Assembly: GCA_034509925.1 (NCBI GenBank)
Contig: CM067532.1
Location: forward strand, 5,606,142-5,670,141
DNA: 64,000 nt
Origin: Hirudinaria manillensis
Taxonomy: Eukaryota; Annelida; Clitellata; Hirudinida; Hirudinidae
Reading direction: 5' to 3'
The notes under the pieces were generated by a model. The model had not been told where the DNA came from and did not search any database. It was given only the letters and a program-made list of their open reading frames with translations. The position numbers and the translations under genes are program-made. This document shows, piece after piece, positions 1 through 64,000 of the stretch (position 1 is the stretch's first letter; every line of letters starts with the position of its first letter).

Positions 1-453
1 GAATTTAACTGCAACTGTTTTGAGTATTGTCCTTAAAGCCATTCAAAAGTTTGTAACTTTTGTGATCCATCACCTTGGTGATATTCATGCCATTCAACAA
101 ACAGGTCTTTTGACTATTTTGACATGTCATTCATCTGACATAGATATAAAAACTTTGGCATTGAGATTTGGCATCATAACCTTATGGAATTTAGCTTTTT
201 AAGTGGTTTCAGATTAGATATTACAAGAAGGAATGGTGTGGTTAGGATTAGTTTTTATTTCCTAAAACATCTAATTTAATATAATTATCTTAAAGAACAT
301 AAATTTATTATACTTGTTATTCATTAAATCTTGTTGCATAACAAAATACTGTCAGGTTCATTAACTTTAATAAAATAAAATTATTCTTAAGCATATACCA
401 TATTTTTCTTAAATCAATTAAAATGCCTAAATAACGATTCTTAAAACAAAAAC

Positions 454-2914
454 CTCTGAAGAACTTGAAATGATCTCTATATCTTTTGGAATTGAGTCAT
501 CATCTATTGAACTGAAAATTTTAAAGTTTAAATTTCAATTTCAACGTAAGGTGTTCAGCAACAAGGAAAGATTCTAACTAACTAGTTTCTAAGACTTTGC
601 AGAGACATTTCTTTTTTTGGGAAGGTGTCGTAATTCTTTAAAGAACTCTAAAAATCAATACCAATCAGTGCACATTATTCAGATATTCTTTGAAAATGTG
701 AATTAATAAAGTACCAATTTCTCGACATATTCGTCACAATTGTCCATCAGCAACTTGTTTTTGCCTCTGAGTAGTGAACGAAGTTAGTTTTTGAAGCAAT
801 CCACTCTTTAGAAAGTAATGAACTCACTGACTCAAGATTCCGAATTTGTTTTAAGAGATTTTCTTTTTCCAATGCAATCCATTCAGATACTTCTAATGAA
901 ATCCTTTTTATGAAATTATTATTATTATTATTATTACAAACATTTATTTATTATATAAATAATTTAAAGATATAAGTACTTCAGATATTAAAAATATACC
1001 AGTCACAAGTATTTGTATGGAGATGATTATATCAATTATGAATTTCAATTGAAGTTCAATTATGAGAAAATCTATAGCAAGAAAACTTACTCACTGTCTC
1101 TGACACATTTTATTATTTATTTTATTTGATTCTATTTTGCTTATTTTGGCCTGTGTTTCTTCAAGACTGAATATAGAATCACTAAATTCTTTCTCCATCA
1201 TTTTCTTTTCCTATTTTAATGTGAAAAATGTTTTAATTTAATATAATTTGTTGCAACTACTAATTTATAACTTCCAACAAATATTAGTAGTATAATTTAA
1301 AAGGATCCTTTAAAAAGATCTTAAAACCAATAATTGTTGGTATTCTTTCTAAAGCCAGATCAATTAAGAATAAAATTTATTCTTAACACTTAAAGTTAAA
1401 TGTTTAGATTGCTTTAGAATTCATTTTAAGCAATTCCTAAGCAATTTATTATAAGCCACATCATTGTTCAACTTCTAAGTGTCAAATTATCAAAAAAGGA
1501 CAATAACAATCGAATGACATGTGCAATGTCATCGAAGTGAATTTGCTAAAGGGTAGAAACCTCTTCATCTAGAATTTAAAAAAATATGAATTGTCTACCT
1601 CAAGAAGCAAATTATTCTTTTCCTGGACATCAATTGCTTTTGTTTGCATTTTTTTCATTTTCATCTCCATCTGATGGAAAGATAAATTAAAGTCCAATTT
1701 ACATCATAAAGCAATGAAGGAATTGAGTCACCTCTTTTTGTTGGGTCACCAATTCATCTAATCTCCTCTCCTTTTCTTGAAGTTCATATTCTAATTTTTG
1801 CCTGAGAATTTTCTCTTTTTCTACCTCCTTAAAATTGTTTTAATTAACTAATTTGTTTTAATTAATTAATTTGTTACTGTTAATTAGATGCATAATGTTG
1901 CTACATTTAAGAGAAAATTAAGAATTAACCTCCAAGCGAATCTTCTTTTTTTCTTCATTAATTTGTGCCTCCATCTCAGCATATAGCATATGAATCTCTT
2001 TATTATGGATTGTTTTGTTGCTATGAAAAGTATTATATCTATATATCTATGTATTTCACTCACTCATTCCCTCACTTAATTATATATACAAGCATGCATG
2101 ATATCAAAAATAAACATCTTGTAAAATAATAATAAATTATTTAATACACAATTTATATTAAATATTAACCCATTGAGACAGTTTAATTACTTTTCAATGG
2201 ATGCTTGTAAAGCTTTATGATCCATTTGTTTGTTTTCTAGCATTGATACAATTCTTGTAACAACATCTTCAAAGTTTACCAAGACATCAGGCTGTTCTTT
2301 GCTGAGTCTCAGCCATAATGACTTGATAGCAACAATGCTAAAATTTTGTTAATCAAACTTTACATAAATATCCCTTTTTTAAGTTCTTCATAACATTAAT
2401 ATGTGCTTTGTCAGCTTAAAAACTACTAACTCTTCATGTCTGTTGCTTATATCAAAATTTTCTATGAGAGATTTAACGCTCTTGGAAGGTATGTCTGATG
2501 CATCAAGTGTGGTATCATTTGAGAAAAGCTCAAAAGTTTCTTGAGAAGATGGTGATAAACCCACAAATTGGCCTTTTACATCACATATAATTGAATGAAT
2601 GGTTAATTAAAATATAATAAACTATCCTATCTCACCAAATCCATCAACAAATTTTTGTAGAGTTAAATAGCCTTTCTTTTCAACATCGAGATTGTCAAAG
2701 ACATCTTCCAGTTGTTCAGAAGAAAGTGGAAGTTCATCCTTTTGCAATACAAAAGCATCATCACAAATTTTGAAATAATTCTATTTAAATATTTTACTTG
2801 TAATCTGCGCATGTCTCTCTTTGTAATGAAGCCTTTGCTCTCATAATCACACAATTCAAACACAATTTTAGCTTTCTCCGCCATAGTGGCCATCAGATCA
2901 ATATCACTTGTCAT
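454..2914 (-). CDS. CRACR2A/EFCAB4-like EF-hand and coiled-coil protein (3' end unresolved)
   Basis: Relatives regulate store-operated calcium entry (CRACR2A binds Orai/STIM), sometimes with a C-terminal Rab GTPase domain. Coding starts at 2914 with MTSDIDLMATMAEKAK; exon 1 (2798-2914) holds the first EF-hand (FELCDYESKGFITKRD). Exon 2 (about 2636-2738) holds the second (DNLDVEKKGYLTLQKF), whose loop ends in Lys, so calcium binding there is doubtful. Exon 3 (about 2427-2572) is low-complexity acidic. The next exon (about 2200-2340) reads LWLRLSKEQPDVLVNFEDVV, a close match to the block after the EF-hands in human CRACR2A. Coiled-coil exons follow near 1930-2020 (EIHMLYAEMEAQI), 1733-1830, 1600-1675, 1090-1210 and 750-895, and a plausible last visible exon lies at 454-511. 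I found no Rab domain, so this may be a short form or the rest may lie outside. Family call is firm; the 3' half of the model is tentative. Confidence 0.8.
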
Positions 2915-4031
2915 AATTCAAAACTTTTCCTCATTGACAGATGGTAATTATCTTAAAATCCCTGGCGTCAATTATTAACGAAAGAAAACAACTTCGCCTA
3001 TGATGCTGTAATTGAGGTAACGAAACTTTACATTATCATTTAAAGTGAATATTTAGTGAACTATTACATTCCTTTCAAGAATTCATGTCGTCGCACCGCC
3101 AGGAACCCATCAAGACTTTATAATCAAGGTAACAACCTGTAGGCGGGCTCTAGCAAGTTTTAACTCATGGCACAAAGCTAAGCTAAGAGCTACATCAGTC
3201 ATTGTACTGTTTGTTCATTATAATAAAAACAGAGGGTTTGGATCTAGGTATGAAGCAAGTTATAATTATTTTTGTCAAAGCTTCTCAGGAAAATTCTTCA
3301 AATAAATTTCCCCCCTAACTTTCTGCACCACTCACAACTGAATTTAATATAAGAGTTGGTCAAGAAATGAAAGTGTAACTAAACGACTAAAATGATAGAT
3401 TTGGTAGGGTGATTATCTAATATTCAGAATCAGAGTTTTGACATAAAATTAAAGCCATTTAAGAGTGAAGAGGAAATCCTTTGAGTCGAAAAGAGTTTGC
3501 TTTCAAATTCATCAAACTTTTGTCTCTTATACAGTATAAGTTACACGAGCGTTAATTTCATTTTTTTTTTGGAAACATCGTATCACATGATGCTTTTTTC
3601 ACACAATTAATTCTTCTCAAGATACCTTTGAAACTTTTACACACTTTGTACTAAAAAACATGCCGTGATCTTATTAGTAGACTGAAATTTATAATACTTG
3701 ATTTAAGAATGAAGAATGAGATAAAACAAAATTGCTCATCCCTGCGATATATGATTTTTAACAAACAAGTTTGGGCGATAAGATCGGGTTTTTGATGCTC
3801 GGTGATTGTTGTGGTACGGTTGGTTCATCGGCTTTGTTATGCTTTTCAAATCATTACTGATTACTGAAAACATAGAGAATTGTTATTACATTCAATGACG
3901 ACATTATCTAAAGAGTTACTTTTATGCCCAAGCATTTTGCTAGCTTCAAATTCTATTTCTTGATTTGGACATTACTTACATTATTTAATCTCGAGATTTG
4001 AGGCCTTTATAGTAAAACTGTTAAATTTCAG
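2915..4031. other. Divergent intergenic region between EFCAB4-like gene and EMC5
   Basis: This gap separates two head-to-head genes and probably holds both promoters. An AG acceptor directly abuts the EMC5 start codon at 4032, so EMC5 must have at least one upstream non-coding exon here. A candidate is near 3078-3128, which ends in AATCAAG followed by GTAACA. No protein-coding exon was recognised. Confidence 0.5.
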
Positions 4032-4346
4032 ATGTCACTATCCATTGGAAAGATTTTGGTTGTCGTCGGGTTGCTTGCTCTTTTTCATGCAGCTTACTCG
4101 GCTGCGCAACATAGAGCTTACTTGAGAATGACAGAACAAGAATTCACAAGACTTCCACTAGACATTCTAACACAAACCCTTTTTGGGTTGCTTCTCACAT
4201 GCTTTGGAGTATCATCTGTCGTTGGTACTTTCAAAGAAATAAGGGCTGTTGCAGACCTTGAGAAGAGAACATGGGATTCTGTCAATTCCAGGACATCATT
4301 TTATGTGTTCAATCATCGAGGAAAAAAATTCTTTTGTGATGAATGA
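4032..4346 (+). CDS. EMC5: ER membrane protein complex subunit 5 (EMC5/MMGT1)
   Basis: EMC5 (MMGT1 in mammals) is a two-helix subunit of the ER membrane protein complex, which inserts tail-anchored and multipass proteins into the ER membrane. The 104-residue product is encoded in one coding exon. It starts MSLSIGKILVVVGLLALFHA (first membrane helix) followed by the family signature AAYSAAQHRAYLRMTEQEF. A second helix spans about residues 47-67 (TLFGLLLTCFGVSSVVGTF). The cytosolic end contains SFYVFNHRGKKFF, nearly identical to human SFYVFNHRGRVLF. The human protein is 131 residues; this one lacks most of the variable tail. The start is preceded immediately by a splice acceptor (TTTCAG), so the 5' UTR is spliced. 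Confidence 0.95.
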   Translation: MSLSIGKILVVVGLLALFHAAYSAAQHRAYLRMTEQEFTRLPLDILTQTLFGLLLTCFGVSSVVGTFKEIRAVADLEKRTWDSVNSRTSFYVFNHRGKKFFCDE

Positions 4347-5205
4347 ATTTGCCCATAGAGTTCTGTTTCATTGTTTATTGTTTCTGAAATTTTAATGTTC
4401 ATAATTGGCATCTTTCTAATTATTTTCATGTTTACGATATTTATTTGATGCTCGTGGTGTGGTAAATAATGTTTAAAGATTATCTAAATTTAATTTTCTT
4501 ATTGTGATACACTAATGAATTCTACACAGTTTAATGCAGTCTACAATTGGACAAAGCCAGATGAGGTGTGGTGGAGTCATTAATGTTTGAAGGCCATTTA
4601 AACTTTCTTGTTGAGGCCAGGTGTTGGGTTGCAATTCCATCTTTAGATGATATGACTAGAAATTTTAATGGGGATTCTAATTTGGGCAAAACAATTGAAA
4701 TAAGGGTCGTGAAACAAACAATGAATCAGAGTCTTTGTTTGAAATCAGAAGTTGGAGTTGAGATTAGCTGGTTTGTTAGTGAAGTTTTTGGTTGATTTGC
4801 TGCGCGTATTCGTAACTACATGTCTGTTGCTTAAAATTACTTTATTGATTTTATCCTACGTTTTTAAATACTGAGTGAAAAAATTTGTGAGACCCCAACA
4901 CACCAGCGATGATGCGTTGTTTCAGTTTTCTCCTGTGAGAAAAACATCCACATGTTTGTTTTCTTTGCAAATATTCTAACCCCTATAAAAATATAAATTG
5001 GAGTTGGCCGAATCTGCCCACGTAATGTGTATTTTACTAAAAAAAAGTGAGAAAGGAAATTAGTACGCACGTTTTACCTCAAATATTATAATTTAAATTT
5101 GGGGGAAGGTTTCTTATTTAATCTCTTGTTCCGACTGGTCCGGGGTGAGTGTTGGGAATTTTGCCAAATATCTCTTTTCGAGAGTTTGTGGCAACATTCA
5201 CCTAA
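4347..5205. other. Intergenic region, EMC5 to TAB1
   Basis: It holds the EMC5 3' UTR and the TAB1 promoter or 5' UTR. A 75-codon open frame at 4568-4795 has no splice context or recognisable motif and is treated as chance. Nothing else was recognised. Confidence 0.4.
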
Positions 5206-8200
5206 ATGTTTAGTGGAACATTTTCTGGAATTGGTAGGACGAGATCGAGTGGTAGAGATGAAGGATACTTTTGCAACAGGTTTGATATGAAAATGTAAAT
5301 AGCCGAGTAACTAATACGCTCTTTGGTTTGCGATTTTCGTAGAAATATAGCTGTTTAGCATAAAGGTTGATTGCGAACTAATCAATAAGTTTTTTTTTTA
5401 GCGCAAGTATCTTAATAAGCATGACGCATTTCGTATTATCTTTTTGCTATCCATTATAAAGTTTGGCCGGAATATTAAGTGTGCTCCAAAAAATTGTAAC
5501 ATTAAACCACTTTGCAATCTATGTGTTGCATTGTAAGCATTACCAACTTCTTAACTAAAGTTGCTAATGTATTTTATTAATTTGATATTGAATGCCCTTA
5601 AAGTGTCAATATTAAGATCAATAACAGTTTAATTCACTAGATTCTTAAATGTAGCACATAAATAATTGATGATATAAGTTGGAGCATGTGACAAATCATG
5701 ATTTGCATAATTATTGTTTGAGTCTGTATTAATTGCTAAAAATAACAATTAATATTCAGCATTTCAGACAACATTGTCCTGTATGGATTGTTCACTGACT
5801 GTAATGACAAGATTGCTTCCAAATATGCAGCTAAACATTTTCCAATAGAATTTCTCAACCTATGGAAAGAGCAAGTGGAGAAGCCAGACATTGTGTTGAT
5901 GTTGAAAATGGTAAACAAAGAATGAATCATCATTAGATTTGTTGCTGATGTCATAATGGCATTTCCTGAGACAATCCTTACGTCTTGGTTGACATTTTTT
6001 TAAATTAACCGATATATTTGAAATCATTTTCTAAAGGGAATTATTACATGTATCAGGGGTCTCAAACATGAAGCTTACTATGTAGTAGTTGAATGCAGGC
6101 CAAGACACATCATTTGAAGAAAGAAAAATGTCTATAGTTATATTCATAACTAGTAGCAGTAGCTATATATAAAAAGTTTTATTGGGATTTGAAATTCTTA
6201 ATGAAGCAAAATTGCAAACTAGGGCTGGGCTAGGCTTTTTCAAATTAGAATTATAACTGCAATATTGTGTCCTGTACTAGGAAGTATTATTTTGAAAATG
6301 AATTTAGATGAAAGATGCATTGTGCATGCTGCTATCATATTAATTGAAGAATGCTACTAAATTAAATAAAAACATTTTGGGGTTAAACTAATCACTAACA
6401 GTTAATAAGATGAATAGGTAATCCAATTTAAGGAAGGTTTTAATTTTTGATTTTATTTGGGTTAAACATATAAATATTTTGGATAATGAGGCCCTTGGAA
6501 AACTTGTGTTTGATACCCCCATAGATCATTAAATGTCCTGGCATAAGTTCATCATTTTTATTAATTAATATTTTGTCCAGTGATGGACAATATTTTGGAT
6601 TCAAAATGAATCGTTTTGTTTGGAATTGATCTGAATTGATAATGTTCCTTAGAAAAACCTATTCAGATGCTTAGTTTGTTCTCCTAGAAGCTAAATAATT
6701 CATTGGAAATTGTTTTGAAAAACCGTATAAGACTTTAGATTTTTGTGAAAAGCAACAATCACAAAAATTTGTTTTCTCTCCAGGTTTTTGAAAAAATAGA
6801 AAACAGATTGTTGCAACTTCAAGTGGGTTCATGTTTTTTTTAATGAATTATAAATTGGTTGATTCTAAAGGTTTCTTAAAATGAAGCATCTTTTAATCTT
6901 AGGTTGGTAGGAAAATTGATGGAACAAGTGCCCTCATTGTTGTTATTCATGGACATGAAATGTTTTTTGCACATACAGGTTTCTTCATTGAAGTCTTTTT
7001 ATCATAAGCAATCTAACAACTATTCATTTAGCAACTTAGAACACTTTGGCAGGAGAGGAGGGTCATGCAGTGGAACATAGGCTGACTCTTGTTATGGTCT
7101 TAAATGTCAATATATATATATATATATATATATAAATTGTGATTTAAAGCCATGATCACTGGATGTTATATTCTTTAAAGGGGACAAAGTTTTAATTGGA
7201 ACTTGAATTATGTTGCTTCATCCAATTATTCTCAGAATTTTCTCAGTTCTCTTTTGTGGATGATGATTGGCATTATTGTTAATATGTGGATTACTTATCT
7301 TACAAAATAAGTACATAGATAATAATTGTTCTCACCAATGATATCGACATAAGTTATCAGTGCGATATATGTACTCTATTGTTAAAAATTATTATAAAAA
7401 TTTGTTTTTTAAATTTTACTTGATCCAGGCTGCAACAGGGTATTACTGTACATGAAGCAAGATGATGTAACTTACATCAACCAATTGGTAGTGGAACATA
7501 ATTTGAAAAATAGCAAAGAATTGAAAAGACTTAGTGACATGGGCATTGAGAGATCGCACCTTACCTCTGAAGACTTCATGGGATATCCATTTACTCGTTG
7601 TCTTGGAAACATAAACCTCAAGAAATTTTATGGTAGCATACCATCGCTAGGGTAAATAAAATTATGCATAACTTATAACTGCAGGCATAATTATTTGCTG
7701 CTATCTTATCAATAGAACTCTGACGTCCTCTCCATGGATCGCAACACCTGACATTGTTGGTCCATTCAAGATTACGGAATCTAATTTGATGCTAGTTTTA
7801 GCCTGCAATGGTATAGTCAATTATTTCACAAATGCTGGATATTTGGCAAGCGAGATAAACAAAGAGATTATTTCAAGAATTAATCATCAAATTCCCCTTC
7901 AGCCAACATTGGATGGTGTGGCTCAAGCAGTGGTTGATGAAATTACATTTTCTCCTCTACCTTCCAAGAAGGGATTTCCCCCAAAAGTTGATACTTCAAC
8001 ATTAATAATACATTGTTTCAAAAACATTTTTGCTATTTCATGTAGCAATGACCAGTTTATTGCATGCAATTCTTTAGAACCACTCTCAATCGATGTCAAC
8101 CAAGGTGGTTACAGTGAAACTCAGCTGAGATCTTATTATGTTTCTCCTTATTCATCAAGGCATGAGACAAAGTCAGTATGTGATTCATTTTCTAAATCTC

Positions 8201-8379
8201 CTTCAAAATCAAGTGCATTGCCTTTGGATGAAAATGGCCGGATTGCACCTTACGTGGATTTTTCATCCTATTATCAAGCTATGGACAAGCTAGCTGCAGA
8301 TTACAAGTTGGATAACAATTCAGATTTTAAAGCCCTGTTGGAATTTGAAAAGATTTCAAGAGACATTATTAATAACTAA
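5206..8379 (+). CDS. TAB1: TAB1-like, TAK1-binding PP2C-fold pseudophosphatase
   Basis: TAB1 binds and activates the kinase TAK1 (MAP3K7) and also docks p38; its PP2C-like fold is catalytically dead. Six exons join in frame: 5206-5294, 5760-5910, 6784-6822 (39 nt), 6903-6978, 7429-7651 and 7716-8379, giving about 413 residues against about 504 in human. The N-terminus reads MFSGTFSGIGRTRSSG, aligning with human LSGVGSASNRSY. DNIVLYGLFTDCND replaces CFLYGVFNGYDG, where active PP2C enzymes have a DG metal motif. Other anchors are FAHTGCNRVLLY, LDGVAQAVVDEI and the C-terminal TAK1-binding block ENGRIAPYVDFSSYYQAMDK (human EDGRVEPYVDFAEFYRLW). The serine-rich linker of human TAB1 is shorter here. 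The 39-nt exon was found by homology (VFEKIENRLL against human AFDVVERSFL) and fits phase 0 on both sides. Intron 3 holds a (TA)n run. Confidence 0.9.
7110..7135. repeat. (TA)n microsatellite in TAB1 intron
   Basis: A run of about 12 TA units lies in the intron between the TAB1 exons ending at 6978 and starting at 7429. It has no coding content. Confidence 0.9.
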
Positions 8380-10632
8380 CTTGTTGGTTTCATTGTCATC
8401 TTACACCTAATTTTCTAAAAATGGTGGTTTTTTTTCAAGCTGAGTTAGTTGTTTTCATTAATGGTAAAATGTCACTTTGAGTGTTGGTGGAAAAGACACC
8501 AGAGTCACTGGCAATAGGTGACCCACTATGTATTTAAGTATATCTATCTGTTATAATCTCTAAATGTGTTTGTTCTCACCTAATCATATAATGGTGCAAT
8601 TCTCTTACATACACACGCATAAGATATATACGTATACATAATGTGAGGGGTATTCACTGATGGAACTCGAACAACTTGAGTTAGTGTTGCTTGCTTTGGC
8701 AAGTACACTTAGATTATCTTCTGAGTGAGATATATCTCGATGTGATGTGAAGGCACCTTAAATGATTGTAACCGATTCCCCTGCCTGGTATCTGACACGA
8801 CGCAATGGCTTGTTGCCGCTACCTATGCCTGCGGGTATGCCTATTTGCTTTAGCTTTCTGTAAGATTTCGTGTTCTGATAAGAATTTTTGACGTTTCGGA
8901 GTTAACCGAATTTTCGGCAGCAAGCAATGCCTCTATTTTACTTGACAATGAATCGATTTTATTAATTTGAGTTTTTTTGGTGATTTGCAGAGATCAAGTC
9001 CTTTCATCACGCGTTGTTATTAGCGACCTCATAAATTTTTTTGGAGGTTTTAGTGACATATTTTATGCTATTTTTGAAGTTTGGAGAAATAATGAGCCAA
9101 GAAAAGATGTGACATTTTTATGACAATCGAATAAAGACTGAGTCTAAAAAAAGAGGGACGTATGGAAATAAACTAAAATACAATGTCTATGGCGAAAAGC
9201 CATTATTATCTCAGTTGTATAAACATCAGTAATTAGCAATTGTGGGACCTTGACAGGTAGTAAGAACTTATTGGACAATGATTGGATTATATTTTCAAAT
9301 ATTGAAAAGCTCGCTTTCGATTTGCTCGGGATGAACAGTTTTAGAATGCACACATTCCTCTATCTTTAACAATACTCCATAGTAGATGAAGGATTTGTCA
9401 TGCGATGAGACTGCTTCAGGCGACGATCAATTATATGGCAACAGATGCTCGTGTTCTGTTTAATTTCTCTGACTGTTTTTGCCGATTTAGATTAGCTCTT
9501 TTAATTCGGATAATGTTTACTATTCCCCTGATATCATTTAATATTATGATTACATACTAAATTAATTAACTATTTAGTACATAATGTTTTGTAGATTATG
9601 CCATAAATAACGAGAAACACAATAATAACAGCATTATCTTAAATGCTAGCTTAAAACAACAATATAAAACACGCCAGAGCACAGTTCAACGTAATATTCG
9701 TTTTGGTTGTCGCGTCCTCTGTTGTCTTCCGTGTAAATATGCTGTTTTACGAATAGCATGTGTTACTTTGGCTCGCCTTGTAGTGTTTTTATGTCGATGC
9801 TAAAAGGCAAATTTGGAGTTGCCGTTAGTTTTCTATTTATTATTACTTGTACATTATTTATTAAGGCTATGTAATTTATTTGTCTTAAATAGTTGCTGAA
9901 GAGTTATAAAGTTACTGATTGTATGCGATGGCTCACAGAAATACTGGAGAGCGAATAGGCGGTTAAAGGAAATCAATATCTATTATCATACGAAATACTT
10001 GCATTTTTTTAAGATTTTGTCTTCTTTAACAGAAATGAAATCTGTGTCTTTCAATTGGTAGGGTGACATCATTAGGAATCCAACACATAAATTGCAAAAA
10101 ATACTTAGATATTAAATTAGGATGAAGAGGATTATTAACATAGCCTTGAGTTGCAGGTGTGCTTTTGATGATTTAGCTTGTGTAAAGGTGAAGCCATGTT
10201 TTCAGTAGCAAGTTCATGGTTTAGAAGGAGTTTTGGATGTCAGCAAACATTGCTGATGGTATTGAGCTGTCTGTACCTGTCTTTAGAACTTAGTATGAAT
10301 GCATGCTGGAGTATATATTTATATCATTAAGAGTGCTTGGCTTATTGTTAAATCCTTTTTAAAATTGAAGGTTATATTAGTTAGTGCTATTGTCATCGTA
10401 TTGCTAAATATATAATATTACATGGTGTAGATTTAGTATTTGTCAGTAAATCAATTGATATTTGATTATGGAGTAAGTTTATAATAAAACTTATATTTCC
10501 ATATATATATATGTCCAAAACTGTCCTTAACTTTTATTTTAATGCAACAATCTTATTTAATAATTTTGTTCTTATAATTTAATTGTAAATCCAATTTATA
10601 ATCATGCATTTCACAGATTTGGCAGTAGAACG
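8380..10632. other. Intergenic region, TAB1 to TPST
   Basis: 2.2 kb without a recognised protein gene. The TPST start at 10633 lies 16 nt after a splice acceptor (CATTTCACAG), so a 5' UTR exon of TPST should lie upstream; the slightly GC-richer stretch near 9680-9800 is a candidate. The 69-codon minus-strand frame at 9144-9353 has no family resemblance. Confidence 0.4.
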
Positions 10633-13522
10633 ATGGCCAAGAAGAATTTAAAGAAAATTTTTGTTTGTTGCATTTTTGTGGCGATTTTAGTGACATTTGT
10701 GAGACTCTACTGCAACGGATTCAATTCAGCTCATCTGTCACATGGCATAGTTTTGAAAAACAGTTATGAGTACAGTTTTTCAAACAACGAGACCACTCGG
10801 TTTACTTACGACCATTTAACACCTCTGATATTTGTTGGCGGTATGCCGAGGAGTGGAACGACGCTGATGCGAGCTCTCCTTGACGCCCATTCGGAAATAA
10901 GATGTGGCGAAGAGACAAGGGTTGGTTCAAAAGAGTTTTAATCATTTAAACAGAACTTTAAGTTGGAAAAAAAAAGAGTTTTAAGTTAATAGCATTACTT
11001 CAGATAATACCTAGGATACTCTCGCTGAAAAATCAATGGATTCGCTCAAAAAAAGAGGCAGACAGGTTATTGGAGGGAGGTGTAACAAATGAAGTAATAA
11101 ATTCTGCAATGGCTGCTTTCATAATTGAGATCATTGTCAAACATGGAGAACCAGCTCCTCGACTGTGTAATAAGGATCCGTTCACTTTGAAATACATGGT
11201 CGAACTGGCAGACATGTTTCCAAATGCACGATTTTTGTTAATGGTGCGAGACGGACGTGCGGTCGTTCATTCTGTTATATCCAGGAAGGTCACCATCACT
11301 GGTTAGGATTTTGTAGTTTCAATATAGTGTTTCATGCTTGTGAATATATTTAGCTCCATTGGGTCCAAACGTTTGAAAGTCATGTAAAAATTCTCATTTT
11401 TAACTGAACTCTCAGTAAATAAATTCTTATTGAAGGCTTTGATTTGGAAAACTTTGAGGCTTCACTGCAGAAATGGAATTCAATAATTTCTTCCATGTAC
11501 ACCCAATGTCAAAAAGTTGGACCCACAAAATGCATGATGGTTTTCTATGAGCAATTGGTTCTTCATCCAGCTCAAGTCATGACTGATGTTCTTAAATTTC
11601 TGGAAATCCCATGGGATGAGAGAGTGATGCACCATCAAGATTACATCAATAAGCCTGGTGGAATTTCCTTATCTAAGTAAAGATTTCTTTGTTTAGATTT
11701 TCAAAAATCTATCGAAAAATGGCAGACTTGTGAAAAATCAACGGAACTATTGCAATTTGTTTAGTATGTGTTGCCTCATTCTGAGCAGCTCAATTGAGCA
11801 AAGTAATTACTGAGAAATTAGAATCAAGCATCATCTGATTTTGATGAATCCAGTCATCATTTCTATGATTGCTTGGGATAGGTTGCAATTAAGATTTTAT
11901 AAATAAATGCTAGTTAATGTTTAGTAGAAATTATAAACAATCAAATGCTTTGTAACAATTAAAGCGATTAGATGGGCCTTGCATCACATTCAGTCTAACC
12001 TTTGTATGATGTTAAAATGGAGATTGATTGGTAGATATATTGATGATTTAACATAATTGGAGCAAGTAATTGGTCCATTGATTAGATTATCCTGAAAATG
12101 TATGAGTGTGCATGCCTTGCTTTTTATGTTCGATATTGATAACAATGATCCAACAAGTGTTGTTCAGAGAAAAGTTTTGCATGACTTCCCTTTACGTGAC
12201 TTGGGAAAATAGAAAAGCTATGATTGCCAGGCATTATTTTGTTTGATAATTTGTTTTCATGATTTGTCTCCTTCAGGTCGGAACGATCGACTGACCAGGT
12301 GGTGAAACCCGTGAATTTGGAGGCATTAACGAAATGGGTCGATCACGTGCCTGAAAATGTTAAACAGAACATCAGGAGACTTGCACCGATGCTAGAGAAA
12401 CTCGGTTATGACCCCGATGCATACCCTCCGAATTATGGAACTCCAGATGCAAGCGTTTGGTAAGTTTCATGATTAACTTTGTTTATGGCTATTAGTGGCT
12501 TGGTTATCAGTTTGGCATGGCAAAAAATATTTCATTATTTTGAAATACCATTGTGCATACGGATGAATGATGTTATTAAACTTACTCATTTGTTATTCTC
12601 ATGGTTTTGATTTATTAGGTTATTCTGCTTAAATTAGAAGGAATGCTTTTATTGGAATTTGATTTAGCATGTCTATGCTTTCTCAACTTCTAAACACTGT
12701 TTGATAACATATAATTATAATTAATTATAATGCATAATCATATTTACAAAGAATGACTTTCAAACATGAAACTAAAAGTTGTTCAATATTCTCCATTATT
12801 TCAATCATTCTAAAATACACTCTTTATCCCTCAACATAATCTAATACAATTATAGTAAAATTACCAGACTTTAAGGGACATTTCCTTAAGGAAGGTAGGT
12901 TTTCCCTGTCCAAAGGTATATATATGTTAAGAGAAGAAGAAGAAAATAGAATAATAAGAAAAATCATAAGATAGAAGGAATAGCAAACATATTAAAAAAA
13001 CATGCAGATGTTATAAAAATAAAAAGCCTCTACCGGCAAGTCATAAATATCAAATCTTTTAGGAAAGAGTTTTTGTGAGCTAACTATATAATCAACAGCG
13101 ATCCCAAATTTGTTTGCAACTCACTTTGATGTCAGAATCAAATTTGCTGATCTTTCTCTTGTTCCAACCCTTGGTGATTCGCAATTCAGTCTCTTAATTA
13201 TCTGCATGGGATTGCTTACAAACACACAAGTTAACTAAGTCAATATGACTGATTTAAATTTAATTAAGATGTTTTTAAATTTTAAATAAAAGTTAAATAA
13301 ATTTTATTTTAGAAATTTTGACACAGGCAGTTTTGTCCTGGGTTATTTTTGTCCTCGGCCTTTTTGTGATTATAAATACTATAGTACGATAATAATTTCA
13401 GGAATCAAACAAACCAGGTTCTGAAGAATTCTCAGTATTGGAGTAACAAGGCTGCTGAAGTTCATTCGAAGATACTGAAGAATGGCACGTCCGATAAAAA
13501 TCCTTTCAACTCGTCAGTTTAG
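10633..13522 (+). CDS. TPST: Tyrosylprotein sulfotransferase (TPST1/2 type)
   Basis: TPST transfers sulfate from PAPS to tyrosines of secreted and membrane proteins in the trans-Golgi. Five exons join in frame: 10633-10920, 11004-11301, 11436-11676, 12277-12459 and 13402-13522, giving 376 residues, the normal family length. The N-terminus is a type II signal anchor: KKNLKK followed by a hydrophobic stretch from about residue 8 to 24. [20 protein letters not shown] is the 5'-phosphosulfate loop, with the catalytic base region at [34 protein letters not shown] (3'-phosphate site) and YEQLVLHP follow, then [17 protein letters not shown] and [10 protein letters not shown]. The end NNTQ-like block ([13 protein letters not shown]) is also conserved. 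Every key motif of the animal family is present, so the enzyme should be active. Confidence 0.96.
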
Positions 13523-15603
13523 GGTTATTGACATCTCTAAGGATGGATTGATAAAAATTTAGATAATTTACCTTAGCCAATATCCACATGAATCTTACAG
13601 AGAGATTTGATGATGCAATGCAATATTTATTCTCTTTGAAACTAATAATTTTGTGTGGAGCAGATGTACATATGTGTACAGAAGCAAGGCTTGTCTCTAT
13701 TTCACTCGAGTTAGGCTATGATTGATTATTAAATCTAAAATTAAATTTTGGCTGGAAATCATTTGAGGTGTTCACTGAATTATGAAATTGTAAATTGTGT
13801 AGTATTTATTACATGCTTTATAAAATTAAAATTCTAAACAGAAATTTTGAAAGGAATTGTTGTGTATTTAATTAGACAGGTCGCAGATCTGCAAACAGCG
13901 TGTTCTCATTTTGGTGGCTTGTTGTTGCTTCTCATTCGTCTCAGATTGTTTTATTATTTGGTGACAGCTATCACTACATTATAGTGTATCCATTTATACC
14001 TCGACTGGCTTGTTTTTCCTTCTATGACAAATCATCCCTCACTGAAATTTCATTCTTTCATGTGAAGTATTTGCTTTGATGAAATGTACTAGGAATTGAT
14101 TGTACCTCATAATCTGACTTACATCTTGAAGGCTCATCTTGTCACTAAAATTCAGTCAAGAAAACTAATTCTTGTTTTAAACAAAATGTCGGTTTTATTC
14201 TGTAACTTTTGTTTGGTGTTTGGTTGCAGTGATAATGAATATATGTGCCTGAAAGTTTGACTTTTCATTGCTTATGAACACAAGTCAGAAATGAAAGTCG
14301 GGCTCATATGAGAAAAGTGATCATTTTGTTGCCTGGATATAGTTCATGAATGCACCTAGAATTGCATAACCTCTCTGATTGTTCATGTACCATTCCATAG
14401 ACAATCTGTGGATCAGACGTTTTTCATTGCATTGTTATTTTAAACTTAGTTTTAAGTTTGCTGTTTTTTTGCTGGTAATGCTGGTTCATTCAACTCCCCA
14501 CACATGATATGATTGCTATTTTGCTAGATTGCATTTCAGGTTTTTAATGCATAAAATGCGCACATCTCTTAATGTTCTCCAAGTTTATCAAACTAAATTT
14601 TCCCTACAAAAGACATGAATTATCTAAAAAAAACCTCCATGACTGCTTCCTTGGAAAAGATACTGGTTTCTACTATTTTCGTTTGCATGAAACGCACACA
14701 ATTAATGACATGGCTTTTTAAAGTGATGCATAGATGGATAATAAAAGTGGAATTTAAATTTATGTGTTTTTTTCTGTAACACTTGCAACTAACTAACTTG
14801 TAACGTTGCGCAGTGAAAGATATAAGTTTAACAAATCATCGTTTATTCTCCAACGTTGCTGGCGCCGGTATTATCCGCTTTAATACTCACTGGTCTTTAT
14901 CAAGTTCATTTTATTGTTAAACTTGGCATTCCACGAAGAGCAAGGTCTTCAAGATAATGGATCGCTACTTTTTATAATTGGTGATGGAGGGCTAGAGTCT
15001 TCCAGACCTGCAGGCGAACATTTTTGAACTTGCTAGTCGACCATAGAATTAGCCGGCATAGTTTTTTGGAATTTGATCTTAACCAGAATAAATGGGAATC
15101 GTTAACAGATATTAACTTTTATATATGAAAAGATTGATTGTACAATATAAATTCTCATTCACCATAGGATATATTCTGATGGCTTTATTTCACTATCTCA
15201 GAGAACTAAGCATGTGGTAAGAATATATATAATTATTAGGTCCTTCATTTAGTCTTATCATTATTTACGTCATAATCAAATAATTATATTTTATTTCAAA
15301 GAAATGATAAAAATATTTATTTTGTCTTGGTATTATCAAAACACTTTGTTTACATTTAGTGAAACACACCTTCCAGATTATCGACTCTCACGAATACTTT
15401 TCTGATCTTTTAAAGCTACTGCTGTAAGTTAAGTTTTTGGATTCCTGTAGCCGAACTAAATGTGTTTCGTAACATAAATTTAAATCTTCGGAAATGTTAA
15501 TTCCAGATAAGTAATTTGGCTCATAATTAAATTTATTTATTACTTTACGTAATAACGGTGACCTACTATTACCATGTTTCACAAATTATATTTCTAGATA
15601 GAA
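13523..15603. other. Intergenic region, TPST to LYAR
   Basis: About 2.1 kb of AT-rich sequence with the TPST 3' UTR and the LYAR promoter. No exon, RNA gene or repeat family was recognised. A locally GC-richer patch lies near 14800-15060 but has no long open frame. Confidence 0.4.
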
Positions 15604-17119
15604 ATGGTGTTCTTCAGTTGTGGTGCTTGCGGGGAATCCATGAAGAAGAACCAAGTTGAAAAACACTACACCACTAAATGCAGAAAATGTGAATTTCTTT
15701 CCTGTGTAGATTGTGGAAAGGAATTTTGGTATGTTTTTGATCATAAGGAATAAATTGAACATTCAAATATATTTCAAATTATATGTTAGGGGCAATGATT
15801 ATGCATCTCATAACAAATGCATAAGTGAAGAAGAGAAAACACATGGGGCTTTATTTAAAAAAGATCCAAATGCTAATAAAGGAGAACGCAAACAAGAAAT
15901 GTGGACTCAGGTATGATAATGCCCCAAATGACAAAGATCCCAAATAACCATCTCTAATAAGTTGGCTCTTCCAAAGCTTGTTAACATTATACTTATAGTT
16001 CACACTTTTTTGTTTAAAATTGGTTCCATTTATTACAGCAAGTCCATGCAGCAATCTGTAAGGTTAAGTGTAATCCTTCTCTTACAAGACTTCTTGAGAA
16101 ACTAAAGGATTATCCAAACATTCCTAGAAAAAAGACAAAATTTGAGGTTTGCAATGTGTTTGCTAATTAATAATAGTATTATTACTGGTTTAAATTCTAT
16201 AATAGTTTAAAGAATCAGAATAGAATATGTAGATTATCATCAATTGCATCCAGACATACAGGGATTCTGATTTTATTATTACAGAACTTTGTGAAAAATA
16301 GTTTGAGGATATATGATGGCCATCTGTTGAGCCAAGCATGGGATGCCATATCGAGTGAGCTAGAGGTAAGAATTGCCTTATAATTACATTTGTAATGAGA
16401 TTTGAAAATGGCACCAAAAAGAATTTTTAATTACAGGCTGTCAATGGAACCAAACCAATAGAATGCCAAGAACAGCCTGAAAAGGAACTCTCTGAGTCAA
16501 AAATTCATGATGATGATAAACAAATTTCAAGCAAGAAGAGGAAGGCTGATGATGATGATGAAGAATCCCAACCTAAGCCCAAGAAAAATGGCTTGTGCGA
16601 CCCCAGTAAGTAACTTTAACATTAATATTAAGTGACCTATTTACATTGTTATTGTTATATTTTGCTAATCCAGGATTAATAATTATGGTTATTACATATT
16701 ACACAAATACATACATCAATAAACATGCAATTATTTGTGTGAATTAATGCACTCTTGTTGATAACCTTTCTTTTTATCTTTATGAAAGTGAAAATTGTTA
16801 ATCTTAGACACGAAAGATGACATTAATGAAACAGCTCCACTCAAATGGACATCAGTAATTAAGGAAGTGTTGAATGAGACACTGGATCACAAAATGACTG
16901 TCAAAAAGTTGAGAAAAAAGGTGATGCTGAAACTAATCATTGTTTTCATTTGAAAATTTGGTAATGCTAAATGATTGAAAAAAATATTTGTAGGTAATTG
17001 CCAAAATGAAATCAAGCACAAACCTAACCCCAGAGGAAATGAAAGAAAAGTTTAACAAAAAGCTTGCCAAGAACTCTCACATTAAGATTGTGGATGATGT
17101 TGTTACTTTGTGTGATTAG
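15604..17119 (+). CDS. LYAR: LYAR, cell growth-regulating nucleolar protein
   Basis: LYAR is a nucleolar zinc-finger protein involved in pre-rRNA processing and ribosome biogenesis. Seven exons join in frame: 15604-15728, 15790-15910, 16039-16146, 16285-16365, 16437-16605, 16808-16920 and 16994-17119. The N-terminus MVFFSCGACGESMKKNQVEK opens the twin LYAR-type C2HC fingers; KCRKCEFLSCVDCGKEFWGN and YASHNKCISE complete them. IPRKKTKFENFVKNSLRIYD aligns with human VPRKKAKFQNWMKNSLKVHN. A lysine/aspartate-rich linker (KKRKADDDDEE, from a GAT repeat) leads to the conserved C-terminal module: APLKWTSVIKEVLNETLDHK, VKKLRKKVIAKM and FNKKLAKN. The protein is shorter than human LYAR because the basic linker is reduced. 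It converges on CBY1 with about 210 bp between stop codons. Confidence 0.95.
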
Positions 17120-17332
17120 TTCCTTAATGATGTTAGCATGGTATCGTTGTTAGTTAAATTAATAAAACCCTCTGAAGCAAATACTTTGTTGAATAAGTGT
17201 TCCATGCAATGTAGTCTATGTATGATTAACTATTTCTACAAAAGTCCACAAGCCTCACTAGGGAACATAGTTTATATTGAAAAAGTGATCAAGATTTTAT
17301 GGAATGTTTGAAGATTTTATTGAGGGTGTCAT

Positions 17333-17837
17333 TCAACTCGTCCTTTTTTTATTCATCTTTTTAAATTCTTCAATTAAGTAGGATTGCATTTGATTTTCAG
17401 ACATTTTCTTGGCCAACTGCAATTTAATTTATCAAGATCAGTTTGAGCCTTTTTTAAAGTTAACAATCCAGCTTAAGTACCATATCCAGAAGAATTTCAA
17501 TTTTTAAATTTAGTAAATTCTTCTCCTCACTGATCTGTTTTATTTCCTTTCTCAATTTTTTAATTTCCTTGCCTGAATCGTTATTTTCTTCTGAAAACAT
17601 CAGTACACCTTATCAATTTCAACTTACAATTTTGTAATTAAGTGTTTGCTTACCGATTATCCAATCGCCACTCTCAAAACTCAACAAATTGTCTCCAAGC
17701 TTCACTTTGATATCCTTTATGTCGGGTCCAAATTCTGCTTTAAGTTCTTCAGCAGTAAGGTTCAAATTTGAGAGAGAAGCCGCCTTTCTTGCTGGCCCTC
17801 TCTTTGGATTAAATTTATTGTTGAAGAAACTAAGCAT
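17333..17837 (-). CDS. CBY1: Chibby homologue (CBY1)
   Basis: Chibby is a small coiled-coil protein that antagonises beta-catenin and works at the ciliary base and distal centriole. Three exons read leftwards, 17654-17837, 17481-17590 and 17333-17416, giving 125 residues (human 126). The N-terminus MLSFFNNKFNPKRGPARKAA matches human MPFFGNTFSPKKTPPRKSAS, including the SLSNL 14-3-3-type serine context. LLSFESGDWIIG matches LKFENGQWI. The coiled coil has KEIKKLRKEIKQISEEKNLL and LKIEILLDM, and ends LAKKMSENQM. The last intron is short, about 64 nt, and was set by the join LLDM-LAKKM, which mirrors human LLDMLSEST. Confidence 0.95.
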
Positions 17838-19269
17838 TATCGACAGACGTTCGGATAAGTTAAGATGACGACCGCAGCTTGAATTGAAACTATTGACAAC
17901 AAAATAAACCGACGGCAGCCAGTAACTAATTTTTGTTCGAAATTTTGCATAAATACCCCTGTAATTATTAACAATTCAAATTAATACAATTTATAGAATT
18001 TTTCCCAAGAGGTTAATGTTTGTTACAAATTAAATTTAAAATCTGTTCCCACACCCACTTAACAAATAAAACATTTTTGGATAACGGTGCGGGTTCAATC
18101 TTCCTGTCCATTTTCGTGCAATTAACTATTTCTTATATCTGGGCCTCATACTTATTTTTTTAATTCGAAATGGCCAACAACGAAATCGAAAGGATTTCCT
18201 GGAAGTCACCCAAGTCAGATTTCAGTTTTTCAATTGTATTTGCATACATAGCATACCTGCTTGGCTATTATTCCACATATCGCTGCAAAGACGATTTAGC
18301 TCATAGGATATTTTTTTAATTCATATCAATCATCTTAACATTACCATAATTTCACCGTTAAACAAAGCAAATCACTTCCGCATTATGTACAGAAAATCGG
18401 TGATTTTTAATTTTTGTTGCACACCTTACAGCTGACCGATATATGTTATTCAGTTATTATACTAGAGCACCACATGTGTATGACTTCACGGTTACCACTG
18501 TTTGTTTTAAAACATGGCAGTATACAGATCAGTTCCGGAAAGAGATCTAACGATATTGAAAATGTGCAAGGGTCTTTTACTATCTGAATATCTAAGGAAA
18601 GGGTCGGTAAACTACTTCGACACAACAGAACTGTAATGGCTGAATAGCTATACTCGCGACACTTAATGGATAGCTTATCTTAACATGTTTCTTGGCTCCA
18701 TCAAGCATCTACCCCCCAGCAAATGAACAGTCAACTTTCCAGCGTGTTTAGTTGGAATCAAAGTTGTCATTGCCATTCATCTGAACATCAATGACAATGG
18801 CACCAGCGTGAATAAACTTAAAAGTGTAAAAAGATATCTGAGCCTTAAAATAGGACTCCTAGTCGACGAAGCTCTATATAGGTTTCATATATATATGGCT
18901 CTATAGGTTTAAAGCAACTCCAAAAGCAGACCCCATGTTTACAATGCAGGGGCCTCCAACCTCAGGCCTTCCAGATCATTTTGCAGTTTTAGTGGCTCAA
19001 CAGAATAGGTTGCATAAGCAAGTATTGACTCTTACCACCAAAAGTTCTACCCAGAAATTACTAATCAAGTGAAGGAACAAATAATGACAGGGAAGAATAA
19101 TTGAAGCAGTAGGATTTATTAAAACCAGCTGCTTTGTGGCGAGCACTTTGACATAAAAATCTTAAATAAAATTTATGTTTTAGTTCACTCCAAACTGAAC
19201 AATATTCCTGATGATAAAAGACTACAGCATTAAACAACATATCAGGTCCTGGTAAGAAATATTTACAAA
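17838..19269. other. Intergenic region, CBY1 to NEDD1
   Basis: It holds the CBY1 promoter and the 3' flank of NEDD1. Between about 18480 and 19060 the plus strand has interrupted open stretches (for example PERDLTILKMCKGLLLSEYL and VVIAIHLNINDNG) that look protein-like but carry several stops. This may be a decayed mobile element. I could not assign a family. Confidence 0.35.
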
Positions 19270-22200
19270 TTACTGAAAACTCTTCTTGAGCAAGGCATTT
19301 TCTTCTCGCAGCTGTTTGATCTCACTTAAAAGCTGTGGTTCGTGAATGGAAGACTGAAGTAGATGCTGGAGAACCAACTGGTAAAAATTAATTTTCATTT
19401 TTTAGTCAAAAATCACAAAAAAAAACTATGACATCAGTTACACAATCACTCAAATATAATACTAATACTACTAAAAAAAATACTAGTGCAAGAAGCACTT
19501 GTTGAAAATGTTTAGCATATGTTTGCGAAAAGAAGTACAAGTTCAAACCTGCTGTTCGTGAAATTTCTTAACCATTTCGACATGTAGATTCAGGAAACCC
19601 CTGTGAAGTTGCTCGAAACAGTCTTGAACTTCCTCTCGTACAACCTTCCTCAGCAACTCAATTGGCAGAGAATCGAGAGGACTTGTGGTGCCTGCTGCCC
19701 CGATAAGATTGTCATCGAATTTGTTTTTCAAATTTTCCAATGACATTTTGGCACATAGTTCAATGGATTTAGCATTCACATCTCTGTTGATGCTGTCTTC
19801 TGGTGGATTTAACAAACTGTCCAATTCTTTAAGTGGTGCACCTTTATAGATTCACATAATATATTACAATGCAAGCTTGTAACAGGTAAACAGTTTGTTC
19901 ATTAGTTGGAATATGGGCAATAAAAAATAAACAAAGTTCCATTCATAACTGATTGATACGTTGGCTTAGAAAATAGTAATATAATTAATAATCAAGCAGG
20001 ATAAATGATTTCTATATATAATTTGAAAAGAAACAACGGAATAAATTTAAAACATATTTCTAACTGTCACCTGATTGATGTAAGCTTGGGGTATTTCCAA
20101 ATATCTAGAATGGAAAATTACAATATTTGTTTTAGTAAATCCTGAGAGTCCTATCTAATTAATTATCATAAATTAAAATAAAAACAAAACAATAAATCAT
20201 TCAATTCAATATATGCCAAGTTGTTCTTACTGGAGTGAAACTGCTATCAATTTTACAAGGAGTATTAAAATCTAATTTAGGTTGTCGTATGGCAGAGCTA
20301 GCTGCTAAAGGTGAGAAAATCGTAGCTGGAAACAAATTAAAAATGAACTTTAAATAACCTCGATAATATCATTGTAATTATAATTGATTAGATTTGAAAA
20401 CTCTCCTTGGCATGCATAAACATCATATAAAGGCTGTGATTAATTAGGCATCCATAAGTGACTTACATGTGGCTGCATGTATTGAAGGCTCTGAGATGAT
20501 ACTGTCTGTCAATATCCCATCTATGCTCTGCTTTGAATCCCTTTTTGATGATTCAATGCCTGATTTGTTTTTGTTTTTTTTTCAAATAACTTTATTAATC
20601 ACCTGGAAATGTTTTTTGTTAGTTCTGCAATTACCTTCACTTCTGAAAGGTGAAAATATGTCATCGTTTCTGTCGATTGAAGCAGAAGCATTTTTAAGGA
20701 CACCTGATGGATGGTTATCTAAAAATTAATTAAATTAATGACATGTAATTTATGAAAATATTGGATTTATTCCAGCAATATTTCATCAATACAGCTTATT
20801 GGATATAATGTCACTGCTTGTATCAAAACTCAAATTAATCAATAAATTTAATTTATTTACTGGTTTTAATTTAATTTATTTATTGCATAATATTCCAAAC
20901 AAACCTTCTGGTTCAGGCAATGGTACTTCTTCAATCATACGAATGTTTGGCTGTGACTTGTTCTAAAAGGTAGACAAAGCATAAAAGGTAGACAAAGCAA
21001 AGAGTAATCAATGTTAATGTCAATGTTAATGAAAAATATTCATTTATTATTTAATTCTGTTTATTTTAGCAGTGTTGCTTTTTGCTTAAAGTTTCATTTT
21101 CTTATCTTTTATCTCAGATAGAAAAACCAATCGTTCTGAAATGTTATTTAATTGTCGAGGTATATTAAATAAATTCATAAACTCAAAAAATGCTGATTTT
21201 CAATAAATTTGTAGCATTTATTCCAAGGCTGACAATGAGAATGTTAAGTTAATGACAACCAACCTCATTGAATTTGCTTTCAAATCTCAAGGAATTCACT
21301 GGCGAAGTGTGGGCATGCTCGGTCATGAATGCATGCATCTGTTGACGGAGGTCATAGAAACGAATTTGTCCGCTGGACATGCCAACAACTACGGTGCATC
21401 CATTACAATGAACGTCAATTGACATGGGTTTATCATCGAAACATTTGGAATTAAGCACTCTGAAAACAAAGCAGGCCTTTAGAATACTTAGTAAAACTAT
21501 TCAAGACATTTGAAGTTTATATAAAAAAAGAAATAAATCTGAAAAAAAGAAAACTGAAAAGATTGACAAATGCAAATAACAAGAACCTTTTGTTAGAGAT
21601 GTCATAGAAAAAAATCTTTTTGTCGAGTCCAACACTCATCATGAAATTTTTGTTGACAGGTGAAAAGGTGAGACAATTAATTGGTGCAGAGTGGACATTT
21701 GGGAAAGAATGGCAAAGTTGCTTTTGTTTCACATCAAATATGCAAATAGATCCATCATCAGATGAGGATGATAGGATATTTTTGTAGAAATTACTAAACC
21801 TCAGACAGGAGATTCTCTGGAAAATAATTTTAAAAATAATTATAACAACAAACAATTTACTAGATCTACCACAATTACCACATACCAATTTATTTGGTGA
21901 AGGAATTGAGTAAAATGCACCCATCATCTTCCTGTATATTGAAACGTTTCCATTATCAAATCCTGCAGCAAATGTTGAATCACTGTGACTATGCTGCAGG
22001 GCAGTGACACACACTTTTATACCCTGTCAGAATAACATAGTCTTTATAAATAATTCATCATAATTCATTCCTATTCAAAGCACATATACCAAAATGAGGT
22101 AAATATGTTTACTATGATAATAAAACAGACAAATGAACTATAATTAAAACATAAGAATTCCAAGACATACCTCATAGGTATTTTTAAACTTTCTGCTTTT

Positions 22201-23515
22201 GACATCCCATGTTCGTATCAAACCATTTCTGCCACCAACCAATAAATTGTTCGAATGATCAAAAGAGACACATGACATTCCCAGCTTCAAAAGCAAATAG
22301 AACAAAAAACAATCATTTACAAAAAAATAACATAAAACGCTTAATTTGATATCACGGTTCAATTCTCAATAGACCCACTCATTTTATTTACAATTTGAAA
22401 GCAGATAAGGGTTGATATCTAAATTGGACAAAGATAGATTATGTGGATGATTATCACATCAGTAGCAACAAACATGAATGATGAGAATTGTTATAACCTC
22501 ACAATTATTTAAAACCACTTATAAATTTTTTGGACAAAACTATTGTACATCTATGGCCTATCTTGGTCAGTGCCTTTTGGCTTTTGTGATAAACATAGTA
22601 GGGATGTACCAGATTTTGGTTCTGTCCATTTTCTGACCAAATTTTAGCTAATATCCATCAAATCTGATTCTTTTGTTTATTCATCACATCCTAGGATAAA
22701 TAAGGCATTCAAAATATCTCCTAACATGCACAATAAAAGTTTGCTTTTCAATGACATTATGAAGTTACAACATGTTTTCTGATAATTCTATTAGTGTTTG
22801 CAAAATTTACTGCTTTGATTTTACAATTTAATGTTCTAATTTGACTCAAATTACTCAATCTTTATTCTGCTTTACAAATGTGAACTTTAAATTTTGTGTA
22901 AATTTGCTGGATATCATCATTTAATCAATAAAATAGGGTTGAGCCAATATGCATGTAGCATTGGTCTAGTTAATTTTTTTTAGAAATTGGCTACTTCCAG
23001 ATTTCACTTAAAATTCTCTGATCAGATTCAAATTATTCAAATCCCTAAAATATGGTCAAGGATCCATTTAGAGTGAGTTAAAAAAATATTTTCCTCAATA
23101 AGAATACATAAGTATTTATTAAAATTTACACTGAATTAGATACTTACAAACAAATGAAAAATATTATTAAATAAATCACTTAGTGTAATATATGCTCTAT
23201 GCACTTACACAATCTTCGTCGACGAATGTTTCTGCATTACTGAGATTCCTAATTATAATCTGTCCGCTAGGCGAAGAGCATCCTGCCAAATACTAGTTAG
23301 GCAAACAAAGACAAATAAAAAAATTGAACAATTTTGGAATAACAATTAAGAAGTATTTCAATTCTAGCCATAAACTCTACCTGATTATCAGCTGACCAGC
23401 AAAGTGATGAGGTTTCGCCATTATAAATCGATCGATCGACCAAAATTAATCGCGAACTATCCGTTCTCCAAAGTTTAACGTTATTTCCACCACTAACAAG
23501 AGATAGGTCTCCCAT
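19270..23515 (-). CDS. NEDD1: NEDD1, WD40 gamma-tubulin ring complex targeting factor
   Basis: NEDD1 recruits the gamma-tubulin ring complex to centrosomes and spindles. The gene reads leftwards from 23515. The N-terminal WD40 propeller is spread over exons 23381-23515 (MGDLSLVSGGNNVKLWRTDS), 23209-23292 (YLAGCSSPSGQIII), 22171-22284 (LLVGGRNGLIRTWDVKSRKF), about 21900-22014 (FAAGFDNGNVSIYRK), about 21595-21820 (SSSDDGSICIFDVKQKQL, VGLDKKIFFYDISN) and about 21265-21460 (VVVGMSSGQIRFYDLRQQ). A serine/proline-rich middle follows in exons near 20900, 20640-20720, 20465-20570 and 20230-20330. The C-terminal helical module at 19543-19840 and 19270-19380 has LRKVVREEVQDCFEQLHRGF, LHVEMVKKFHEQQ and IKQLREENALLKK. 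These match human QNMIQETLDDFREACHRDIV and IERLREENKRL. Short middle-exon boundaries are approximate. Confidence 0.93.
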
Positions 23516-24688
23516 TCTTTAACATAACAGGACTAGAGTAATGATTATTAGTATTCGCACCATACAGATTTAAATTATTCCAAAGTAAACAATGATAAGC
23601 CATGCGCCAAAATTTAAATTACATTTTCATAAACATGGTATATTTAAATTAATCAAAAATAATTTTAATTTAAAACGTTGTATAAATAGCTAATTGAATT
23701 AAATATTGGAAAAAGTGAAATTACATTGTCTCTTGCTCTTTTCCGTGGGAAGGGTAGCACATATCCTAGTAAGAATAATTATGCATACAGGGAGGAGTCT
23801 TAATAGGAGTCTAGCTCCTCCAGCTAGAGTTTGTTCAAAGAAAAAAGTGGAGAGCTATAATATTTAACATTTAACTGGGATATTTGGAATATATTTAACG
23901 TGTCAAAATTATTTATCAACATTAGCTGTTTTCCATATTTGTTATATTTCCACTATTTAGAACAAAACGAGTGACATAAAACACCCTACACCAGGGCACT
24001 CCACCCCCACGAACGCCCTAAAGGGGGCTCTATCTTAGCGCCGGCCTGGGATCGAACGCGGCACACAACGTGAGCGCTAGTTGTCCACTCACTACTTACA
24101 CAATAGCCTAAGCGTGAAATGAATCAACATTTAAAGTGGTTATCTAAAAAAATGTCCGCCAATATTTAGTACCCTTCCCTCTCTGCTCTAAGACGCTCTC
24201 TGCTCTTAGGCAGCACATCAATATAATCCGCCTCATTATTTCATAGCAGGATCTCAAAATTGAGATTCACAGATTATTGTAGACTTGCAAAAATAATGCT
24301 TTCTTTAATTAAAATTTATATTAATTGTCACAATCTTTCTCAAAGACTTTCACGACCATTTCGGTAAATTATTAAATTAATTAGAATAGTTTCTTAAATG
24401 TCTTGACAAGATAAAAAATAATTTTGACATTGCAACCGTCATTTTTAGAATCTGACCTTTTCAGCTGCCCTTCGGTTTTAGACGACTTCATTCTCAAAAT
24501 TTTTTTTAAACGGGTTGGAGTTATGTATCAGAAATTTATTTTAATTTCGTGAAGGATGTGAGTGCACGTATTAAATATTGTGCGCTGTCTACTGCTGTAA
24601 ACAATATAAGATATACGTTCAGTAATAAGTGGGGGAGCTCTGGAAGTGGAGGACTGTAGTGTGGTTGAATTTTTCTGCTCTGAAAAAA
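23516..24688. other. Divergent intergenic region, NEDD1 / MIC60
   Basis: It separates two head-to-head genes and should hold both promoters. It contains a tRNA-derived SINE candidate at 23975-24119 (listed separately). A small imperfect duplication near 24183-24210 repeats CTCTGCTC(T)TA. Nothing else was recognised. Confidence 0.4.
23975..24119 (-). repeat. tRNA-derived SINE candidate
   Basis: On the minus strand this GC-rich island carries an RNA polymerase III B box, CGTTCGATCCC (complement within 24045-24060). About 27 nt upstream is an A-box-like AGTGAGTGGACAACTAGCGC (complement within 24074-24098). Spacing and order fit a tRNA-like promoter. The rest does not fold as a functional tRNA by eye and continues into a non-tRNA tail with GGGCGTTCGTGGGGGTGG, as in invertebrate SINEs. 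The family is unknown. Copy number, which I cannot measure, would decide it. Confidence 0.55.
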
Positions 24689-24969
24689 ATGTTTAAGATA
24701 TCGTCTGCTGTGCCCAAGTTGTTGACGGTTTGTATAAATAATTTCTGAAAGCTTAGCTTAATGAACATGACCTTCCTCCGATTATCGTGCACCGGTACTT
24801 AATTTATTAATTGTATATGAATTGAGCAGAAGGGGCAAACATTGAAATGCACGTATCGTCACTTCAAAACAACTAATGTGGTCCATTGTCAAGAAGCTAC
24901 CCAACCCAAAAAGTATATTTTAATTATTTGCTGACCATTCCTTCTCTGTAATACACTTTCTACATCATT

Positions 24970-27900
24970 ATGATGTTATATATCAACAGATCTGGGAAAG
25001 TTTTGAAATTATTTGCCTTTGCTGCTCTTGGAGGTTCAATAGGATATGCTTTGTATGATAATGAAATCAGAAAAAACATTGAGGAACATGTCCCTTATGC
25101 AAAAGATGTGTTTGAAACAGTTTTTTCTTACCTCCCTACCCCTAAAGATGCAGACAAGTATGTTGTTTTTGTCTCCCAAAGGATGCCACTCATGACATAA
25201 TATTTTGTGTTGTATTTAGGAATATGCCTGCAAAAGAGACACCAAGTCAAGAAATAAAGCCTATAATTGTGGTAATTTTAACAGTACAACTTTTCATTTC
25301 CATAATTTATTTGATTTGAAGTGCAACTATATGTTGTATTATTTTGAAAGAAACATTAGAAAATATTATTACAATAGTTATTTTGGCTAGGGTCTTGAAA
25401 GTAATAAAATAAATTTTGTTTTAGTGATGCTCAATGTGTATTTTGTTAGATCTGCACCACATTTATAAACATGAATCAAAAATGTTGAAATTACCATATT
25501 ATCTTTATTTTAGATGGCATTTCAATTATTCAAAATTATATCTACTTAAACATTTCACCAAAGTATATAATGGACTTTAATGGCTATTAGGCATCAACAT
25601 AAAAATTCCTAGATTTTTTAAAAGTCTGTAGTTGTTAAGTTTAAAAACAAACTGATTTAAGTTGTATTTATAACATAATTTATGTTTCAGGTTGAGGAGA
25701 AGAAGGTTGAAGCTCCAGTTGTTGCAGGTTCAAATTAACTATCTTCTTAATGTCAGAACACGATGTCAGACATGTAGAACACTTTATTTGAAGCTTTGGA
25801 TCAAAAATGTTTAAATTCTAATTTTAGAAGTTCCTAAGACCAAAAAGGAACTTGAAATGGAAAAGAAAAAATTTGAAAAACAGGAGGCTGAGAGATTATT
25901 GAGGGAAAGGGAAGAATCAGAAGCTCTTCAAAATAAAAGTCAGAATGGCATGGATTTCTAGAGCTGACTTCTGTTTGTTAATTTAATTTCACCTGGGTGA
26001 TAATGCATTGTCTATTATTTTTATTACTATGAGTTTAATAACAATAACTATTATTTATTACTATGAGTTTAATAACAATAACTATTATTTATTACTATGT
26101 GTTTAATAACAATAACTATTATTTATTACTATGAGTTTAATAACAATAACTATTATTTTTATTATTTATTAATTGAATTTGCTTTTTCATTTGATTTTAA
26201 TGACATGCTTGTAGCAATTATTTATTATTCCATATTTATGTATAATAGTTAGGTCATTCATTAAACTCAAATCAAATTTTATTCCAACAACCACTAATAT
26301 TTGAACTGAAATCATTCACCATAATCATAGAGAACCACAAGGAATAATGTATTAAGCTACTTTGAGAAAGTCCCAAAATGTATCAAATTATTCTTTTATT
26401 CTAAAGTACTTGGCACAACTTGGTGTTATTTTAATCATTCCAAGTTATAATTATTTCAAAACCTTGTGTTTTTTTAATAAATATTCCACATAGTTCAAAA
26501 TTATCTTTTAACAGAATTAGAAGAGTCCTTACAAATCCATCTTCATAAAGTGAGAACAGCCATTGATTCAGCAGTTGAAGCAGCTGATAAAGCTACAGAT
26601 TCAGTGAGGCAACACACTCAGAAACTCAAAGCTGCTCTTGAGGTAAGTTCATTGATAGACATTGATGATTCATGTGTTTTTTTAAGTTAAGTTCGAAGCC
26701 TACTAACACTCTAATTCCAAAATGAAGACATCCGATGCAAAGGAGGGAGAATGGGAGGCTGTGGTTGGTGCTCACGGGGAAAGGAGTGAAGCGGTGCTCG
26801 CTTTTGATTCTTTGTCCAGCAAAGCAAAGTCAGTCTTACTTTCTAGTTTACCAGTTGCTTTAACTAAACTCAATGCTGATTTTTTAAGTCCAAGTCCATT
26901 TTTTCGTGGTGATGGCTAGATGACTTATCTTTCAACTTTGCATGTACTTTTATATTATTTATATTTGTTGATTAATGTGATTAATATATTAATATGCATG
27001 TGGTTCATGAATATGCACATCCATTAAGCAGCTCGCCTACTGGCATCCTTGGGGGAACTTCGCATTACTCCAAATGCTTTTTTGAATGGCTCAACATTCA
27101 TTATGCACATTTTGTGCATTACAATTGTTATTTATTGCAAATTATGTGTTATTCATTTGTTCATGTCTTAAGTAATTGACAGACTTTTAATTCAACACTT
27201 TAAATGTGTTAAAAGTGAGAAACATTTTTAAAAACTGGTTTATAATTGCCAGAAGTTTAATATGAATATAATAGTTTCTTAACATGTAGGTTAATTGACA
27301 TGTCAAATTAACATCTTATTAAAAATGTCTAGGTCACAGCTGGAAGAAATGAGAGCATTAATTGCAGAAGCAAAGAAAGACAAAGTGACCAAAAAGAACA
27401 GAGTGTTATATGATGCAGAAGATAAACTAAACAAACTCAACCAGTCTTACAATGTTTCTTCAAAAGAGGTTTGTGTTTCCTTCTTTATTGAAATTAACAT
27501 TTTATTATTTTAATAGTGCAGCTTGTGACTTTTGCCTTAAATTTAAATCAATTTCATTGCATAATTAAAATGCTCCTGATGGAAGTAATTTATTACTTTT
27601 GTTGTTATTATTTTTATTTTACGACTCAGTTTTATTTGAATGCTCAAGATGAGACACATTTATAAAAACATATGTTCATAAGTTAAAGCCCCTAATTTTT
27701 GCCCAACTTCTCAATTTTGAAAGTTAAATGCAAAAAGTTAGATAATGTATAATTTTGGATTATTTTTATGAATCGATTAACTAATGGTTATATTAACTTT
27801 CAGTTTTCCAAAGCCAAATCTGAAGCCAAAGTTTTCTCAGAATACAGAGATCTTGTTAAGAAAGGCAAGGAACAATTTAAAAAGGAATTGGAATCTGTCC

Positions 27901-29587
27901 TCCCTGAAGCGAACAAGATGACCTGTGAGTCTTGCATGAAAATTCTTTTTGCGTTATATGAGACTGTCCATGGTTTAATATAAAATACTCTTGATTTAAG
28001 CTATGATTAAGAGTTTTTGATTGCTTCTCTCTTAATGCATATCTTAATAGAATTAATTAACATTTCAATTAATAATTTTGTAAACAGCTTCTCTGAGTAA
28101 ATTGTCAGAGGAGGAGTTGAATGCTCTGATTGCCCATGCCCACAAACGCATCGATCAGTTGCAAAAACAACTTGCTGAGCAGCAGGTTTTGGAGAAACTA
28201 AGATTGGAAGAAGCCCTGTTCAGACAGAAAGAAGAGGATGCTGCCCTCCATTATGTTTCCATAAACCAGGAGAAGGATCTTTGGAAAAATGAGCTCGACA
28301 ATATTAAATCGAAATGGGTTGGCATTCTTGTTTATGAATATGAATGCTCGCTCCCCTCCGTGGCCTATTCTTTGTTCTCTTGAGATGAGCCATTCATTTT
28401 TTGTCCTTTTTAGGACCTTGAGGCTCAAGTGAATTTCGAGCAAGAATTGAAACGACAACTCACGAGACAAGCAGCTGCACACAGCGACCATATCACTGAC
28501 ATCCTTAAGGTTCAACAGAGGGAGTTGGAGGCAAAATTTTCTTTGCTACTCAGCGAGAAAATTGAAAAGGAAAGACAAGAATTCCAGAAACAAGTTGCAA
28601 GTTGGGTGGCCAGACTGAGAGGTATTGAAGAGGCCATTGACAGTAAGTATATTTATCAAGAATTAATTCCATATTTTGTTTGTTGTCATTAATAGTAGAT
28701 ATTTTGTATTAACCAATACTCCTAAAAATATGCTTTTTTGGATTTTATGAATAAAAATTCATTATAATTTATCAAAATTATTAATAATAAGCAAATTTAA
28801 ATGTGTGCTCAGAATTTTTAGTTAGTGTTTAGAGAAATTTCGTAGTTAGGATTGCAAGTGATTGACTTTTTTTTTAATAGAACGTGCCGAGCTGGAAAAG
28901 CAGGGTCATCAAGTTCAAAAGCTTTGGCTTGCTTGTGAATCTCTTCAGACTGCAGTAAACATTGGAAAGTTGGGAGCTAAAGATTGGCAAAGTAGGGTAA
29001 AGCCATTGGATGTTGAGATGCAATCAATAAGAGAAGCAGCTCAAGGACAACCAGCCATTGTAGCCATCCTGGATTCGGTTCCAAAATTAGCTGCAGAAAG
29101 GGGCGTCTGGACTGAGTCTGCTTTGATCGAAAGATTTAAAAAAGTCAGCAAAGTTTGCAAGCAGGTTGCTATGATAGATGAGACTACAAGTGTTGATGGA
29201 AACCTCTTCAAGTTTGCTTTGTCCTATCTGCAATCCAAGTTCATTATATCTGGAGCCAGTAAAACATATGATTCAGCAGATGATGAAGTGGATGTTGAAG
29301 ACTTGAAAAATGCTTTTACATTGCTTGACAATGCAGAGGTATAGAGGAATTCAATGAATCAATTGCAACAAACACATGACGTTTTCATTGACTTTCAGGC
29401 TTGCTTGAGGAGAGGAGATTTTGTCCAGGCTGTTCGCTTTGTAAACCAATTGTCTGGAGAACCAAAAAGGGCAGCCTCTGATTGGCTGGCTGAAGCCCGC
29501 TTACTTCTAGAAACAAAACAGATTTCTGCTGCTCTGTTGGCGTCTGCTTCGGCTGCAGGATTCACTTCTGCTGCCGGCACCTCATAA
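24970..29587 (+). CDS. IMMT: MIC60/mitofilin, MICOS core subunit
   Basis: MIC60 is an inner-membrane protein that organises crista junctions. The N-terminal exon (to 25157) has a short basic leader and one membrane helix, LFAFAALGGSIGYALYDNEI, matching the human glycine-rich helix. Later exons are near 25220-25271, 25691-25727, 25828-25938, 26515-26642, 26729-26832, 27333-27468, 27804-27924, 28088-28317, 28414-28642, 28881-29338 and 29399-29587. They encode the long coiled coil: AKSEAKVFSEYRDLVKKGKE, NALIAHAHKRIDQLQKQLAE, RQLTRQAAAHSDHITDILKV and ARLRGIEEAID. The C-terminal mitofilin signature has RVAMIDET-like QVAMIDETTS, FLSYLQS-like FALSYLQSKF and FVNQLSGEPKRAASDWLAEA. The 5' end is uncertain. 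ATG-ATG at 24970 gives an unspliced start. An upstream ATG at 24689 (MFKISSAVPKLL) looks like a better mitochondrial leader but does not join in frame through its best donor. Confidence 0.93.
26018..26160. repeat. 34-bp minisatellite, four copies, in a MIC60 intron
   Basis: Four head-to-tail copies of a unit of about 34 bp (ATTACTATGAGTTTAATAAC plus AATAACTATTATTT) lie in the intron between the exons ending at 25938 and starting at 26515. Copies are nearly identical; one has TGTG for TGAG. It is non-coding. Confidence 0.9.
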
Positions 29588-30959
29588 TTATTTCAACGGA
29601 GAATATTTCATTTAGAAAACTTTTTGTCGTTGATTTTCATGGAAATTAGCTAATAATGTTGTAACTTCTGTGAATTATTTGTAGTTGGGGAGCTATGTCA
29701 AGTCCAATGAAGGTAGTTGTCCTTAACATGGATATGAGGTTATTTCTAGGCTTGAGTTTGACATTTAAATCTGTTTGACTACTTTTGGGTGATCATAAAT
29801 GGGGATTTCTGTTATTAACACTTTTAGGTACTTGTAAATCCCCTTCCTAAATGGGAGCAAATTAAGCAAGTAGTGGCTTTGATTGCTTTTGATTTCCTAC
29901 CTGGGATATATGGTAATTTGTCATTGTGGGTTTTGCGTTCCTGGATCTCAGTCCTGCTCATTCTCTGGTATTGAAGCAGTGGAACATTATTACAATTCAG
30001 ATTGTATGGTGTCTGACCATTATAAGCCTTGCAGGGATTTGCGCAGAAATTTGTCACTGAGGTTGATGATGGTGAGATGGCTCTCTTTTCGAGGAAGAAC
30101 GAGATGTCGCTTCTTGGTGAGGTGGGCGCTACCGATATCTTGAGAACTCATTAAAGAGGTTGTCTTCGGTCGCATTTGGTGCAAGTCCGGCGCAGGTGAG
30201 TGCAAGCAGGGCCACAAAAAAACTAAATTTCGGTTTGAAACAGTTGGCTTCTTTATTGAGGAGCGATGCATATTTGCGTTGTTCGCCCTACTGCAATTAG
30301 TAACATCGTGTTACTTTTTTGCTAATCCAATTTTGACGTTGGTAACTATCTCTCCAAGATCATTAATTTAGAATGGAATTGTTGAATGGCATTAGGTAAA
30401 TGGTTCTAGGTTGCATTATTTTGGATATGCACCTCCTCACCAATTTTTGAAACTCTCACCTGAGGGGATTTATTAGTTAGGGTTCGCCTCTTAAATTCGT
30501 TAACAAAAGTAAATAACCAATGTGATTAGAAATAGTGAAATAATTTATTTTTTTCTAAAATTTATTTAAATAAACCGTATTTAAATGTAATTTGATTACT
30601 GTGAGTAATCACGCCTAATAAAATCACGAAGCCTGCAATGCAAATGAGTACATGTGGAGCAGTCATGATTCATAATTATATTCCTGGCGATACTAGGGGT
30701 TAGTCGGGAGTACTCTGTTGTGTCGCTGCCTGGGTGAGGTATTCCGGTGATTCGAATATCCTGCGATTAGCAAGTAAGTCCAATAAATCAGTTTCTTTGT
30801 TTTAATTTAAGTTTTAAAATTCATTCTCTTAGAGGATTAACATCATAGAACGTTTTACCGTCGATTTCTTTATATATTCATATAGATAAGTTGAAATAAC
30901 ACATAAACACCAGATCACAAATTGTTGCACAAAGACTTCTTACCAAGACCAACTCGTTC
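29588..30959. other. Intergenic region, MIC60 to band 4.1, with unassigned open frames
   Basis: Between 29820 and 30270 both strands carry overlapping open frames of 77-86 codons, and the base composition is richer in GC than its surroundings. On the plus strand, the stretch after GCAGGGATTTGC (about 30033) reads FVTEVDDGEMALFSRKNEMS and ends at a stop near 30151. On the minus strand a frame at 29824-30057 includes YNGQTPYNL. I recognise no family; a decayed transposon is possible. The rest is AT-rich with no feature seen. Confidence 0.35.
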
Positions 30960-33900
30960 ATGATGGAATGCAGGGTGCAGATGTTGGATGGATCTGAATT
31001 GACAATCGACCTCGATGTAAATTGTGTTTATATACGATTAACATAATTTAAATTGATTAAAATTATAAACTAAAATTGAAAAACATTAGTCAAATAACTA
31101 TAAACTCGTAAGTAATGGTAAAGGGTATATATTTGGAAATCCAGCAACTGTAAGAGCATGTCAAGTGCTACTCAAATGTTACTAGCGATGACAGATATTA
31201 ATATTTTGTTTACTTGGTTGCATTTATTTAAACAAAACCTTGTCTCACCTTTATTCAGAAAAAGGCCACTGGTCAAGACTTGCTCGATGCTGTATGCAAA
31301 AGAATTGAATTAAATGAAATGGATTATTTTGGATGCACTTTCAAGGACTCTAAGGGCCAGAAGGTGTGTGAACTTTGACTTGTTGTTGCATGTGTTGGAC
31401 AAAATCTCATTAAATTTTAAATAGTTAGAGTTTAAAGTAAAATACTTTTTTTTAGATTTGGGTGAATGCCAAGAAACTTGGAAAACAGTTAAATGGTATG
31501 CCTGTTCTTAGATATTCATTAAGATAGAATATTTTATTTATGGAAATATTTTATTATAATGAATGTGACATTGTTTGAACGATTTTGTATCACAAGAAAA
31601 ATGTACATTTGATTTTAAGGAGTCACATGCAAATTATTTTTATTACTGTGTGATTTGAGAATATTTTTTCAGATTTGTCATTTATAAAAATTACTTTCTT
31701 CAAATTCACCAATTATAGCAGTTCCACATAATTATATGGAATACATACATTGAATATTGAATGTGATTTGTATTTAACATAAAAGATTTAATAAATGTGA
31801 CATGAATGATATAAAAACACTTTTGTGATGAATAACATCACACACGACGCTATTAAAAGATTATTTTTAAAAAATTGCATTCAGTTGTGATGTTATAAAA
31901 TGTTTTTATTCCACTGAAAATTTCCCTGAACCTTGGTAACTTGGCTACTCTTGGTAGCATTGTTTCCAACCTTGCAGTTACCATGGTTACCACAGTAATC
32001 CTGTAGCAATCCTGTACCTTGTGTCTCTAAATCCTAAGTGCTCAAAATCTTTACATAATTATTATATATGGTGGTTTATTTTTAATTTAATATTTAATTT
32101 AATTCCTTTCAAAAATTCTGAAATAATTTTTCTTAATTGATCAATAATTTGGTTGCAAACATCAAAGGGGGAGCTCCGCAATTTGCTTTCCGAGTGAAGT
32201 TCTACCCGCCCGATCCAAACAGTCTTAACGAAGAAATCACCAGGTAGTTGTGATATGAATTCTTAGCTTTCCAGGAGTTCATATTTACAAAAATTTATAT
32301 TAACAAAGAATTTAATTTATATTAATTTTTTAAAGAAATTGAATGTCCTTTTAAGGTACCAACTCTTTCTGCAACTTCGTTGTGATGTTCTCTGTGGAAG
32401 GTATTTTGTTACCACTTTGATGTGCATTACCATTATTTGAAATAAATGTTTTGTAATTATTAAGCTTTGATTGCATAATTGTATTATTCTCATAATTTTA
32501 TTGTTCTTTTTCCAGCCTTCCTTGCTCTTTTGTAACGACTGCACTTCTTGGGTCCTATGCTGCCCAATCGCAGTTGGGGGACTACGTACTTTCCGATCAC
32601 GGGACGGGCAGCTCCTACCTGAAGGACATCAGTTTTGCTCAAAATCAGACTCAGGAGCTTCTTGACAAGATTGCTGAGCTCCATAAAACTCACTTGTGAG
32701 TTAATTACCTTCTAAATTGTTACATGAATTAGTAAAATAATAAAGGTTAAAATTCTTTCAGGGGCATGCATCCTGCAGAGGCAGAACTCAACTATCTGGA
32801 CAATGCCTGCAAACTTTCTCTTTATGGAGTGCACATGTTCCAAGCCAAGGTATTAACAATTTTTATTGATTTTTGAGGACTCTCATTATTATCTTACTTA
32901 TCCCTGTAATGTACATTTTGTTTCTTGCAGGATAGTGCAGATGGGGATATTGAGATTGGTATTTGTGCAGCTGGGATCCTTATTTTCAAAGAGAGGCTAA
33001 GAGTTCACAGGTTTTCTATGATTACTTGATATTTTTTTCAATGCCTTATGTGTGAGATCTGAAGAATGATGACTCATGTAGAGATTAAGAATCTTTGTTA
33101 ATTATAACTATTATTAATCTCAATTATAACTAGCTGTCCAAATTATTTATTCAGATTTACATGGCCAAAAATACTTAAAATATCCTACAAAAGGAACATT
33201 TTTACAATCAAAATTCGGCCTGGCGAGGTGAGCCGAATATTTTCATAATCCTCGTTGATTAATATTTAATCACGCCATATTTTAACTTGAAAATTATTCA
33301 TAAAAAATTCATAAATTATTGCAAAAGAAGTCACATAAGTTTAAGTAGGACAACAGACAAGTTGTTGAAAGTAACCATTCCATTATCTTATTGGTAGTTT
33401 GAACAAATGGAGACAACAATGGACTACAAATTGACAAATTATCAGGCATCAAAGAGACTGTGGAGACTAGCAGTTGAACATCATGGATTTTTCAGGTTTT
33501 ATGTCAAAGCATTGCTTGTTGATTTTTAACTTCTAAAAAGTAGAATCAAATTACTTCATTAAAAATATACTATGAAAGATAATTCTTGCATATTTATTTA
33601 ATTACTATTACATTCAGACTCAGGGAAACAGAGCCTCTTCCAAAGGGTCTTTTTTCACGATTTGGACCAAAATATCGATATTGTGGTAAGACCTTTTATC
33701 AAGCCCAGCAAGTTGGTGATAAGAGTCAGAGAAGCATATCGAGAGTGGTTGGAAGGAAATTCGTTGGCTCTAAAAGTATGGAGACAGGTCTTACAAGATT
33801 TCTTAATTGAGATGACTACACATAGCTTACTTAGACGCTTTTAACCTTCGCATACTTCGTCGAAATTTTAGTTTTGACTGGATACAGCACCGAACGTTCG

Positions 33901-35874
33901 GAAACTTACCAGCAGCAGGAAGGCTCTCGAACGGCCACTTTGGATTTGAAGAAAAGAAGGCAGAATTCGTTACATGACCTCAACAATGACAACCAATATA
34001 CATTGAATTCGGTTGGCTTTTAAGAGATTTTAACTCACCTGGATTTAACTTACCTACCTAATTGGTATTTCATATAATTTATGTTTACCAAATTTATTTA
34101 TTTTTCATGTAATTTATGTTTACCAAAACATTTTAATTTAACATGAAATGAAAACATGATGAATGAAAATCATGAAAAGCTTGGAGTAAAAAATATATGT
34201 TTAATGGTGGTGGACATCATAGGTTTTGGAACTAGGTGCTTCTAATCACTGTTTATAACATTTTTATCAAATCTATGCACATATAAATATAAGCACATTC
34301 TATATTGTATATTTAAATTTTATGTCAGTGTATGTGACTAATATGAACTTTCTCTGGGAGCTATGTCGTGGAAATATTAAGAATTAACATATTGCATGAA
34401 TAATTTATTACCTATTAGATCACTTCTTAATCTTGAAATTATTCTTGTTCAGAATGGTGGAGAGAGCTATGTAAACCAAGGAGGACAGATGTGGACTGGA
34501 TGGGATGGCTCTAGGAAGCAGTTGATTGACAGAGATACCATTTCTGTTGGTACCATTTTAAATCTTTTAATTACTCTCTAAGGCAAAAAATGTAGGCCAG
34601 ATTTCCTCAAACCATAACATGTTTATAAATCAAACAAAGATTCTTCCCATCATAAATATTTTTATAAGTCATGTTTATGTAATATAACTCATAATATACA
34701 TTTCTTTATTGAGTTATTCATATTTTATACTTATAACCATGTAGAGCCTTTATGTACTGCAGCCTCACAGAGGAGTTTTATGGGAGTACAAGCTTGGTTT
34801 CATGATGTGACATGTAATGGTTGTTGCTTTGTACTGCTGTTTGCAAGAATCCTATCCATTTGGCCAACCTGACCATAATGATTAATTATTTATTTAATAA
34901 TCCATAATTAATTACTTAGAAATATACATTCTTAGGCATAGAAAAAATGTTTTATCATCCTTATTCTGAATTTTGTTGTTTTTTTTTTTTAGAGAAGTGC
35001 CACCAGTGATGAGGCAACATTTCCTTTGGAACCCTATCAAACCAACCAGCATTATGATGGCTATCAGTCTTATAACAGAACAGGCAAACATACTCTATCT
35101 TCTGATACTAGTCTAAGGAGAAACAACCAATATGACATGTTATATGAGCATGGCATAAGAAATAGTGATTGGGATCACATCAATGCAGACACATCACGTA
35201 GTTATACTACAGCAGACGGAACCAGAGTCACTGAGGTACGAGGAGTTGGAAATTAAAATGATATAATCATTTTTTAATAATAATGCACAACAAATTTTAA
35301 AAATGTTTGCTTCCTGAAAAGCTTTTGCTTTTTAGACATGATGTAGATGTGCACAAATAGTTAAATTTTTACAGCACTGAAATTTTGAAATGAAAATTAA
35401 CAATTTGCTATTTACTGGAAATATTGCATGTAATATATTACATTACATATTATATTAAATTATGTTCTAATATCTGATTGACTTGGGTTTAAAGAATAAG
35501 ATTTGCTTGCCCTTACTTTGGTCCAATTTCTAAATATCATTATTTTAATTTAATCTTAGGATTGTTTACATTTCCATTAAAATCCATTAAGATAACATCT
35601 TTTCTTAAGTACCGATCTCAGAGAGATGGTGTTGTCGAAACTCGAATTGAGAAGAGGTATCCCGATGGGGGACAGTCACATTCTGTTGATTATGATAAGG
35701 TCAGTCGTCAAGATATCAATTAATCTTATTTTATTATTAAAACAGTGATATTTTGAATTTATTTAACAGGCTTTGTCTGATGCAATACTGGCTGTAACCA
35801 ATGTTGACACGAACCTTGCTGTAGAAAAGATTGAGATCCAAACTAGAGAAGAAACCAATGCCACGATGGTTTAA
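30960..35874 (+). CDS. EPB41: Band 4.1 protein: FERM, FERM-adjacent and C-terminal domains
   Basis: Band 4.1 proteins (vertebrate EPB41 family, fly coracle) link membrane proteins to the spectrin-actin cortex. Sixteen exons join in frame for about 560 residues. FERM lobe F1 begins [19 protein letters not shown], with [17 protein letters not shown] and [10 protein letters not shown]2 has [40 protein letters not shown], and [16 protein letters not shown]3 has [43 protein letters not shown] and [12 protein letters not shown]. Exon 33618-33787 carries the FERM-adjacent region ([20 protein letters not shown], then [13 protein letters not shown]). After a polar linker, exons 35610-35699 and 35770-35874 encode the 4.1 C-terminal domain: [15 protein letters not shown] and [20 protein letters not shown], matching human GISETRIEKR and ALAQAIKEA. 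No spectrin-actin-binding block was recognised, as in many invertebrate homologues. Confidence 0.95.
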
Positions 35875-37499
35875 AAATTATGTTCTGATTCAAACTTGTG
35901 ATCTGAGTTAACTTTTTTATTTGATTCTTGCTGGAATTCAAGAGATTCTGATAGTATTTTATTTAATGAACAACAATTTTTTTTCTTTATTTGTGCTTCT
36001 TGGTGGCTTGTTGCATGTGTTGCTTGTGGCTTTCTCAGCTTAATGTTCTGGCAGTTTTATTAGTGAAACTAGTGGGAAAATGTGTGAAAACTTATATTCT
36101 TCAAAATTTTATGGGATTTTGTGAATTTAATCTGAATCTGTGAAAATCATAGCATTGTAGGTGCAAATAATCATTTAATAATCTGCAGACAAATTTATTC
36201 TGACATATCATTCTGTTAACGTGTTTCATTAAATAGTAATTCATTACAGAATTCTTATAATTACCTCTTGATTTTTGAGTGGCTTTGGAATTTTTGAAAT
36301 GGTTGTCAAATTTGTATTTTGTCCGTGATTTTAAACTTTGTAGCTTTTAGATTATTTTTTCATTTTACTCGTGGACCTCACTTTGGAATTATTTCATTTC
36401 ATTATATTTAAATATTACAGTAAATCTGGGGCTGACGTGAATTTTGTTGATTTATTGATTCAAAGGGGCCAGGATAATGATAGTTTAGTTATTCCCTTGT
36501 ACTTAAAATCAAGTTTTATTCATTATTATACTTTATGCAATAGATCATAAATAGTATCTGGTACTTGTGAACTGACATTGCAGTTTTGCATTTTGGATTT
36601 TGATGGATATAATGAATGTTACAAGGTGCTGGAGATCATTGGTAGATGCTAAATTACGCCAGAAGAAAGGGAATGAAGGTATTTGAGAATATCAGACCAG
36701 ATCTTACTTTGCTGTGCTTATTTTACTATGCTGAAAAAAAGCTTTGAGGAACCATAAAAAATTTTTTTTTAATTCTCGAACGAGGTGGCTCAACTGCGCA
36801 CTGCAACTTCAAAAACATACCTTGATACGTTCAAGCCACTTTGATTTATTAGGGGAATGACTGACTTACAAGTAATTTGTATCTTTGAGCGTCATCTGAA
36901 CCTCAAATTGGTAAATGACATTTATTGCTTAATGACTAAATATGAAGGATCACATGCACTGCGATCAATTTTGGACTTTTCCACTACGGTGCCCGATGTA
37001 AGATCATAAAAGTAGCGAGAAATTTACATCTTATTTTTTTTTTACATTTCTATATTATAACTCAAAGTCTCTTGACTCAGTACTTAATTAACATGTCAGG
37101 CAAAATTTGAGCGTGAGTGAAACTTCATAGAAAATATTATTGATATTATTCAGTTGCATTTTATGTATGAAGTTATCACTTTCTATACAGTAAATACATT
37201 TTATTAAATCTGGCTAATATAACAAATTAATTTAATTGAAATTCACTTCCTCTAAGTCGTCAAAAGAGCCCCCCCCTATCGAAATATTTTCTTGCAAGTT
37301 TCTTTCGAACGCATCCGATAAACCATGGTAGTATTACTGCGAACTTTGGTCAGTCGAACGAATTAATACAATATAAAAATTCCAATTGATATTAATCAAT
37401 TGATGTTGATTCACTAACATTTTGTCTCAACAGTCATTTGAACACCAAAATCGGTGTCCTTTTTCGAGCCTTTATACCGGCGAGCAAAGGTATTTCTTC
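35875..37499. other. Intergenic region, band 4.1 to U3 copy 1
   Basis: AT-rich 3' flank of band 4.1, then the upstream region of U3 copy 1. No coding exon was seen. Sequence from about 37245 is partly shared with the region upstream of U3 copy 2 (listed separately). Confidence 0.5.
37245..37499 (+). promoter_or_regulatory. Putative snRNA-type promoter of U3 copy 1
   Basis: Two blocks are shared with the region upstream of U3 copy 2. The distal block, about 250 nt upstream, reads CTTCCTCTAA, then AGAGC, CCCC, TCGAAAT and ATTTTCTT. The proximal block, about 30-50 nt upstream, reads TGTCCTTTTTC and then, across a TTTATAC/TAATATG segment, CGGCGAG. Intervening sequence differs. Position and conservation suit distal and proximal elements of an snRNA-type promoter. 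This is inference from comparing the two copies only. Confidence 0.55.
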
Positions 37500-37737
37500 A
37501 GAGTCATACTTCTAGGGATCATCTCTTTAGTTGACTTCGCCAGGACGTCAGTCAAAACTGATTCTGGTACCCAAACCAGGATGACGAGTCTCGGCGCCTT
37601 TCACTGAGCGCGAGGAAGGGTTGGCGTGGTTTGGTAGTCTTTGGAAACGAAGACGTCCACCGCTCCTCCCGTCGATGAACGCTCTCTCTCGTCTCAGACG
37701 AGTGGGGAGGTGAGAGTCGCTTTCCGACTGGTTCTAC
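37500..37737 (+). ncRNA. U3: U3 snoRNA, copy 1
   Basis: U3 is the box C/D snoRNA that base-pairs with pre-rRNA and drives 18S processing in the small-subunit processome. The 5' end AGAGTCATACTTCTAGGGAT plus CATCTCTTTAGTT matches the universal U3 5' domain (human AAGACTATACTTTCAGGGAT plus CATTTCTATAGT: GAC, A' and A boxes). Further along, CCAGGATGACGAG fits box C', CACTGAGCGCGAGGAAGG fits the box B region (human CTGAGCGTGAAG), and GTCGATGAACG fits box C. A long hairpin stem follows (CTCTCTCGTC/GACGAG), then the terminal TTTCCGACTGGTT in the place of box D (human GTCTGAGTGGT). Length is about 235 nt. It differs from copy 2 by one base (A at 37636, G at 38553). Confidence 0.88.
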
Positions 37738-37765
37738 TTTTTTTTTTATCAAATCAAGGTTAACT
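37738..37765 (+). terminator. Putative 3' box after U3 copy 1
   Basis: A T-run is followed by AAATCAAGGTTAA, conserved after copy 2 as AAATCAAGGATAA. It resembles the 3'-end formation box of Pol II snRNA genes in position and purine-rich core. Inferred from the two copies only. Confidence 0.45.
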
Positions 37766-38186
37766 TATGGAGAGACTATCTCTGTTCTAATGCTCCTTTT
37801 CCGTTAACAGGGGGACTCCTGTTGGAATACGACCAGCCGGGAGTATGATACCCTTTGCCATCTCACTGAGTAAGACGGCATCGAGGGACGCTCTCGTCTA
37901 AAGCGACCATGGAGGTGTTTATACTGACGCAGCCACATCACCTTGGTCATTAAACTATTTTTTTAAATTAATCGATTCTAATTTTAGTTTTAATAAGGAT
38001 TTCAAACGAGATAACCATTGAAAACAGAAATAGGCTTATTATACTGATGCAAGCATAGACCCCTTATCTCGCATCATAAAGTTTCTAATAGTTTGTTACA
38101 TCTTTAAGATGTAATAGGTGACAAATGTAATTAAAAATATTATAACATATAATTGAACGACCTTGTTCTCTTAGGTCATAGCTTCG

Positions 38187-38416
38187 CTTCCTCTAATGCA
38201 TCAACAGAGCGCCCCCTGTCGAAATGATTTTCTTTCGAGCTTTTTTTCTAGCAGCCATATTGCATTATGTGAGCTGTCGAACGTACAAAACAATTTACCA
38301 ACTCCCTGCATCGATTGATTTGCCAATATTTTTTTAAAAACTCAATATTACATTTAACAACCACAATCTATGTCCTTTTTCCTACTTAATATGACGGCGA
38401 GTAGCACAAAATCCTC
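38187..38416 (+). promoter_or_regulatory. Putative snRNA-type promoter of U3 copy 2
   Basis: Counterpart of the copy 1 upstream region: a distal block starting CTTCCTCTAA with AGAGC, CCCC, TCGAAAT and ATTTTCTT, and a proximal TGTCCTTTTTC then ACGGCGAG just before the RNA start. The two distal blocks are 942 bp apart while the RNA starts are 917 bp apart, so indels have accumulated in the flank but not in the gene. Confidence 0.55.
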
Positions 38417-38654
38417 AGAGTCATACTTCTAGGGATCATCTCTTTAGTTGACTTCGCCAGGACGTCAGTCAAAACTGATTCTGGTACCCAAACCAGGATG
38501 ACGAGTCTCGGCGCCTTTCACTGAGCGCGAGGAAGGGTTGGCGTGGTTTGGTGGTCTTTGGAAACGAAGACGTCCACCGCTCCTCCCGTCGATGAACGCT
38601 CTCTCTCGTCTCAGACGAGTGGGGAGGTGAGAGTCGCTTTCCGACTGGTTCTAC
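38417..38654 (+). ncRNA. U3: U3 snoRNA, copy 2
   Basis: Same-strand duplicate of copy 1, 917 bp downstream, with the same boxes: 5' domain with GGGATCATCTC, box C' GGATGACGA, box B CTGAGCGCGAGG, box C CGATGAAC, and terminal CCGACTGGTT. Only one substitution in about 238 nt was found by reading the two side by side. Both copies have CCGA where the standard box D is CUGA. Both look intact, so both may be expressed. Confidence 0.88.
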
Positions 38655-39844
38655 TTTTTCTATTAAATCAAGGATAAGTTTTTCTAGATCTTATACCAGT
38701 ACTTTGGCTACCCACTTAAGCTCGTCCGTTAACGCCCTGTTATCGAGATGTACTTCAAATAACATTTGATGTGGATTAAACCTTCCTTGGTGAAGCCAGA
38801 GCTTTTTCCATTTCCAGTCGTCCTGCGTGATAAACTTCGAAATACGTTTCCGACCAATCGGGATGGCTCGCCTCTCAATGTAACACCTCGAGGAACATTC
38901 CCCTCTAATGCGAGTAGCAAGGTTCTTTTGAAAAATATTCATGTTCGGATTAAAAGTAGACAGATATAGCTTGTGTATTTAGTAACTATAGTTATCCTTA
39001 AATCACAAATGTGTAATATCTGATAAATGATAACCATTATTTTTTTTAAACCTGACCCTCGGACGTACAAACTTGGGCATTCACAAAAGTTAGTTGAATA
39101 CCCCGTATTATATGTGTGAGTTTGAATTTACGTGCATTTATCATTCAACAAAAGTAATGACTTTCTAAAAATTCTGAGAGTAAAATAATAACTGCATGTT
39201 GCGCTCTGCACACCCCTTCCCACGTTAATTTCAGGCACTTTTATGATCATCGAAATGTGCTTGTTTTTATATAACGTTTGTCCTAGAACTTGCATTGGTT
39301 ATTGGAAATTATTGAAATGATTATTGGCGCAATAAGTGCTAAAGTAGAAATTATTAAAAATATGTTATTAGTAAAACAATGTAAAATAAAAATTTAGGTA
39401 TTTTACATTTATTAAATTTGCATTTATATCTTTGAATACTGTCTGAAACCATATATCCTTTAATATATCGCTCTTGGCATGTTTATAAGGTTTCTTGGGA
39501 ATATCGGAGTACTTGGCAGAAGCATCTAGGTTTGTTGGTTTTAGTTATAAGTTAGAGTTTCGGTCTAACAAATGTCCATCAAAATTTTTTTCCAATTTTG
39601 TTTAAGGACAGCATATGCTGTGGTGATATGACATTAATTAGTTAACTTTCTGAGTGATCTATGGAAGTCTTTAGTGACATTAAGTAGAATACATTTCCAG
39701 AGCTTTGCGTCATTCCTATGCAACTTATTCTTTTTGTGTAATATGATATATTCGTCTGCTCTCCCTTTAACAACGACATAAATTAATGTTGAATGAAGAA
39801 TGTTGACAAACTCTGATTTAGAATCATAAGAAATTTGTAAAAGT
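38655..39844. other. Intergenic region, U3 copy 2 to ABCF1
   Basis: It opens with a conserved 3' box (AAATCAAGGATAA near 38667). At 38691-38942 the minus strand has an 83-codon open frame (with DDWKWKKLWLHQG) of higher GC than its surroundings; no family was recognised and a transposon remnant is possible. The rest is AT-rich and should include the ABCF1 promoter. Confidence 0.4.
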
Positions 39845-43236
<3,392 letters not shown>

Positions 43237-44712
43237 ACCCACCAATACCAGGTCAAAATAGGTCAATAAAAATTCTGTTAACAATAGAAAGCTGCAGAAG
43301 ATATGTTGTCTTTTATCAATTCAATTTACTTTATGAGTAAAGGTACATAAGATTATTTCATTCTGAGTATTACTTTGGGATGAATTTGGGGGTGGCTTAA
43401 TTAAGAATTAAAAAATAACGAGACAAATGGCCAAAGCAATTCTCAAGAATATACTGAATTTGTTAATTCGAAGGTTGAATCTATCTTCCTCTAGTAGTCA
43501 AGCCTCTAGTTTAACATAGGCACTTAATGGGAGGGACAAACCGTAAGGTGACGACAAAATTTTCGCCCCTGACCTCCGACTAACCGTCCCAGCATCCATG
43601 ATAGCAACCAACAGCATCAGTTCCGATCGCTGTTCTTCCCTGTCAGTGACATTTTGCAGCATTATAGTTTCCGAAATCTAATCTTTTGACGAAATGCATG
43701 ATGGACATACATATTAGATCGTTCACCAATGGACCGCACTCACGACAGCAGTCCAGTCAACAGCTTTTTAGCCGAATTGTATTGCTTAAAATAATTCCAT
43801 TCCAGATTTCATTAATGAGTTCAATATGTGATCCAACCCATCCATCGATACTCTGTGCCCCTTGGGCCAAACTAATGTCCCTACCTCCCATCTTCTATTC
43901 CATAGGGACACCTTTTCGTGCAGAGACTAGTAAGATCTCCTGGTTTGTTTTTAAAGTCCGCTGAGCTTTTATAATAATTTGAACCCATTTCTGAGAATTC
44001 TTACTATAGTACAAGATTTTATATGAATAGTAATCCCGTCCGTTATAATTACTCCAAAGTGGTAACATTTTTAAATTGTTTATGTGATTAGCCCGGCTAA
44101 AGTTTAAAGTAACCTACAAAGATTTATTAAAACAGCCCAAACGGAAAATACTTCATAAGCAGTACAGCAGAAACGGAGAAATATTTATTAATTTTGCTGT
44201 ATGACTCATAAATTTATAAGCCCGGGAGAACCCAGGTGACTCACTTGCGGCTTTAAATAATTTATACATCTGAAATGCTTGAATGTCAAATGGACACAAG
44301 GAATTTTAAAACATTTATCACGTATTTCACATGACAACATTTTTCTGATGACATTATTTCCAATGCTTGTTTGCTATTTTGATTCTGCATCCAGCATAAT
44401 AACTATTACATTTGGAAACACCTTTCAAATTGATAAGGCAAATATTTAGACGATATATATAAATCAAATTTCATCAACAATATAAATTTTAGACAAAGAA
44501 AATCCATGTGTGGTCCTGCATATAGCAGACATCCGTCTAAAACTGCAAAAGAACGTCTCTTACTGAGTTGGTTTTATTGTGAAATGGTCATAAAATGTTA
44601 ATTTGACATTAAAAATCAAGAAGGTAATTAATTTTAAGAAACTTGTCACGAAATCGTTTAATTGTAGGCGTGCTTGAGGCCGAGATTCGACTGTCTTTGC
44701 TAAATAATCAAC
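43237..44712. other. Intergenic region, ABCF1 to RBM4-like gene
   Basis: A GC-richer patch at about 43560-43970 has interrupted protein-like reading on the minus strand (for example GRDISLAQGAQSIDGWVGSH) and a 92-codon plus-strand frame. No family was recognised; it may be a decayed element. The remainder is AT-rich. Confidence 0.35.
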
Positions 44713-47700
44713 ATGGCAGGGTTAGGTCGATTGAATTTTTCTGGTGCAGTCTGCAGGCTTTGGGCCATTACTTGTTATTTTGCTTTTGTTTCACGTATAT
44801 TTGTCCGTCAATATTTATCAGATAATTGAAATTGTTGATGTACCCAGTCATTCTCGAGAACTTGGAACTCAAACATTGAGCTTTTGTGTTGTGATTCTCT
44901 GGTTGCTTCGCTTAATTTTTTATGAAGTAAATATATTGTATCGAGACAACAAATGATGCATTCATGATGTGAAGATCGTATTAAAATACTGATTGGCATC
45001 GAACAGGAGTACTTGTGATTTATCAAGCATCATCATCTCAGGACTTATTTACCATGTTTCTAACATTTGGGTTTTCTTACATTTTTTATTTAGGTTTTCG
45101 ACTATTTTTTTACAATTTTAATTATTTGTAGAGTGTTGCTATACTTATGAGTAAAAAATATTATCATTAATACTGCTAGCCATTACCCAGCTTAGATCAA
45201 CTCAAGCTCAGATTTGCCTTACTGGTGGCAGCCGAACAATGTCTGGCAATTAAAACAAAAGATATTTAATGAAAACACCTTTCATATGTGTTAATGTTTC
45301 ATAAATATTAATTTATTTCACTGGTTATTTAATTATTCAGATTCTTTAAATGATTTTGGTTTTTATGAAAATGGCAAGTCATGTTTATAGAGCTCTTTAG
45401 ATTATAATAAATCCTATTTTGGCAAATTTAATAACTTAATGAATAAATTAAATCTTTTTTTTTTCATGTTTTAAATAGAATTAAATATGCATTGATAGTT
45501 AAATATCATGCAATATTTAAAAATTTTAAGGCATACAGTTTTTATATTTTTAACCCTCTTTTGGTAATTTTGGAGTAAAAAGGTAAAATATCTGTGACCT
45601 GAACTTTTTTAACCATCAACTGTAACAAATATTTCAAAATTTCAAGGTCGACCAAATTGTTTGTTGGTAATATACCAAGAAATTGCAATTCGCAAAGTCT
45701 CCGAACTCTATTTGAGACAATGGGGAGAGTTTCAGAATGTGATGTTGTCAAAGACTATGCTTTCGTTGTGAGTGAAGATTATATCTATTTGCAAATTAAT
45801 GGTAGTTCAGATTTACTTCTAACTAATTGAAATTTTGTATGTCTGATTTGCATTAGTTTGTGCTTTATATTTATTTACAGTGGTAATATTATTGGTCATA
45901 ATTTTAGTAATCGATCTGAGTTCTGATTCTATTACAGCATTACGTGAGTCCCGCAGATGCAGAAAAGGCTCTGAAGTTTTTGGATGGAACAAATTTTCAA
46001 GGATGTAACCTTAGGATTCAAGTAATTTCTACTTTAAAGGTTTTCTTTTAGGTATTAGGTTATTTATCTTTCGTGTTTATTCCTGGATTAGGTTTCACAT
46101 AGCAAGGTTCGATCGAAGCCAGGCATGGGGGATAAAGACGTCTGCTACAGATGCGGGAAGGAAGGACATTGGTGAGGCCTGTTGCAGTTTCATTTTTTGA
46201 TGTCATTATTATATCCTTTGTCATTTGCTTTAGCTACTGTTGTTGATAGCATATAAAACACCTTATTTTGTGATCTGTTTGGACACTTTGTGATTATTGC
46301 ATTTTTTAATTTATGAACTAAAAATTCATATTAAATGATATTGTTGTAGGTCTAAAGACTGTCACTTGGAAAGGTAGATTATTTTCTTTTTACTTTTATA
46401 GGCCACAATGTCACATTCAAGAATGTTAATATAGATGGCATAATTGCATTGAGCAGAGTTTATGGAGTTTATGGTTACTTAAAATAATGGCTGATTGTCA
46501 GAGAATCTAGGGGGCCATATGCATCGAGAGAGGAAGACAGAAGGAGGGAAAACAAAGCCATTCCGATGTTTATCGAGCCTCACATAACAACACCTGACAG
46601 ATACAATCCTTACGAAAGGAAGCCCGAGATACCTATCACTTTTCCCGGCTACTCTTTGGAATATGCTGCTCAGACGGCTTTTCAGTCCTCTCTTTACAAC
46701 AGAGAATTTCCGAGCGACAACAGAACACCTAACTTCAATGGATCTACGAATCTGCTCTTCCAGAACACTTCCAATTCCCTGTATACTCCCTCGTCAAATC
46801 CAACCTTCCCTGATTCAACTGCTTATCCAGCAGCAGTCAACATCAGGTGGCTTTCATGTTTTGAATGTTGATACCTATATTTATACATGCATTGAGAGAG
46901 GAAGACAAAAGAATATCTGTAAATATATGTATATATAGTTTAGATTTTATCTTCATTGCTAAGCTATGTCTGCCAAATAAGAATTATTTTGAATACAAGT
47001 ACGTGTGGCACTATAATGCATGTGAGAAAGCACAGAATCTAGTCTGATGTCATAACTGATGACAAGGTATCCTGTTACTGGGAACAGCACATATCCAGCA
47101 TCAGCTGGAATCATCGGCTTTGATCCTCCAAATCCTGCTTTTCCTGGGCTGACTGGAAGTAGATTTGTGGCTGGTTCAACAAATTTGGTTTATCCACAGA
47201 CTGATTCGATCACTAGACCCCCTGCTGACTACTACACGCAGAGATTAAGGTAATCATTTTAAATCAAATTAATCTACATATTTTGATACTTAATTACTCC
47301 AATTAAAACATTATTTTTACTTCATGAAACTTTTTATTTTATTGATCTTGGAATACTGATGTATTTTTCAGGGCTTGCAATATCATTTGTTAGGGCAAAC
47401 TGCCTGTTGTTACATAGGCATATATATATAGAGAGGGCAAGAATAGAATTTTGATTATAACAAAGTTTTGAGAAAGTGTTGATGGATCTAAGTTGATGAA
47501 GAATTGGCTCAACAAATCCAGAATAAAATAATTTAATCCTCTAATTTAATCTTGAAAGGGGGGGGGGGCAATTGGTATTATTACTTGCAATTAATTAATT
47601 AGATTAGATTAGACCTTCTGAAAGGTTCAAATCTTGAAGAACTCTGATAAAAAAAAATTAGAAAAATTCAAGAAACATGGTAAAACAAGTGATCAAAGGA

Positions 47701-48355
47701 TAAATTTTGTCCAACAAAATAATTAGAATGATCCATATACATATACATCAAAGCCATGAGGTCAGCCAGAGACTTCAATCATTGTGTTAATGAATGAATG
47801 AAATCAATCAATTCTTGCTGACTTAAGTTTCATAGGTTTAGGAAACATTGCTTCTTTATATTTATGTTGTTTTCAAATTAGCTTTATATACCTTTTTGAG
47901 GTGAAAATTTATGCTAGAATTAAGTTCACCTGGATCATGTTGGAATTGAGAAAGATTCTCCATTTTTGCATAGAAATAATTTTGTCATTATTCATGTGGG
48001 TAATTCAGATGAAACATTTGATTGTTTCACAATATTAAATTATCTCTATAATCAATTAAGTTTGCAAGGGATAATTCATGTTTTCCTTCATTAAATGAAA
48101 TTTAATAATGTGACAATTATTCCTGATGTTATTTCAAAAGGACTCCAGTATATGGAATGGAGATCAATGGAGGGTAAGGTCCTTCTCTTAAGTACTAATT
48201 ATAACTTTATATAATAACTGAATTCTATTTTAGAATAATATTTCAGAGCTAATTGTATTTTATTGTAACATTATAATTAGCTTGCTAATTAGTTTAATTT
48301 AACTTTCCAATACAGGATAGATGTTTCCTCCTACCTGGATACCAGAAGATACTGA
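44713..48355 (+). CDS. RBM4/lark-type RNA-binding protein with one RRM and a CCHC knuckle
   Basis: RBM4 and fly lark bind RNA to control splicing and translation. Exons, all joining in frame: 44713-44720 (8 coding nt, inferred), 45647-45767, 45938-46021, 46092-46171, 46351-46374 (24 nt), 46502-46846, 47067-47249, 48141-48173 and 48316-48355. The start MAG joins to [12 protein letters not shown], giving RNP2 LFVGNI; VKDYAFVHYVSP is RNP1 in the same form as RBM4 (VKDYAFVHM). After the RRM comes [20 protein letters not shown] then HWSKDC, a C-X2-C-X4-H-X4-C zinc knuckle almost identical to RBM4 and lark. The rest is a proline/tyrosine/asparagine-rich tail ending [12 protein letters not shown]4 and lark have two RRMs; I find only the second-type RRM and no first one. 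The tiny first exon is plausible but unproven. Confidence 0.88.
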
Positions 48356-49604
48356 CCTCCTGGCTACTCTCGCGTGTGTGCGCGTGCGTGCGTGCGGTAA
48401 TGACAGCAGCACATGTAAAGATAAATTTTATTTCCAGAACATTCAGTTGTGTAAATGTTTCTCCGGATTTACAAGTACATTACGGTTACCTTATTTTCAA
48501 TGTTGTGTATATTGGTTTTATTCATGTTAGCAATTAGCTTTTCCTATGAACGTTGTAGTTTGTGCTTTGTAGATCATGTTTGCAAACATTTACAATATAA
48601 TCGAGGAGTGATATTACGAGTCCAATTTTAGTGGATGTCAGCTTGGTCCAAACCAATTTATCTTGATTGTTGTTTATGTCTGATTTTTTTAGTAAAAAAC
48701 CTTTTAAACCTTTTGACGTTATCATCGCACAATGACAACAAAAACAACTGATTGACACCAGCTTTGACATTTTGACATCCAGAATCACAAACTAATTGTC
48801 ACACAGATGAAACCTTTAAATTAATGCTACCATGTAGTAGATATTTTGTTGAATTTAGATCTTTTCAGTCAAAATTACTTGTAAGCTGTTCAGTGGCAAT
48901 TCTTTGGCCTTCCCTTTGCATCAACTCCTACTCTTTCAATATATGAATCTGAGGTTCCTAGAGAGTAACCAATTTACAAACCAAAGTCGTTTTGGGAGGA
49001 AAGCCAAACTTAGAATAAGGATAAAAGCTTTCTTTTCTGGTGATGCTGCTTTTGTCCAGGGCCGAAAGCTCTCCAGAAATAAAGTAATATTATGCACTCC
49101 AGAGGTCATATAGTACCAGAATTGATTTGAAGCTTGGCCATAAAGCTGAACAGGCTCTGATGCTCTCATGAGCTTTGAGGGACTCTATACCATTAGCAGT
49201 AAAAAAAATCTAAATTTCCTAAGGCATTTGATAAATTGCCACCTTGTGAATAGAAAGAGGCTAATTGCAGAAAACCTGAGCAAAAGATAAAAAGGCTAAC
49301 AAATTGGTCGAGCAGGAAGGGCAAGGGTGTTGATAGGGGTTGTGAGAAGGGTGTTCTGCAGAGGAATTATGTGATACCTGCATTGGCCCATGTGGCAGTA
49401 AAGAATAGCTGGAATAGTGTCATTGAATGCTAGCTGGCATCCATACTGAAGAGTGTAAAAATTATCTGAAGGATTATTATTTTTAAGGACCACTTATTAC
49501 TCATTTACTTCTATAATAATGATCTTGGTGACACAAAACCATCCAAATCCTCAAAACATCTGAACGTCAAGAAAGATATATTTAACATACATATACATAA
49601 AGTG
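48356..49604. other. 3' flank of the RBM4-like gene up to the retroelement
   Basis: Begins with a CG/GT-rich run (48370-48400) in the 3' UTR. Modest open frames at 48904-49113 (+) and 48936-49169 (-) overlap each other and resemble nothing I know. No RNA gene was seen. Confidence 0.4.
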
Positions 49605-51100
49605 ATATATAATCAGAACTCAATGGTCGCTCAACAACTCCAGTGACAGCAGGGTCCGCGACGTCATGCCGCAACTCCGCTCAGGAAGGAAATTCAGAGC
49701 CCAGGAAGAAATTGAGGAATCCGAGGCAATCCTAGCCTTCGAGGAGAAAAGAGGACCCGTGCAGGTAGACCGCCATGGAGTCGGATGGAACCATTTTCCA
49801 AGATGGTCCACAGCGAATGTGCAGACAAAAGCCGCCATGATAATCCAAGAGAGAAGGCGAGAGATGGAGACCGAAAGGATTGCGCTGGCAGTGCAGCAAA
49901 GCCAGCAAGGACAGTGGACAACCTGGGAAGACGTCATCCAAAGATCCATCACATGGAAAGACATTTGGAAAAAGTCTCCCCTCCGCTTGGCATTCCTCAT
50001 AAGGTCGGTCTACGACGTGCTCCCTTCCGGGTCCAACTTACAGAAGTGGGGGATGGTTCAAGACGCCAGCTGCGAGCTCTGCGGAGGTGAACAGTCACTC
50101 CGGCACGTGCTCTCATCATGCACGTACGCCCTTGCTCACGGTCGCTACACTTGGCGACATAACCAAGTCCTGCAGGTCGTGGTCGAGGCGGCTAAGACGG
50201 CATGCTCCCAGGCAAATGCCCGAGAAATCGCGGCACCAAGAAGAATGTACTTCTTAAGAGAGGGCTCAACACAGTACCGCAAAAGGAATATGGCCCAAAT
50301 GAGGGACTTGCTGTCCACAGCCAAAGACTGGACAGTTGCGGCAGACCTGCAGGGAGAAAGGCACTACCACCAGGTGATACAAGAGAGCGGCAAGCGGCCT
50401 GATCTGGTGCTGGCGTCGGCAGCAACCGATTCCGTCATTATCGTAGAGCTGACGGTCCCATGGGAGGACCGAATTGATGTCAGCAATGCTCTGAAGAGCG
50501 ACCGTTATGAAGAGCTGAAGATGGATTTAGAGGGGAAAGGTTATAGCGCCCGTGTGTTACCAATAGAAGTCGGAGCGAGAGGGCTGGTAGGCAAGTCTAC
50601 ATACGCCTTTCTCAGGAAGATAGGCCTTTCAAACAGGCAAACCAAACAGTTCGTCCAGAAAATAGCCGAGTCCGCAGAATCGGCCTCTCACTGGATCTGG
50701 ACAACGAAGGACCGAAGGTAAGCCTCAGACACGGCGAGGCTAGTCGTCCCTGTCCACTCCACCAAAACAGGGACTCCAGTGTAAGACCAGGAAAGAGACA
50801 CCCCGGACGGCATTCACACCAAAGTGATATAAGAAGTGCCGTAATGGTTACTTTGACGGTTTTTCGGACGGCGGAGCCCTCGCGAAATTTTTCGTAAAAT
50901 GGCGGTGCGAGTATTGTTTGTTTGTTGGAAGTCGTTGTCTGGTTATCGGAAGAAAGTATCTGGCAGGGACATCCGCTTGATCAACGGATGCGGCCCAGCC
51001 CCCGAGAGTGTCAGGATTCAGGGCCGAAACACTTGTAGAAGGGGCCATTCCTCTGAAGATCCCTGTCAGAACGCTCGTTCAAGAGTTTCTATTAATATAT
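49605..51100 (+). mobile_element. 5'-truncated non-LTR retrotransposon with restriction-like endonuclease
   Basis: A sharply GC-richer block holds the C-terminal end of a retrotransposon polyprotein (see the coding entry) and about 370 bp of 3' tail. The 5' side is cut within the coding region, as usual for incomplete target-primed reverse transcription. The tail ends near an AT-rich run at 51090-51105 with no clear poly-A. Possible target-site repeats are ATATATAA (about 49605-49613 and 51092-51100) or AAAGTGATATA (about 49599 and 50821). The second would place the end much earlier. Boundaries are therefore uncertain. Confidence 0.75.
49666..50721 (+). CDS. Retrotransposon polyprotein C-terminus: zinc knuckle and restriction-like endonuclease
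   Basis: A single open frame of about 350 codons, without introns and unlike every neighbouring gene in base composition. Near residue 120 it has FLIRSVYDVLPS and NLQKWGM, then CELCGGEQSLRHVLSSC, a C-X2-C-X8-H-X4-C knuckle, followed by HGRYTWRHNQVL. About 90 residues on come GKRPDLVLASAATDSVIIVE and LTVPWEDRID, whose spaced D and E fit a PD-(D/E)XK restriction-like endonuclease, then YEELKMDLEGKGY, LPIEVGARGLVG and a WIW end. This layout matches the tail of R2-like non-LTR retrotransposon proteins in invertebrates and fish. The reverse transcriptase domain is missing. The frame stays open upstream of the ATG into flanking DNA, so the ATG is probably internal to the original polyprotein. No disabling mutation was seen in the remaining part. 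Confidence 0.85.
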   Translation: MPQLRSGRKFRAQEEIEESEAILAFEEKRGPVQVDRHGVGWNHFPRWSTANVQTKAAMIIQERRREMETERIALAVQQSQQGQWTTWEDVIQRSITWKDIWKKSPLRLAFLIRSVYDVLPSGSNLQKWGMVQDASCELCGGEQSLRHVLSSCTYALAHGRYTWRHNQVLQVVVEAAKTACSQANAREIAAPRRMYFLREGSTQYRKRNMAQMRDLLSTAKDWTVAADLQGERHYHQVIQESGKRPDLVLASAATDSVIIVELTVPWEDRIDVSNALKSDRYEELKMDLEGKGYSARVLPIEVGARGLVGKSTYAFLRKIGLSNRQTKQFVQKIAESAESASHWIWTTKDRR

Positions 51101-51210
51101 AAATATTTATCAAAGGCCACTTCATCCAAACAATTAGAATCAATAGGTTTATTTTTACTCAACTGGAAATGTAAAGTAAAAGTACATGTGTGTCATTGTC
51201 CATTAGTACT

Positions 51211-52957
51211 TTAGTCAGACTTGAAGACATGGATGGCATCATCACATTCAACCTTATATACGTCTTCTCTCTTTTGCTTGAGCACTGGAATCATATTTCT
51301 CACTTCATCAACATGGTCCAAATCTAAAATGAATGTAGAATGACATGTGAAAGAAAATCTCTGGAAATCCATACAAATGCATAATTTAGCATTGAAGAAG
51401 CAAACCAATGTCAGCATAGATGATGCCTTCTTTTTCATCGATAGATGAAATAACTTTGCCCCTAAAACAAAATTTATATTATAAATTATAAAGATATTAA
51501 TAAATATGCATCCATGTATAAAATTAATTATATTTAAAAAACATTTTGGTTGAGAAAGCCTCAAAATTCTTACCATGGATCAACCACCATTGAATGTCCA
51601 TAGGACACATAAGAGGCAGAGACATCTCTCGCAAGACTGGTAGCAGCAAGATAAACTTGGCTGTCAAGTGCTCTAGCTCTTAATAGTAGTTCCCAGTGAG
51701 CTGGACCAGTGGTCAAGTTGAAAGCACCACAGAACATTAAAAGTTTACAACCTACAAATTCCAATAATTGCAAATAACTGTGTGTTTTTATTCCATAGAT
51801 CCATAGATCAAGTGCTGGTGTATAAATGTATAAACAGATGTAAATATCAAGACTTATTTAGTTTCAGGATCAAACTTTAACTAAAATACTTTTTACTTCA
51901 TAAAAATTCATATTTATTACTAACTTACATTTTATAAGACAATGGTACCAAAAAAAATATTACCATGTCTAGCATAGAGCTGAGCAATCTCAGGAAATCT
52001 AATGTCATAACATATTCCAAGGCCAACCCTGCAAAATGCTATCAATGGAAAATGATTACATAAAATACAAAATTGAAAACTTAACACTGGCAAGAAAAAT
52101 TGGTAAACTAACGAAGATCCAATATTTCCAATGAGTTTCCTGCTGCCAATGATTTTGACTCTTGGAATGATATTTTTCCAGGGACATCAACATCAAATAG
52201 ATGCATCTGGAATAATAAAGTGCTTTCTAATGATATAGTAAGAAAAATTAAAGAAGTTTAGTGTGCATCCAAATTAATTCAAATTGATTAAAATAGATCA
52301 AAAACAACAAATCTTGATAATTGATACCTTGCTATATGTTGATAAAAGTTTTCCATCTGGTCCGAACACAGTACAAGTATTGTATAATTTGTCATCCCTT
52401 CTTTCAATGATGGATCCTTAGAAAGTAAGGTGCTAATCAAAATTTTGTTATGATGACACTAAGAATCTGTCAACATCACCTGCAAATAAGTAAACTTTAT
52501 TGTCAGCTGCTGCTTTTGAAAAAACATTGGTAGATTCCCCAGGAATGGTTTCGGCATGCTCAGAGAAATATTGATGACCATATGGTGAATTGCAACATTC
52601 CTGCAGAGGTTTTTAAAGTTGCTAATCTTAAATCTGACAACAATTCATCAGAAATATCTTACTGGGAGACTTAGGACATTTGCACCATTCCTGCAAGCTT
52701 CCGAAATCAGTTTGGTGATTTTAGTCAGATTTTCTTGTTTGTTTGAAGTAGCAAAAAACTGAATTAAGGCCAATCTGAATTCTGAAATTGCAACATTTTC
52801 TATATTTAAAGCATTATTTGCGACATCTTGACAAACATGCGTTTTAACGTATGAATATATATTAACGTAGGTACGATACTAGGTCCGAAATCCAAACTGT
52901 TTAATTGTACAATCGAGTTTAAAAACTGTAAACGACAATCTCACTTCCCGCAGCCAT
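51211..52957 (-). CDS. NIT2: NIT2-type omega-amidase (nitrilase superfamily)
   Basis: NIT2 hydrolyses alpha-ketoglutaramate and alpha-ketosuccinamate in glutamine and asparagine metabolism. Reading leftwards, coding starts at 52957 (MAAG) and splices to [18 protein letters not shown]. The catalytic Glu opens the next exon after VLSLP ([12 protein letters not shown]). IPGES, then [15 protein letters not shown], and the catalytic Lys in [14 protein letters not shown] follow. The nucleophile Cys lies in [20 protein letters not shown]. Next come [20 protein letters not shown] and [15 protein letters not shown]. The last exon starts [20 protein letters not shown] and ends FKSD. All three catalytic residues are present, and the length matches the family (about 276 in human). 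Cys replaces Pro just before GAFNLTTG. It is head-to-head with PTCD3. Confidence 0.94.
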
Positions 52958-54643
52958 TTTCTGAGATAAAGCACTGTTACTGTTAGAAGATCAATCACAA
53001 CCTCACAAGGTCGCGAATGTTACTAGACGATCAAGGTTCAACGCCGCCGACACGGTTCATTCTCAGATTTAATATGCTCGAGGGAGGACCTATGATAAGG
53101 GGAGGAGTTGTACCATAAAGATCAAATTTTAAAAATGCCGAAATTATTTCAAATGTTGTCGAAAATATCACATTCATTGCAAGATTTGAGCCTTTTCGGC
53201 TTTAGTGATAAGAAGGCGAACAAAAAATTAGTTAATCGTAACTGTCATTAGTCAATCCATAGTATTACATAAATTAGGCAAATAGTTTTGACAAGCTAAT
53301 TAATATTGTGATTTTTGTAGAATTCGGGTGGCAGCAGATCTGGGACAGAAAAAATATATAATTTAATATTTAGTATATATCACTTAAACATTAGAGATTG
53401 AAGGATAGAGAAATATTTTAAATTCAAACAAGCTTTAATCATTTTAAATACATTGTAATTTCCTTCTTTTCCTAATATATTTTTTATGAATTGTGTTTGT
53501 TTTGCCTTCTCTGTAATGCTTAATTTAATATGGGCACCTGACAAAAGGGACAACCTCACAGTACAGCTATATACTTTATAAAGGCAGATTTTACTGTATA
53601 TTAATTCCTTGACGGTCATAGCATGCTTCAAAACGATTTTAATTTGTCTGATGAGGGATATTAATGACAAAAACACTCTTCTGTTATGAAAGCTCAAATT
53701 TTTAACGTATTTCAAGAATTATTTACAAAATGAAATTCCGACGTTACCTATAATGAATAAGGCTATGATAGGATCAGTTTACTGCCAGCCGGAGTTGACA
53801 GTGATGTGAATAATTTTCAAGGTTATTTTTTTAATATTGTAACAGTTCTATTATAGCATCTTGTGAAGCATGAAGCAACTCATAATAGTTCCATTTGCGA
53901 ATCATTTTTTGATGATTTTTGCACGAAGACTGACCTTTTCATGGAAATAGACTTTGTTAATGATTTATTTTATTTTTATGGTTACAATTACATGACTTAA
54001 ACCTGAAACAATTTTTATCCGTCTTACAATAAATTAATTAAAATCAAATAAATTTACCTTATTAGCATGCAGTAAAGTAACATTGTGTACAGTTCTCAAT
54101 ATCGTTCTGTAGTGGTTCTGCTCAACTGATCGTTCGAGTAATACGTGAGATCGAGAAGTAGCATAAGGTGAAAATTGCTCCAATTGACTTACACTCTATT
54201 CTTGTTAAACAACTTCAATTAAAGGTATCTTGAGTCTGCTTAACATCGCTCGGCTAAGATGCACATTGCACATTGTGTTTAATAAATTACTAATTACATC
54301 AGGGGTGGACATTTTTTAACTAAAATTAAAGAATTTTAATACTTTTTAAAGTATGTTATTAGTGATAAGTAGAAGCCAGAAGCAGTTTTTCTTACTTGGC
54401 TGCAGTGACATTGGTTAATATAAGTTAACATCTTTCTGGAAGGAAGATTATTTACTTAAATGTATGACTAACCTCAATATTGCAAATTTGTTCAAATTTC
54501 TTCCAAGCTTTCCATGCTTTTCAGTTAGGACCATTTTTTCACATAATGCTATAATGGAATTGCTATGATGTTTTAAAAGTATGAAATATATATATATATA
54601 TATACATTTAGGTTTTAAAGTTGGGGCAGAAGAGTTTTTGAAC
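52958..54643. other. Divergent intergenic region, NIT2 / PTCD3
   Basis: 1.7 kb between two head-to-head starts. A 111-codon minus-strand frame at 53380-53715 has AT-driven composition and no recognisable motif. A splice acceptor just upstream of the PTCD3 start (ATTTAG near 54611) implies a spliced 5' UTR. No RNA gene or repeat was recognised. Confidence 0.4.
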
Positions 54644-56128
54644 ATGAGGTTGATAAATTTTGTGGACATCTTAAAAAACAGTGCTCTAAGGTAAGAATGA
54701 ACAATTTAAGCCAGTTGAAGTAATTAAAATTTAATATATTTGATTTGGAACTTCTTAAAAATTCATTATTAAATGATTTATTTTGACAATCAGGAACTGC
54801 AGACAGTACAGTTCCATTCAGATACCAAAAAGAGTGAAAAGGTGCTTTGATTTTGAAGATTTAAATATGAAATTTTGATGGTGAAAATAAAAAATTTAAT
54901 ACAATTATTTAAGGGATAACCTGTCAATTCTGAAGGCTCTGAATTCAGTCACAAAACCTGTTAGATTTGTTGTTGTTTTCAAATAAATTTCTGATAAATA
55001 CATAATGGTGATTATTAAATCATAATGTTTTACTTACCTTTTAAGGATTATTTAGCTCCTCAATATCAATACATTGATGATCCATTCCTCATTCCATTGT
55101 CATCCATCGACAAGGTGAGTCTTCGTGGGTATTAAAATGCAACGTTATTAAAGTCACTTTTTATTCTTAGAGGGAGTACTCCATGTCCTATGTGTCAGGA
55201 AAGAATGCTGCTAGGTATGTCATGGGCAGGTTTCCTGAATTGTTCCAGTATTCCACTGCTTATCCAGCCATCAAAGTAAGTCTTTATACTTTATTTTTAC
55301 AAAGATATCCGTTGGTGTTCTAAGATATTCTGGCTTATATTTAGCTATTATTTTGTTCGTTACGTTGTTATTGAAATCTTGCATTCTATGAACCTTTACC
55401 CTATTACATATGTTGTGATGCCTATTGTTATAAACAGCCTGAGGAATCCCTGATTCTTATAATTGTGGTGCTTAACTTGTTATTATTTCTGAGGGTACAT
55501 TCCAAGGTCATTGTTAATTAAACCTGATGTTTTGAGAGATAAATAGGAAGAGGAAGTTAAAATATATGTCAGGGAACTGTAGTTCCACACCTTTTAGGTT
55601 TCTTACCTTGGGTATTGTAAGACAGGAAGCGAATTTTATTCATATTATGTTATTTTTTAATTATAATTATGACAAATATAATATTATAAATATTAGGTAT
55701 AATTTCTATTAATAAATAGTAAATATTTATTTGTTACACTTGTAACAGGATTTCATGCCTCGAACTGCCCCATCTTTAGCACTTGACAGCGTTGACGGAT
55801 TGAAAGAAAGAATTGCAATGAAACTTCCCATTGAATCTTACGACTCATACAGGAAATTGTGTGATCAAGGTTTTAAGTTTGAACAATTTTTCCTTTTTTT
55901 CAATATTCAAATTTTCTTTTAATTAAAAATTTTCTAAAAACAGGTGTTGAAATCCCTAGGGAAGTGGTTGATGACCTTTTTGACCTTCTCTGCTTCACCA
56001 ATCACGAAGCCGTACCTCAACAAATTGATTTGATTGAAAAGCACTTGAAAAATGAATTGCAGAAGCCATTCGGTGGTCAGGGGTGAGCGCAATTATTTTT
56101 TATATCATTTTGCTGTAATAATTACATT

Positions 56129-56161
<33 letters not shown>

Positions 56162-59100
56162 AATTTATATTAAAATAAGCTTGCTATTACTTCATTCTGT
56201 TTAATAGTTTTTTGTTGCCTTTAGTTATGCTTGAGAGGGTTTTATGTATTTATTTTGAGTATTGATATTGATTTTTTTTTAATATTTAATTCTTTATGTA
56301 ACATTACCCGTGATATTTTTAGAGGTGAAGGTACTGAAGAGGTAGAGTCACCCTTTTCAAGCTTCTATGGCAAAGACAGCGCTACAAAGAAGTGGAAGTG
56401 AGGAATATTTAATTCCATCCATATTTATTATGCTATTCAATATTTTATTCTGTGAATCTGATCATTAAGGATTGAACAATCTACATTAATCTACATTGTT
56501 ATGTAAACAGTGCTTCTTAACAAATTTATTCAGAGTTAATGGTGCTGCAGAAAACATGTTTAAGGATATGGAGAAGCATAGTTCTAGGAATATTTGTAGT
56601 TACATCAAAGGAATGGTCAAAGTTAGCATTCAATTATGTTATTTTGTATGACTTCATTATTTTCATTATTTCTTTATTTCAATTACAATGTGAGTGGAAA
56701 AACATGAAATATGTCATTAAAATGCAAATACTTTTTAAAGTTTGGGGCCCATGATTTGGCATATGAGCAATACTTGAAGGAATTGCAACAGAATACACAC
56801 CGTAAGTTCAGATTATTGTTCGTCATTCAGATTTCGTTAATTTTGATTTTAGCTAATTTTGTTTTACAATGTTTTTTTCCAGTTGACGTGTCTACCTTCA
56901 ATGCAGCTATTTCTTGTATTAATCACCTTGATATGAACCCCATTGAATCTTGGGAGTCTGCTCTTGTTAGTAACATGATTCTTTTTATTTTTTTAGTAGT
57001 TTTAGAATCAAAGATTCTGAGTCTTACTATTATTCAGTGGGTTATTTATATAAATTTATTCTATATAAATCAGTTTAAGTTTAAGTCTTTACTGAGTTAA
57101 TTTACCAAATTCAGTTTTGCTTAATATTTCAAGGATATTTTGAGAAACATGTGTACGAAGAAGGTTGCACCCAACACAAAAACATTTAATGAAGTTCTTA
57201 GTGTTCTTGCAATGAATGAAAAATTCATAGAAAGTTCTCGTGATACCATGAGAGATACTTTGGCCGAGATGAACAAATGCGGACTTGGTGAGTGAACAAG
57301 CAGTTTATCCAATTTAATTACAACTTGCAAGAAACCTTCTGTTATGAATTGTTATCCTGCAAATATTAAGCACAAATGATTGAAAATAATTGACATCTTA
57401 TAACATTTCAGAACCCAGTCTGACTACATGGTCAAATGTTCTGAAAATATCTTACCCCACTTATAGTTTGTTTAATTTGTGACTTTTAATATTTCCAAAT
57501 GTTTGAAATGACAACAATTTTTAATTTTAACTTCAGGTTCTAAAAACAACATTCTGCAAAATGTCATTGAAAGCCTGAGTGAGAGCACCATCACCATCCA
57601 GGAGCCTAGTGACCGTAAAGTTTTAAAATTATTTGTGATATCATTTGTTTCTTTATATATAACACTTCATACTTTTGTTGCAGTTGAGTTTTTTCCTGAA
57701 GCAATGGACATAGTACGTTGTTCATATGATTGATATATCCTACTTATCAAAGTAATTATCATTACTGGTCCTTTCTTTACTGCAGTGCTCCAGATATTTA
57801 AAGGATCCTAGACTTGGTATCATGCTTAATAACATAATCAAGGATAATGGATTTGAAAATCTCCTTGGCAACAGCTCTGCTGTCACCAGTTACTAGTATG
57901 CTAAAATTTTTAATAATATTGACACGTTGCATTGCCAGATATTTCTACCATCCCCTCCATATTATTAACTCATAATAAATAAATAAATAAATAAATAAAT
58001 AAAAATAAACAAAATTATGCATTGTATAAACAATCCTTGCAGCTCAAATTATTTGATTCTTCTTGGAAAATATGATACTATGGAAAACCTATATTCTGAA
58101 TATGCTAGACTGACACCTCATGTGAGTTTGGATTTTCATTTCTATAACTCTGCCTTGTTAGTAATTAACCAATTAGTCGATTGCAAATAGATTTTTAAAA
58201 TGTTTAAATTCCTTTTGAGGATTATTAGTCCCATTTTCTTTTATTAATTTTAACAGCATTAGAAATATTCTTCCAAATATATTTATTTTGATATTTTCAA
58301 TGTCGCCTTTTAGTACTATTCAACAACCTTCAGAGTTTTTGACATTATGTTGGATGCCATTGATGATTTTGCTAGTTATGAACATATCCCTAAAATTTGG
58401 TCAGGTGAGTTAGGGTCTAAAGTAAAAAAAAATTAGAGTCCAATATAGCACGACGGGTTTTTTTCCAGATATGGTAATGCTAAGATTCTCAAAGAGACCT
58501 GATCTCTTGGAAAAGATGCTCTACATCATGACAAAGGTGGACATGGAATCCGAGGTAAATAAAACTTATCAATGTTTTTGATTTTAACAGTTTGCTAACA
58601 TGTGCTGTGTGTTTAGCTCCAACAGTCACTTAGTAAAATTGTGGACGATGTACTGAAACAATATATCAGTGGAAAATCATTTGGAAAAAGCGTCCCGTAC
58701 GATTGAAATTTATTTTATATTTCTGATTATTTATTGGCGAGATAATTATATCAGTTTGCAATTATTTAAGTCTGACTGGGAATATGTTGAGCTGCATGAT
58801 AACGGTGCACCTGAACTCAAACAATGTGGAGAAATGCAGGTATGAATTTCAAGTGCTTCAGAGTTTCATTAGAAGCAAGAGATGAATTAATTTGGCAAAT
58901 TAAAATGATAAATTTTCTATTTCTAGGGGTCTTTTAGAAGTTTGGCAACAGAATGAACTTAAAGACACATCCCTTCCAAGGTTAATTTCACAGAGAATTT
59001 GCTAATAGCTCCATCTTGTCCTGTTTTAATTTTAAATCCTAAATTTTCTAGTGAGGAATCCCTTCATATGCTTTGTCGAGCTTACATTAAGAAGAACGAC

Positions 59101-59353
59101 TATGAAATGATGCTTGTGAGTTTTCCTTATTTAAGATAGCTTGACTTCATTACAAGCTCGATATTTGCATTTCAGGAGGTTTTCAAACTCATCACATGTT
59201 ATGGTTATTTTTCTACGGAGGAATTGCTAGAAGAGGCATCTTCTGTTATGATTCTCACTGATGAACAAAAGTAAGTTTCGAATAATTTGCAGTTTGAGCA
59301 TTCCTAAGTTGCATGAAATTATTTGCAGGTATGCTTTAAAGAACCTATTATAG
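54644..59353 (+). CDS. PTCD3: PTCD3, mitochondrial small-ribosomal-subunit pentatricopeptide protein (mS39)
   Basis: PTCD3/mS39 is a pentatricopeptide-repeat protein of the mitoribosome small subunit that helps guide mRNA. The start MRLINFVDILKNSALR is a basic mitochondrial leader. Early exons give QYIDDPFLIPLSSIDK (human VFQDDPYLMPASS), YVSGKNAARYVMGRFPELFQ and DFMPRTAPSLALDSVDGLKE. Then VDDLFDLLCFTNHEAVP matches human NSLLDLLCYYGD, and AAENMFKDMEKHSSRNICSY with IKGMVK matches [25 protein letters not shown]. PPR units follow: AYEQYLKELQQNTH, VSTFNAAISCINHLD, DILRNMCTKKVAPNTKTFNE and TLAEMNKCGL. Late exons include YYSKFFDL-like SNYLILLGKYDTMENLYSEY, and the end is VMILTDEQKYALKNLL (human QEQKEALSNL). 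The gene has about 20 short exons. Introns hold AT and AATA microsatellites. It converges on the MAP kinase gene with about 266 bp between stops. Confidence 0.92.
56110..56162. repeat. (AT)n microsatellite in PTCD3 intron
   Basis: A TATATATAAT tract with a longer uninterrupted AT run lies in the intron after the exon ending near 56083. Confidence 0.85.
57972..58004. repeat. (AATA)n microsatellite in PTCD3 intron
   Basis: About eight AATA units in a row lie between the PTCD3 exons ending near 57895 and starting near 58042. Confidence 0.9.
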
Positions 59354-59619
59354 AAACATTGTGAAGAAAATATTTGTAACGATTGGTATTTTTTGGACTG
59401 TTGATAAAGATAACGTTGCCTAAGCTGTTGCATGGATTTGTAAGGTGTTAGCGACTTGTGAGACGTGGAGATTTGTTCAAAATATTCAAACCACAATAAC
59501 AAATTCCTAAGCAAAAGAGTAAACCTTTGGTTGGGATTGCCTATCATCCAAATTCACAACTTGCTATTCAAAAACTACATTTGAGAATTCTTTTTTGCTT
59601 TGTCCATTACCCTGAGACA

Positions 59620-62125
59620 TCAGAGTCTGACTTGCTTCTGTGAAGTGTTTGTCACTTCATCATACAATAGTCCTGAATTGGTGATGGAAGTTTGAATCTT
59701 AGTTGGGATTTGATGCAATAAATCATAAGTTGTTCTTAACGGACCAATGTACGTATGTAAATGTATGAACATGTACTGGTCCATCACAGACAAATATTCA
59801 ATGATCTCACTTTTCCATCCAGCTATGTCCCTAGTTTCGTTTTCAAATGAAGAATCTTGAGGTTGAAGCTCTGGTTCATCACTTGGGTCTGACAGATGTT
59901 TTATGTAGGGATGACTCAAGCTTTTGCATGCAGAGATTCTGGAGTCAGGATCCAAATCAAACATTTTCTCAAGCAGATCCAGAGCTATTAATTCGAAATT
60001 GATTTAAAAGTTAATTTTTTTAATTAATGGTCATCAAGTCAAAATGATTGCTTGCCAGCCAAAAGAAATGTTAAAATGTCAAACCATTTGCATCTGCTCT
60101 TGGGAAAACACCTTCAAAGCTTTTTCGTTTCATTTTTGGCAGTTGACAAATGTACAACTGAGCCTGTAATGTTTAACACAAGTGGTGAAATATGTACAAC
60201 TGAGCCTGTAATGTTTAACACAAGTGGTGAAATAATTAATGGTATTTTTTCCATGATGTGGCATAAATTTGCTAAGAATCATGTGAAATGATGCTAATAA
60301 AATATAATGTGAAAAAAATCAAGGATTCAAAAACTTAAATCTTTGCTGGTCATTTTGTCCAACAGTTCTTTGCTTGGAGTCCCAAGAAGTTGGAATATGC
60401 AATTGATATGCTGAATACCTGGTGTTATAGTTAAAAAGTATTATAAACTATTTGAGTTTTGTGATTTTACTCAAGTCAGAAAATGTTCAAAAAGTTTCAA
60501 AATGTTCGTGCTTAGGGTCTGTAGAGCACTGAATATTGCATATTGAACATATTGAGCTCATTGTGGAAATTTTACAAAATATTTTTTTGCTTCACTCACT
60601 ATCATCACTTTTGAAGAGCACTTGGTTGGTAAGAAGCTCAGCAAAGATGCAGCCAGTGGACCAAATGTCAACTTAGAAACAAACAAGATTTTATTTTAGT
60701 GATGATGCTATAGATCATCATGCTTCCAATAATAAAGTAATAATTTAAATATGCAGACCAATTGATTCAAAATTTAACAATATAGAACTGCTAGTTTTGT
60801 CAATGCAGATTCTATTAATCTATTGAGATTGGAAGGATCTATTAATAAGAGATTTCATAAACCGTTAGACTGATAATGCATCCAGTTAAAGAGAATTTCA
60901 GGTGCTCTGTAAGACCTTGCAACAACATATGGTGTTAAGTCAATGTTCTCCTTTGCATGAACCTGTCTTGACAGACCAAAGTCAAGGATCTAAAATATGA
61001 AAATTAGCAGAAGTGTATGAAGCTGTTGAAAGATTTATGATTGGAAAGTTGTGATGGATTTTATTGTATCATTATTTCATTGCCTTTTTTAAAAAAGATT
61101 TTTTATAAAACCTTGATTTCAAAGTTGTCATTAATGGCAATGTTGCTTGGCTTTAAATCCTTCAAAACAATCATAGTTATTACAAGCTCATGACAAGTTA
61201 TAAATAGATAAGAATCCTACTCTGTGCATAATCCCTCCTGAGTGTAAGTACTGAAACAAGTTATTTTAAAAATAATTCATTGAAATAATGCTATTATTGA
61301 CAGCAATGCTTGAAATCCAAGTAACCTTCAGAGCCCTCAGTATCTGATATAGCACAAGCTTAGTTTGTGTATCATTCAACTGATACCTATCCAAAAGCTT
61401 CCTCAAATCCCTGTCCATCAATATTGATACCATATATCTGTAAATGATACTAAGAATGTTATCATCAAACTATCAAACAAACAATAAGATCATTACTAAA
61501 AAATGATAAGTTGCAAATTAATGAGTTTTGGCATTTGAGTTGCAACATTCCACAACAGAAATAAATAAATTGGAATCTTCTATCTAGTTTTTCTTAATAT
61601 TCAGACCCATCAAATGAACAGCCATGATTAGGGAATATTAAGTTAATAAATAGAGAAAATAATTATCAAAACAGAGTATTTGAAGACCAACATCTCGTTA
61701 AAGTCTTCAATACAACTGGCAGGACTAAACAAATCTATCAGCTGGATTACCTGGAATAATCGAATAAATGATTAAGCAATTTCAAAAATGTTAAACTGTG
61801 CCAAAGACAGACATTGTCATGGTTCATGTATCTCAGAAGCTTGACTTCTCTAAAGACTCTCTTAGCATGATCATTAGTCAAGAATGGCTCTTTGATCTTT
61901 TTTATCGCCACTGTTAGATCTCGTCTGTCATCATGGGCCGAACTGATTAAGAAATGCAATTTTTGACAGTTAAGTCAATGAGATATGAATCAAATCTCAG
62001 TTTATAGCCAGTACAAACCAAACTTGACCAAATGCTCCAGAACCCAAGTAAGACAAATTGCTATAATATTCTGGAACTTTCCAAATGCTGTTAGGCAAAT
62101 TGACAACTTTGAATCCAGTCTGCAT
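59620..62125 (-). CDS. Atypical p38-like MAP kinase with TPY activation loop
   Basis: MAP kinases relay stress and growth signals by Ser/Thr phosphorylation after dual phosphorylation of their T-X-Y loop. Reading leftwards: start near 62125 ([20 protein letters not shown], like p38 LNKTIWEVPERY) and glycine loop [20 protein letters not shown] carries the ATP lysine, followed by [38 protein letters not shown] and [15 protein letters not shown]. The catalytic site is HSGGIMHR joined to [10 protein letters not shown], split between two exons; ILDFGLSRQ is the DFG motif. The activation loop reads [20 protein letters not shown] as in JNK, not p38 [31 protein letters not shown] and [19 protein letters not shown] follow, then [34 protein letters not shown] and DPSDEPEL then FEN match p38 more than JNK. 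The tail runs about 55 residues further. The junction between exons near 60340 and 60167 does not close in frame by canonical GT-AG sites (see findings). Confidence 0.88.
60151..60234. repeat. Exact 42-bp tandem duplication over a MAP kinase splice acceptor
   Basis: Two adjacent identical 42-bp units (starting TGTACAACTGAGCCTGTAAT) lie on the plus strand. On the minus strand each unit contains AACATTACAG followed by GCTCAGTTGTACAT, which is the acceptor and first codons (AQLY) of a kinase exon. The acceptor therefore exists twice, 42 nt (14 codons) apart. Confidence 0.92.
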
Positions 62126-63558
62126 ATCAATTTTTAAGCAAATGTCCTGCAATTAAATGGAGTTTATCAGCTGTTAAGTTCTTGGTAACATGTTATTCCA
62201 AAATAGATAAAGGATGAAGTGTCAAAATGAATGAATAAAAATATTAATTTCCATAAATAAAACATTTTTAATGCATTATTAATTCCATACAAAAATCCCA
62301 GTATGAATTTAAGAGATTAATTAATAAAACCATGATAGATGCAACCATTTTTCCAATTTTTACATTAAAAATTATAATTTAAAGAATACTATACATAGTA
62401 CATAGTGCAAATGAATAGCCTCCTCGTGCAACAATTATGGCATATCTCAAAAATACTAAAATCACAAAACTTTGGAGCAATATACCTAATATGATGCGCG
62501 TATGATTGACCTCAACTTGTGCAGGAATCTAAGATTTAATGTAATTGTGGTGTCTCTCAAGTAGCTGCACTTTAATAACTCAATTCAATCGGTGTCGTCT
62601 GCCTTTAGATTCAAATTATAACATAACTAATTAGTAAACCGCAGAATTCGCAACACATCCGGAGGCACCTATGAGTCAGGTGACTCGCACTTTTGTTAAT
62701 AAATGCTGTACCGCATCGTTTTTATCGTGAGCTTTAATCCATTAAAGATTTGATTATAGTTGGTTATAATTATTAATAATTGATAATTACACCGCAATTT
62801 ATGTGCAGCATCAAACATTTCATATATTGAACACTGACTGGACACTGACTATCCTACTTAAAGCTTGCTGACTTCTGCTTGCATTCTTCAGTTTTCCTCT
62901 TTCCTATGCAGAATCCATATAGCACGACATCACTTCAGGTTTTTTTTCTAGGAGCAGAATAAACCATCGCAGTGAACTTTTTATCAGAAGGAGTCACCAC
63001 AGAAGGTTTTACTTTTGAACATCGTACTAATATTTCAACTAAGATTTATGAACACATTCTTCCTTAAATAGTTGGTCTGGATGTCCCTGAACTCCTGAAA
63101 AATTTTGCTTCTTCAAATTTTCTCAAACCGAATGCAATTGCATAACGCTTGTTATACACTGGTATTATATAATACGCTTTTGTATCATTTTATGTTCAAA
63201 CGAACTCCGTACAACTGAATTGTATAAATCTCGATAAAAAAAAACTTGATAACGAAAAGCAGCTGCAAAGGTGAAAAAAATTCACATGGCTGTTTTAGAT
63301 GTCTTGACATTAGTTGCGAACATCATTGTTACGTAGTATTACTTTTATCGTATTATTATTATTAAAATTAATATTATTATTCTTACTATTATTAACGAGT
63401 TTATACTTTATATTTTAGTTATTTTCAGGCATCAAATGCATTGCCACATTAAATAAAGCTTTAAAGACATGGAGAACGTAGGATATTTGAACATCTTGAA
63501 AGCATTTCAATTGGAAACATTCAAGCAACAATCACGACCGAAACAAGAACTTGAGCAG
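62126..63558. other. Intergenic region, MAP kinase promoter and CBX 3' flank
   Basis: No coding exon was recognised. A symmetric pair of AP-1-like sites lies at 62672-62687 (TGAGTCA, two bases, TGACTCG), about 550 bp upstream of the kinase start codon. An exon upstream of 62125 for the kinase 5' UTR is not excluded. Confidence 0.4.
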
Positions 63559-64000
63559 CTACAAATTTGTGTAGGTGCTCCGTTTCGTTTTGAAGAATCC
63601 ATCGTCCGTGGGACATTCTCTCACCGTGACCACCAGATGGTCGCACGAGACGTCCGTGATGCTAACGTTGTCGAGAAGGAAGTTAGAACATTTGGCTGGA
63701 AGGTAGGTGGGGATGCAGGTGTCCAAGTCATCGTCATCGTTGAGGATGGTGTTCGTCGGTTTCTCCGGCACATCGATCGTTTCTTCCAACTTCTCGGGCT
63801 GGGGTTCTACAACTTCCTCGCTGGGTTTCTGTGGCTCTTTCTTGAATTTCATGCTTTTCTTCACTTTTGGCGGGCCTTTCGTTCTTTTCCTGCGCCTGAC
63901 GTTCCAGTGTTTGTTGTGTTTATGTATCGGTTTCACGCTGAAATCGTTAATTTTCTGCGCGGCCTGCTTCTTTTGCAAGCAGGAGGCTTTCGAGCTTCCA
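63559..64000 (-). CDS. CBX: Polycomb CBX protein, C-terminal part (runs off the right edge)
   Basis: Polycomb CBX proteins read H3K27me3 through an N-terminal chromodomain and bind RING1 through a C-terminal box inside PRC1. Only the C-terminal 147 codons are visible, in one open frame that continues past 64000. It begins KASCLQKKQAAQKINDFS, then a basic stretch (HWNVRRRKRTKGPPKVKKSM) of AT-hook-like or DNA-binding type, a Pro/Glu-rich linker and an acidic NDDDDLDTC. The end NVSITDVSCDHLVVTVRECP then TDDGFFKTKR is the Polycomb C-box (human CBX2 VFVTDVTANLITVTVKESP then TSVGFF). The chromodomain should lie to the right of the window. There is no in-window ATG in this frame, so the start is elsewhere. 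Confidence 0.88.
   Translation of the reverse strand, partial: GSSKASCLQKKQAAQKINDFSVKPIHKHNKHWNVRRRKRTKGPPKVKKSMKFKKEPQKPSEEVVEPQPEKLEETIDVPEKPTNTILNDDDDLDTCIPTYLPAKCSNFLLDNVSITDVSCDHLVVTVRECPTDDGFFKTKRSTYTNL

Follow-up and report, generated by a model that had tools for sequence, protein, structure and literature searches.

The window, by which we mean the whole 64-kb stretch of DNA analyzed (C7:5606142-5670141, in a genome of 148,429,096 bases and 23 contigs), contains two tandem genes for U3, an RNA that serves pre-rRNA processing and ribosome building. The features at this locus are listed below by position in the window.

37262 to 37285, + strand: upstream element of copy 1, degenerate, with one extra C, at about -237 (from sequence and alignment; missed by ungapped scan)
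37442 to 37459, + strand: candidate proximal sequence element (PSE) of copy 1, ACACCAAAATCGGTGTCC (kept block at about -57 to -40 in the upstream alignment)
37499 to 37735, + strand: U3 snoRNA gene, copy 1 (RF00012, 109.3 bits; promoter non-type-I; A at 37636)
37500 to 38660, + strand: block of RNA 1, spacer, type I promoter, and RNA 2, near-identical to C7:5505387-5506529, with identity dropping on both sides
37749 to 37766, + strand: candidate 3' box of copy 1, TCAAATCAAGGTTAACTT (block past the RNA end, 21 copies aligned)
37806 to 37828, + strand: second upstream element, decayed (6 mismatches), at about +307 relative to the RNA 1 start, roughly 70 bp beyond the 3' end of RNA 1
37879 to 37917, + strand: weak trace in the spacer, a relic perhaps of the 3' half of a U3 gene (nhmmer E 0.5)
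38203 to 38225, + strand: upstream element of copy 2, AACAGAGCGCCCCCTGTCGAAAT, at -213 (exact match)
38357 to 38375, + strand: candidate PSE of copy 2, type I form (from the upstream alignment)
38416 to 38652, + strand: U3 snoRNA gene, copy 2 (RF00012, 109.8 bits; type I promoter; private G at 38553)
38663 to 38680, + strand: candidate 3' box of copy 2, TTAAATCAAGGATAAGTT (block past the RNA end, 21 copies aligned)

A search with the Rfam U3 model (RF00012) returned matches over the full model (1 to 219 of 219) at 37499-37732 and 38416-38649, with E-values in the 64-kb scan of 2.2e-23 and 1.6e-23, respectively. Both copies score above the gathering score of 34, and no further Rfam match was found in the 64-kb window at gathering scores. 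The first-pass annotation of this DNA had described two tandem U3 genes on the same strand, 917 bp apart, with near-identical RNAs in diverged flanks. Consistently, both matches lie on the + strand with a start-to-start distance of 917 bp, and the two RNAs show one difference over 237 nt (A37636 versus G38553, as annotated). More specifically, differences at aligned sites amount to 0.4% in the RNA versus 36% in -330 to -131, 36% in -130 to -31, and 50% in -30 to -1 upstream, and to 22% (+1 to +35) and 62% (+36 to +200) past the RNA. The distal upstream repeat that had been placed 942 bp apart is also present, but our repeat search measured its spacing as 941 bp, at 72% identity.

Among the conserved segments that we take to be boxes A/A', B, C, C', and D of U3, box C reads CGATGA and box D CCGA in both window copies, and the box regions align to the model. 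The same box C occurs in all 34 distinct U3 sequences that we collected, and box D is CCGA in all but two of the 34, with CTGA (alignment columns 226-229) in three copies of a second cluster at C7:5505 kb; the Rfam consensus has CUGA instead. As these forms of boxes C and D are common to nearly all copies, they do not reflect decay of the two window copies. The window genes are genuine U3 genes, ordinary in kind, which resemble the Rfam family in their full-length model match and in being separate genes with PSE-like and 3'-box-like signals, and differ from it in box D and in their copy number.

The two-gene picture is accurate for the pair itself but incomplete if the pair is taken as isolated, since the genome holds at least 57 U3 copies in the loci that we fetched, namely, 32 dispersed copies at 14 places on seven contigs (C1, C3, C5, C7, C11, C12, and C13) and 25 in a mixed U1/U3 array at C11:5436-5493 kb. 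These counts are lower bounds because only the best 50 of 1482 and the best 40 of 74 candidates were scored; they include two damaged copies (C1:8117750, dispersed; C11:5436297, array) and leave out a 45-nt fragment at C5:8552530. By their upstream regions, the copies divide into an old class, type I, with 18 members, and the remainder. Nine clusters contain both promoter groups and share one plan, in which a non-type-I gene comes first and type I genes follow at 0.75 to 1.2 kb. The first copy is never type I in any of the nine; the C11 cluster begins with two non-type-I copies, and a pair at C5:1260-1261 kb consists of type I copies only. The window pair, with one copy of each group, is one such cluster.

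Alignment of 31 upstream regions (from 30 of the 32 dispersed copies plus one array copy) revealed three conserved blocks: an element near AACAGAGCGCCCCCTGTCGAAAT, a PSE-like block near -57, and the start region. An ungapped scan allowing up to 6 mismatches located the element in 27 of the 32 dispersed copies, 205 to 233 bp upstream of the RNA start, with window copy 1 among the five missed, and in none of the 25 array copies within 600 bp upstream. After 8 copies, the scan also detected a second element at about +304 to +310, counted from the start of the RNA; it has 3 to 4 mismatches in four of these copies and 6 in the remainder, namely, window copy 1 and three copies on C7. The 18-mer core of the element, at up to 2 mismatches, matched the genome 33 times versus 2 for a reversed control; 28 of these sites lie in U3 clusters, one lies by a U3 fragment on C6, and four lie elsewhere. 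Searching 601 to 801 bp around the five out-of-cluster sites against Rfam at E ≤ 0.5 recovered only the C6 fragment, at 33.5 bits, just below the gathering score. On this evidence, the element near -211 appears to be largely U3-specific in this genome. At four fetched U1 loci, ACACC occurs at the PSE-like position in three, and GCTCCATCTATCG, which resembles the upstream element, lies about 205 bp before U1 in one. The fixed spacing of the upstream blocks, together with the downstream box, matches the pattern of Pol II snRNA-type signals, and each window copy would presumably be transcribed separately, with its own element near -211, candidate PSE near -57, and 3' box.

We rejected a third U3 gene in the spacer, where only the weak relic was found; an Rfam search at E ≤ 1 over 36500-40000 revealed no other RNA in the spacer, and counterparts of the relic occur at the matching place in C1, C5, and C7 loci (nhmmer E 0.083 to 4.9). 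Elsewhere in the window, we noted an open frame with a reverse-transcriptase zinc-binding domain (49606-50721; PF13966), likely part of a retrotransposon, and, at 10564-11306 and 28862-29344, sulfotransferase-like stretches (PF13469) and a mitofilin-like stretch (PF09731).

The upstream element also raised the question of CTCF, because it contains CAGGGGGCGCT, which we take to be a motif also found in CTCF sites. We rejected the element as a CTCF consensus site: it has CGA where CCANNAGRKGGCGCY, the presumed CTCF consensus used for our pattern match, has CCA, and the fuller pattern fails. The CCANNAGRKGGCGCY pattern matched the genome 23 times (reversed control, 3), and U3 clusters contain none of the 23 matches. 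A probable CTCF-like zinc-finger gene is located at C6:984594-986313, as judged from three pieces in order that are 40 to 52% identical, one of them with an in-frame TGA; this gene was chosen by the order of its pieces, not by lowest E-value. A separate tandem array of zinc-finger coding units of about 1020 bp, most with one or two in-frame TGA codons, occupies C4:9280706-9335213. In humans, CTCF acts downstream of the U2 snRNA gene, in the termination region (PMC4802788, PMC5493778). The likeness would be a CTCF-type site, here putative, near a Pol II snRNA-type gene. Unlike the human site, the element described here is located upstream of the gene, near -211, and some copies are followed by another, frequently decayed, near +307.

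Promoters and RNAs of this family record different histories. In a tree of the -140 to -26 region (32 rows, from 31 dispersed copies and one array copy, without the two damaged copies and 23 other array copies), the 18 type I promoters formed a single clade (support 97/96). In the RNA tree, the seven C7 copies grouped together (94/77, branch not starred). AU tests confirmed the conflict in both directions: the RNA data rejected the type I clade (p 9.4e-5), and the promoter data rejected a clade of the seven C7 copies (p 4.6e-4). Three features count against reading this conflict as exchange, namely, that the promoter groups were defined from the promoter data themselves, that the RNA tree is weakly resolved (one of 28 inner branches starred), and that the window pair itself is not a clade in the RNA tree, although the RNA data did not reject such a clade (p-AU 0.40).

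To compare similarity by cluster and by promoter, we used the 25 copies of the nine clusters holding both promoter groups. Mean RNA distance was 0.0235 for copies of the same cluster but different promoter (16 pairs), compared with 0.0354 for different cluster and same promoter (140 pairs) and 0.0340 where both differed (134 pairs); none of 5000 label shuffles gave a same-cluster mean as low. Distances in -130 to -31 ran in the opposite direction (0.357, 0.222, and 0.363, respectively; 1053 of 5000 shuffles as low). Downstream distances also tracked the cluster (+1 to +35, 1 of 5000; +36 to +200, 46 of 5000), so exchange is not limited to the RNA, which we counted against this reading. All 134 pairs unlike in both cluster and promoter show at least 2 RNA differences, compared with 1 for the window pair. 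The RNA signal persisted without the window cluster (C7w; 2 of 5000 shuffles as low) and with both C7 clusters merged (2 of 5000), weakened without both C7 clusters (45 of 5000), and faded when C5a and C5b were removed as well (553 of 5000), so it is strongest where the window lies. Thus, adjacent segments of the same genes yield conflicting trees and RNA similarity follows the locus, which is the pattern expected of gene conversion or concerted evolution.

The nature of the exchanged segment is visible in a second C7 cluster (C7a; C7:5505-5509 kb, five U3 copies), 135 kb from the window pair. Compared per 50 bases with C7:5504787-5507130, the window is 72 to 80% identical before RNA 1 and 92 to 100% identical over 37500-38649, with the exception of one 82% bin at an 8-base gap; past the block, identity falls to 70% and then 38%, so the edges of the block coincide with RNA ends. 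By region, identity between C7w and C7a is 99% in the spacer, 98% in the RNAs, and 98% in the second promoter, versus 73% (-350 to -131), 79% (-130 to -1), and 63% (downstream) in the outer flanks. Unrelated window DNA aligned likewise gave means of 65.7 to 66.5% and a maximum of 76.6% for 130 bases; given this maximum, only -130 to -1, which includes the PSE, is clearly higher among the outer flanks. Several other cluster pairs, e.g., C5b/C5c, C5a/C1a, and C7w/C1a, likewise have alike interiors (88 to 94%) and outer flanks of 66 to 82%. Thus, the exchanged block includes the upstream flank of copy 2 but not that of copy 1, and this accounts for the contrast between RNAs and flanks noted in the first-pass annotation.

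A block reaching from U3 to U3 could instead have moved as a unit, by segmental copying to a site next to a U3 promoter already in place, and not through conversion between two standing clusters. The C7w flanks beyond -130 are 66 to 74% identical to those of the other eight clusters, near the 66.4% of unrelated DNA, so that wider synteny of the clusters is not evident, as segmental copying would allow. We nonetheless regard this alternative as unlikely: in most first copies, the upstream element and PSE retain their normal spacing, a finding easier to reconcile with exchange within U3 than with insertion at random.

Selection required separate consideration, since the first-pass annotation had offered gene conversion or strong purifying selection, and the pair by itself could not tell the two apart; the other U3 copies could. 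The site that distinguishes the window copies is informative here. Across the 32 dispersed copies it is C in 25, A in six, and G in one (window copy 2), and it is C in all 25 array copies; A occurs only in window copy 1 and all five C7:5505-5509 kb copies, so that A or G is confined to C7. The consensus fold of the 34 distinct sequences leaves this site unpaired, and a change of state common to both promoter groups on C7 is as exchange predicts. Purifying selection alone, under which nearly every base would be needed and no exchange would occur, draws support from the 97% mean column identity of these 34 sequences and from kept-pair changes on both sides at 3 of 78 predicted pairs. It also accommodates five of the nine clusters (C13, C11, C5c, C3, and, less so, C1a), in which mates are little closer than copies from other clusters: the RNAs of the two promoter groups differ at 13 sites in C13, 9 and 14 in C11, 8 in C5c, and 6 and 8 in C3, counts that are close to or exceed the corresponding means between clusters (8.6, 10.3, 7.7, and 8.5, respectively). 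It does not, however, yield the sharing among cluster mates of an unpaired three-state site, a 99% identical spacer between two clusters, or RNA data that reject the promoter split, and we consider it very improbable as the sole cause. Recent tandem duplication of one gene followed by rapid flank divergence would suit the shared strand and short spacing, but is scarcely credible given that both promoter groups recur in clusters on six contigs, that type I forms one supported clade, and that the pair differs by at least 36% upstream at an RNA difference of 0.4%.

Taken together, the best explanation of the locus as a whole, and one that we hold with considerable confidence, is a U3 gene pair homogenized by exchange and further constrained by purifying selection. 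Both parts of the earlier proposal thus find support: exchange in the incompatible trees, the RNA similarity by cluster, and the block edges at RNA ends, and purifying selection, which also acts, in the column identity and the few kept-pair changes. The case for exchange between copies is strong on C7 and weaker at other loci. The window pair would be one small cluster of the dispersed family, in which the U3 RNA genes would provide the homology needed for copies of the same or of different clusters to undergo gene conversion or unequal exchange. Such exchange would homogenize the RNAs along with any DNA lying between two of these genes, and spare the flanks beyond the first and last gene; promoter regions would retain an older, separate history, and much of the RNA would additionally be held by purifying selection. 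Beyond C7 and C5, a similar process may operate.

The U3 copies of the C11 array are a separate type, about 91% identical and lacking the upstream element. The array (C11:5436297-5509931, about 74 kb) lies on one strand and comprises at least 129 full-length U1-like genes with the 25 U3 genes interleaved; 107 of its U1 copies are identical to the query, most are 316 bp apart, and U1 copies run to the end of the fetched stretch. The array U1 (unit near C11:5461500-5461950) is about 147 nt long and lacks ATTGCAC, which we take to be the U1A site of stem-loop 2, and which is present in a canonical U1 gene at each of the four fetched loci. Array U1 copies score about 78 to 91 bits versus 126.8 to 157.3 bits for the 42 U1 matches listed elsewhere. 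Amplification of small-RNA genes is widespread in this genome, with at least 46 U2 repeats at C2:12504767-12582929 (mostly about 1204 bp apart) and at least 47 U5 repeats at C11:6062382-6146320 (often about 350 bp apart). Separately, C9:3026446-3027786 carries a full-length cytochrome oxidase 1 match with a score equal to that of contig C23 (15,581 bases), either a nuclear copy or a misassembly. The C23 cytochrome oxidase 1 gene has an open frame when TGA is read as Trp, and its AGA/AGG and ATA codons occur where Ser and Met, respectively, are expected, consistent with an invertebrate animal (NCBI table 5). We tentatively raise the idea, doubtful as it is, of two U3 supplies: the 32 dispersed copies, clustered or single, most of them preceded and some also followed by a CTCF-like element, whose genes would serve as recombination anchors keeping interiors alike even across chromosomes, and the C11 array of U1 variant and U3, perhaps for a high-demand stage such as the oocyte.

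Concerted evolution is known for rodent U3B and for insect and Xenopus snRNA genes, in which near-identical RNAs in diverged flanks, as seen here, are ascribed to gene conversion. Unlike in those cases, the two promoter groups described here provide a built-in marker, which renders conflicting histories testable within one genome. Our literature search, which covered few subscription journals, found nothing on conversion in U3 or snRNA genes, or on U3 with U1/U2 arrays, that matched this case. In Euglena gracilis, many U3 copies with spacer families are ascribed to duplications, and a Leishmania region groups U3, U1, 5S, and tRNA genes (PMC2784804). The partners of U3 in Euglena are U5 or tRNA genes (PMC2784804), whereas the genes described here cluster with other U3 genes and, in a single long array, with those for U1.

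The process appears to be of a known kind, visible here unusually clearly. Because promoters and RNA bodies hold separate records, this small-RNA family offers a clean natural test of gene conversion versus purifying selection, and it cautions that near-identical copies of a noncoding RNA reveal little about the age of the genes.
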